Below are positions 1 through 64,000 of a DNA stretch of 64,000 bases, in pieces. The notes beneath the pieces are model-generated. The model saw only the letters and a program-made list of their open reading frames with translations, was not told the DNA's origin and did no database searches. Position numbers and translations under genes: made by a program. Within the stretch, counting starts at the first letter, position 1. Every line of letters starts with the position of its first letter. Source of the DNA: Clavelina lepadiformis (taxonomy: Eukaryota > Chordata > Ascidiacea > Aplousobranchia > Clavelinidae); NCBI RefSeq assembly GCF_947623445.1, contig NC_135240.1, positions 6,076,001 through 6,140,000 on the forward strand, written 5' to 3'.

Positions 1-385
1 AGCGCGATATTAAAATAGAAACGATGTTTTAACGACAGAAAGTTCAAGTTTATTTATTGCCAATTGTTCACTGCGAATCGCAAGGAATCGCTAGCGGCAT
101 TTCATAGCAGCCAAACCGAACCAATTATGCTGTTTGGCAAATTGGGGCTGGCTCTTACTACCCACATGTCTTTGCCGCTTATCTGCACAAACAGGAAGCA
201 ATAAAGTCTACAAACAGGCTGGTTAGACATATTTTAGGCCGTTTATGCGCAGAGTTAAAAAGCTGTCTGCGTCGCACAGCAAATGTCAGGTCCTATAAAA
301 GAAAAGTAATCTTAAGTACAAAGTAGTCATAAGTAGAAGGTTGTAAATTTTTTTCAAATCTTGCTATTCTAGGTGTAGGTTCCCA
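1..385. other. left edge, flank of the LINE
   Basis: No secure gene is visible here. On the minus strand, an acceptor-like site at 293-294 opens a 37-codon frame (described separately) that is followed by AATAAA-like sequence near position 45-55. The in-frame stop at 344-346 shows that the LINE frame does not extend further left. Confidence 0.5.
179..292 (-). CDS. candidate terminal exon of the class B GPCR (C-tail)
   Basis: Beyond the last certain GPCR exon (4266-4307, phase 0 end) and beyond the LINE, the minus strand has a TTTTATAG acceptor followed by an in-phase frame of 37 codons. It begins DLTFAVRRRQ and ends at a TAA, with AATAAA-like sequence about 130 bases downstream. A basic cytoplasmic tail after TM7 is expected in this family. 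However, the usual V-Q/R-x-E-I/L continuation after NGE is absent, so this may be a chance frame and the true tail exon may lie outside the window. Confidence 0.25.
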   Translation of the reverse strand, partial: DLTFAVRRRQLFNSAHKRPKICLTSLFVDFIASCLCR

Positions 386-3300
386 ATGTGTCTAAACGCT
401 AAAACTGTTCTACTCAAAACGAGATTACCACGAATTTACCACGAAGTAATAAAACTCATAAATGTTTACGCCCCAAATGTAAAAGGCCACTCGACAAACG
501 AAAACAACCTATTTTTTGAACGCGCCCACCAGTATTTCACAGACAACGTCCCGACAATACTCGCAGGCGATTTTAACATCGTCGACGACCCCCAACTCGA
601 TAAAGACCCCCCGAAGCGAATCAACGCAAGGAAAAGCGAACTGAAAGTCCTATGCGAAACCCATGACCTAAAAGACCACTTTCGAACTTTAAAGGGCAAC
701 GAAAAACAGTTCTCTTGGCAAGACGGCAACAGTAAATCGCGCCTAGACAGATTCTACCTGTCAAATAACATAACGGCTACGGAAATAGAATACGAGCACA
801 CGCACCTGTCAGACCATAAAATCGTAAAAATCCACATCAATGTTACAGCCCCCCCACCAAGGGGAAAACGCCGATGGATAAACAACACGCAGATATACAA
901 ATTTGAACCTTTTTTAAACGCGATAAAAGAAAAATGGCCGCTTTGGGCAACGCTCAAGCCATTGTACTTCGACAATCCAAGCGACTGGTGGACCGAAATT
1001 AAAAAAAGACTAAAAACGCTGATACGCCGATCTACCAAAGAAATGAACGCGGCAAACAACGAGAAAAGTGCAGAAACGAAAAAAGCCTACGAAGATGCAA
1101 TCGCAGCCTTAGGCAACAATGAAATAACATACAGCGAATACCTCGACGCAAAACGCAACCTACGAAACCAAAGAAAAAAAGAAACCATAGAAAAAACGGC
1201 CAAAAACAGAAAATTCGAAGGAAAACTAGGCAGCAAAGCGTTTTTTCAAAAATATAAAAACAAACAGAAACAAACGTTTATATCCGAACTCTACGATGAA
1301 AACTTCCTCCCAACTCAAAACCCAAAAGAAATGACAAAACTCGCTCAGTCATTCTACGAACAATTGTACAAAAAAACGGAAACGAACGAAAACGCGCAGT
1401 ATGCTTTCTTAAACGAAACCACCCGAAAATTAAATACGGAAGATAACAAAAATCTAGAAAAACCAATAACCATAGAAGAAATTGAAAACGCAGTAAAATC
1501 TATGAAAAACGGAAAATCACCCGGCCCTGACGGCTTATCCGCAGAACTCTATAAAGAATGTTGGCCACTAATAAGAAACGAAATACGAGAGCTCATACAA
1601 TACTGGTTTGACCAAAAAGTAATCCCCAGGGAAATAAAAAAAGGTATCATAACTCTCATCCACAAAAAAGGAGATGACGCAGACCTAAAAAATTATAGGC
1701 CCATAACGCTGCTAAACGTAGAATACAAAATATATACCAAAATATTAACAAACAGATTAAAAGAAATTATGCCAAATTTGATAGGAGACTCCCAGTTCGC
1801 AACGGTGGGAAAAACAATAAGCGAAGGCACCACCCTTCTAAGAGACCTCTTCGAACAGAGCTCAAAAAGAGGGCTCGAGGCGTTTCTCGTCTCACTAGAC
1901 TTTGAAAAAGCTTTCGATTCTATAGAAAAAGACTGGCTAAAAAAAACTCTGTGCGCGATAAATCTATCCACTAAAATACGGCACATTATCGAAAACCTAT
2001 ACGAAGACAGCACCGCCGAAATTATGATAAACGGTCACCGATCAGCGGAAATAACGCTAGACAGAGGAGTAAGACAAGGCGACCCACTAAGCTTTTTTTT
2101 ATTTCTAATCGCAACCGAACCCTTGACTGAAAAACTGAGCAAAACCCAAGACATAAAAGGAATCCAATTAAGCGGTCGAAGAGAAATTAAGAATGTCAGC
2201 TATGCAGACGATGTGACTCTAACACTGAAAAATATCGCTTCAGTTGAAAAAGCCCTAGACCTCGTCGAAAAATTTAAACCCGCCTCGGGACTTAAATTAA
2301 ACATCAAAAAAACCCAAGGCCTGATAATAAACGGCGACCCCCCAACACTCCTACTACCAGATATAAAATGGAACAAAACAACCCTAAATCTACTCGGCAC
2401 AACAATCGGAATAATAAATTTGAACCACCTCTGGCAAGAAACCCAAAAACAAGTCGAAAACAAAATAGAAGAAATTAAAAAAACGTACGCCACGCTCGAC
2501 GCTAAAGAAATTCTAATCAAATCGAAGCTTTTAGCAATCACCAACAACGCGGCGCAAACGTATCCTCCCCCAGTAAACAGAATGCGATCAATAAACGAAA
2601 AAGTAAAAAATTACGCAGTAGGAAAATTCCCCCACGTAAATATAGACACCCTTCAACTCCCGAAACTCGAGGGCGGCCTAAACCTCCCAAACTTCGAAAT
2701 ATACGCGGACTTAACGTATCTAAAATCCATCAGAAAATACTGCCTTGCCAGAGTTCTAAACGAGCCCCTTAGCGCCCACAACAGCTATATCGAATACCAG
2801 ATTGGCCACGTAATTCCCCGAACTTTAGAAGTTGTACACCTAAACAATCTCCCCCACACCGACATCCGATCCCCATATTATGAAAAAGTAATCGAAATTA
2901 TTAAAAAATACGATCTGAAAAAAATTGACCTCATCTGCGGAAGTCTAAAAAAAACGTACAACAGAATAATAAGCAAACCAAGAACACAATCCAGAAATAC
3001 CCAAACAGAACGCAAAAGATGGGAGAGAATACACTGCCCTGAACTCCCAAGCTATCTACGGACCTTTAACTTTAAACTCGAAAGCAACCTGCTACCTTTT
3101 AACACAGATATAAACCAATACGCACCAACAACAAAAAACAGCTGCCGTTTTTGTAGAATCGGACCAGATACCGCCTACCACTTATTTCACAAATGCCCCC
3201 AGACCAAGATACAATGGAAAAAAACAATAACGATCGCCGAAAAAACATTAAACCTAAAAATTAATAAAGAAAATGTCGAGAAGCTGTGCGCCCTCAGGCA

Positions 3301-3520
3301 CGACATGGGACTCGAACTAAACACCGACAAAGTTCTCACCGTACTAATTACAACGATGAACCACCAAATATGGAAAACGAGACTTAAATGCGTAATCGAG
3401 AACCAACAGTTCTCCTCAGAAAAACTGTCGAACGATATTTACAGAAGTTTTAAATACAGAATCTCCACCCTACGCAAAAATAACCCAGACATTGTAAGAA
3501 ACCTTACCACCCCCCTCTGA
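386..3520 (+). CDS. LINE ORF2 fragment: partial endonuclease plus reverse transcriptase
   Basis: An uninterrupted frame of 1044 codons. The N-terminal 150 residues carry the second half of an APE-type endonuclease, with blocks KLINVYAPN, AGDFNIVDD, SRLDRFYLS and LSDHKIV. The amino-terminal catalytic block is missing. The reverse transcriptase follows, with GKSPGPDGLSAELYKE, NYRPITLLN, SLDFEKAFDSI, GVRQGDPLS and the catalytic SYADDVTL. Near residue 920 there is a C-x2-C-x8-H-x4-C knuckle (CRFCRIGPDTAYHLFHKC), as in L1/Tx1-clade ORF2 proteins. The chosen ATG is only the first in frame after the stop at 344-346 and is probably not the native start. Without its N-terminus the copy should not be able to move by itself. 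Confidence 0.93.
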   Translation: MCLNAKTVLLKTRLPRIYHEVIKLINVYAPNVKGHSTNENNLFFERAHQYFTDNVPTILAGDFNIVDDPQLDKDPPKRINARKSELKVLCETHDLKDHFRTLKGNEKQFSWQDGNSKSRLDRFYLSNNITATEIEYEHTHLSDHKIVKIHINVTAPPPRGKRRWINNTQIYKFEPFLNAIKEKWPLWATLKPLYFDNPSDWWTEIKKRLKTLIRRSTKEMNAANNEKSAETKKAYEDAIAALGNNEITYSEYLDAKRNLRNQRKKETIEKTAKNRKFEGKLGSKAFFQKYKNKQKQTFISELYDENFLPTQNPKEMTKLAQSFYEQLYKKTETNENAQYAFLNETTRKLNTEDNKNLEKPITIEEIENAVKSMKNGKSPGPDGLSAELYKECWPLIRNEIRELIQYWFDQKVIPREIKKGIITLIHKKGDDADLKNYRPITLLNVEYKIYTKILTNRLKEIMPNLIGDSQFATVGKTISEGTTLLRDLFEQSSKRGLEAFLVSLDFEKAFDSIEKDWLKKTLCAINLSTKIRHIIENLYEDSTAEIMINGHRSAEITLDRGVRQGDPLSFFLFLIATEPLTEKLSKTQDIKGIQLSGRREIKNVSYADDVTLTLKNIASVEKALDLVEKFKPASGLKLNIKKTQGLIINGDPPTLLLPDIKWNKTTLNLLGTTIGIINLNHLWQETQKQVENKIEEIKKTYATLDAKEILIKSKLLAITNNAAQTYPPPVNRMRSINEKVKNYAVGKFPHVNIDTLQLPKLEGGLNLPNFEIYADLTYLKSIRKYCLARVLNEPLSAHNSYIEYQIGHVIPRTLEVVHLNNLPHTDIRSPYYEKVIEIIKKYDLKKIDLICGSLKKTYNRIISKPRTQSRNTQTERKRWERIHCPELPSYLRTFNFKLESNLLPFNTDINQYAPTTKNSCRFCRIGPDTAYHLFHKCPQTKIQWKKTITIAEKTLNLKINKENVEKLCALRHDMGLELNTDKVLTVLITTMNHQIWKTRLKCVIENQQFSSEKLSNDIYRSFKYRISTLRKNNPDIVRNLTTPL

Positions 3521-3587
3521 ACATGTAACGTCTATACCATTTGTGTGTTTATATGCGTTCTGGAATGTACGCCTTTACCTACTTTTG

Positions 3588-3943
3588 TCTTCGCACTGTT
3601 TATGCTTCAGTCTCATAATACGTATTGTGAAATATAAAATGACAATCTATCACAAATATATATGTAATCATTCCTCATCAATTGCATCTGTCTGAATATA
3701 ATTATTTACATGACATGTATATGCCTCCAAAACGGAGAAATATTGTACCAAGAACACTCATTATAGTACTCTCATCATGTATTCGCATTGTCTATGCTTC
3801 ATTCTCATAATGTGTATTGTGAAACATAAAATGACATCCTATCACAACTATATATGTTATCATTCCTAATCAATTGCATCTGTCTGAATATAAAGATTTA
3901 TATAACATGTATACGCCTCCAAAACGGAGAAATATTGTACCAA
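3588..3943 (+). repeat. two tandem 165-bp copies in the LINE 3' tail (period 192)
   Basis: The block 3588-3751 (TATGCTTCAGTCTCATAAT through AAACGGAGAAATATTGTACC) recurs at 3780-3943 with few mismatches. About 28 bases of unrelated sequence separate the copies. Tandem 3' UTR modules are known from several LINE clades; here they help mark the element's right end. Confidence 0.85.
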
Positions 3944-4265
3944 CACTTGCTGTAATTTAAACGAAATGAATTTTGATCTCGTTCTTTTTTTTAAATCCTT
4001 TATTCGCGTGCAAAAATCCTTTTAATCGTGAATAAACAAAAACGAAAACGAGATTACCGTGGAAAAGTCTTTGAAATTTAGTAAGTCCCGCTGGTTTGTT
4101 CTATAAAATACGAGCAATTTCCTTATTTTAATTTCAATTTTTACCTTAACCTTAGAGCACCCAAAGTCAGCTTACGCAGTGAAATAAAGCTTTGCGCGTG
4201 TCATGCGGAATGTTAAGCGCACGCAGCGCGATAAAAACGACTCTTAGGCATTTTAAATGACTCAC

Positions 4266-7200
4266 CTCGCCGTTACAGAAGCAATAGATGATCGCTACGA
4301 AAAGTCCCTGAAAAAATTTATAAAAGTTCAGGAAAATCTGCTTAAGTGGAGATCTCACTTTGATCAGAACAAACTGGCGTTGATGTTTTGACAACATACA
4401 GGATTAGCATCGCCGACCAGTTTCCAAATTTACAACATTACATTTCTGCGGAACGTTTTACATCTATCATTGCCATTTACATAAACAAACATGCAAGTTT
4501 ACATCGGTGTTATTGCACAAAAACGACCGCAAAAAGCCGACCTTTTACCTGTATCGACGTGAACGTAAGCTCGATGGTTTTCCTCACAAAAATATCAGTG
4601 GTGCTTTTCTCTTGGCGGAACTCAACAAAAGCGGTCACAACGTACTGTATGCCCAGCAGTGGTATCAATGCCAACGTCGATTTGGTCAGCCTAAAACGTT
4701 TCGTGTTCTGTCACATTTGTTACTGATAACTTCTAGTTCAAGCTCGATAATTATCAAGTAAAGGGTTTTGTCTTTACAGAGCGGTCAGTCCGAAATTCGC
4801 TTACAAAACATTATTACAGTAGAACATCAAAAAGTACTATGCCGCTTCACTGAACCGTTGGGAACTTTGATCTTTCTATGACGTAATTATGAGGCCATTA
4901 TGACCTAACACTACCATACTTGAAGCAAGATACTATCCCATTCAGTTCTATTAAGTCTAAAGAGAACTGAATAATAATTAAGACTTTCTTTGGTGTTGAA
5001 TGTGTAATATACCTCCATTTAAAATCGTCTCTCTTGTCGTTTGTAATTCGCCGCCGATGACTTTCGCGAAGTTTAGAGCCCAGCACGCAAATGACCATAA
5101 CGAAAATGCCAAAATTCACCTTAAAAATAGAAAGGTTTTCATACAACAACATATTGCTGCAAATTCTTACGTAAAGCTTCAGCAAACATATAGGCTCTGC
5201 TTACATAGCTGAGTTAGTTATAAATTGAAATTGGAATGGTTGACTATTGTACATAGAAAAGTACAATTCCGGTATAAATACACTTTGTTAGGTTTAGCCA
5301 TGTGTATAAACAATGGCAATTATTATTTACGAAATATAATAAAATTAGCAAACAAACAAGTTTATTTTAATACACTGCAATGTTTGCTTTACAATTTCAA
5401 ATAAGGTTTGAAACTTCAACTTCAAATAAGGTTTGAAACTCCAAATTCAAATAAGGTTTGAAACTTTGGCAAAAAACTCACCAGCAAGGAAAAAAGGATT
5501 GGCACTTTAATTATCCACCAATATGCGCTATTCTTGTCTTCAAACCAACAGCTGAAAAAAAATCATGAATTTAATGCAAGTCTGATAACGCAAAGAGAAA
5601 AGTTTTGGGAATTGTCGGTTATTCGAAGAATAAACATCAGAGCTAAAAAACTAGCATACATTTTTTAATAGCAAACGTTTTGAGTTTATTACATTGAAAA
5701 TGAGTTAGCAATACACTCGAAACGTCTGCTGATAAAAAATGTTTGCTAGATTTTTGATTCTGATATCTTTTCTTCATAACGCAAGATTTCACATATTTCT
5801 TCTGCTTTGATACAAACGACAGATTACAATGCAACTAGTCACTGATTCAGTTCCTGGCTTTGCCGTGAACTTATTACAAACGGTTCCGGAACGATTCAAC
5901 CCACGGATTGAATTGACCGACCACCATTAGAGACGGACCCAAAGCCCCAGTTATGGCTTGGTCAGGACCGGTCTGTATGCCGCTGGTCACAAAACACAGC
6001 TTACCCGTTATATTCGTTTTCATCGAGAACCTTCGCGAGCACACTGCCGATCACAGACGCCCAAGGAAGCACTAAACAACATAGATGAGACATGTATTTA
6101 CTGCACAACAAAGTCTGATTGTGACAATAACTGTAGTAATACAGCAAAACAACACAAAACGTAAAAACTGAAAGCTCGCTGACCCCATTGATGAAAAGCA
6201 GGGCAGATGCGGCCAGGAAAGTGAATTGAAAGAGCAAGGTATGTTCGTGTTATGCCAATTTTAATTTCATACTTTTAAATAAATCAAACAGTAAAATTCC
6301 GACCAGTTATTTGCGGCGAGCGCAGAGCGAGGACAAAAAAGTCAAACGCGACATTTTGAAAAAATGTTGAAACAAGTAAAGACCATATCGCTGTGGCGTT
6401 CGCTTCGTTTTACTTTAAACTGGGTTAAAACGTCATGATGATTAACAAAACGACCGACAATGCACCGGAAAATGGGACCAGGTGAGATTGGCAAGACCAA
6501 GAATGGCACCTTTAAAGAAACTCATTAAAGTTCAAATGCATAAAAAGGGCGAGGACGCGTTTCATTAATACGGACCGGCAATCTACAAGCAAGTTGCATT
6601 CTTAAACTGATATGGAACGATTAAATCGGTCTAGACGGCAGACGCGTGCTCTGCTGAAAACATGTATTGCCTTCGACTGCGTGGAAACACCAATAAATTC
6701 CTTCTAAAATATTTATGAGCGAGAATTTTATTAACATAGGCAAAGTGAATTTTTCGTTGAAAGTTACGATGATACCTACTCGGTGAATGCAGCTCGCCAC
6801 ACTTAGAATATAAGGTTATTTTTCAGCCTTGTTTAAGTCTACACTTAATGTCAGGCTATTGTGTGCCCAACAAACAATCCTGTACCAAAAATAAGCGGAC
6901 GGCACTTTTCATGTGAGTCGAGAAACCGCACAGATCGTTACCGAATGCGGCAATAAAAGCGTACAATGAAATGTTTTACTAGTCCCAGGAATGAGGTTTA
7001 CGTTGTCAGATTGATGCTTCTTATACTGTGCCAAGGTATATTCGGTGACCCAATCAAGTGGTACCTATTGTCAAATCGTTTTCTAATTTGATAAAAAGAC
7101 ATTTTAACGGAAAATAAAATGCGTTTTCGTCGCATCTACAGGGAACACACGGCAGACAGCAAGCATACTTAATCGATGCTTAATACTTACCCCAACCAAG

Positions 7201-10200
7201 CACACAAAATCCTTTGAAACATTTTTTTTGATTAAAAATGACCGCTTTAAGCAAGAGTGCGAGATAGAGTCCTTCCACCAGCAACCAATAATAGTTGGCT
7301 GTGACCAAATAATTTTGCATGACGTAATAAACACGACACCAAACCTGCGGGAAAGAGAAAAGAGAGTTGACGACGATGCAGAAGCGAACAGAAAGTGGGT
7401 TTTTGCGTAGGAATTAGTCTCAGTAAAACGAGTTGACACAATTAAAGATTATGATACTGTTGTTGATACTATTATTAAAAAGTTATCTTTTTAAAACAAG
7501 GTAATATGAATAGTTCAAAACGGCAAAAGAATAAACAATGTCCAAACCAATACAAAGTTCTGCTGGTTACAATGACACATTCAAGTTCAAGCATCCCTAT
7601 GCAAGGCTCTAATAACGGTATGGTCCATTTCATTTGAAATAAACCAACCTTTTAATAACCTTATTATCTTCTGTGTATATATTTTGTGCCTTCCAACAAA
7701 CAAAACGATACTACAGGGCTTGATTGCGACTCCACTACCAACGTGCAGGTATGTGAGTGTGAACTTACGTTTAGGATTGGCTACTCACGTAGATATAATC
7801 CTCCTTTGTCTGTGTGACGCAATACTCTTTCTGCAAATTGTCGAGCAGAGGTAGGTCGGATACCTGGTACCTCAAGAAGATCTTGCCGGCTAATGCGTTC
7901 ATTTTAAACCGCGCTCTGTCATCGATAGAGTCGGGATCTAAACAATGGAAAGCGAAATTAACACCAAGGTGACAGCAGGCAGGCAGTCTTCATGCATGTA
8001 GTCTTACACGAAGTACAAATTACATGCGTTGCATTTCCATGGATCAAGTGTATCAGCCTGTACGACTAGAGTATAAACTATACGTTTTTGGTTATAGAAG
8101 AAAGACATGCTGAAATGAAACTCACCCTGAAACGCTGTTACGTGTAATATCCAGATGAAACCGCGGAGGACAAACGCCGCCATTAAATTCATGTGGATGT
8201 ATATGCGAGTGCAGTGAAGTCGTCTGGAAAAATTACGAAAAACACGCGGTAAAACATTAGGTGAAGAAACGCGAATCGCGATTAACAAAAAAGCTTCGAA
8301 ATTCGTTTCAATTCTAATTCAATATTCAATAATTCTCGTTCCACGACTAAACGCGTCCATTCAACAATAAATTTTAAATTCCAAATGGTGTAGACAATCA
8401 ATAACTGTCGAATGCAAATGCATTCGATCACGTGACTTGATCCACCCGAAATGGAGTTCAAGTAAATTTATTGATGGAAATTGATTGATTTTCTTCCCTT
8501 GAGAGACGATTTCAAAGCCAAAGAACGCAATGAAAGCGCCTTAGAAAGCACCTAATTAAAGCATAGCATAGGGCTTAAATCCTGGGCTTAGAAGTACCGA
8601 TTTTAAAAGCGAATTCTCTTAATTAAAATCAAATATTTTCTCCCTTTCACGTGACTATAAGAAAGAGTATAATTGGCGAACAAGAACAAAGACCAGGCCA
8701 CAAATCCGTTTGAACTCTGTTGACATTTGCATCAAGCATCTGACCACAATTAGTGGTGAGCTCGGCTCAAAACCTTTCACGGTTGTTTGACAGCGATGTT
8801 CACCCGTCGGGGTCTATGCCTTCCAAAACGATCCTGAGTGTCCCTTTGCAAACTCAGGCGCAAACGAGTACAAAAATAATAAAGTGGAATCCCGTTTACT
8901 CGAAGTTGAAGGGACCGATACAATATCTTGGAGTTTTTCGAAGCTGGCGAAATTGCAACAAATGAAAAAACGATGAAAAAAATGATGGAAATGATTGAAA
9001 ATCACTGGAGCCTACAAGAACGTTTAAAGTGCTAAGAGACATGAATTATTATCATCGATAGAACTCAAAATTAAAGTTCGGCGACTCTAGCTTATAGCAA
9101 AGTTTCAGCACTACCGCTTAGTTAGACCATTAACGGAACAAATCATCATGGTGTTTACGTCACAATGTGGAGATAACGGGGACTGGGAGCAACTAAAAAC
9201 TTCGAGTTAACGAGATTTGTTTCTTTGCATTTTAATGAGCGATTTGCCGGCAACAGAGACGTTGCTTGTCCCGAACTTTAAAACAAGCAGAGTCGAGTTA
9301 TGCTTTCGCTGTCCACTAAAACAATACATTCTTCTCAAAAGTTACCGGATGCAAAAATACGATCAGGGAAAGCCCCTTACCTGAGAAAGCCTAGCAGGAG
9401 AAGTGCGATTATGAGAGAGACGAGAGAGAGAGTATGACCGATGGTGACCGACGTGCTCAGGATGTAGAAACTGGTCTCCTCGTCCAGGGATGAAGGGGTG
9501 GGCTGTGACAAATAAAACGGGCAAGCTTTTATCAGAGGTCGCAAACTCAATGACCGCTGAACTTTGACAAAATCGGGTAAAATATGTGAAAAACTTGGTG
9601 TCAAAATAATAAATGAAGAACAACAAGCGAAAAATAGTAGGCTGACTTCTCCTACTTTTCCCATCTGTTTTTTTTCGCTCATTCTTCTTACTACAAACCC
9701 ATTTTTCTAATGCCTTGAAGAAGCAAAAGTCAGACTTAACCAAATTTTTTTCTGACGTTGACAGTCGTTTTTAAAGTTTTATAGTTGTATAAATAAGAAG
9801 CGCTGTTTGCCCTATTGACCTTATTAATATTTCATAACATTAGGAGCGTTAGGAAAAATCATACAATGCTTGTTAACGTGGAGATCCTTCATTTTCATAA
9901 ATTATTGATCGCTTTACAAGTGAATGAACAAAGCTAACGTAGCCAATTCCAACTATCACCCTGTCTATTAACTTGAATTATAAAAGCCCTGATGCGTTAA
10001 CAACGCGTATAGCAAAATAACCGAGGTGCAAAACTATTGAAAAATTCAAAGATTTTCATGCTCACAGAATTCAGCTCTTCGCTCTGGTAATCTTCCAAGC
10101 CGTTGTTAGAGTAATTGCCAAAAGCAGATATGTCAGATAGGTTATAGACCGCTGGATCGGCAGTAGGTAGGTAGGTTGGTAGCTGATGCGGTATCTCGTC

Positions 10201-12912
10201 AAAACAGTTGTGGGATCCGGTACGATTGTTCCAGCCTTTGGAAGTTGCATTGCAGTGTAGAGCGATGTGCCCCAAATCAGCCGGATTTGCAACTACGAAA
10301 ATGAATTTGCCCGAAATTACGTCGACATTGGCACACACACAAAAAAAAAACAAACAAAAAAGTTTATCTCACTTGCATTGGTGCTGGTTGCTACTGAGCA
10401 CGGTATAAGTGTAGTCGAGTTGAACACAGAAGGCTTCCAGCAGTTGGCGAACGCCCACATTCTCGGGCAAGTCCCTGCAAAAATGTGACGTATGTACAAT
10501 GTCTTTTTACAGAAAACTTTTCACATGGCCTTTGTTCCTAAAGCTTGGGTAAAAATAAAACAGCAGAAGATGCTTTAAAAATTCGAAGTTTTCGAGGCAT
10601 GAATTTGTCTCAAAGTGAAGTGATTTCGAGGCCGGCCTTCGAGGTCTTCAATTTCAAGGTTTTGGACATAAATGAACAAGAACACCGATTGTGCACGTAA
10701 CGAAGAGAATGTTTCTTTGCATTGAGTTCGCCCGATACAAAAGTTTCTTATTTTGCAGAAAGAAGTCTTCACAGTTTCTCATCAAAAATGAGAGAACTTT
10801 CCGATCGCACGACATTCCGCTGTAATGACGTAACATATCAAATGTACGACCTTCTCCATCATAAATTGCCTTTCTAAAAACGAAATACACGAGTTCCGCT
10901 CCAAGCCATATTTAAGTACTGTCCAAATACTGTACTGTCCATATTTAAGGTTTTGCCGATGGAGCAAACGTACTTCACCTCGTCCACCTATATATAAGAT
11001 GTCAATGCTTTCCATCTCAAGATCAATGTTTCCAAGTGTTTGTGCACAATTGTTGGGGCAATATTCAACAGGATAAACTGTTTAAGCAATCGAATGAAAT
11101 GCACCCGGAAATGTGTTTCAAAATCCAATTGATAACGATAACAATTCGATTATCGATTGTGACAAGAAGTGTAAAATACATAAAAAATAATAATTAACGA
11201 AACGAGATGGAATATGTAATTAAAATAAACACTGTTTCTTTTTTCTGCTTGACTTACAAGTGTCGGTAACGGTTTTTATCTACGCCTGCTGACTTGTTCA
11301 AACACTTGGGCCAGTTTTCATGTTGTAGCGTAAATAGCCATGACTGTTTTAAACTTGAATAAATATAATTCATATATTTACCCGCTTAAAACCATAGCTC
11401 CCGTTTGTCTCAAAAGTCAAGCATAAATTAAATTATCCGGTGTGTTTACACAAAACATTCCGTTACCATAATCCCCAGGAAACAAGAGCTAAAAATAAAT
11501 AAGTTCAAATTCGAAATAAGAAATGGTTTCGTGCTGTCTCTCTTGCGGCCATTGTACAATGCACACTGTACAGTGTACATTATGACTACTACTGTACGCT
11601 TTTTACTTTACAAGTTGACCAGCCAGAAAAAGCGTCCAAATTTAAGTAAAAGTGCAAATATAGACAGTAGTGCATTACATGGCGTGTCTCGGCACAATTT
11701 CACTCGTAAACACCAAGATTCCGACGTTAAAAAGTGTTCGTGTTTAGGGGATTTGTTAAAAGGATTTCAAACAGAAGCAACGTTTAAACTGATTCCGACT
11801 GGCGCCGAACAAACCAGAACAAAGGAGAAGCTCGGACCGATGCCTATCAAGCCTTTGACTACGTTCGCGTGTTGTTTCGATGAGCTGGGAAGATACTACA
11901 GTCATTCAGCATCTGGCTTACTACTTGCACAATGATATGGAGTTGGTGAAGAAAATGTAAATCAAGGTCGGGTGACATCGACGTACGGTCTGCACCCGAC
12001 CCATCCAAGCAAAAATTAAAGATTAATCCAACGATGTTGATTGCGTTGGCGGCCACTTCACCTACATTGGGACTGTTAGATGTGCACAGCTGTAACTTAT
12101 CCATAACCTAAAAATGACATCGGTGCCGACCTTAACAGCGTTTTTATGTACATGACTAAAATCTGGATTACAGTTATGGCCGATTCCTGTAAAGAAAAAA
12201 TTCAAAACCTGTAAATCAACCAGTAAATAGCTTAGTTCATAAAAAACATTTTTGGGTCGGACTAGAATCGCAGAAGAAAAAAATAAGTAATACGCAATGT
12301 GAGTGTAACCTCTATTTTGATACATTCTACACTTCCAGAATTATCGTAAAAAGTTACTGGACAACCGACGCCAATAAAGCAGTCGTAAAGCGCAGTGTAA
12401 GTGAAAAGGCGGAGTGATTCATCGCAAAACATAAAAAACGGAGACATAGGAAAATTACGTAACTGCCAATGTACTGTTGAAGTTAGTTTTCTAAGTTTGT
12501 TCCTGTCGTTTTATTCGTAGCAGCAAACAGGCGTAGTTTTTTACATTTAAAAAAAATTAAGATCAAGTGTTAATTGTTATATCGATTATGTCACGAGATA
12601 ACGTTTTCAACTTCATCAAACTCAGAAAAAGGATTTGGGTAAGCCTTGTTTTATTTTATTTGAATTTCAAAACATTTACTTTTCAAAAGGGCCATAATTT
12701 ATTGCACTGTTTATATAATAACCGCAGAGTGTAGACAGTTACTGGGAAACGTAAAACGGGAACATTGCTTTGAGAGCAAAGGGAAGTTATATCCGTCTTG
12801 AGCCAAACTTACCAGCAGTACTGGGTGTGGTGTACGGGTCGTGTTCTTGTAGACACGATATCGCTAGATCAACCACATTACACAGATAAGATTTCCATAT
12901 TTCGCTGTCATG
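4266..12912 (-). CDS. secretin-family (class B1) GPCR, PTH-receptor-like, 12 exons seen
   Basis: Exons in order: 12813-12912, 10373-10474, 10066-10292, 9381-9502, 8126-8223, 7789-7937, 7191-7344, 6005-6071, 5482-5551, 5013-5119, 4549-4690, 4266-4307. All phases chain without a stop, giving about 460 residues. The first three exons form a six-cysteine hormone-binding domain (CPRMWAFANCW; HCNATSKGW) with several N-x-S/T sites. TM1 reads TIGHTLSLVSLIIALLLLGF, TM2 CTRIYIHMNL, TM3 TANYYWLLVEGLYL, TM5 YWWIIKVPILFSLL, TM6 STLALIPLLG and TM7 GLFVAIIYCFCNGE. TM3 carries the cysteine expected to pair with the ECL2 CW. Exon sizes 154 and 42 are the family's classic ones. TM7 matches PTH1R closely, and ECL1 has its own long exon as in PTH receptors, so a PTHR-type peptide hormone receptor is likely. 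The signal-peptide exon and the C-tail are not securely found. Exact ligand unknown. Confidence 0.92.
5396..5465. repeat. three 20-bp repeats, period 25
   Basis: TTCAAATAAGGTTTGAAACT occurs three times, at 5396, 5421 and 5446, with 5-base spacers. The array lies in the GPCR intron just downstream of the TM5 exon (5482-5551) on the minus strand. It is probably a small local tandem duplication. Confidence 0.9.
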
Positions 12913-13689
12913 CTGCAAAACAAAAGCACAGTGTTAGGACAATCAATATGACAGCACGCAGAGCATTTTGAAGGGCCCTTCCAACTTTGTCTCAGTGTGA
13001 AACGGCAAACAAACGACATCACAGCACCGCTAATTACGTTATAAAGAACTTAGTGCTTGTGATGACCTCTTCAATTCTGATATGTACCGGCTTCTGGACA
13101 CAAAATCATTATCGTCGAGTATTTGTGAAAAATTCGAAGTGAAAAATATTACCCTGCTTCAGCGAAACACTTAAAAGGGCAACGATGGATTTAGTGAACG
13201 AGTATTTCGTTTATTGGAGCGCTGGGATTCAATCGTTCGCTTCCAATCACATCAATTACAATTATACGGCCTTACTATCATTATAGCAATGACTAGAAAA
13301 ACCACAGTATGAACCGAGGGACTGACTACTTTGTGGTAAAGGTGTTTTGTATTGCTTGCCGCGTAGTCTATAGCAAGCGGCTTACAATCAAACGTAATTT
13401 TACTTCATCGAGAAGTGTAAGGCAAGATGCCAATGGTGTACTATTACACTAACACTCCCTTTCGTTGGAATACAACACACTTTAGTACTTAAACGATAAA
13501 TAACAATAGTGACGTAACAAAACGCGTATTTGTCTCCGAACACTTGTCTATTAAAACTTTATTCTCCATTAGAACAACAAAATTGGAACGCGGAGGCATA
13601 TTCATAAACGGGAAATTGGCTTAAACAAGTGCAAAATACGCTTATATGTTTGGGCAAATATCCCCAGTTATAAATGTCACGTAACTCAC

Positions 13690-13768
13690 CGGTGTTTCGC
13701 CTACTTCCAGTAATAACTTCAATAATCCTGCCATGATGGACAGTCAAAGGCGTAAAATCATAATATGC
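13690..13768 (-). CDS. isolated candidate coding exon, gene unknown
   Basis: A TTTTTACAG acceptor and a perfect GTGAGT donor flank 79 bases. Only one frame is open, 26 codons reading AYYDFTPLTVHHGRII then EVITGSRRNT. It ends in phase 1, whereas the first certain GPCR exon at 12813-12912 starts in phase 0. It therefore cannot join that exon directly and would need an intermediate exon or a different gene. I do not recognise the peptide. Confidence 0.3.
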
Positions 13769-16700
13769 CTGTAAAAATATCGTTTTTAAAATTCTGAACA
13801 GAATTGCGAGTAAGTGGTCGTGTATTAGTTAGTGTTGATTTGAAATGCACATTCCAACCGCGATAACCCTCGAGCGTGAAGACAGCGTCGTCAATAAATT
13901 GCAGGATTTTGTAATAATTAATCGCGGAAACGTAACACCGAGAAGTTATGATGACACAATGATAAAGTTACAACAACAAAAAGATTCGTCAAAATACCTG
14001 ATACGATCACGCCTTTTCAATCAGCCAATCACAATCAATTGTAGTTGGAATGTTCCTGGGATTTCAGGATTCAGCGATTGACCCTTTATGTTGACGTCAC
14101 AAATTCTAGAAAAATGGCAAGTGCAGACACTGATGTCCAGCTAACTACTAACCTGTTAATATACAACCATCGGTCATTTTGATGAACAGGTGAAGGATAA
14201 TTTCTGTAGGCGTTTGTAACCGTCGCCTCATAAAAATTTCAACGACGTTTGTACAAATAAAATTTCAAGAAGTGTGCGGCCTACACATCACAGTATCGTT
14301 TTTTGAGCCTAACTCCACTGATAGTTTCAACTAAATAACAACATGGCGCAATCACCTATTCGCTTGAATACGAGTTGAACATTGCTTCCGGTATTAGGCG
14401 GTCTTATCATACAGGGGTAGCAATGGATTGGTCTGAGTTGGCTTTTAACCAGCACTCTTAGAAGGGTAAGAATTTCACACAAAAATAACAGCATCTGATA
14501 TTTCTGTATACCGAAACGTTTGCCAATCTATATGAAAAAGCAGATACTCCGTTTCCGCTTAAAAATGCACAGACAAAAACGTTTCTGTCGTAGGCCTACA
14601 CCTACATGCATCAAACCTTAAATATCCGAAGACATTTTAATGCTAATGGCACTTTGCATGCTTAACTGGCTCTAAAAATGGTAACAATAGTTTAATAATT
14701 CTAAAGCTAAAATGTTTGTGAAGCAAAAAGTGCTTCTTGACATGCTGCGTGCTGACTTAAAAGATTTGACTGCGATAACCTATTCATGAGACAACAATAG
14801 GCGCATTGTTAATGTCCAGATACATCTTAACATAACAAGATCGTTATGTTTCTCATCCTCTCAAAATTACAAACGGCAGACTTATGGGCAATATATTCTC
14901 GCAAAAATACCGCAGTTCTATACATCTCTTTCACGATGGCAGCATACTTTCCGTACACAATAGCTATTGATGTCATAATTCTTCTGTTATCGAACAAACC
15001 ATCTTTTGCTGACAATAAGTTTTCAAAACAGCAGAGTCTTGGTCATATAATAAAAAAAGCAAACGTGACTACACAATATCGGACAATAAGGTACCTGGGC
15101 AATTGACTTACGCACACGCAGTGCTTAATCCGAAAAGATAACAACTGATAGACGGATTAAGACAACAATCATACTGGACATGCCAGACTAGGGTCTCATG
15201 CTCCATAAATCGGAAGAAGAAGGCTGAGTAATAATAAGCAAACAATGGTCTTGTATCGGAATTCACGTGACTTGAGCCTTGTTTGTAGACGGGGAAAAGA
15301 ACCAACAAACGGCGGAATCAGAATGGCTTTCAACCGGCGGAGCCTCTAATGTGCTTTCGTTCTCAACACTCAGATCTATGTTCGGATCTAATGGTTAACC
15401 AAATAAAAATAGGGGCATATTTAGAATCATAAATAAAATGTGACTTAACGAACATGAGCCTTACACTGGTCTATACCGTTTAATGTGAGCCAGTCAGTGA
15501 TAAAATCCAAACCGCGCTTCTTGAAATCCAGTTAACATTAAAACGAGATCTATCTGCCAAGTATAAGTCATTTTACGAGTAATCTCTTTCTGGCTTGTCC
15601 GGGCGGAAGTAAAACTCAGGTTTCAAACAATGCGAACAACAGTGAATTTAGGACATCAAAATACCAGTTAAATTTCTTTACATCTTGCTAAATTCTCCTA
15701 AGATCTTGGCGTGCGGGCTAACAGTGCAATTAAAACGTAGACTGTAACACCAATTTTTCGACCATTTTTTGCTGTATGTGCAGAAACGAATCCGATAATT
15801 AGACACGAAATTCGTCACAACAAACCACATACGTACGACTAAGCCGTGCAATAGCGCTAGTAGTAGCACCTACATAACGGACAACCGCACGCGAATTGAC
15901 AATTCCACAGAACCGTCATGAGGCAACAAAATGTTACGTTCGCTTACACGTGCAATATGCCGTGACAACAACTTGCCCATAGTGCAGGGCGATGTGTAAA
16001 AATAGAACTGACAGATTCATGACTAAAATAAAAGAAAGTCAGATTTGGGCAAAGCTTTTATGCTAAGCTCTGGCGTTTGCAAAAGGTATGAATCCTTGAA
16101 AGTATATGAAACGGCCTGACGCCAAAACATCTAAATCCCACTCAAGAGAATTAAAAGCCCCATTACCGTGGAGTAATAAATAACTTGTAACTCCACATCA
16201 TCCTATACAGCTACATTTTCCTTTCTACCTTAAAAGCAGTCCTAATCTAGTTCGACTAAGATACATTGAATTAAAAGCGGGTACTAGAAAAACGCATTAC
16301 GCAACCTTTATCGTACGTAGCTGTTTTTTGCCAGAGTCCATGATCTAAATATAGCCTTGTCGGCAATTGCACTCAAGATCTGTACTCAGCCGGTTAATTG
16401 TCCAAATGCTCTGTATAAAACATGCGCGCCTGTAAGCTTCGTGCAAACAATTCCACAAAATATCGTAGATCATCATTTTTCAGACCTGTATGACTTCATT
16501 CGGTTCATCGAGGTAAAAGAGAAAGCGTTTGATTGTTGACTGGCAAAAAATTCTTTTTCGTGCAACAACCACAACGGTTGGCAAAGTAATTTCGCCCCGC
16601 ACAACTAATGTCGAAAAATAAACGACATGGCGATACGAATGCTACCGAGTTAGACCCATAATGCACCGGTATATAAATAGGTTCACACCCCTGTAACGCG

Positions 16701-19700
16701 GGACTCTCACGTAGAGAAAGATCATTAAAATGCCAGTGATAGAGGTTCGTTTGACAACAGGATCAAATAAGGGAAAATGATTGCACGGGTGATATCATTT
16801 GGCAAAGTTAAGGGAATAGTTCGCAAAGCCTTTGTAATCTTCTGATACTTTACCGGCTTATGGTTTGAAACCGAAGCTTTTGAAAACGGATTCTCTGTAA
16901 TAGATTGCAAATTGCCGGGTTCGTTTGATGGTTTGCAAACAGAAAGCACGAAAGCTATACACTGTCCAATTTATGAAAACCAATATTTGAACAGGGATAT
17001 TCCAAACTTGAGGTGGCAAAGAGTGCAACTAGCCTAATTATAGCACACAGCAGAGCTATTTTTTCTACATGAGAAAGAAAATCACTTCAATGCGAGCAAA
17101 GGTTAGCAAAACTCTGGTGAAAACTTGAAGTTTTAACGCCGATTAATTTGTAAGACCACCGTGGTCGTAACTCGATAGTTTGGTTCAACAAAATCCTCGC
17201 ATCCTTTGAAATGAAAAATTGCGCGCATAAAATTGATCTGTGCATAGAAAACGAATTACCGTGTGGCTTTTTCCTTTCCAAAACGTTTTCAAAAGTCGAA
17301 AGTGAACTAAAGCAAGCAACATAAATGATGGAAGATTTATCACACCTGCGGTTTAGAAACACCTGTGGATATGTCATAGCAGATTACCCTAATTGCGTTT
17401 CGAACGTCCAATTTCTTCACATATGTCAATGATTAAGCCTTCAAAGGTGTGAATTCTAAGGCACCCAGCGCTTAGGCTCTGATCTGGATGCTTTCACAAA
17501 TAGGATTAGGATGCTATAAACGGAAAGTGGACTTAATATGAGATATATAAAGCACATACTTTTATGTTAGCGGTGATAAATATAGTAACAAGTGTTTTCC
17601 ACAACTTTGTGTTTGCGATTTCGTTTAATGATGAACTATTTTATACCAACCTGTGTCCCTGGGACCTTGTTTGAGTAAATAAAATTCTGTAAAAGCTGCC
17701 TTTGCTCCACACAAGGTCGTATCTCATTGACTGTGAATTTGCATATAAGATTGGCTCTAACGCAGCTACTTTGCTTAATTAAATGCGTTTTGTATATTCA
17801 TTTAAAAATGGACAAAATTGCGCTAAATCTGTTCATCCGACTGTTGGTTGGTGGTCATTTGGTAAGACGTGACCGACAACTGTGACTGATAACGACAACT
17901 GCGGTTACAAATTCATATATTACACTTGAATTTGGATCCCTCAAAATCGTTTTATGTGGTATCTTTTCATCTTGAATTTCTACTTGTTTGAAAATATTTT
18001 TCAGTCTTTCACTTTGAAAATGCGTTTTGCATAAAGTCTGTCACACAGTGAAGGTGATCAGATTATAGCAACTGATATAGCTGCTATAGTTAGTTTGGCA
18101 AACATGGCAGTAGCAGAAATTAGTTTAGATTAATTATTCACCAGACGTTTACTGTACACTAAATAGATAATGGCTGCTGTGTTCAGGGCTTGTCAACTAT
18201 AGGTGTACCGCCCCTCTTTAAGCTAACATAATTATGAGCAAACAATTTTGCAACACTTTCCGCCTGCACTATTATACAAACCAAAACATGAAAAAACATT
18301 AGTACACGAAACTTATATGCCGTAACGAAAAGCATAATTAATAGTAAGAAATGTAATCAGCCTATATATAGATTTATTTCAATCTTCTTTTCACGGGCCT
18401 GTCAGTAGCAGGCCATGTTTTTGCAAAGAGTATTGTTAGGCCTAAATGCATAGAAAAATGTGTTCTGTGTAGATCACCTATTCCTCCGTTTTTTTGGTTC
18501 TTGCAACCTTTTTTGCTCGTTACAGTGATTAAACAGTTCAAATTTCTAATCAAATATAACTCTGAGTTAGCGACCTTGTAGTACACGTGCGAGGCCAAAC
18601 CATTTTTATTTCTATTATATGTATTACATGACGCGCTTTTTTGGGTTGTTGCCGTTGTTGTACTGAAACGTTTGCCATTTTAACGCGAATAACGAATGCT
18701 TGGACCAAGTTCGAATTACAACAATACAATGTTACAAATTTGTCAGGAACTGGCGAGTAAATACTTTTGAAAGAACTTACAATAACCGCATAAGGTAACT
18801 TTGTGTACTTTTGCTGTACCCAGCACTGTCGTTTGTGTATGCTTGTTGGACGGCGACCAAAATTTAGCAAGTAATGTCAAAACAAGCAGAGAGCAGACCA
18901 CGAAAAGAGATCAGAAGCTTACCAGGGAACTCCACCTTGTATAATCGTGCTGGCTGCGCATTCCATAAATATCTTAGCCTAGTTTGCGCAGTAGAAAAGC
19001 TGTCTTCGTCTAATCTGTCTAATTTCGGGTTTGCTTTTCAAAGTTCGTTTTTAAATCGTAATAACCTCATAGGGTTGGATACCAGATTTTAGCAACAGCC
19101 TGAAAGGTGGTACGCCCAATGACCACTTTGTCTATAGATTATTATACAGTCAAATAGAGGCTATGCACGTATATACTGTGAAAGACAAGCTGTTTTACAA
19201 AAATTAAAACTCGACTCAAATGCTTTTCAGTTACCTCAAAACCCCTGTTTGAAAATTCAAAAATTGTCAACTCACTTCATAGGTCTATATAAATACTATA
19301 GTTTAAAAGCAACTGCAAATGAGCGCAAATTCAAAAACCGACCAATTTAAACGTTTTTCGGGAAGCGATCTTCTTATCGTCTCATCAGCTGCATTATACC
19401 ACACGATGACAAGATAAATCTTTCAAAATCTCGCGAAGAACTTCGTCTGTTACTAAGCTTAACGCGTAAAGCGCTTTAAGTGTCTAAACATTTGCTCAAA
19501 GAACTTAAAGAAGCGCCGTAAACTAGAAAACTGCAAGTCAGTTAAGTGAACCATAGTGACATAACAATGCAACATTTACGATAACATTCAGTGCGCACCT
19601 GGCATAGACAGATGATCATATCAATGGCAAAGCTAATTTCCGAAATGTCTTTGGGGAATTAAGTACAAGTACGACCTTTTACGGGTACGAACCGACAAAA

Positions 19701-20100
19701 ATCAAAGTTTACACAGGAAATTAATAAAATTATGATCATTCATTCGCTCAAAACTGTATGGTCATTGAGATGCACAAAACTGGTCCATACAGAAGGTTAC
19801 GGCGTCTACAGCTTAGTTATTCTTGCTTTATACGGATTGTACAAAACAAGTGCCTGTAGTATAGCCTACGACCTGTAACCCGTAGGTCTAAATCGTGACA
19901 CATAGGTCGTTGCCAGTTTTTCCTTCCAAGCTCAACCTTTTCCGGGTTTCACATCACCTGCAATTACAATTCTAATAATAGCACACCCAGCGCTGAAGAC
20001 GACCGCAACGCCATTGTGCTGCAACATGATATTTAGTTAACGTTGACAATGAAATTTATTCCTTGATTCCATCCAAAATGTATCTTAGGTGTTCACCTAA
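13769..20100. other. gene-poor interval
   Basis: No convincing exon chain, RNA gene or mobile element is visible on either strand. Short open frames exist but lack recognisable motifs and paired splice sites. The missing 5' exon(s) of the GPCR may lie here. Confidence 0.5.
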
Positions 20101-20197
20101 TTCATTTTATTCTCTTTTGTCATTGGTTGCATTGTTGTTTCTTTGGGATCCCGGCCGAATGTCTACCCTAGGGAACCGGGGAGAGTTAGCTTGCCCT

Positions 20198-23100
20198 TCA
20201 CCGACATTGCGTAACATCACATTGTGGGGCATCACCCTGTAAAGACATTTGTAATCTCTAGGCGTTGATACGGCATCGAATAAACCACTAACCACTATAA
20301 CGTATGGTCTTGGGCTAATTCTGTCGCTTACAAATTGTGAGCAATCGTCGCGTTTTATTTATATTAGTTATAAAGTTATAAACCTTGCCGTATAGTTGGA
20401 ACCCCATTGCATTGATATAATGCTTGTACACTAGTATCGACTGAGACGTCTGTATACTAAATATTTTTTTCTGTTGTCTTGGTGACTCTAGTATTCGTTC
20501 TTCGTGTATGAGTCGTTGCTTCTAACACAATGCCGATATATTCTTCATTTTGAACTTATTGGCGTGTGTATTTCAGTCAAGAGCGCTAAATATGTTTTAA
20601 TGTTTGAACCGTTTTAACAACACCTTGTTAGAATGATAAATGTTTCTTTGAACAGTAAATGTGTTGATGACATCTTACAACTTATTTAACGTCATTGATT
20701 ACGTCACAATATAAGCTATTATGCCATTGGTTAAAGATTAACATTTTCTCCCTAAAACGTCAATTTTACCACAACGGTATCAAACAGTCAACAGTTATCA
20801 TGCTACTGACGTCATTTCAAAACAAAGACCATTAGCAGTTAAACTTTTTACACGTCGTCGATTGGAAAAATCTCACCAAAGGAGAAAATACCTTAATACT
20901 TGCGCGTCAGTAGTAGGAAATAACGTCATGAAAGAAATAAACAGACAATTGAATTAAACCACAAATACCACATTGCAGGCTTTTGAATTAACCGTGATAT
21001 GTGTTGATGGTGGACAGAACTCTTTTTATCAGTTGTAGCTTATTATCAGAAAACGGTCGCAGTGTACCCAGTTTCACGTGTGGAATATGAAACATGACTT
21101 CAAGGTTAAGCAACCCCCAAAAATATAGACTGGTAAGATGACTTTTGCTTGAAAAATTTTGATCCCGCGGAAAAGGAATCTTGCTATTGGGTCAGCATTG
21201 ACCGTAATTTATTTAGGGAAATTTTATTGATTACGGTTGCAGCATGCGGCATTGATTTGGTTCGACGAGCAATTGGCGTAATTGCAATGCAATAAACGCA
21301 CCTTGCAAACAGGGTAATTGACATCGATTGGAACGGATGCAAGAAGGCTGCTGCTCCTGATAAAAGGAAGACATCGCCAGTTTGGGACATTTCGAACGTT
21401 GAAGTTCAACCTTTGTAATTGATGCAACAAGATAAAAGTTATTTGGCTTCTCTGACATATGGACCTACTGCTGCTTGCTACTACAATGCCACTGCTTTCA
21501 TGCTTTTGCTGTAATGAAATTACAGGTCGTGGTTTGTGTTCATGACATGGGTATTATATAACTCTATACCCTGCCCCTTGTGACGGCATTATTGAGTTGT
21601 TTATTTTGTTTTGCTAAAGATGAAAAGCACAACACAACACAAAATCTAGACTCAGACAAAGCGAAAAGGAACAAAAGCTCGCGTCCACTCCATAGTATGT
21701 ATAATTCTAATGATGACCGTCATATGATGTTTTTAAAAATGCATTTTCAACCGACTCATTAAAATTGCTTGAGAGAGCCACCTGACGGAGAAATAAAACG
21801 GAGTAATAACCGCTTTTGATGTCCGAGAGCTATCGCACACTTTTCTTGATCGTAGCTTTAGTCGTAAAATTATGTTTCTGACACACAAAAAGTTTGTTCA
21901 AGCAACATATTCAACAAAGACTTTTCAACTTTGGTGTCTGCAGGACTTTTTTATCCCCAGAAAACCAAAGCCTGGTGAATATACAAAAGGAGTCACTTTG
22001 TAGAATTGTATGACAGGAGCGGACACAGCGAAGAGCATCAACCAAAAATTTTCTTTTCATCGTTGTACTGTAAGTAAAAAAATCAGGTAAGAAAAGTGAA
22101 GTTTCAATCAACAATTTCCAATTATTTTCAATTCAATTTTTCAGTTTTTGTTGTTTTCAAGCAATCGCTATTTTATGGAATCAGTATAAAAAAAAGACTT
22201 AAAAGTTTGTCATTCTGTTGTAGATTTTACAGCAGTGGTTCCCAAACTGGAAAAGAAAAGAAAAAAGGGCCATGGATAGAGAAAAGGGTTAAGATTTAAA
22301 AGTTTTTTAAAAAGTGATTCAAGCTCAGGAAAAAGTTAAGAAAAACTGTTTTGCCGTAGCCGAGACCAGTGACAAGCTCTAAAGCCGAAGACTCACCAGT
22401 GTGGGAATTGCGGTTCCATCTCCCGAAACACAGTCGAAACGAAAGCCAGGCTCATTTTCGTCACATTTGTACTCGGGAGGGCAAGGCTTGAGAGAACACA
22501 TCCCATTATGTGTGATATTAGCTGCAAAAAGAGAGGTTTATGTTTTGGTACACTTTTTTTATCCAAAACATTCTTGTAATAAACAGCAGGGACCCCATCT
22601 CCAAAGCAAGAGACCTCCACGGTGTGGAGCCTATAGCGCGCGTTAAGGAACTTTTTTGTAAGTGATTTGCACACATATTGCTTTTGCTTGTTTCAAATGC
22701 GACATGGCATAAAATTGTGTGCCTTGTTAAGCGACCACATTGCTGCTGTCTTAGACTTTGAAGGTGACGTAAGCAGGCTCTTTATCAGTAAATTTTGCTT
22801 CAAGACAAATTTACGATTTAACAATAATATGCATTATTGTAACATTATAACAATAATAACATTATAGCTTTCACCTACCTTTGTTAATGCAAGTATCCAC
22901 GCCCCTGATCATTCCCAGTTGATGACTTTCGGGACAATTGCAGAACACCTGCCCGCTGTTGCTCGCTTTGTCGCAAAACCGAGGGTCGTATGCGTCTTCC
23001 CACAACGGTTTTACTACAGATCGCAACAAATGTAATTCATAAAATTTTCCACATCACCTCCAATTGGCTTTAACTCACCATATCAATAGTTAAGTAATTT

Positions 23101-23506
23101 TGCTGATTAACGGCAAAGGTCAAAGGTTACAAAACTTAGCATCGGACGTCAGCATGAAATCATTATTCTACTTATAAATCCTAAAATACTTTAATTCTTG
23201 TGCTTCAACTCGCCGCAAAGCTGCCATCGTCTTACCACAAGCTGGCTCGTCGTTTTTATAGACCAACCACTCCCCAGCATCATTACATGTCTCGCTTTTT
23301 GGACCAATTCGTTTTTTAGACATTAACGAAATCAACGGCTTTTCGTCAGGAGCGAACACCGGATTATCTAAATTGAGCAGTTTCTTCAGAAGCTTGTCGA
23401 ATCCACCTCTTGAAGGTGACGGCGCGGCCCAAGCGAGGTTTATCATCGTCAAAAACACGAGAAAGCAAATACATCCCGAGCAAACGAACTGATTTGTCAT
23501 AATCAT
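20198..23506 (-). CDS. secreted Cys-rich protein with EGF-like modules, 4 exons
   Basis: Exons 23236-23506, 22879-23013, 22397-22521 and 20198-20236 chain in phases 1, 1 and 0 and encode about 189 residues. Exon 1 starts with a signal peptide (core CICFLVFLTMINLAWA). It continues with a basic, Leu-rich stretch (FDKLLKKLLNL) and a KKR site just before the first cysteine, which suggests propeptide processing. The Cys-rich part follows: ETCNDAGEWLVYKNDEPAC, then FCNCPESHQLGMIRGVDTC, which resembles the second half of an EGF module, then GMCSLKPCPPEYKC and GFRFDC. It ends QCDVTQCR. The last exon is followed by AATAAA near 20105. The last splice (2.2-kb intron) is less certain than the others. It is a small secreted factor of unknown role; I do not recognise a specific family. 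Confidence 0.75.
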
Positions 23507-23519
23507 GATTCGATCTCGA

Positions 23520-26500
23520 CACAGTCAGCAGCACAACAATGAAGTCGATTGAATTACAAAACTAACAACTGCAACAGTAGCAGCATATAGTAGAAACGTT
23601 TTCGGCATAAACAAAATAAAATAACACAAATTGCTGAAACCGGTCTGATATTCTGTATTCACCAGCCTTCGGCTTTGCCTTTCGGCTAATGATAATTCTT
23701 TATTATATTGCATATTACTTTTCTATCTCTATCAGCCTACAGTATATTACAAACCTTATATCTTACCGTAGTTTTATTTAATACTCAAAGTTAGTTACGT
23801 CATAGTAATGAGCAAGAACATGAGCGCTAGGGATAACACACAGGCAGAAAATTTGTGCGGTTAAATCAAAGTTTTAATCTCAATTATTTTTCTGCAAATC
23901 TGTAGCGTTATACCAGCACCGTTGTTGGTTTTAATAAAAAAAAAACTAGTTGACAGACATGTCTGATATGCTTACGTATACTCTATAGGTCTACCCTATT
24001 CGGTGGTGTAATTAGATGCGCCGATAATGACAACGCAAGACTTAAACTCTCACGCTTCTTGGTTATAGGAATGGTCCAATTGAGACAGTAGTTAACGGAA
24101 AACCCACTTAAAAAGGCGAACACTACCAGGAAAAAAGGTGGTACAATCCCCAAAAATTTCCTGTCATTATTTCAAAATCGATATCGGTCGGATTCGATCA
24201 AATAAATTTGATTCAGTTTATTTTAAACTTTTGATCCGATTAACTCCGTCGTTGTGCCAAAAGAAAGAAGTTTCTATCTCTTCTGAAAACTTATAAAAGT
24301 GAAAATAATTTGACAGAATATATCCAACGTCAGATAATTTTGACGTAAAGAAATATGACCGTTATAAAAACTGACATAATATTGAACGATGAGTCTACTC
24401 ACAAAAAGATGGAATTCGATAATAATAATTAGATTACGTTCTTGTTGGTTATACGGCTGCAAAATAAGTTTTTTTTTTCAGATACCAGGATGCGTGTGCT
24501 GGCGTTTACTAGTGATAGATACATAAATAGTAATAAAAGTTGTCAAGATGAACATGGTCAGAAGATATGGTTTTAGCAAAATCAGTTCTACTTATAACGT
24601 GACGTAATTGCATAATTATTATGATTATAACTGCATAAACATGTGTAATGCATAATTTATAAATTTAGTGACGACAAATACTCTCGGATTGATAACAGCA
24701 ATGACATTGTCTTTTAAATAAAAAAAATCTTCAGCCTTCATAGTTTATTCCGTGCGTTTTTCATGCCGGAGCGTTTGAGCCTTCTTTAATATTAACGTTA
24801 ATCTCAATCAACTGACTTTCTATTCGACAAATTATTGATTAGCAACGACGATTTTAAAAGCACCAACGATTCAAGGAAGAACTACGATCTTCAGGATAAA
24901 AATGGTTCCATTTACGGCGTAAACGTCTGTGCCTACCTTGCTGACAGCGCTAACCTGCACTATAGAGCAGCAGGAAACTGATTTCGCGATGTGCTTCCGA
25001 ACATTTATAACCGGTCTCTTGTTGACCGTTTGTTCTTTTTTCGTGCGAGCGCGGTTTGTGTTTTATGAAAAATGAATGTTTTGTCTGAATTTATAGACGT
25101 TTTGGACACGTCTATAAATACTGTATTATAATAATTGGAGCGAACTCGTTTGAACCGGTTTCATGAGTAAATTATCATCTAGAGCAGGTAACTGAGGTAT
25201 CCGCCAGGCACACACCAACTGCGCCACGTTCGTGTTCACTGCCAGGGCGAACTAAACGCTATTTATGATGCAGTAATAGATGCCCTACGTGTTGGACTCC
25301 CAGCTGACGTCATTACAGATGTTTTCACTTATGACCTGCCAAGTAAAATTTATTACTAATTTCAACCGGTTGCGCAGAGCGCTTGACCGTCGGAAATTAA
25401 CAGCCATCACAAATGAAACAACTGTCAAATATGATGTCCGTTGGGTTTTGGTTCTATTGTTTGCTCTGTGCTTCACATTTGGACTCACGTTGTAATACAC
25501 TAATTTTTATATAAAATAATTGATAAGAAACTGCAAGGGCCTCTGTTCAGAAAGTAAAAAAGTTTTGCAGTGGCCCAACAAAAAAAAATTAAGAAACATT
25601 CGTTGTTTGTTTCTTCAGTTGGCTTCAAAATGCTACATTTGTATAATTGATGAACCGTGCCCTGTATATAATCAAACAGCAGCATGTATGGTTGTACTCT
25701 TGCAGGGTTTGAAAAATATGAGTGTTTATCGGACTTGGTTAAACGTACGAGGGGCCCTTTTCACTTCCCGAGTAGGCATATGCATTTGCGCATTCATGTA
25801 AAGGCCTGAATGGGAAGAAAGTCTGACGTAATAATACTCGTAACTACTGGATTCCGGCATGCTTGTAATTTTTTGAACTTTGTCCTCCAGCGCTATCGCA
25901 AAAACCGCAATAATCCTACGACACCAGAGATCGCAGAATAAGCAAAGAAAGATTCAAGAGCTTTCGGATAATTTCCTGTGTAGCGCCTCGCTTGTTGCTG
26001 CAATACAAGTATAATTGGAAGGAGGCTGGTTTGCTCGAAAACTTTGTGCGACATCTATTGGTAATTAGCTTTAATTGTTCAAAATCTGGAGGGGACTTGT
26101 ATCCCCCTGAGACAAGGTCACTGGTATAATTGGCACGACGTTTGTTGCTAATAACTGTAACCACAAATGAGAAGTTATTTCCAAAGATTACTTGATAAAC
26201 GCACGGCTGTTCAAGGCATGAACCATGTCTGCAACAAATATTTGGGATATTGAAGGATTTACTGGCAATTTTCACCGGGTTATTCCGCGGTTAAAATGAA
26301 GGCATGGACAAGTTCGCTTAACCCAAATCGTCCCAACACGACAAAGCGAGGTGCACGAAACCTTCTAGGCCGGATAAACTTGCCGTGAGATTTATTCACT
26401 TAAACCTTGAAAGTTTCTCGTTATCTGTCACCGGTGTAGAACAAAGTCGCATAAAAAGGTGCATTTGCCGCACATCATCGCGGCATAAATTTTACGCACA

Positions 26501-27311
26501 ATGTTTATTGGTAAATAAGATAACGATGTTTCAAGAAATGGATTTCCACAATACAAAAATTATTATCAGCGTTGAACTGCTTGAAGAACCAGCGCACGAA
26601 ACATTAAGACGCGATCTCCTGGAAATTTTTAAGTCTTAAGAGATTGGTTATTATTGACGCCATAGAGTATAGACAATGACGTAGCGTCATAATGACCGAT
26701 ATTGTGACGTTATAATCTTCTTGTGCCCCTTGGCGTAATGCTTGTTATGAGTAAGGAGCTAGGCCGACGAAGAAACGGGAATTTCGGGAAAAGCATTCTA
26801 AGCAACACTACAACATGGCATGCACTAGTGAAGAAAAAACAAGAGAATTCAATATTTCAATCAGGGCTTGATACAAGAAACTTCAGTTGATTTTCGGCTT
26901 GGTCCAATTATTTCACACCATCGCTGATTAGTCGTTGTCTGAAAAACAGCGAAAAATAAAAACTGTTGCGGAAGCAAAACATAAACAAAAATTCGCTCCG
27001 TTTTCACTGAACCACATTTCCCTGCTTTCTTAACAGCAAGCACAGAGCAAGGACCAGGTAAAATATACATCAAAGTTGAATTTATCTTGAAATCCGGGTC
27101 TCCTGTAACAGCCCCGTATTGCATTTTCAAGTAATGAATATTTCATGATTATTTTTTGGCTATTTGAAGCCGAAAACGCATCAAAGTTGGACATTAGACA
27201 GTGAAAAGGCATCCAATTTCTTAATCCGCGTATTTAGCAGAAACAAAACAACTCAAAGGTGGGTAGAATGGTAACATAATGACGTCATAAAGTAAACAGA
27301 GCCCCACAATT
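23520..27311. other. intergenic interval before NEK1
   Basis: No exon chain or known element is recognised. The plus frame 26385-26639 (84 codons, ending LRRDLLEIFKS) has no motif I know and no evident splice partner. The NEK1 3' UTR presumably occupies the right end. Confidence 0.45.
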
Positions 27312-30300
27312 TCATCGGAAACCGACAAGAATGAGCTCTATACCTTCACAGTAAGCCCCATCAGCCAGCACGAGTTGTCTGATCCTCTGGTATAAAAGAT
27401 CATGTTTCTCGCCCAACACCGCTCGAACTCGTCTCTCGCATTCCGCCATCTCCTCGTCTGCGTCCTCGTGGATCGCCTGCACAGATCGCGCGGTTTAATC
27501 GTGACGTCATAATGGTCATAGCAATGGTTTTCTAACACACTGTACACAAATTTTGCCGTGCCTATGACGTGATTGTGCAGGAAAACGGCGCGGTTCTTGA
27601 AATAAATATTCCGCTTGTTATGAAAAGCACATGCAGAAGGGAAAATGGAAGGAATTAAGAACTAAACCAACGATTCAAAGCGAGTAGCTATATCTGTTTT
27701 CTTTCAAACGATCACCTCTACGGCAGACAGATTCTTAAACTAAACCCCGTTAATCCACGAGGTTAAAAACATTAAACGCTGCAATTAATTCGTGCTGGAA
27801 GGTTACAAGGTTCCATTTAGAAGAGCGATCAAGTTAAAACCACACTCTAACACCTATGGGTATATCGCTTACGACCGCTAACACTGTATTTCTTTCTTTT
27901 TCGATCTTCTTAAGATCTTATGCTAATTTTCAACATCAACAAGAGGAACAAATTCAAAATCTACAATATTAATTGCAATTGCGCAATATTCTGCCTTTTC
28001 TGGCATCTCAATTCCAGTAACCTTTTATGAATGAAATTTTGAGCACATTCGTAAGTTCAGTTGCAATGCCGACCACTACAAATCAGCAAAACACACCTGC
28101 ACGCAGCGATACGCTTCCAGAAACTTTTCGAGCCCCAAATCTCGTTCCAGTTGCTCGCGATTTCGTTCCAACCTGCAAAAGACGCTTCCCGTGTCGGAAT
28201 CATCGCCGTTGTCGCTTCCGTCTTTATCGCAGTCGTCGGCGAATGAATCGCTATCTATGACACAACAATGGCAATTGTTTATACGTCATAATACCTTTGC
28301 GCTCAATTAAAAGCGGAATAAAAAATTAAAAACATTGAAATACGACCATTACCGAATAGAATGATACAACTGGCATATTCAGTTAAGTATGGAAATGATG
28401 CGAGAACCCAAAGCGTTTCGATGAAATTTTTTTGCTATTTCGCATTCTGCTGCTTTTCCCGGGGGCATATCGTCTATATGAAGTAACACCAACCAACCTG
28501 ACTGCCACTCTTCGTTTATTACGTCAACACCTTCGTCACTATCGTCAACATCCTCCAGGAGCAAGGCTGCCTGATGTCCAGCGGAGTAGGGAGGCGACGC
28601 TGACCCTGGTGGAAGAAGGTTGGGTTAAAGAGGTGTTAAAAAAGCAAATGGACTTAAATGAGCTATGCACAGACGATCAGGTTTTCGACTTCGACTTCAT
28701 ATAAGAAGTTTTAAAAGACTGTGACTTTTAAAGACCGACTGCTAAATTTTTGCTGTAGCTGTAGAAGTATAAATTTTGAGAGACCGTTGGAGAACATGGA
28801 GAGACAGTTTCTTAAAAGTGCCAACAACAACAACAACAACAATTACTTCACGCGCGCATAAACCCGCTAAATAATTAGTACGTAGATAATAATCGACCCA
28901 CCGACTACGAAACCTGATTACACCCGAGTATAAACATATTTATACAATCTAATTACCGTCGGGAGTATTCTGACAGTGTAATTATACCAATATGACATCA
29001 CAATGCTTAATTATGTCGCAACAGCAGGCCCTATTAACCTCCATCGTCGTTGATGAGGAGCGCGTTTTCCAGATTCGCTCTCATGACGTCTAATTCCTCG
29101 TCGTCAGTGGCAACCGCATCATCGACCGTGCTCCCAAAATCAACTTCTTCATCTTCATCGAAGTTGGTGTCGTTCATGGATACAGCAACAAAGAGCTCCT
29201 GGGGATCGTTTTCAGCATCCTGCAGCTGCGAGGAGTGTTTTCTTTCCCGGAATCCAACCTCGTCTTCTTCTTCTTCCTCCTTGGATGCGGCTGATGTAAG
29301 ATCAGGCAAGGAGCAAGTCCGAAGAAACTGGAGAAATCGCAAAAAAATTCTAACTTTTATGTTAACTCATTTATTTTACATTGACTGCTGCCATTAACCA
29401 GCAAATGCTCTTATTTCATTTGTTAATTTGCCAATAAATCCGTGGCCAGATTCGGCTCTTTTCAACAAAAAAATAACACGAAAAACATTGAATAAAAAAT
29501 ATTAAGCCGGGCAAATTTCACACGGATATGCTTAACTTGAACAAAGCCTATAGTTTGCACAGAAAATTGTAACGCAGCAGCTTACGCCGTCCAATAGTGA
29601 TTTGCGCAAATACTTCATGGATAAAAAATTCTGTCGCCATGTGCAAAGCATACGGCCATTATCATCATCCTACTGATAACTAATACCAAAAAACTGACGT
29701 AAAACACAGAGCTGGGTGCGCTTGAAAGCGATGGTTTCCACGAAGGATTCTCAACACGTTAATCGTAAAGGCAATTGGAATAGATTGCGTATTATACAAA
29801 AAATTTTCATTATTTATCTATAAACAATTTCGTTTATATTTTACTTAATGGATAGCGGTTCAGATGTTTGTTAAAGCTTGTCATATTCAAAATCAGCGAA
29901 TATGTTTTGCTGAAACAAACAATGCGTAAATAATCACATATATTTTGCATTTGTTCTCAAAGTTTCATTACTAGTCAGTCACTTTGGCCCGTCCATTTTA
30001 AAGTAGCTCAATAATAACCCAAAAAAGCTTCAACACCTCTGATATTGACTGACATTGATTTTCTAAAACCCCGTTGGTAAACAAGTAAATTAACACATTA
30101 GCTGTAAAGGCAATATTGCTTTGAATTTCAACTTGCAACTTCCTGCAGTTGAGCGACTTAAATCGAGTTGTTCCTCAATTTTCAACAAAAATCTCCTTAT
30201 AATTGGAAGTTTAAAACTAGCGCTGTCCAAGATTAAATTGCACTTGACAAGAAATAAAGTTAAAAAATGACTGACTTTAGGGTTCGGCGAATCGAAGTGG

Positions 30301-33300
30301 CCCAAAGTTAACTTCATTAACATCTGATCGTTCGCTGTGCGGTAGAGGCTCTTGCTCAAGGGACTGGCACTCATTGGCGTGTCCTTCTGAAAACAACATA
30401 AACTTGTTATGATGACACCTGGTATGGCACAGTTGGTAAGATAAAATACATTTTTCGTTTTTGCAATCACGTAATTAATAATGCAATTAGCCACAATAAG
30501 GTCTAGTGCGTAGTGTAGTACTACGATTTTTTGAAACAAGTCGGACGGATAATTTTATTAATGGAATTAGAAAACGACCCACTGTCCAACGAGATGCGTA
30601 TGTGGAACATCGTCGTGCGCCACCTAGCAGCAGCTAATTTTAAAGTTACTGCCCACCGGGGGTGGTATATCTCTCCAGTAGCTTTGACCAGGTATGCATT
30701 AAATTATTGTAAATGTAGCGTACTATGACCCACAGACTACCGCATGGATACTTTAGCATATAACATATATATATAACAAATAGCTTAGATCCAATGAACC
30801 GTAAGACGACACCTACCTGTTTGGGCAAAGGTGAGGTTGCAAGATTGTTGATTCTCGTCGCTCGATTTACTTTGCTAAAGAACGGACTTTCGGAGACCGG
30901 AGGCTGCAAAACATCACGTGATTGTGGGGACGTAGGAGATGATCTAAAGAAAAGGAAGACGCGGGATGATAGTCTTCTGATTTGAATGGATAGCATCTAG
31001 CCTGGAAGTGATATTTTAATCTGGAAATCTTGATTTTTTTCCAAACCTCTTTGAAGAATCTTTAGAATGAGATTTATGATCAGGCGACTCTGGATGAGGA
31101 TCTGCTTCCTCTGAGGAAGACGGACTTTTCTTTGGTGAGTTTGGCAGCTGCGTGGGCCGGGGTGGTAAAGCCGGTTTCGTCGGAGATGGTTCTTGACTTG
31201 TCCACGCAGATGCTTGCTGGACTGGTTTATCGTCAAGAGAAGCAATGTTTTTGATTCCTTCTGTTAATTCCACCACTTCTATATCCTCCTCATCACTCTT
31301 CCCGGACTTTGGTGAACCTGTCTGGGATGCTGTGGTGTCTTCCATAGCTTTGGATTTTGGACTCTCCTTAGGTGAAGAACTTTTCTGAGATTTTGAGGAT
31401 TCTTCAGGTGAAAGCTTATCAGTCTCTGCCTCATCCTGCATAGCTGGAACTTCCTCTTTCAAATCAAGCTTAGCTGGAGGATTTCTTTCTACAACATCAG
31501 CTTCCAAGGCATCATTGCTTTGCTTTTCAACTTCCAACGAATCCTTGACCTTAGCATCTGTGTTCTCACTCCCAACATCCACTGATTTGGTGACGATTTC
31601 CGGAGTTTCAATGTCTATGGACTTAATCACGTATGTGCCATTCTTCGGGACAGGTGTGAAATTGGCGGCAAGTTGCTTAGACGGAGCAGGGTTGTTGGGT
31701 TGAACGGCATCGACAGATTTTATCACAATAGTTGCGTTGTTGATGGAAGGTTTAGGCATGGGTAGCGGCCTGCCACCACCATACGCCTAGGATTAAAGAC
31801 ACGCAGTGAAATAATGGCAAGCGTTGTGCAGGTTTTATGTAAAATCTAGTCACACGTAAGTTTTAAGAAAGCTGAGAAATGTTCAGCAAGTTTACAGCTC
31901 GCAAACTTTCATAAAAAATACGAACTATCAGCTACATTACACTAATGGGCATATTATAAAATCAGCCTCAGTCAAACAATAATTGCGTCAAAGATCAAGT
32001 AGAATTCTTACATTATTTAAAGAATTTACAAATTATCAGACAAGTTATCGTTAAGCAATTTATCAAAAAGCACCACCTTTATCAAGGAGGAAACACTTTT
32101 GTGATCCTGTGCATTAGGCGGTTTATCTTCCTTTACACTTTGAAGATTTTGTTCATCCTTTTTCTTGTTGTTTGTGTCTGATTCTTTCACTGGCGAAGTT
32201 TCCAATCCGTCATCTTTAACAAAATTTTATTTGTATTTTCTTAAAAAAATGTAAATTAAAAACATTACACTTTTTAAGTATGTCGAAAGACTAATGTTCT
32301 TCTTTAACTTAAAATTACCATGTTTTATGAGTTTTTTTAAATACTAATTGGTATAGCAACTTCCGAACTTTTTGGCGAAGACAAGAATGAGTTCAATTTC
32401 AAATTACTACGCGTTAATCGATAGTTGTGAAAATTTTTAAACCAAAAATTTTAACAAAACTTGTTCAAAACACGATAAAAGTTTCTAAAACAATAACATG
32501 TCAACCCATTAACAAAGCCACAACTTTTATCCACTGTGTTTATTATATTACAAGGAATTAACATTTTTTGACTACTGGCAAAATGACATCATCATACCTT
32601 GAAGACAGCAACTGTGAGTTTACCAAAGTCTCAAGTCAACAAACTTCAAGTTAGCTTAAGATTTTTACATGCAATGTCAAAGCAGTTTACTGAAAACAGT
32701 CAAATTTCTTTGAGTTGTGCAAAATTTTCAGTTAATCGAACAACTCAAACTAAGGAGCGTCCACTATGCTCCTCACACAAGTATTGCTATCGCCTGATTA
32801 GTCTATATATATATGAAAACAAATACATAATATCTAACTTTGCTCTTTATCGCCATCTGAAGGCAGGGTCATGGTCGGAGCTTGTATGGTCATCTGGTTG
32901 AGACGCTGAACGAAGGTACCGCTAGGAACGTTCCATTGACGTTTGGGAAGTGCAGGTTTTTCATGGAGCGTTGGCGGTAAGACTGTTGCTAGAACGGTAA
33001 GAAATGTTTGTTGACAAATACTAATACTATCGAATAATACTACTACTGTACTGCTACTACTAATGTTAATACTGGTGAATAATATCAAAAAAAACCTTTA
33101 AACTCATTTAGTTGTAACCTTTTTTGGGATTGTAAGCATTTGCTGATAAAGATCAAAATAACTCATTAAAAGTTCACAGTTCTTTTACAAATTGGATATA
33201 CATTTGTCGTTTAGACAAATTTGCAAAGGTTTCAGTAGCGTTTTTTATGTGACAGTGTGTAGTTATGCGCCTAAGAGAATATTGTTGGAGCAACCTTCCA

Positions 33301-36300
33301 TCTGAGACGCCGTCTCCTGCAAGGGAAGACCAGCTATCTTCGCCCCAATATCACCACCGTCACCCCACTGCTTCCAAGCTGGCGGTTTGCTTGCCTGGAT
33401 GATATGATATTACGACTTTTTGTAAATGAAACTTCTATGTCATGAAACCATGAACAACCGATGCAGTTTGACGCTTTACAAACGGAAACATGCTACAGCG
33501 CTTTACCTCTGTTTTCTCAGGCAACACAGGAAGAGGTCTTGCCCCAGGCTTTTCATCCCATGCTGGTTTAACTGCTGGTCTGATATCATGAAAACAAGCA
33601 AGAAGTAATTAGTATAATGGTGTTGGCGTGGCAATGCAGAAAAAGTGTCAATCATAATTTCAGAAATTGCAATATTTGGTGATTCAGCATTTAAATAGAT
33701 GGGATAAGCTTTACATGGGCATTTGACATTACAATGACACGCAAGTCTGCGTAAGATATTTTAATATAGTTTAGCTGATTTCTATTTCTAAAAAATCACT
33801 TCTATAATTTCATATCAGGAAATTAATTTTACTTTTCTTTCCCGTCCTTCTGTTGGCTTGCAGCGTCGGCTTGTCTTGTTCTACTTTCTTCCACTTCCAA
33901 CTTCCTGTCTTCTTCTTCGAAATCGATGCTGTATCGCTCATTTACTCTTTTTAGGATTTGTTTTCGAAGACTGGCGCCTTCGGGACGAGATGGACTCAAC
34001 ACCTGCCATGGAGTAAACATCGCTTTGGGTGAATTCTCAATGTTGAAACTTTTGAGTGTTATTGAGGTTCGAGGAATTTGTTGTTCACATCACAAGATAT
34101 CCTCAATTGGACAGGATGGGATTTATTGTTTAAAGATAGTGCACATTGGTAAGTTGCTGACAAATTTATCACTACGTCTGTTTGTGCTGGCCGCCTTATC
34201 AGAAATAAATCTTAAGTTTTTTGCCTGTGCACCTCGTTAGTTGCCGAGACCTCATCTCCCTTGGCCTTCTCTTCATCTTTTGCCGCCTGCACAATGGGAG
34301 CACCAACAGCAAACAAAGCCTGTGTGATTCCGATCGGATTTGGGTTGTATTTGACCGGTCTCTCATCTGGTGGGATGATGCCCCGTGCACGTGCCTATAC
34401 ATTCACATGTTTTATCACATTGTTTACGAGGATAAGATTATCAGATGAATCAGATTATCGTCACCAGATTTTTTTATCACAATTGGTTAAAGAGAATTTG
34501 ACGATTTTACCACAACATTATCGAGTTTTACTCAGTAAGTTTGCATTATCACTGATACAACATCAACATATCTTATCCAAAATTAAGATATTGCATCAAA
34601 TATATTGGGAATTACAGTATGTCTGCTATCATAGATAAAGGTATTTTGGATTACATTAACCACGTTAATAGAAGGATCCTCTTTTTGGAAAATACAGTAT
34701 TTTTATAATATTTTCGGTCAAAAAAATCTTCTTTTCACCAAGTTCTCGAGTTTCCTCTTTTCTTCCATCTCTTCCAAGTTCTTTCTCTCTTGTCTGGCAT
34801 CCAAGATTTCTCTCCTCTTCATCATCTTCTCTTTCAACATCTTTGCTCGATCTTCCGCCTGCTGCTGCAGAGCCTCAATCTTCTTCTTCCGCTGCACAGC
34901 TTCAGACGTCAACTCATCGTCGGCCAAAGCAACCTGGTTGGTAAAATGACATCATTGTCATCTTATTTGTTCTGCTTTATACTAATTTGTCTATTACAAA
35001 TGAACCGAAAATTTTTAATTCGTTTATTACAAACGAGTTAAAAACACCATGTTTGCATAATATTTGATTGACTAACTTCGACTTTTTTCAAAGAAATTAT
35101 ACACCAGAAGAGCAGTCTCTGCTATAAGCCAATCAAATAAAGAAGGAAGCGGGCTTTACAAAATAAGGTTTTAAGCGGGAATTGACTTAAGGATCAATTT
35201 CCATTAGCATAGGGTTAATCATCATTTAAAGTTTGATACTGAGGTTAGACCAACATCTAACAAAGTAAAAAGCTTGAAACAGATGACTCTTCGCTCTCAA
35301 TATGAAGCAGCAACAGCAGTAACCAGAACAAACTGGACATGATGTTTGCTAAAGTCAGCTGTGAAGACAGTAAACATGACCAAAATACCAAGCGTTTCAA
35401 AAAGTCATGTTGTACCAAGTGCATAAGTTTGCAAAACAATGAGATCCAGCTTTATTTAGAATCAAAAATTAATAATTTGAAACTTAATACATCTAGAACC
35501 GTGAGCAGCTGCTGCATTTAACTTGGGCAGAAGCTGTAACAATTTATGCAACTCACTAGGGACGTGTCACGCGTGCGATTATTTGGATTCGTATGAAACC
35601 GAATATCATAAAGGTTGACTCAAACGAACCCCAAGTCTATTCATATCAGCACCAAATCATAAAATTTCATCAAAAAATTGTAAATGTATAAATTGTAACG
35701 TGACGTGATTGCTAAAAATTTAATCAAATGACGATTTGAAAAGCAAAATCCATAAATAAAATACCTTCAGTAAAAAATATTGACTCTGGTTTAACTCAGC
35801 TTAGCTAAGAAAGTACGTCATCATTTCTTACCAAAGGCAATAAATTTATAAGTAATATTGTATTCGGGTTCGCCATCGTTAGTATTTGTGTTTGCCCGAA
35901 TCTTCCACACAGGCAATATTCAGTTAACTAATTTCGGTTTATATCGACCCGACCCAATAACACACACTGGTTGCAAATTTTCCAAGTTAATTCCACGGCA
36001 ACACAATCTTTGCAGAATTGACATGGAACATTGACTCAGATATTAAGAAAATTCATGACACCGACCTTATATGCATTTTGATTGCCTTTGATTTTATTCT
36101 GAAGAGCTTTCCTATCGTTGTAGTTTTGTTGCCTGATCTGGTGCAGCCGGGAAAGATACTGCTTTTCATCGGGGTTACCAGCTGTATGGTGAAGTAGAAC
36201 GTTGTGAAAAGAGAAATCTTGTTACGGTTTGCAAGACAAATAATGACTACTGACTACATATCACTTGATGCACTAATGTAGCTGTATAAGCACCTGTAAT

Positions 36301-39300
36301 ATTTAACTGACTTAGCACCAAACATAGCATCAGCAGTAACTAGTAAGCTAACATACAAAAATCCAGACTAACAGCTTGGTTCAAAAAGAAATTTTTCAAA
36401 AAGTGTTTAAATATGTTTGCAAAAATTAAAACTAAAACAACCTTTTGCTGATGCGGCAGAATAAGGCTGCAGCGCTGCGGCTACTCCAAGCTTGGGCTTC
36501 TTTGCAGCGTCGTTATTCTTTAACAAAAACATATGCATGTAAATAACTTTTAAATGTGACAACAGACGCTATGATTTATGCGTATGAAGATGGTACAAAT
36601 AAAGCATTAATATAAAGTACGAATGGATTATAGAAAGTATGTGTGGGAATATATTACTGCACTGGTGTAAAATTACATTAACTGTGTCATAAAGCTTTTG
36701 TAACACTGCATGGAGACTGTATGAAATGACTGCTACGTCAGCTTTTCCACATACAATACAAAGTATACACGATTTTACAATTCATGACTAAATATATGGT
36801 AACAGCCAGAACTAGCACTTTCCAGACAACGAATGGTTATTTTAAGGCGTTAGTATAAATATTACCACAGGTATATGTACACAACAGGGGGAATTCCCCA
36901 GTTGTTGCCATAGCAAAAAAACAACACCTGTAAATACATTGCATCAAAAGACAGATCAGGCCTGCAAGTTTGAAAACATTTTTCAAGCGCGCCATAGGAA
37001 TTAAATATAGCAAGGTCTGCATTATGTTTTGCATTCATGATAAGAAAGCTTAGACTTCTCTGTCAAGTGTTGCACAAACATTATCATAAAAATCATCAAG
37101 CACCCTGTATAATTCCAGGTTTCCCTTCTGTTTGTTCATTTGGGCTTCTTGCTTGCGTTGTAAGTATTCACTCACAATCTTGGCCTGGCCGGCAGCCTGC
37201 TCACCAACAAGTCTGTGATGTGAATAGTCGTGAAATGAGGAATAAACTCTGTGGTAACTCACACACATCAAAATTGCTCATATCAATGAACTAGGGTCAA
37301 TGGGTCATTTATACGAGAATATTATAAGGGTTAAATATCGAATATTCTGCATTTTTCAATAATTCTTGCATGAACCTTGAAAAGTACCAGGAGGTAGATT
37401 ATGACTGCAGCAGAGATATATCGAAAATATAAAAAATCCTTGAATTACAATATAATTAATATCATTAATAACACACAGAACCTATTAGCATGAGCAGCCA
37501 GGATGGCGTTTTGAGCCTTATTTCGTTCGTCCCAAGCGGCTTTTACTCTGTTCAGACCCGGTGCAGCAAATTCAGCAGCAGCTGGTCTGAAAATAAAGAC
37601 AACACTTTGTGGAATCTTTATAGATAAAATCAGTTCCGAGAAAATAAACCTGAGAAAAATTTGATGAATTTTAGATACGAGTTGCAATGTTCACGATAAT
37701 TAGCTGACAAAAAAGGTGATATTAGTTAGTAAAGTTCTGAATAAAGCTGATGTGACTTTGGCACTTCTAAGTAGGCTGTTGTGTCATTGTCAGGTAACTA
37801 TGTACATTGTCATTAAACTATCATAAGCAAATAAAAAAATATTTACCCAAAAACAAAAGACATTTAGAAGCTTTACTAAAAGCCAAATTACAATTAGAAA
37901 TAATTAACTAAAGACTTTGCACAAACACAACCACACACTTGTTCCCTTGCTCAAGATGGTTCAAGTATTCATGATATTTGTCGTAATCTCCCTTCTCTTT
38001 AGGAGCAGAGATTGGCCTTTCTCTACCAGCGTGTTGATGAAAGGATGGTTCCTTCTATAAAACATCGTTTGACGGTTGCAAGTTCGTGAGTGGCTACAAT
38101 TTATACAGTTCATACATATAGTTCAAACTACAGCAGTGAACTACTAATTACTGAGAAACAAATCCTAAGGCTGCAAATAAGTTCAGGCATATTAGATTTA
38201 TAAGCTGGCGTTGCGTTATAAAGAAATAGATCACAATAGAAATAGATCCCTTTAGAACAGGGGTGGGCAAACTTTTTGTACTGAGGGCCACATTTGAAAA
38301 AATGTTGCAGCCGGCGGGCCGCACATTCTCATTACAAAGTAGGAAAATTTACCCGGTGTGTAAATAAACGCATATTCATATTAAACACAATTTTTGTATT
38401 CCACACTCAGTTACGTTTAAATCTATGCAATCATCATCACAAAATTTAATGAGACTTGTGCAACTGTTCACAGTTTTACGGTTACGGTAGGCCTACGGTA
38501 GCCGCTACCGTAATTGTATTTTATGATCAAACAATTGAATCAAGCAATGCGTGAGAAGTGTATGTTGCAATACATGCGCGACTGACGTGTGTGTGTTTAC
38601 GCACTGAAAGTGAAGAGAAAAACACACTCGTAAAGGGAATAATATTTTGTCAGGTAACCTGTTTAATTAAAACAATAAGTGATGAGTAGGAGTTTCTGCA
38701 AGTGCCGGCGAGCCGCATGCGGCCCGCGGGCCGTAGTTTGCCCACCCCTGCTTTAGAAGATGTAAGTGTTGATATAAAAGTTGAAAACCACTAAACTCTT
38801 CCTACACTGAGATAACTCCTGTCATCCTGTTTGGGATCCAAAAGGTCCGCAGATCTTTTTAAGTTCATCATCCTAGCCTCATCTCTAGCCCTCTTCATCT
38901 GTTCCTCCTTGACACGAAGGGCTCTGTCCCGCTGTCTCTTCTGGAGATCCTCCTGCATCAACGAGGAACAACAAATTCTAACGAAATGTTTGCTCAGTCA
39001 CACGCAGGAGAAAAATAAAGATTAACGTGAAGATGAAAAGATGTACCAGTCTTTTCTTTTTTTCTTCGGCCAATTTCTCCTTCCTTTTCTTTTCTTCTTC
39101 AACTAACTGCTGTCTTTTCTACAATAGTTTCAACATCTTACACAAGCAATGTTTGCAAAAGAAAAATGTTGAATTGGTTTTTTAACAGTTACTGAGAACG
39201 CCATAAATTTTGCAAAAAAAAAACCTTTTCCAGAATATCATCCACTGCTCTTTGTGCATTCACTACTCGACCTGGGCGGGGAGCAGCGAGTTTGGGTTTT

Positions 39301-42300
39301 TTGACCGCCACAGAGGGCCCATAGGCCGCGGCAATCTGTTGATCACGACGATTGCGCACACCAACGGCAGATCCCTTCACTTCTATGTTCTGGAGTCGTT
39401 TTGCTGAAAAAAAGGATCAAAAACCTTTTTAAAAGGTTTAAAAAGATTTTAAACAAGCACGACTAATACGGTCAGTCCTGTGTTTGTCACAAAACTTTTA
39501 CTTTTAAAAAATTGACATTTATTGATGACTACAAAACACTTTTAATAAGACCAGTTTGGTAAAACATAAATATTTTACCGGCTGGAGGTTGATATCTTGA
39601 AGGTTTTGCGCTGGACGGCCGTGGTCTACCTTTGTGTAAAACTGTGTGACTAAACTCATCCTCATACTGTTCAGGAGAGAGAAAACGCTCCGTTAGAGAA
39701 GAAAGGAACGGTTTTCGCAAGATGCTGTTGATGGAAGGACGCTCACGAGGATTCCGTCGAAACAACTGGGACACCAAACTGCGAAGATCGTACGAATAAC
39801 GGCTTGGAACGGGCGGGTAAGATCCCCTGTAAATTCGCGTAGTTTAGACAAACCTCAATGTAGTGAGATGGTTGAGATGATTACGGTTTGCAACAAACAA
39901 ATATACTTCAAATCAAGGCTTAAAAAACAAAGAAACAAACAATCAAAATAACAGCATCAATTTGAAAATACTAATAAAGGTAGGGAATATAATCACCTAA
40001 TAATAAACTTACCTAATAATTTTAAGGACCAGGTTTTTCATATTCCCAGCTTCAAAAGCATGCTTTAAAGTCAAAGTCTCATACACAACGCAGCCAAGGG
40101 CCCAAACGTCACTTTTGTTATTGTATGGTTTGTTTTCGCAGATCTCAGGGCTTAGGTAATAAGGTGTTCCTAATTTGAAAAAAAACTTGTGGTACCAAAC
40201 TGCTGGTAGGTGAGAAACACAACTTTACATCCAACTTATCGATTGTCGCTACCTATGCACGTTCTTGCCAATTCCATCGTGTTATTCAGGACTCTTGCAA
40301 TTCCAAAATCGCCGAGCTTCAAGGACCCAGATTTTGTCAAAAAAATGTTCTGAAAATTAAATATGTATGAACTAAGACATCATTTCCTCAAAACATCATT
40401 GATAAAAGCAGTAAATAAACTTTAATAAGTCAAAAAAAATACCCATTTTTAATGAACTGAGTTCATTTGATAGCAAGAAAACTGAATTTCAAACTTACAG
40501 CCAGCAAGCTAAGAAACAAATTTAATAAAATTAAATATGTACAAGAGTGCACAAACTTCACACTCACTGATGTTTTAATATCTCTATGGAGGATCTTGCG
40601 ATCGTGAACGTGCTTCAACGCAAGGCAAAGCTGAACAAACCAACTTAAGACCTGTTGCTCAGAAAAAAAGACTCCTTTCTGTTTGTTTATCAATGCATAA
40701 AGGTCCCCACCTTCACAATACTCCATGACAATGAAAAGGTGACCGTCCTCTGAAACAATTTATAAACAATATGAATACTTCAACAAAGTTACAATAACAC
40801 TATTAACAATTGCATATCGGAATGCCGATTCAGTATGTAGAATAGGTTCATCTTTGAAACAGAAATAGCTATTTTGCCTAAATCATATTTTCAGTTCCTG
40901 TAAAAACAAGATGCTTTGCTGTAGAACACAAGATGGCAAGAATTGGAGCATGGAAAAGAAACTTAAATTCATTCCATCCTCTGGAATAGGAAAGAAATGT
41001 TTCTTCTAATCTAAACGTTTCAATTGAGTTACAGTAATGCTAACAAAAGTTAATATTGGAGTCAGTTTGTGGTCAGTTAGTCTTTCTTTGCAACCCTTGT
41101 GAGAATTGTAGAAACAACATTAAAAATAAACATCCAAAAAAAGTTTTTTTACAAAAGTCAAATTAGTAAATGTTTGTTTAAATTTCGTTGCTTGAGTTAA
41201 ACGACAGATTAAGTTTAGTTTCGGGGTAACTTAAGCTACACTTTCTGAAATTCTATAAAAAATATCGTTTCACGATGGTTCAACTGACCCTGTTTTGCTG
41301 GAACACTAAATGCAATAAATTACCTCAAACCAAAATTCAGAGCAATAGAGCCAGGAAATTGTTAAAAAAATGAGATGCAAGTCCCTTCAGGTGTTCTATA
41401 ACAGACCAGTGGTGATATTTGAAAACTTTCAAAATAAACGAACAAGTTTATTGTGGTGAAATTGCAGAAGATTGCATGAAATCTGTCGTTCTACTCTTCT
41501 TTATAAACTGCTACTTAATTTAGCATGTAATGAGCAATACGTTTGGAGTTTTGAGTAAATTTTTCGCAATATCCTGACATATCCATTACACGAATATAGG
41601 CTGCCTCATAGTTACAAAACTGATTAAAAATTTTTAGGTGTATAACTTAAGGATAAACTAGTTCAGTCTGAGTGGACATCCAAAATTTGAATATGGCCCC
41701 TCAGTGAAAAGTTGGTTATGCCTGGTTTACAGTAATATTGTAAAACAAGTTTAGACTTACATTTAGATCTAATGGCACAAAATATCACATTTAAGGTATG
41801 ATAATTAGTTTATGGAAGCATTAAAGACTTCAACGACAAAAAACTTCCAGCAAATCATAAAAAATATCATGACAGTGACACAGTAAAAAAAGACAAAACA
41901 TAAAACTACTAAAACTTATACACGAACCCTCAAATGATTCCGTATATTGTACGATGTTGGGATGACGCATTTTTGAGAGAACAGTCACTTCCTTTCTCGC
42001 TTCGTTTCTCTCTTTTGGCTTCATTTTTGAGATTCCAATTTCCTGCACAACAGTGATAGAGGAAATTTTTAGCTTTTCCAGATATTTTCGAATTTTAAAC
42101 TAAAGGTATGCAGTATATAAACATGGTGTGACAGTAGCCCAATATAGAGGAATTTATGATACTGGTAACATTCAGGCCATTTATCACAACCGACACAATA
42201 TGCTTTAAGAAGAAAAATATGGGGCTAGTTAAGAAACGCACAACCGCATGATGTATTTATATGCTAAGCCTGGCTGCTACCTAAGTTGTGACATTATTTG

Positions 42301-42430
42301 GTTGTGCACCAGACGCCAAAATGTAACATACCTTCACCACATACTGATGCCCTGTTTCTTTGTGCTTCACAAGAATTGCTTTTCCAAACGATCCCTCCCC
42401 AATCTTTTTAATTTTGGTGTATTTGTCCAT
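27312..42430 (-). CDS. nek1: NIMA-related kinase NEK1, about 28 exons
   Basis: Ser/Thr kinase of cilia, centrosomes and the DNA-damage response. Exons: 42332-42430, 41928-42042, 40568-40749, 40253-40349, 40013-40169, 39579-39826, 39225-39403, 39047-39118, 38806-38952, 37939-38054, 37482-37586, 37104-37212, 36442-36517, 36066-36181, 34739-34933, 34233-34394, 33833-34002, 33507-33579, 33295-33394, 32839-32988, 32077-32213, about 31047-31786, about 30817-30943 (or 31001), 30276-30386, 29039-29327, 28498-28605, 28097-28254, 27312-27476. The kinase domain has GEGSFGKA, Lys33 (VVK), HRD with Asp128, DFG with Asp146, Thr162 in [12 protein letters not shown]; numbering equals human NEK1. Coiled-coil Lys/Glu-rich exons follow. 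The C-terminus keeps [29 protein letters not shown] and [17 protein letters not shown], as in NEK1. Total about 1,500 residues, longer than human. The junction between the long acidic exon and the next is unresolved. Confidence 0.95.
28822..28843. repeat. (CAA)n microsatellite
   Basis: About seven CAA units, in the NEK1 intron between exons 28498-28605 and 29039-29327. Confidence 0.9.
30531..30728 (+). other. unassigned open frame inside a NEK1 intron
   Basis: The plus frame includes [19 protein letters not shown] and reaches AG|GTATGC at about 30691, a good donor. The opposite strand is also open over much of the same stretch. No homology is recognised. It could be a nested exon, a transposon fragment or chance. 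Confidence 0.2.
38258..38750. mobile_element. hAT-type MITE with perfect 8-bp target duplication
   Basis: The 493-bp element starts CAGGGGTGGGCAAACT and ends with the inverted copy AGTTTGCCCACCCCTG. It is flanked by CTTTAGAA on both sides (38250-38257 and 38751-38758). CAG/CTG ends and 8-bp target duplications are typical of hAT elements. No transposase frame is present, so it is non-autonomous. It sits in the NEK1 intron between exons 37939-38054 and 38806-38952. Confidence 0.93.
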
Positions 42431-43265
42431 TTTGGGTTTGAATTGGCAAAAACAGAAAAAACTTGATCCTGTAGCCCAGGCTTAGGCTACTTGGCTCACC
42501 AAAGGCTAAAAATTATCAAACTAATAAAATGCACCATCTGATGGTACCAACTGCTTTCCTGACTATGCTCTAATGCCCATATACTGTCCGACAAACGGTC
42601 ATACGGGACGGCTGTACAGTTATACTGGTTGGTAGCCTATAAGTTTTGAAGTTAACTGTCAACTGTGGATCTATTAAAAAAAGATATTGAAATATAAGAT
42701 GGTAAAAACGATTTAACTCATTATTTTATTATTTTCTTTCTCTACCGGCATAAATTGTAACAACACAAAACGTAAAATAATTTCAGAAATGCTTGGCAGA
42801 GTTTTCTGGCATCAACCAGTAACTTAGCGTCTTGTTACCAAAACTACGCGATTATAAATGAGCAAAAAATGCGCCTTGTGATGTATTTCGCACCTAGTGG
42901 TGAAGTAAGATGTCCATGAAAAAACTTTAAAATTTCTTGTAGATTTAAATAGCTGGAACTAGCCCTTTTTGTGAAACAAGTTTTTATTAAGCAAAAAGGC
43001 TTCTTCAACTCAAGCTTATTCGAAGCTCTTGCATCAGAAACTCATAATCGCAGAGTTGAAAAATGATATTCGACTGGTTATAAACAACACGCCTTCAGGG
43101 AGTGGAAGCGCAGTTAATGAAGGACCAAGTTTTATAAAATTCCATTTTTCTGAGTCTACTCTTAAAAATACCCAACCAAAGCAAATTAAAGGCCCAGGTT
43201 CGGTTTCGGTTCGATACTTTGCACGAAGTAAAAACCATGAAACAGTGCACGATGCGCCTCTACAG
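42431..43265. other. NEK1 upstream region
   Basis: The 5' flank of NEK1 (the minus-strand gene starts at 42430). Overlapping open frames on both strands at 43029-43345 have no recognisable content. No promoter motif is convincing. Confidence 0.4.
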
Positions 43266-43527
43266 CAGGGCTTCTCAAAATATATATCGCGATTCGCGAC
43301 CCAGTTTGGGGTCGTAAAATGTATTTTTGCGGGGTCGTGAAACAAATTTAACTTTTATAAAATGATGTCTGTTTTATCATATTTTTAATTCGCTTTACAT
43401 TTGCATGATTTTGCCATAGACAAAAGTATCACTTGAGATTTGTGATGGGACGTTTATTGTTTTGATATTCTTTATGTGTAAGCTACACATCAAGGGGTTG
43501 CAGAACAAAAACGTTTGAGAAGCCCTG
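43266..43527. mobile_element. hAT/MER5-like MITE
   Basis: The 262-bp element has inverted ends CAGGGCTTCTCAAA and TTTGAGAAGCCCTG. Internally it carries GCGACCCAGTTTGGGGTCG and GGGGTCGTGAA, typical of short hAT elements. The flanking octamers (CTCTACAG and CTATGCTG) match at only about five of eight bases, so the target duplication has decayed or my end is slightly off. It lies about 0.8 kb upstream of NEK1. Confidence 0.8.
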
Positions 43528-43886
43528 CTATGCTGCACCAGTTTGCATCGGGATATTACTATCTTGGTGGCCGCTCTAAACTTGTGGTGGTTGATTCCAC
43601 ACAGTCGTGCTAGTTTCAGCACAGCCCTCCGCATTCTTCGCATTTTTATACATAGTTACCATTAATTGCCTAAACTAGTGTATAGGTTTCTTGTGTAAAC
43701 GTGTGTGTGTGTGAAGAGTTTGGTTCAGTTTATTTTATTCAATTCGTTTTACTTTGCTTCAATACAAGTTCTATCAACGATTCTCATTTTGCTGGCAACG
43801 TCGATTTATTTGCAGTGCTAGTCGAGAAGAGCAAGAGACGGTAACTGGGCTGGAGTCAGAACATCTCGGAGTCATGACATAGCTAT

Positions 43887-43888
<2 letters not shown>

Positions 43889-43936
<48 letters not shown>
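43889..43936. repeat. (CT)n microsatellite
   Basis: Twenty-four uninterrupted CT units. This makes the minus strand read as an Arg-Glu repeat, which should not be taken as protein. Confidence 0.97.
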
Positions 43937-43939
<3 letters not shown>

Positions 43940-44943
43940 CGGCTATAGGCGATACCCGTTTAGCGTTTTCCAACTCGATTCTCAGTTTGCACCTTACGCT
44001 TTCAGGAGCGTATCCAGAGGATGCCTCATAATGTTTATACCCGTCGTTCGCCATAGATTTAACGTTTTTCTCTGTTATCGTTTTATAATAATTGTATTTT
44101 GTAGTTCTTGAATCGCTATTGTTGTTGTTGCTTTATAATATGCTTTTTAGCAAAAAAACAAAAAAATCCAATCCTTCATATGCTTTGTAGCCTCCATCTT
44201 TTCTTGCATGAACTGCACAATTTGCTGTGATTTTAGAAAATCTAATTTTAGCTTAATCGTTAGCATTTTATTTTCGTTTTTTCACTTTCTTTGTCAAAAA
44301 TGAACAATGCGAAGTGTTAAAATTTACAAATAGGACGATATTAAAAAAGGAATTTTTGTAAAACTTCCGCAAGCTGGCAACAAAGCAGTTGCAGGCCTAA
44401 TGTGTTGGACTAGTGGTTTATTGCCACTATAGCTTTCATACAAAAGTAATGAAAAACCAAATGCAGAACCAATTTGCCATTTCCGTGATGTGGCTTTAAG
44501 GTTTGTTGTTAAGTCTTTGGTTAAAAAGAAAATTAATTTGAGAAGTAATTGAAATATGCAATTATAGCGAATAGCTCATTGACAATTAAGTTTTTCTTTT
44601 GAAAGTGTTGTAGGGTAGTTGCTGGTTATTATCTTCCCAACATCATCATGTAGCCATCTTGCCAAACAAGCAAATGTTTTCCTTCCAGTTGTTAAAATGG
44701 GCAATCATTACGGATAAACATAACCTACACATGGTTTAGTTAAAGTCAAAATTATGTTGTAACTTTTATCCAGAAGTTCAATGCATGATTGGTTGAACAC
44801 CAAATCAGCGTCATGCTAAATATTGCCTTGGCAAGTTCATCATATTGTTGCAAGGGTGTGGTCGTCACATACTTTTTTTGAACAGAAGTGACTATTAAAG
44901 GGTGAGTTTGTACTGTACTCCAACATTCTCTGTTTTCTTGTCC

Positions 44944-45561
44944 TTATTTTCCCAGGAAATTTGCATTTAAAATATTGTCTTCATTCACTACCTCGCTTCT
45001 GCGAGGAACTTGCAAACGCGGCCTGACAAAAGCGGACCAAAAACCTATAAATAAAACATTCAAAAGATTAAAATAGTAATAAATAAGCATTGGGGCGATT
45101 TGACGTCATCATCGTTTGACATCATCTTAAGCTAAAACTTATCTTGAAACAAGGTGCTCGTTATAGATGACATACCAGATTTTTAACTAAATGGAAAAGT
45201 AAATCTCTATTAAAACCTTGTAGTTTAAGCTCAGCTCAGCCATAATGTAAATATAGCCATAGCCTAAAGCAAGTACAGCGTCGTTAAATCATAGCAACTA
45301 CCGTAAGTATAATGCATTTCAATTTTCTATAAACAGGATTTCGACTTTCCTTAAGCAAACTGAAATAAGCTACATTGTAGTTTTACACAAGCAAAGGCAC
45401 AACTTATAAAAACCACAACTTATAACCAATATAATAGGCTGACCTTTCGCCTTTAGAAGCTTCCAGATAAATTGAGACAGAGGAGACGACCCAGCATTAG
45501 GCCTACTAGCACTTACACAGAAGATAGCAGAAAGGACGCAAAATAAAATAAACTTGTTCAT
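44944..45561 (-). CDS. secreted cationic amphipathic peptide precursor, copy 1 (predicted antimicrobial)
   Basis: Exon 1 45444-45561 and exon 2 44944-45044 join in phase 1 to give 72 residues. The donor is AAAG|GTCAGC and the acceptor TATTTATAG. The signal peptide (FILFCVLSAIFCVSAS) is followed by a short spacer and the segment SQFIWKLLKAKGFWSAFVRP, which alternates hydrophobic and basic residues as an amphipathic helix would. A basic VPRRS site follows, then an acidic tail (SEVVNEDNILNANF). Signal, cationic helix and anionic tail is the layout of ascidian clavanin/styelin-type precursors; no close sequence match is claimed. It differs from the other copies by SASRPNAGS in place of VSNAES and by a dibasic RR in place of GR. 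Confidence 0.7.
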
Positions 45562-46505
45562 TTTTTGTCGCTACTTCTTTCACAGCTTCACAACGTCTTC
45601 ACCTGAACCAGCAGAATTTAGTTTTGAGCGCTTGGGCCAGATGCAGTGATACTTTCATAAACCTGGTCAATCCCTCAGGCCATGCACAGGTCAATAGTTA
45701 TGATACCTTTCAGGCTTTAACGACTGCCCATTGTTTGTCCATATGATGGCGAAAATCTGTTTCACTTCCTGGAAACAGCACATTAGACGGTTTGGGATCT
45801 TTTGATTAAAGGTCTCATGTTATCTAGTCTGCCAGCGAGCGCGTTGCATTAATTACTTTTTGCTATAGCGTCATATATGTTCGTTCAGATAGTCAAGATT
45901 CATAGCATGTAGCGTGTTATTTTTTGATGTTTTGTTGGAAACATATAGACCTGTATGTTGTGGTATTGAATTTGACTCAATACAACGCTTTCTGCTGAAG
46001 GAAAATTTTTTATAAAAGCTAATTTTTTCAAACATTTTATTAAGCAAAAATCAATCTTGAATTTTGTCTCAAAATCCTTCTTTCTACAAAGAAAATTTAT
46101 TTGAGATTTAATTGAAATATGCAATTATAGCGAATAGCTCATTGACAATTAAGTTTTTATTTTGAAAGTGTTGTAGGGTAGTTGCTGGTTATTATCTTGC
46201 CAACATCATCATGTAGCCATCTTGCCAAACAAGCAAATGTTATCCTTCCAGTTGTTATAATGGGCAATCACTATGGCTAAAAATACCCGACACATGGTTT
46301 AGATAAACCCAAAATTACGTTGTAACTTTTACCCAGAAGTTCAATGCATAATTTGTTAAACACCAAATCAGCGTCACGCTAAATATTGCCTTGACCAGTT
46401 CATCATATTGTTGCAAGGGTGTGGTCGTCACATACTTTTTTTAAAAGCAGTTACTATTAAAGGGTGAGTTTGTACTGTACTCCAACATTCTCTGTTTTCT
46501 TGTCC

Positions 46506-47104
46506 TTATTTTCCCAGGAAATTTGCATTTAAAAGATTGTCTTCATTCACAACCTCGCTTCTGCCAGAAACCTGCAAAAGCGACCTTATAAAAGCGGACC
46601 AAAAACCTATAAATAAAACATTCAAAAGATTAAAATAGTAATAAACGAGCATTGGGGCGATTTGACGTCATCATCCTTTGACATCATTTTAAGTTAAGAC
46701 TTATCTTGAAACAAGGTGCTCGTTATAGATGACACACCAGATTTTTAACTAAATGGAAAAGTAAATCTCTATTAAAACCTTAGCTCAGCCATAATGTAAA
46801 TATAACCATAGCCTAAAGCAAGTATAGCGTCGTTAAATCATAGCAACTACCGTAAGTATAATGCATTTCAATTTTCTATAAACAGGATTTCGACTTTCCT
46901 TAAGCAAATTGAAACAAACTACAATGTAGTTTTAAACAAGCAAAAGCACAACTTATAAAAACCACAACTCATAACCAATACAATAGACCGACCTTTCGCC
47001 TTTAGAAGCTTCCAGATAAATTGAGACAGAGGGTACGACTCAGCATTACTAACCCTTACACAGAAGATAGCCGAAAGGACGCAAAATAAAATAAACTTGT
47101 TCAT
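46506..47104 (-). CDS. secreted cationic amphipathic peptide precursor, copy 2 (predicted antimicrobial)
   Basis: Exon 1 46993-47104 and exon 2 46506-46606 join in phase 1 to give 70 residues. The likely signal cleavage is after VSNA. The mature part contains PLSQFIWKLLKAKGFWSAF, then IRSLLQVSGRS and an acidic tail with VVNEDNLL. The net charge of the helix region is about +4, with two tryptophans. The Gly-Arg after QVS could serve as a monobasic cleavage and C-terminal amidation signal, as in other ascidian peptides (inference). The donor GTCGGT is non-consensus after the third base. Confidence 0.72.
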
Positions 47105-48051
47105 TTTTTGTCGCTACTTCTTTCACAGCTTCACGACGTCATCAGCACGTGAACCAGCAGATTTTAGTTTTGAGCGCTTGGGTCAGATGCAGTTAAACTT
47201 TCATAAACCTCGTCAATCTCTCAGGTCATGCACAGGTTAATAGTTATGATACATTTCAGGCTTTAACGACTGCCCAGCGTTTGTCCATATGATGGCAAAA
47301 ATCTGATTCACTTCCTGGAAACAGCACAGCAGACGGTTCGTGATCTTTTGATTGAAGGTTTCATGTTATCTAGTCTGCCAGCGAGCGCGTTGCATTAATT
47401 ACTTTTTGCTATAGCGTCATACATGTTGGTTCAGATAGTCATGATTCATAGCATGTAGCGTGTTATTTTTTGATGTTTTGTTGGAAACATATAGACCTGT
47501 ATGTTGTGGTATTGAATTTGACTCAATACAACGCTTTCTGCTGAAGGAAAATTTTTTATAAAAGCTAATTTTTTCAAACATTTTATTAAGCAAAAATCAC
47601 TCTTGAATTTTGTGTCAAAATCCTTCTTTCTACAAAGAAAATTTATTTGAGATGTAATTGAAATATGCAATTATAGCGAATAGCTCATTGACAATTAAGT
47701 TTTTCTTTTGAAAGTGTTGTAGGGTAGTTGCTGGTTATTATCTTGCCAACATCGTCATGTAGCCATCTTGCCAAACAAGCAAATGTTATGCTTCCAGTTG
47801 TTATAATGGGCAATCACTATGGCTAAAAATACCCGACACATGGTTTAGATAAACCCAAAATTATGTTGTAACTTTTACCCAGAAGTTCAATGCATAATTG
47901 GTTAAACACCAAATCAGCGTCACGCTAAATATTGCCTTGACCAGTTCATCATATTGTTGCAAGGGTGTGGTCGTCACATACTTTTTTAAAAAGCAGTTAC
48001 TATTAAAGGGTTAGTTTGTACTGTACTTCAACAAGTTTTGTTTTCTTGTTC

Positions 48052-48662
48052 CTATTTTCCCAGGAAATTTGCATTTAAAAGATTGTCTTTTTTCACTACC
48101 TCGCTTCTGCCAGGAACCTGCAAACGCGACCTGATGAAAGCGGACCAAAAACCTATAAATAAAACATTCAAAAGATTAAAATAGTAATAAATAAGCATTG
48201 GGGCGATTTGATGTCATCATCGTTTGACATCATCTTAAGCTAAAACCTATCTTGAAACAAGGTGCTCGTTATAGATGACACACCAGATTTTTAACTAAAT
48301 GGAAAATTAAATCTCTATTAAAATCTTGTAGTTTAAGCTTAGCTCAGCCATAATGTAAATATAACCATAGCCTAAAGCAAGTACAGCGTCGTTAAATCAT
48401 AGCAACTACCGTAAGTATAATGCATTTCAATTTTCTATAAACAGGATTTCGACTTTCCTTAAGCAAATTGAAACAAGCTGCAATGTAGTTTTATACAAGC
48501 AAAAGCACAACTTATAAAACCACAACTCATAACCAATATAATAGACCGACCTTTCGCCTTTAGAAGCTTCCAGATAAATTGAGACAGAGGGGACGACTCA
48601 GCATTACTAACCCTTACACAGAAGATAGTTGAAAGGACGCAAAATAAAATAAACTTGTTCAT
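48052..48662 (-). CDS. secreted cationic amphipathic peptide precursor, copy 3 (predicted antimicrobial)
   Basis: Exon 1 48551-48662 and exon 2 48052-48152 join in phase 1 to give 70 residues. The layout is the same as copy 2, with a TIFCV signal core, FIWKLLKAKGFWSAFIRS and VPGRS. The tail reads EVVKKDNLL where copies 1 and 2 have EVVNEDN, so the acidic character is reduced. The stop is TAG where the other copies have TAA. The intact frames of all three copies argue that they are functional genes. Confidence 0.7.
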
Positions 48663-49175
48663 TTTTTGTCGCTACTTCTTTCACAACTTCACGACGTCTT
48701 CACCTGAACCAGCAGAATTTAGTTTTGAGTGCTTGGGCCAGATGCAGTTAAACTTTCATAAACCTGGTCAATCCCTCAGGCCATGCACAGGTTAATAGTT
48801 ATGATACCTTTCAGGCTTTAACGACTGCCCAGCGTTTGTCCATATGATGGCGAAAATCTGATTCACTTCCTGGAAACAGCACAGCAGACGGTTCGTGATC
48901 TTTTGACTAAAGGTTTCGTGTTATCTAGGCTGCCAGCGAGCGCGTTGCATTAATTACTTTCTGCTATAGCGTCATATATGTTCGATCAGGTAGTCATGAT
49001 TCGTAGTAGGCTATGTAGCGTGTTATTTTTTGATATTTTGTTGCAAACATGTAGACCTGCATGTTGTGGTATTGAATTTTACGCAATACAGCGCTTTCTG
49101 CTGAAGGAAATATTTTTGCAAAAGACAATTTTTTCAAACGTTTTATTAAGCAAAAATCCCCCATGATATTTGTGT

Positions 49176-50393
49176 AAAAATCCTTCTTTCTTCTCATTTA
49201 GAAAATTTTCTTTTATTCTCTTTGTGAAAAAGCAAGAAGCAGTTCCGCTGTGCTAATTGTCTCCTGCAAACAACCAGTAATGCAATAGTAGAATAGTTGA
49301 TAAACGACTCAAATAGCAAATAAAGTCTTTGCCCTATGGAAACCAATACGAGCAACATTAAAACCAGTATGGACCAGTATAAAAAAAACGGCATTTGGAC
49401 AAACGCCACTGGTTATTATTGAAATAATTAGGGAATTAGGTTCAATAGTTAGTTAGTTCAAAATATTTTCCAGCTAAACATGCGTCATTGTTGGACAAAA
49501 AAGTCAACAACGACCAGTTTATCGAGGTTATCCGTAACTATCTAATTTCTTCAGATTACTGTCGTCTCGATGACCATATTCTTCATCTAAAATTGGTATG
49601 AAGAGTCAGACTCGTTCCGTTTCAAATAACAACATGATGATAAAATGTACGCAGCAACAAATAACTATACGTATAATGTATACAATGACTTCCTACTTAT
49701 AATATAACTAGCAACGGTTATCAAGTTGCAGAAGCTACTTTTTGATTATACTGACTCTTGTTGATTTGACTTGAGACACCGGATGCGTCACTCTCCATCG
49801 CACCAGGTACTAGCGGGGTCATCAATTTCCGTCCAATCAAGTGCAGAATCTAAATTGAAATAAATGTGAACCTTTGCGTCAAACTCGGTTAACATTTAAC
49901 CTTGAGTTTTGTGTTAAAATCCTTCTTTTCTTTTCATTTAGAAAATTTTCTTTTATCTCTTTTTGAAAAACCAAGAAGCATTTCCGCTGTGCTTTGTCTC
50001 CTGCAAACAACCATTAATGCAATAATTGATAAACGACTCAAATAACAAATGAAGTCCTTGCTCTATCAAAACCAATACGAGCAACATTAAAACCAGTATG
50101 GACAGTATATGGACCAGTATAAAAAAACGGCATTTGGACAAACGCCACTGGTTATTATTGAAATGATTAGGGAATCAAGTTCAATAGTTAGTTAGTTCAA
50201 AATATTTTCCAACTAAACATGCGTCATTGTTGGACAAAAAAGTCAACAACGACCAAGTTATCCGCGTTTTCCGTAAATATCTATCTTCTGATTACTCTGG
50301 TCTCGGTGACCGTATTCTTCGATCGATCAAGTGCAGAATCTAAATTGAAATAAATGTGAACCTTTGCGTCAAACTCAGTTGAAATTAACCTGG
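49176..50393. repeat. two direct copies of a 0.4-kb block right of the peptide array
   Basis: 49176-49582 plus 49832-49890 recurs as 49916-50320 plus 50324-50380, so the second copy lacks about 250 internal bases. Shared stretches include CCTGCAAACAACCA, AACGGCATTTGGACAAACGC and AAATAAATGTGAACCTTTGC. On the minus strand the left copy has a short hydrophobic frame (FFLYWSILVLMLLVLVSIG) that is frameshifted in the right copy. I do not call it a gene. Confidence 0.8.
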
Positions 50394-51149
50394 GCGTGTT
50401 TGTGTGGATGAAGCTTCTGGACAAGTTGTATCCACAACAGAAAACAGGCAATCATATCCATGCACTAAGGGTCATACAGGCTACAACTGGGGCAATACTA
50501 TGGGCTTATGAAGCTCATGAATTTATAAGTGGGCCTAAAAGTCATACAGACCAGAAGAATATTTTTTTTTCTAAATCACAATTTATCAATTGATATTCCA
50601 GATATTTATTGTTTATACTTAACTTATACGGTACAACGCGGCGATTTTAGGGTTAGAATCATCATTTAGATTAGAACAACGAACGAAAGAGAAAGCCTAT
50701 TTTTTTATTGCTGTGTGCGGCCAATAATATTTTATGATCCTTCTGCTGATATTCTGCATATCTGGTAATAACTTGCTAATGTCACCAACCATTTGAGACT
50801 CCTCTTGGTTCCCATTTTGTCGCTTGGTGTGGCTGCGTATATGTAAGAAGAAATAACATTAAAGTGTCTAGAATATACAAAAATTAAATAGACTATAAAC
50901 TGAAAGAAAATCTCCTTGTGTTAGATCTTGTCTATGCGTGTAGAGAAAATCTTTGATTGATAAAAGAACACACAAAACACTTTAAAATATGACCTATACA
51001 TGGGTGAAGACTTATGAAAAAGATTACACATTGAAACCAAAGCAACAATGTATTGTAATCAACCTATATTGTAAATGCATAAAATACAGCAAATCGGCTG
51101 TTAATGTTGCCCCAATAAACAAGATATCTTATTATGACGTGCCAATTAC

Positions 51150-51284
51150 CTGACTTTAGCAACCATCTCCAGATATCCTGGCTCGCATAGTGGCTTGGAT
51201 GGCCCGAAGTGTTGTTGGGATCACTGTTGCTTGCACCTGCCCTAAAAAGTCCACAGACGACGCAAAATAGAAGCAACTTGTCAT
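51150..51284 (-). pseudogene. diverged fourth peptide-family member, exon 1, start frame broken
   Basis: The minus frame reads DKLLLFCVVCGLFRAGAS and later SQDIWRWLLKS, ending at a phase 1 donor (G|GTAATT). It matches exon 1 of the array genes in signal core, SQxIW-LLK motif and phase. The ATG aligned to the paralogues' start (51282-51284) is followed by a one-base deletion (ATGACAAG against ATGAACAAG), which puts it out of frame with the signal peptide. The upstream in-frame codons hit a stop with no ATG. A frame at 50697-50832 (ESQMVGDISKLLPDM) may be a remnant of exon 2, but its phase does not fit. It is either a pseudogene or uses another first exon. Confidence 0.55.
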
Positions 51285-52384
51285 CGTGGCTTGTCAATTT
51301 TGTGACATGTGGAACCTATGGCCGGAGTTGTACTGAGGCCATGTTATGTTAAAGCTTTTCAGGCTTTTTCAGTCGTCAGCTCAACCGCTTAACCAGCATA
51401 ATGTCCCGCTCAACAACCATCCAATTAAAATCATCGCCAACAAACGACTTAAGTTTAAGTCAAAATTCTGGAACGCTTCCAATACGTTAAAGTGCAGGTT
51501 AAAATGCAATTCAAGATCACTTGCTTGATATCATGTGACCAAATCCCTCCGGCCAGCGCTTGGCATATTCTTTTAATTTCCTTTGTCTGCGCTTCCATAT
51601 GAAGAATTTTTATTGCATGATTTTGATTGGGTAACGGCAGCACGTGATTTGTGAATGGATTTCCGTTCTCATCCATCCTAACTTATCTTGGTGAGTGGTT
51701 AGGGCCTCGAATGACACGTCATTTTTTGACCAGCTAATGCTGAAAATTTTGAAGCATTCGCTTATGAACTACGTGTTTTATGCATGACATTCAATACCCA
51801 CAACCACATTTTCTGCACTTTTCCGACATTTGCTTAAACACCGTTTTCCACAAAATCAGCAAAAGATTTTTAAACTTGGTCGCAATCAAGAAAAACGTGC
51901 ATTATAATTATATTTCTATGGTATACCGCATAAAACATTCGTCTTTTTGCTCATACATGTGTAACGTATCGGAGAGGTTTGATACGTGTGAAGCCGCAGT
52001 TGAATCTTTAGTAACTCCGATAAATCATGCCTCTTGAAGGGGCGTGCTCATCCCAGCTTCACAGGCGGCTGCAATACTAAACTGGTGCGATGCAGAAATG
52101 TGACTCAAATCAAACCGTCGTTTACTCGAAGATGCAAAAGTTTGTGTTCTGTAGAAACTCGGGTTCTTTTATGGAATCTGCGAGTACGAAAAACGCGCAC
52201 ACACGACAGTGATTACAGATGTTACGTAATTATTTACAAAACAAAAATGGCACCGCACGCCACACATGGAAAAGATGGCGCCATAGCAAGTAGACTACTT
52301 GGAGACACGCCGATGACGAATATCAGTTGTTTAAGTGGCCAGACGATTAGCAAGACGTCGCGCTACTTGACGTGACAACATTCA

Positions 52385-52394
52385 GTCACGTGAC
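52385..52394. promoter_or_regulatory. palindromic E-box GTCACGTGAC
   Basis: A perfect 10-bp palindrome of the kind bound by USF/MITF/TFE factors, 250 bases upstream of the collagen-discoidin gene's ATG. Binding is inferred from the motif only. Confidence 0.4.
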
Positions 52395-52596
52395 CTGGCT
52401 TGTCCAATGAAAGTTCTTTCTGGATGTCGTAATAACGACACGCTCGAGGAATTGAGTTTGAGATGTCGCATATCTTTGTAAGTTTCAAACTAGGAGAACG
52501 TTTTTTGTGGCTCAATTGTTATATGCAGCATGCACTGTTAGAAACAAGAGAACCTTAACACGAGACTAGTCTCTATGAACTGGTAAAAGTTTGTCC

Positions 52597-52603
52597 TATA
52601 AAA
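52597..52603 (+). promoter_or_regulatory. TATA box of the collagen-discoidin gene
   Basis: CTATAAAATC lies 41 bases upstream of the ATG at 52644. This predicts a transcription start near 52627-52632 and a very short 5' UTR. Confidence 0.5.
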
Positions 52604-52643
52604 TCGCGTCCTATATGTTGCAGATTGCGCAAAAGTCAATAAG

Positions 52644-54437
52644 ATGAGGTCTTTAATAGCGCCCATCCTAGTATTGGTGTTAGCTATAAGTTTAGCAACC
52701 GTTGTTTTGAGTCAAAATGAACGCATATGCTTAGCTCTTGAACGTGAATCTTCAGCTTCCCCGCAAGTGGGCGCTCAAGGGACACCTGGCAAAAGGGGTG
52801 TCGCAGGACCCACTGGACCGCAAGGAATAAAAGGGGATCCAGGTCCACCTGGCCAGTGTCGGTGCGATTTAAGTGAAGTTGTTGAACTCAGGGAACGTCT
52901 GGACCAGCTTGCGAGTGAGCATATGCGTGTAAAACCATGGTAAAACTTTACCCCATGTATAGCCGATGTTTATAGCATAAACGTAGCAGGGAAGAAGACC
53001 GCTTTAGCCAAAGGCTTAATTATTGTTAATGACATTTTATGCTAATGAATATTTTTTCTTCTTTAGATAAAGCAGCGAGAAGCGCGCAAAAGCTTGACAG
53101 AGTGTTCAACCATTTCAAAGGTAAGATCGTTAAAAACGCAAGTGGCGTCTGCGGCGCCGCCCTGATGCGTACAGCGTCTTCATTGGCATCGCAACGGCTC
53201 CTTGTCCGCAAAAAATGAGACATGTGAGACAAAACTTAAGTAATATTGCTCTAAAAATAATTTATTAAAAGTTTGCTTATAATTATGCTAAGCTTAGTGC
53301 TGCAAAGCATTCAATATTTTTTCTGCCTTAATTTGCAGAGAAATTATGCTTGGTTGGTGTAAAGAGTGGTAAAGTACAGGATGAAGACATGACCGCGTCA
53401 TCAATTTTCTCCTCCAGTTACGCCGCTCATCAAGGAAGATTGGATAACACTGGAACGAGCTGCTGGTTCCCATTGCATTCTAAAAGCCGTGAGGTTTTGA
53501 ACATATTTACCAAACAATAGACCAGAGATCGGGAACCTATGGCTCGTGCGCAAGATGTGGTTCTTATGATGACGGCATCTGGCTCGCAGATAAATCTAAG
53601 CTAGCTGGCATTTCTTTGCACGATTGTGACGAATAAAACATTTTCTGTAATTTTTCGTAACGCCTTAACAGTAAGAAGCATGTTATTAAAGAGAAAATTC
53701 AGACATTTACTGTTGTCTGAAATTGTTTGTTTTGCTTAAAAATGCACACGTTAGTTAGATTTAGTGTTGAAAAATATAATCGGCTCTCGCGGAAATATGA
53801 TTAAAAATATGTAGCTTTCATTGCTCCCTTAGCCAAAAAGGTTCCCGACCCCTGCAATAGGCTTTCAGAGTCAACAACGACTTTGAATTCATTTAGAAAC
53901 ACCCGGTGAATGGATTCAAGTTGACCTAAAAAAGCCAACCGTAGTAACTGGAGTAGTGACGCAGGGACGAAATGAAAGACCACACCGAGTCACAAGCTTC
54001 AAGATATCCTACGGGAACTCAACTGACCAGTTGCAAGTGATACAAAATGACGAAGGAAGTGATCATGTGAGTCTATGTGTTCTTATGAGTTTGTTTAAAT
54101 GAAGGCCATACAGGGTGTGGCGTATAGTCTAATCATTAGACTATAAATACATAACAAAAGTTATCAACCCAATATACATTAGACTCTAATGTAGATTGGT
54201 TTCATAACTTTTGTTTAAAAGGCAAAGTACAGTTTCATACGTTTCGAAATACAATAAAAAAAACGATTTTTACGCCATTAAAATTGTACACATTTGCAGA
54301 TATTTACAGGCAACACTGACAGCAACACACACTTGCAGAACATGTTCCCGAACCCAATTAAGGCCAGATACTTCAGACTTATCGTCGTAACCTTTCAAGA
54401 CTACATCGCTTTACGCTTGGATTATCTGACTTGCTAA
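52644..54437 (+). CDS. secreted collagen-stalk, discoidin (F5/8 type C) domain protein, 5 exons
   Basis: Exons 52644-52926, 53067-53120, 53339-53488, 53897-54066 and 54300-54437 chain in phases 1, 1, 1 and 0 and give about 264 residues. A signal peptide (LIAPILVLVLAISLATVVLS) is followed by an N-terminal Cys, nine uninterrupted Gly-X-Y triplets (GKRGVAGPTGPQGIKGDPG), a CRC motif and a heptad-like neck (VVELRERLDQLASEHM). The C-terminal discoidin domain has CLVGVKSGKVQDEDMTASS, GEWIQVDLKKPTVVTGVVTQ, VTSFKISYGN and ARYFRLIV, and ends LDYLTC, so the domain-closing cysteine pair is present. The product should trimerise through the stalk and bind glycans or membranes, in the manner of collectins and ficolins (inference). 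The intron between exons 3 and 4 holds a MITE. Confidence 0.9.
53523..53854. mobile_element. hAT-type MITE in a discoidin-gene intron
   Basis: The 332-bp element starts CAGAGATCGGGAACCT and ends with the near-inverse AGGTTCCCGACCCCTG. The flanks CAATAGAC and CAATAGGC match at seven of eight bases, fitting an aged hAT target duplication. It has no coding capacity. It ends 42 bases before exon 4, so it supplies sequence close to that exon's branch and acceptor region. Confidence 0.88.
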
Positions 54438-54481
54438 GCACACCACGCTGTGCTGACCCGTACAAATCACCCAAAGTCGAC

Positions 54482-54544
54482 ATGGACCGTCAATCTTATT
54501 TCGTAATTGTTCTGTTATTTTTGCTTATAACACAAACGTGTATT
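54482..54544 (+). CDS. signal-peptide exon of a small secreted gene, copy A
   Basis: The ATG is followed by DRQSYFVIVLLFLLITQTCI and a perfect GTGAGT donor. It starts only 45 bases after the stop of the collagen-discoidin gene. The same exon with its 5' flank is duplicated at 57368-57433. The downstream exon is not securely found; 56432-56643 is a candidate but needs a different phase. Without splicing the frame ends after 42 residues. Confidence 0.45.
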
Positions 54545-54599
54545 GTGAGTTATGTAATCATTCTTATAAATATCCCAGCAGTAAAAGAAAGAGTTGCTT

Positions 54600-56430
54600 T
54601 CACTATATGATGATAAACGTTTTAGTACACTGGTCAACTTAACCGAATTTCATTCTTGTAGGCTACAAAATTTTCCAACTTATACCATAATCAGTGCTGC
54701 TGTTGTGAAAATACAGTGAACCGCTCTTTTATTTATCATTGTAGGCTACGCAGCTTATATTCTTTTTGGCGTAGTTATAAAATGTTATGGTAAACTTGCT
54801 TCATTCTATTAAAATGTTGAAGATATACGAGTAGATTACCCGTGGTTCCGTCGTCCCTGATTGAGCGTGATTACAACTGCATACACACACATATATATGT
54901 ACAAGTACACTTCAATACCTGTAAATTATGGGGTAACTATACTGGGGGCCGTGATTTTCATAAATCATAAGTTATCAAAAGATTGAGGAAAAAAGTTTGG
55001 ACACTGCTGCCTATAATATATTCCGATCATGTATCGTACAAGGATGACGGGTTCATGTACACACAAAGCACTAATAAGCCGGAACCGCGGAACATTAACA
55101 CCGTCAGAAATTCATTGTAACCCTTCTACTAACCTAATATTAGGCTTATACTATCAATCGAAGAATCTATCTTTGACGGCATAGGATTTTTTTCAGGTCT
55201 CAATTTTTCGCTGTTTAAGTCAGTCAAAGTTTGTTATTATGACATTTAATGTTGTAACTATAACATCCTGTAAATAATTCATCATGTCGTTATTAACCAG
55301 CTTTCTATAAAAGTAAGATTAGTATCGTTTGTGCTTATAGTGTTTTACATGATACTGACTTATTGTGGAATTATACTATTTTGAAAATGTTCGATTTCCT
55401 GCTTCAAACCTCTTCGTGGGGTGACGTCATTCTCGTCGAAAAAAAATAAATCGCGACCAAATTCGTCGGAGCGAGCTCTCTATCTAACTCTAACAGACGG
55501 ATGAAGAAAAGTGAAATACAGCACCGAAATGTTTGTAAGATTTGACCTTAAATTGACCGGTGGGCTTCATATCTAAGCCACGGCCAGCCATGGCTTCATG
55601 GCTTTATATGTGTGGTACGTATGGTAAAGCGGAGCTGCGTCACGTACCTGAAAACAGTGACGCAATATACAGTTGACGTTATAAGTTTTTCACAGTGAAT
55701 AGGTGAAAGGATCGTTCGTTGAATCTTCCCGGGGTTGAATCGACCTGGAACCCTAATATCGAACTTCAATTTGAAAACCTTCACGCTATTATGTCAATAT
55801 CTGCTACTTACTTACACTAGCGCCAATAACTTATAATAATTTCCTGCTAGATGGACATTGTACTAACACTGACGTGATAACATTGTGATTCTCTAGTCTA
55901 AGGATTCACGCAGACTATTTGCAAGCGAGTGTTACATTTGTTTCGCTCATAACCAATTTGCTTACTGGACAGTGACTGGCTTGCACTCGGCCAGCGTTTT
56001 GATACTACGAAGGAAGTTTTTAAGTTTAAACCGACCCTATCTAGTACGCAGATCATTCGAGTTGTTTTATTGGGAATTGTAATTAAAATTTGGGCAGAGC
56101 TATGGGTAGAACTTTTATTGCAAAATTATTTTAATTGGAAAAAGACATAGCCAATTAAGTCTTTACGCAACAGCTTTAGTCTAAATGCTTTTTTCAGTTT
56201 TTCTTATCTTCAGACTCTAATCAAATTTCCGTTCGCCAAAGTGCAGGTTGTCGATCCTGCAAAATGATATATAGGCTACAAAATATGTCTATAGAGCAGT
56301 TTAGTCCAGCAAATGCACGCACAGACGGAGAAATAGAATATTGATATTAACCTATTTCTATTAATAGATTAATCAGAATATTTATATATTATAAACATTT
56401 ATTAATATAGATTTGGGAATATATTTTTCA
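54600..56430. other. no gene recognised
   Basis: Probably the intron of the small secreted gene (copy A) or intergenic. I see no exon with paired splice sites and no repeat of note. Confidence 0.4.
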
Positions 56431-56431
56431 G

Positions 56432-56643
56432 GTTCCAACCGTCATTCTAATATTGCTGGCTTGTTTGTCCATTTTTTTGTGGTGGTACCGTTACCTTCCT
56501 TCGTCATCGCTTATGCCGTCATATTTTACATTCTCACACTGATTGGATATTATTTGTACGTCGTGAAGAAACTCAGACTTCCAGGCAGCCGCAGGACGAC
56601 TATTTTCCTTCAAAAGCTTCTACAATGCGCCGAAGCGGATTAG
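56432..56643 (+). CDS. candidate terminal exon with two hydrophobic segments
   Basis: A TATTTTTCAG acceptor is followed by 70 codons in the phase 2-base frame. Two membrane-like segments (GLFVHFFVVVPLPSF and AVIFYILTLIGYYLYVV) precede a basic tail (KKLRLPGSRR) and a stop. It requires a phase 1 donor, whereas the GTGAGT of copy A is phase 0. No homology is recognised. Confidence 0.3.
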
Positions 56644-57367
56644 GAACAAATTTGAAAAGGAAGAAAAATAACTTTGAAATTATACCAAATTCTCCTTAAG
56701 TTGTAAAACTTTAAAATTTATGTTGCGAACTTGATTGTTACTATGACTGTTATAGGATGCATATTACATATCTTTAAGAAGTTGTTCGGTTTATTTTTGG
56801 GTTTAAAGTTACATTACGATAAAATCTGCAGTGATAAAATTCAAAGATGTATTCATGTTTTTTGTTCATGATTGTAGTTTGTGAAATCTTTTGTTAACAT
56901 TAAATCATGCGTTTTTTATTCATGTGGCTAAATCCAACTGGTACAGGACCATTGCAGTTAACAAACCATGGTAAGGTACCACACATAGAATCAACAATCT
57001 AGCGGCCTGGGAAAACAATTTAGCCTGGACCACATTTTTTGTGAAATGGTGATTTGATAACGCTTGCAACTTGTGTTCTCGTGTCAAGAAATTATTGCTA
57101 TAGTTGTAAGTAACTGTTTAGTATAAATGACGATTAATCATTTCCAATGTACTTTTTATATGTCACAAATTCTTGATTGTAAACGGAAAAATACCCGGTT
57201 TGGGCTAACAATTTTTGATTGCAAGTGTCAATTTTATGTTTTATCTGCGTGTATAGGTGTCGTCAGATACGGAACTTGCTTACTATATACGATATTAAAC
57301 AAGATTCCAAAATCAGTTCACGATCGAGTCCACGACACTTCTGATCCGAACAAATCACATAAAGTGG

Positions 57368-57433
57368 ATGCGGACTGTCAGTCTGCTTGTCGTAATTGTT
57401 CTGTTATTTTTGCTTATAGCACAAAGGTGTATT
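57368..57433 (+). CDS. signal-peptide exon of a small secreted gene, copy B
   Basis: The ATG is followed by RTVSLLVVIVLLFLLIAQRC and the same GTGAGT donor as copy A. About 110 bases around it (57340-57452) match 54455-54563, including the segment upstream of the ATG. The duplication therefore covers promoter-proximal DNA, exon and intron start. The following exon is not found before the convergent Tg1 gene at 57818. Confidence 0.45.
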
Positions 57434-57817
57434 GTGAGTTATGTAATCATTCTTATGATTATCTCAGCAACAAGATAAAGAGCTTGGTGGCTTTACAAAA
57501 ATGTTGAAAAGCATTTTGTACATTCTGCTTTAGATATTCTGTTAAGCACATAAATTATATCTCTTCAAATCGTGCATACAGTCTTAAACACGTACACAGG
57601 AAACGTTTTATTTCCACTTTTTCTTGTGCAATTAATATCAGCTTTTGCTTATGAAGTTATATACCGTTTATAATGGTCCTACCCATTTCACCAAATGTTT
57701 TGAAAAAAATACGCTACACACTCATCTCAGGCAAAATAAACATGATGTAATTCTTTTTTGAAATGTTCTACCATTGTAAATGAGAAACAGAGCTGAAATC
57801 TATGGAACAGGTTCCTT

Positions 57818-58435
57818 TCAATTACAGTCAATTTCGCCGTTCTCGTACGTATGAGCCTCCGTCACGGTATTACCAAGTGAGTCGACGCACCAGCAATCCC
57901 CGCTCCGATCGTCACATTGCTTTGGGAACCAACTTCCGTCCTCGGTACAGTTAGGGAACCAAGGCTTGGGTTTGATGAAGGGGTTTTGCTCGAGAACTTC
58001 CGCCGCCTTGCGATGGCGGTCCAGGCAGCAGTCGAGGTCAATCGCGTCTTCAGTTCTCGTCAAAGTGCCCGGAACTGCTGTTCCATCCCTTTTACTGCAC
58101 CAACAGGCACCAGTAACGCTGCGGCGCTGTATGGGGAGAAAATAACCATCTTCGTCACACTGCGGTGGTTCTGGACCATCCATGATACCTGGATGGTTCT
58201 TCATGAATTCGTCGATGTCACGCGATCGCTTTTCACAGGGTTTCAAATCATCTATACGAATCAAGTTCGGTTAATTTGGTTTAACTCGCTTCGGCAACCT
58301 GTATGATATGGTGAGAATTATAAAATTACAAGAATTGCCATTTACTGGGAAGCGCTAAGTTTACGTTCACTTACCGCCGTTTGCGTTGTACCATAGCACT
58401 GACCATACAAGTAACATGATGTGTATTGAACTCAT
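57818..58435 (-). CDS. secreted protein with two thyroglobulin type-1 domains, 2 exons
   Basis: Exon 1 58375-58435 (signal peptide, IHIMLLVWSVLW) joins exon 2 57818-58251 in phase 1 to give 164 residues. Domain 1 has PPQCDEDGYFLPIQRR and GACWCSKRDGTAVPG. Domain 2 has FPNCTEDGSWFPKQCDD and GDCWCVDSLGNTV. Each ends with the closing cysteine (DLDC, EIDC). The QC/CWCV signatures define the Tg type-1 fold, which in many secreted proteins inhibits cysteine proteases or binds growth factors. With nothing but two Tg1 modules, this could be a free-standing protease inhibitor (inference). Confidence 0.93.
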
Positions 58436-58439
58436 ACTT

Positions 58440-60310
58440 TTTTTCTATCTACGGTATATCCTGCGAATGAAGTTTGGAAATGTAAATTAACTCCGGTATC
58501 CGAAAGCGCATACGCTGTTGCAACTGTCTTAATAAAGAAAGTGAAAGAAAACAGGAAAATATATTACACGTTAAGCCACGTATTTCACCACTTCGACGTA
58601 GCTGCATGAATAAAGGATTATTTTAGCGTGTTTCCATGGCAACGAGTGCTGCAACGTTCCAACACAACGTTGATTGCTACAAACGTACGTGCAGCTTGCT
58701 TTCAGGACAATGGTAGTTGGTGAATCATTATCATTACAGTATCGGGTAAATCACTGATGATGGTTTGTTTGTCATGAATCAATCGTGTTTCCATTAACTG
58801 CAAAGCGGCGACACGTGATGCGGAACAGTCGGAAACAGTCGCCATTTGATATACGTTATTTTTTCGCTTAGAATACGGTGTGGAATAATTTGAGTAAACT
58901 TTTACAACTGCAACACTTGTTTTTCTTGTTTGCTTTAGTTATTTATGTACTACCTTTTTCGATGCCCTTTTGCGATGTGATTTGCGCTAACTGGTTTTCG
59001 TTTATCATGCGGAAAAGAGCAGCCCACGTGACATAGCTACAAACGTAAACCTTGCGGTTGCCACTATTTTACCGGAAAAAATCATGCGTTCAAAGCTATT
59101 TTTCATGGCTTCTTTTTACCCTATAACTTAAACGTTACAACAAAGTAACCTTAACCCTTAGACATAATTCTCCTTCTAACCTAAATCTAACTTTAATTAA
59201 ACTCAATGTAGTTAAAATCAACTTTTACATACATATTCTTCTAACCTAACCGCCTATCTAACTACGGGCTGCGTGACCTACCTACGGTGAAGTAGTCACC
59301 TTGATACCTTGAATATCCTGGACTGCAAGGTTTGCAATTTATTTTGGCGCGTCTCACAAAAATTACTTCCAGACCAAGAGGAGTCTCGCTACCCAAACGG
59401 ATCGTAAAAACTTAAAACGCAATGTAGTGCTTAAAAATTTTAAATATTGGAGATGCAAGTAAACTGATGCTGTGACATAAGCCCCTTCAAGCAAACACAA
59501 AAATAGCTGCCTGGTTAGGATTGTTACGTATTAAGACATCTTTTGCACTCGTACCAACAACTGACCAAACAGTAATACGCCTTGTGGCTGAACATCAACT
59601 GTACAGAATTACTGTGTCAAGAACGCTTATGACGTAACACCGGTACCATGCGTGCTTTAACTACTCTTTGTAAGTAAAAAATTCAATGAAATACTGGTTG
59701 TACTACCTCTGAACTAAAATGCAGGCTTTAATTTCCTATATGACATCATATAGGCCTATTACTGTACACTTTGACTCACGCAGTGCGAGAGGAATCACAA
59801 CAATTGCAGGCTGCGTGCCACCCAGTCAGAAATTTATCTTTGGCCTTACTATGTGATATCTACCGCACATGTTAGGAACAAAGTTGGCCCAAGGTACGTC
59901 CGCCATTCAACAGCCAGAGATATATGTTAGAAAGAGGTCAGGAAATTTGACAATGGGCAATGCTTGGGCCAAGTATGGCGACCGATCATAAGCCTTATAT
60001 AACCATGCAAGAGCCTGAGAAAAATTATCTTATATTTTTCTCTGGGCCTAGTCTTTACCTGACATAAAACCCTTTCAGTAACATTACTAATAGCTACGAT
60101 CTTTTGCGGCTTAATGCAACGTATACGTTTTAAATGATATTTATTGAAAGTTTTACTTGACAAAAGCAAGAACGCAGGAAATTAGAAAATGAAACGAAGA
60201 TAAAATAAGAATTCTTTATAGGTGAGTGTGTATTTCTTCCCCACTGCTGCAAGATTCGATCGTCCTCAGACAAAACGTGAGAAATGTGACACTTTAATGC
60301 GGCTCTTTTG
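58440..60310. other. intergenic interval
   Basis: No exon chain is recognised. At 59150-59260 a TAACCTAA-rich stretch recurs irregularly (CTAACCTAAATCTAAC, CTAACCTAACCGCC). I see no other repeat or RNA gene. Confidence 0.4.
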
Positions 60311-60314
60311 GTCT

Positions 60315-60652
60315 TTAGGATATTGTCAAAGCTGCAGCCCTCTTTTCCCTCCCACCATCCCAATCTCCGACTCCACTAAATACAAACTGGTGTTAAACAT
60401 TGACATTAGGTTTAACATAGACTAAAAAATTTCACATTTTCAAACATCTACAATAAACACACACGAACCAAGAATGAATGCCAGCAATTTTCAGCAATGA
60501 TAACAGTAAATGGAAGAGTATTTACCTTTCATCATCAGTTCGTACAAGACTTGATAGTGATCTTGCATTTTGGTTACATTCCTCAGCATCTGGCTCACTG
60601 GTTGAGCACTGCTGCGTAGTATACGCTAATCGACAGCACTTTTCATACAAAC
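60315..60652 (-). CDS. last two exons of an unrecognised gene
   Basis: Exon 60526-60652 (acceptor TTTTTATTAG, donor GTAAAT) joins 60315-60375 (acceptor GTATTTAG) in phase 2. The single open frame reads LYEKCCRLAYTTQQC, then SLSSLVRTDDE and a Gly/Arg-rich end (WDGGREKRAAALTIS) before TAA. The first exon needs a phase 1 donor upstream, which I did not identify. Five cysteines in the first exon suggest a secreted or extracellular part. The family is unknown. Confidence 0.45.
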
Positions 60653-62166
60653 CTAATAAAAATAATGGAACAGGTAAGTCTCGTTAATCTAAATGAGTTT
60701 ACACAAAAAGGTTTGCTTCGGGTAAAATGATATTTCCGTGATGTTTTGTTTCTCCTGTTAGCGAATTACATGCTACAAGATTACAAAACCTCACAAAAAT
60801 GTCTCAGTAATGCCAACTAAACAATATTTGTATTACCTGCGTATAGTCATACACAACAATTAATACTTAGGCCTACGTACTCACTTGACTGATAGGCTAC
60901 AATACATTGCAGCTAAATAACTTCCAATTTTTTTTTCAACTTCTAATTCATACTAAATTGGCTGGGATTAAACTGATGCGCTAGGCTAACACAAAAGAAC
61001 TAGGGTTTAACTAACAAGCACTATAAGAATAGCGCTAACTATCACTAGCAAACAAGTCACGGCCTCACGGGCTCATCAGATCTAAGGACAGGAATTCAAG
61101 ACAAAGAATTCCCATGAGGCTAGATTTCGTAAAAAAAAGCGCGAAATAAATCAATGCCACGCGATTGGTCAAGGGAAAAACCTTATCGGTAGAACTATGG
61201 GTAGAGTGATGACGTAGAAACTCTTCGGCGTAAAGAGAACAACTTTTAAGGTTTGCGATTTGGTCGCCATGTTGAAAATGAATATTGTGTACGAGCTGTT
61301 GAAAGCGTGGCAGTGAGTTAGGTTTTATAACTACAAATGATTCCAAAAGGAACAATTTTGCGTTTTTACATAAAATTTTGAAAATGTACATTCCATCTTA
61401 TAATAATAATTTATAATTAAGTTAACCGGTTAATTGTTCTACTTGCGCCTTGCATTTTATCGCCACTTATTGTAATATCGAACTACCACAATTATCATTA
61501 CAATACAGTACCTACTGTGTGATCATTATCGTATTATACAATTTTCACACCTACAATGTTGGTAATCATCTATAGTCCATATACAATTAATTGTTTCCAA
61601 TTACCTGGTAGGCTTTCAGTGACATGCAGAAATAACGTCTTTCAAGTTTGGTAAAAGGATACGTAAATAACAATCCAATATTTTTGATAAAACGTACATA
61701 AAAAATTTCGATTTTTATACCAACATTATGCAAGAAATTCTTACTTGAGGCAAGGTTTAGAAAGGTACCATGAACCATCGATGGGCTGTTTATGATAAAC
61801 TAGGATATATGTAAGATTATGTAACTCTTTCTTACGAACAAACATATTACATACATAATCTGTTATAATCAGACATAAGTGATCAATTGGCCATACATAA
61901 TCTGGTATAATTTCCGACTGGGCAGGCACATACATTAGTAAAGAGAAACTACGGTTTATTACGTTGAAAATCACTGAATAACATTGTCAATTGCCATCTG
62001 CATCCTTTGAATTATTCTTTTAAATGTATTAGGTGATAAAGATATAATTATGTATAAAGATATAGTGATACTGTATATTACACACAAATATGTTGTACCC
62101 AGATTAGACGCAAATATAATCAAAATTTTCTTAAAACATATTCCTAAACTTCAACGCTCTCCGATG

Positions 62167-62982
62167 CTACCACTGTTTCTCCAGTCGTTTCACCCATTGT
62201 TTTGCCGCCATTTTCATGTTCAAACCGGTCCCGTAGAAACACGGGGGCAGGATACAGGGGTCCACCTCCGCGTGAAGTGCCCTGTAATTTTCCTCGTGAA
62301 GTTGAATCCGTTTCATCAGTTTGTTTCGCCAAAAAGGCTTGAACAGTGCGAATATGGCCTCCATCACCAAGCCCTGGTTGAAGATGTAAACGTTGCGCAT
62401 GCGCACTGGCATGGCGTCTTGCCAAACCGAGCTTAGTTTCTTGGCTCCAATCACCGAAACCTCTCCCATTCTTTCTTTGTTAAATTGCAGGAGGTCATCT
62501 ACAGTGATGCCTCCGCAGATCTGAAACTCTTCATCTTCTAAAAGCTCCTCTACACACACCACGCCGTACGCCACCACCTGATAAAGGGAGACGTACTGGC
62601 TTAGATGGTTTGGCTGATAGATGATCACAGACTCGCCGCCTTTCGCCTTTCCGTCCACGACAAACATAAACCCAGTGTCCATGATCGGTTTCAAGCTGTG
62701 GGGGTGCTCAGCTAAAGAAAACACCTCCCGAAAATTTTTCCTGATCGTGTGATAGTTCTGTAAAACCATGAGCGCTTTTTCCAGGTTGAACTTTCTCGCT
62801 CTCAGAAAGCGGAGCAGAAAACCGTCATCAGATCTTATCAAAGACCCGTAGATGTTTGTGTCGAAACTTCCCCTCAAAGCATCGATCGCCTTCAATCGTT
62901 CTGCGTTGTCACGTGGTTCGTTCAATTCCCGAACCGCTTTTTCCAGAAGGTCTGGCCTCAATTTGCATTCGTAGCGAGGCAT
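62167..62982 (-). CDS. CRAL-TRIO (SEC14-like) lipid-transfer protein, alpha-TTP/clavesin-like
   Basis: An uninterrupted frame of 271 codons. The N-terminal helical CRAL-TRIO-N part has FLLRFLRARKFNLEKALMVL. The lipid-binding domain follows (MFVVDGKAKGGESVIIYQPN, SSVWQDAMPVRMRNVYIFNQ, AIFALFKPFWRNKLMKRIQL) and ends PPCFYGTGLN. The length and the PVR-x-x-x-x-x-x-N and F-KPF motifs match the alpha-tocopherol transfer protein/clavesin/retinaldehyde-binding group, cytosolic carriers of hydrophobic ligands. A CTGCAG acceptor lies one base before the ATG, so a non-coding 5' exon lies upstream. The absence of coding introns is unusual for this group and may reflect a retrocopy or intron loss. Confidence 0.93.
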   Translation of the reverse strand: MPRYECKLRPDLLEKAVRELNEPRDNAERLKAIDALRGSFDTNIYGSLIRSDDGFLLRFLRARKFNLEKALMVLQNYHTIRKNFREVFSLAEHPHSLKPIMDTGFMFVVDGKAKGGESVIIYQPNHLSQYVSLYQVVAYGVVCVEELLEDEEFQICGGITVDDLLQFNKERMGEVSVIGAKKLSSVWQDAMPVRMRNVYIFNQGLVMEAIFALFKPFWRNKLMKRIQLHEENYRALHAEVDPCILPPCFYGTGLNMKMAAKQWVKRLEKQW

Positions 62983-62989
62983 CCTGCAG

Positions 62990-64000
62990 AAAATTTCACT
63001 CTATCTGGATTGCCTACGTGTTGTTTAAAAGAACGGATTAGTATAAACTTAATATGATTCTTGTTGTTTCATGTTTTTGAAAATCGCTTATTTTTCCTTC
63101 AAATGAGAGACCAGCTGTTACAAAAGTAAAATCCATTAACTTGTTAGTTATCTAAACAAAATATCTGTGGTTTCTTCAGCGCTTATTCAATTTAACTACA
63201 ATATAAACAGTTATATGAACAATAACTGCATATACAAATTACGCGGTTTTAAAATTAATGCAGCCAAGACGAAAATTAACAGAAGCTCTTGTTCTATTCG
63301 TATAAGGCAGCACAAACACAGAACATTAAGTTTGCTTTTTCGTCTTTGCTTAGGCTTGCTGACTGCACTGTTAGTTGAATTCTTAAAGCTACGTTTAAAA
63401 TCAGCCGCAAAGTATGACAGCACAGCTACCCACATAAGCGTCTAAACTTTTTGTAAAAAACTTGTTTTAAAAACTTAATAATCACTTAACCAATCACAAA
63501 ACCAATCAGATTTAGGGACTTTTACCCGACAGTTGTGGGCTTACGCGGTTAAATCGAATTGATTCTCGACAAAAATTAGAAAACTACGCGCCGTGTTTCC
63601 TGTTTTGGTCACGATAGATCGGTTACTCCTGAATCGTGATATATTGCAAACTATTTCCTTTACCAGCAAATCTGTGGTGGAAAATAATGAACCAAGACAT
63701 CGTTTGTGTGAATAATAACTTGAGTATTCTTCGTAAGATGGTAGCCGAGAGCGATTACGTCATTCGATGAGCTTGGTATGAGCGTTGAGCTTGTGTGGAT
63801 TAGATAGCGACTTATTGGTCGATACCTGCTTTAGCGTTCCACAAGTACAAGTGATTGAAATGTACACAAAATGATCAAATTCAAGAACGCTTACACTCAT
63901 ATGAAAAACTCTGCCAGATGTCTATGAAAAAGAGTTTGATTTCTATGAATGCTCTCTTTGCAAGAGATGGCTTTATGATTAGGCCTACTGGTTTCTTTTC
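62990..64000. other. right edge, upstream of the CRAL-TRIO gene
   Basis: This should contain the promoter and 5' non-coding exon of the minus-strand CRAL-TRIO gene. Frames at 63167-63445 on both strands are not recognisable as protein. Confidence 0.4.

Follow-up and report, generated by a model that had tools for sequence, protein, structure and literature searches.

The clavanins of Styela clava are histidine-rich amidated 23-mers and the styelins of the same animal are Phe-rich 32-mers (PMC7460354, PMC4904370), and a KHK motif is common to the styelins and to botryllin of Botryllus schlosseri (PMC9966394). For Ciona, PMC7387483 defines candidates as sequences of 50–100 residues with a signal peptide and no Cys after it, and a cationic window of 18 residues (hydrophobicity 0–0.6, moment 0.1–1.0, charge +3 to +10); this window let through 80 of the 165 secreted Ciona sequences that lack Cys, so the test is unspecific. 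According to the same paper, an anionic helical C-terminal region (charge −3 to −10) is present in 17 of 22 candidates and is thus usual, not obligatory. We describe here a tandem gene array in a 64,000-nucleotide stretch of DNA from Clavelina lepadiformis (the window), and we lean, with considerable reserve, towards reading it as a lineage-specific family of linear cationic helical antimicrobial-type peptides whose function is putative.

The array consists of three head-to-tail units on the minus strand (unit 1, 44538..46100, 1,563 nt; unit 2, 46101..47646, 1,546 nt; unit 3, 47647..49190, 1,544 nt), in agreement with a preliminary description that had proposed three tandem repeats of about 1.55 kb; identity to unit 1 is 93% for unit 2 and 92% for unit 3. 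Each unit holds one predicted minus-strand gene (c1, c2, and c3) with an ATG, a GT-AG phase-1 intron, and a stop, and the predicted precursors of 72, 70, and 70 residues bear out, as a prediction, the 70–72 residue precursor across one phase 1 intron proposed earlier. Exon 1 of c1 (45444..45561, 118 nt), which encodes the signal peptide and the first half of the cationic segment, ends at the donor AAG/GTCAGC and is followed, after an intron of 399 nt, by exon 2 (44944..45044, 101 nt), which begins with GFWSAF and continues through a basic site and a tail to the stop. The corresponding exons lie at 46993..47104 (112 nt) and 46506..46606 (101 nt) in c2, with an intron of 386 nt, and at 48551..48662 (112 nt) and 48052..48152 (101 nt) in c3, with an intron of 398 nt; both genes use the donor AAG/GTCGGT, and their second exons likewise run through site and tail to a stop. 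All three donors have an unusual C at +3. Scored with a generic weight table, they rank in the top 2.0–3.4% of 4,027 GT sites, and in c2 and c3 a rival donor within the signal peptide outscores the predicted one (6.1 vs 5.8). The pyrimidine tract of the shared acceptor is ordinary, being matched or bettered by that of 32% of the window's YAG sites, and the nearest AATAAA lies 344–521 bases downstream of the stops.

A DNA search of the animal's own genome (209.06 Mb in 95 contigs) placed the unit DNA at three positions among the matches listed, all of them units of the array. A transposon origin of the units was rejected because this search gave just three unit copies among the matches listed. 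The interval between c3 and a fourth relative, g4 (49161–51149), matched only itself in the same genome. Protein searches of the genome with c1, g4 exon 1, and the first part of the public model P0002 found nothing beyond the array, g4, and one match of E 0.58 that contains an internal stop, and the 10 kb flanking the window on each side held no convincing family member (best match, 16 residues with E 0.065).

The fourth relative was overlooked in the preliminary description. It adjoins the array upstream and is diverged; its exon 1 (51150..51284, minus strand), which we traced via the first exon of the public model P0001, ends in a strong phase-1 donor (CAG/GTAATT) and aligns with scores of 56 to c1 and 54 to c3, which were reached by 0 of 5,000 shuffles under either of two schemes. 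At much greater DNA divergence than that among the units, this exon keeps the frame, the phase-1 end, and residues such as LFCV, SQ-IW, and LL. Over 37 codons, c1 and g4 differ at 17 first, 12 second, and 17 third positions, and an excess at third positions is absent. In the window's assembly the ATG of g4 at 51284 does not lead into the conserved frame, whereas the start of P0001 is in frame. A candidate exon 2, as yet unproven (50732..50832, minus strand), is in phase and has an AATAAA about 22 bases past its stop; it is unlike exon 2 of the units and is skipped by P0001, and among 53 phase-compatible candidates none convincingly resembles that exon (best score 24).

With c3 as the query, a protein search gave a single relative, P0001; a profile of c1–c3 and P0001 found among about 5.8 billion proteins just this one, named “Secreted protein”, and P0002, named “Uncharacterized protein”, both from C. 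lepadiformis and neither with a functional annotation. The two are encoded on a 14,208,942-base contig of another assembly of the species and are apparently fused automatic models, P0001 combining a new first exon (g4 exon 1) with one unit and P0002 joining two units; both use the K-G/FWSAF exon junction of c1–c3. Together they contain three further unit variants plus g4, giving at least three units in the other assembly, where the order would fit g4-c3-c2-c1. Both g4 and these public models add to our confidence in the family. Mildly unfavourable is the absence of a c1–c3 protein of the window's own assembly from the protein database matches, although an NCBI-named protein of that assembly, P0004, was present. 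No Pfam family scored above its cut-off for c1–c3, the sole match listed being PycTM to the signal region of c1 (E 0.089, 13.6 bits vs a cut-off of 27.2), and the g4 model, P0001, and P0002 had no Pfam match; a PDB sequence search with c3 was likewise negative. Three core strings of the family occurred in none of the papers searched, and a literature search conducted partly without full text found no earlier report of it. With no Pfam family above its cut-off, no PDB match for c3, and no relative found outside the species, the earlier suggestion of an undescribed family fits, and the family is probably restricted to its lineage.

Six sequences were available for comparison with known peptides (c1, c2, c3, P0001, P0002N, and P0002C), five of them with complete tails, as the tail of P0002N was lost in the fusion and was left out of the tail counts. 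The core FIWKLLK-x-KGFWSAF is invariant in all six. The start of the precursor is signal-peptide-like as judged by a crude rule and by eye, no Cys follows the predicted cleavage, and the net charge is +2 to +7. In these respects the 70–72 residue precursors resemble the Ciona candidates, agreeing in length, signal peptide, and lack of Cys with the criterion in PMC7387483, and a cationic helical segment falls within the window given there in 6 of 6 copies, as computed with re-implemented HeliQuest quantities that reproduced four rows of Table 3 of that paper. The hydrophobic moment of the core, however, is no higher than that of shuffles (fractions 0.15, 0.36, and 0.39). Of the Trp-containing cationic amphipathic segment proposed earlier, and of the helical-wheel check proposed for it, the cationic part is sustained in every copy by this unspecific test, and the amphipathicity stays within what shuffling produces. 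The family also departs from the Ciona candidates at the C-terminus: the anionic region found in 17 of 22 candidates is seen in 0 of 5 complete tails, which carry a net charge of −2 in c1 and c2 and +1 in c3, P0001, and P0002C. An acidic tail is thus not a general feature, contrary to the preliminary description (−2, −2, and +1 in the three genes of the array), and the layout of known ascidian helical precursors is reproduced in the signal peptide and cationic window but not in the anionic C-terminal region. Preceding the tail, the site reads RR in c1, GR in c2, c3, and P0002N, and AR in P0001 and P0002C, so that the basic processing site first described is dibasic in c1 but a single R in c2 and c3.

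Whether the array encodes peptides at all has to be weighed against the possibility that it holds no working coding family, but a chance or decayed frame spread by recent tandem duplication, perhaps as a non-coding RNA, with the public models being ab initio predictions. The frames and splice sites of c1–c3 are indeed intact next to diverged flanks, as had been pointed out, but this intactness carries little weight because the exons have diverged no less than the introns and flanks. Divergence between copies is 7.9–8.9% in exon 2, 2.7–5.4% in exon 1, 3.9–4.9% in the intron, and 2.1–12.1% in the flanks, so the coding exons are no better conserved than their neutral surroundings; dN/dS among copies is 0.40–0.69, a value that comes from 3–4 synonymous codons per pair and is indistinguishable from 1. 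In a simulation that did not count splice sites, 5–15 random substitutions left 69–35% of such coding frames intact. In 40 simulated sequences a crude model of a signal peptide plus cationic window arose by chance at a rate of 0.225 per 64 kb, and 22 loci of real genome, 220 kb in all, held one instance; in the 64-kb window only c1, c2, and c3 pass it; these scans were designed after the genes had been seen and c1–c3 are not independent, so the rates serve as a guide. Because the crude gene model also arises by chance, the layout of c1–c3 is by itself suggestive only. The fused appearance of both P0001 and P0002 and the out-of-frame ATG of g4 also agree with a non-coding origin. What speaks against such an origin, and makes us consider it improbable, is that the g4 exon has kept its frame, its phase-1 end, and residues such as LFCV, SQ-IW, and LL despite much greater DNA divergence, and that three unit variants of the other assembly retain both the frame and the junction.

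If the genes are real and their product is secreted, it need not act in defence. A GR or a terminal GK is a possible amidation signal, and GK ends 5 of 5 complete tails; the peptides could thus be hormone-like, cut at the basic site and amidated at GR (in c2, c3, and P0002N) or at the terminal GK, and serve in signalling or another non-defence role. The unexceptional amphipathicity of the core agrees with this. However, the tail is neither a repeated nor a sharply conserved short peptide, amidation before it is not conserved given that the residue preceding R varies (R, G, or A), and the strong conservation sits instead in the hydrophobic-cationic core; we regard a signalling role as unlikely. 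That the family is a true but very diverged member of the clavanins or styelins, with which it has its phylum and a precursor similar in kind in common, seems to us highly improbable. Aligned with eight Ciona peptides and clavanin A, it showed no significant similarity in nine comparisons: clavanin A (score 21) was slightly above shuffles at a fraction of 0.042, which is not significant for one of nine comparisons, and the best Ciona peptide, KH.C4.429, with a common IWKL (shuffle fraction 0.027 among nine tests), offers a lead only as to relationship. The likeness to clavanins lies in being ascidian, Phe-containing helical peptides with Gly in the chain, but His after the signal peptide numbers 0 in five copies and 1 in P0002N, as opposed to the histidine-rich amidated 23-mers of the clavanin sources cited above. 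Because of these 0–1 His and the lack of a significant clavanin A alignment, the family is, judged by sequence, not a clavanin. The styelins, compared by motif only, and botryllin share a cationic helical character with the family, one of whose possible products has 32 residues; by direct reading, however, their KHK motif is absent from c1–c3, P0001, and P0002, and the botryllin precursor has 158 residues vs 70–72. Without significant clavanin A similarity, with 0–1 His, no KHK, and no anionic pro-region, the original label of clavanin/styelin-like applies only loosely.

Our reserved preference for an antimicrobial-type family is obtained by combining two judgements: it is quite probable that this is a real secreted-peptide gene family and, granted that, fairly likely that its role is in defence. 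The antimicrobial reading envisages three tandem copies of recent origin next to an older, diverged relative, all of them minus-strand genes, from which, we infer, precursors would be expressed and their signal peptide removed to leave a cationic peptide containing Trp and Phe. Cleavage at the RR/GR/AR site would give a product of about 32 residues; the whole chain would have about 47–49. By analogy with other ascidian linear cationic helical antimicrobial peptides, on which this mode of action is modelled, the core would fold as helix-hinge-helix on bacterial membranes, permeabilising them and thereby killing the cell. An AlphaFold model of P0001 alone, of low confidence (mean pLDDT 54, pTM 0.27), places helices at residues 59–69 (PLSQFIWKLLK), 73–82 (FWSAFIRSRL), and 89–102 (EVVKKDNLLNANFL), interrupted at each hinge. 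A more specific form of the antimicrobial reading, which we consider unlikely, is a Clavelina-specific family without the acidic pro-piece that most ascidian precursors have. Its active form would be the full chain (about 47 residues) with amidation at the conserved terminal GK and a cecropin-like helix-hinge-helix-hinge-helix layout, and tandem duplication, unit exchange, and loss (as of the g4 start) would give fast turnover between individuals.

Should these peptides prove to be expressed and active, an aplousobranch ascidian would possess a family of linear helical antimicrobial peptides for which no relative turned up beyond the species. The array would then exemplify how rapidly defence peptides turn over in tunicates, and individuals can be compared in it for the recent gain of copies (c1–c3) and for the lost start (g4). 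A scan for promoter patterns was not informative for the family: TATAAA occurs at −453 in c1 and −456 in c2 and is absent in c3, and two simple NF-kB patterns gave no site within 500 bases upstream of c1–c3 and two matches upstream of g4. The head-to-head neighbour of g4 is a gene whose product is a collagen and F5/8 type C protein, possibly a defence lectin, a proximity that we do not count as evidence.

The two public C. lepadiformis proteins that belong to the same family as c1–c3, the three predicted short secreted cationic peptide genes of the tandem array, and g4, their diverged fourth relative, are automatic gene models from another assembly of this species. Both proteins (P0001 and P0002) appear to be fusions of neighbouring array genes, so public databases probably annotate the peptide family incorrectly.

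Between c3 and g4 lies a second local duplication (49161–50386, spacing ∼739 bases), which starts at the edge of the tandem unit carrying c3 and whose duplicated segments (49161–49550 vs 49900–50289) are 78–92% alike. A secreted protein gene is arranged head to head with g4 (52644–54437, plus strand); the N-terminal start of its product resembles a signal peptide, a brief collagen stretch scores under the Pfam cut-off, and an F5/8 type C domain (E 1.9e-24) is spread across three later exons. The product is possibly a collagen-lectin.

Signal-peptide-like sequences were also seen elsewhere in the window. An open frame of 118 residues on the minus strand (23171–23524), whose N-terminus resembles a signal peptide and which contains the stretch KLLKKLL, had no match in a Pfam search, and a pair of similar plus-strand stretches at 54482 and 57368 (spacing ∼2.9 kb) each contain an open frame that is hydrophobic and resembles a signal peptide. 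The minus strand at 57821–58270 encodes two thyroglobulin type-1 repeats (E 9.1e-26). Near the window start, an open non-LTR retrotransposon frame of 1,057 residues (347–3517, plus strand) carries endonuclease and reverse transcriptase domains (Pfam RVT_1, E 4.9e-33).
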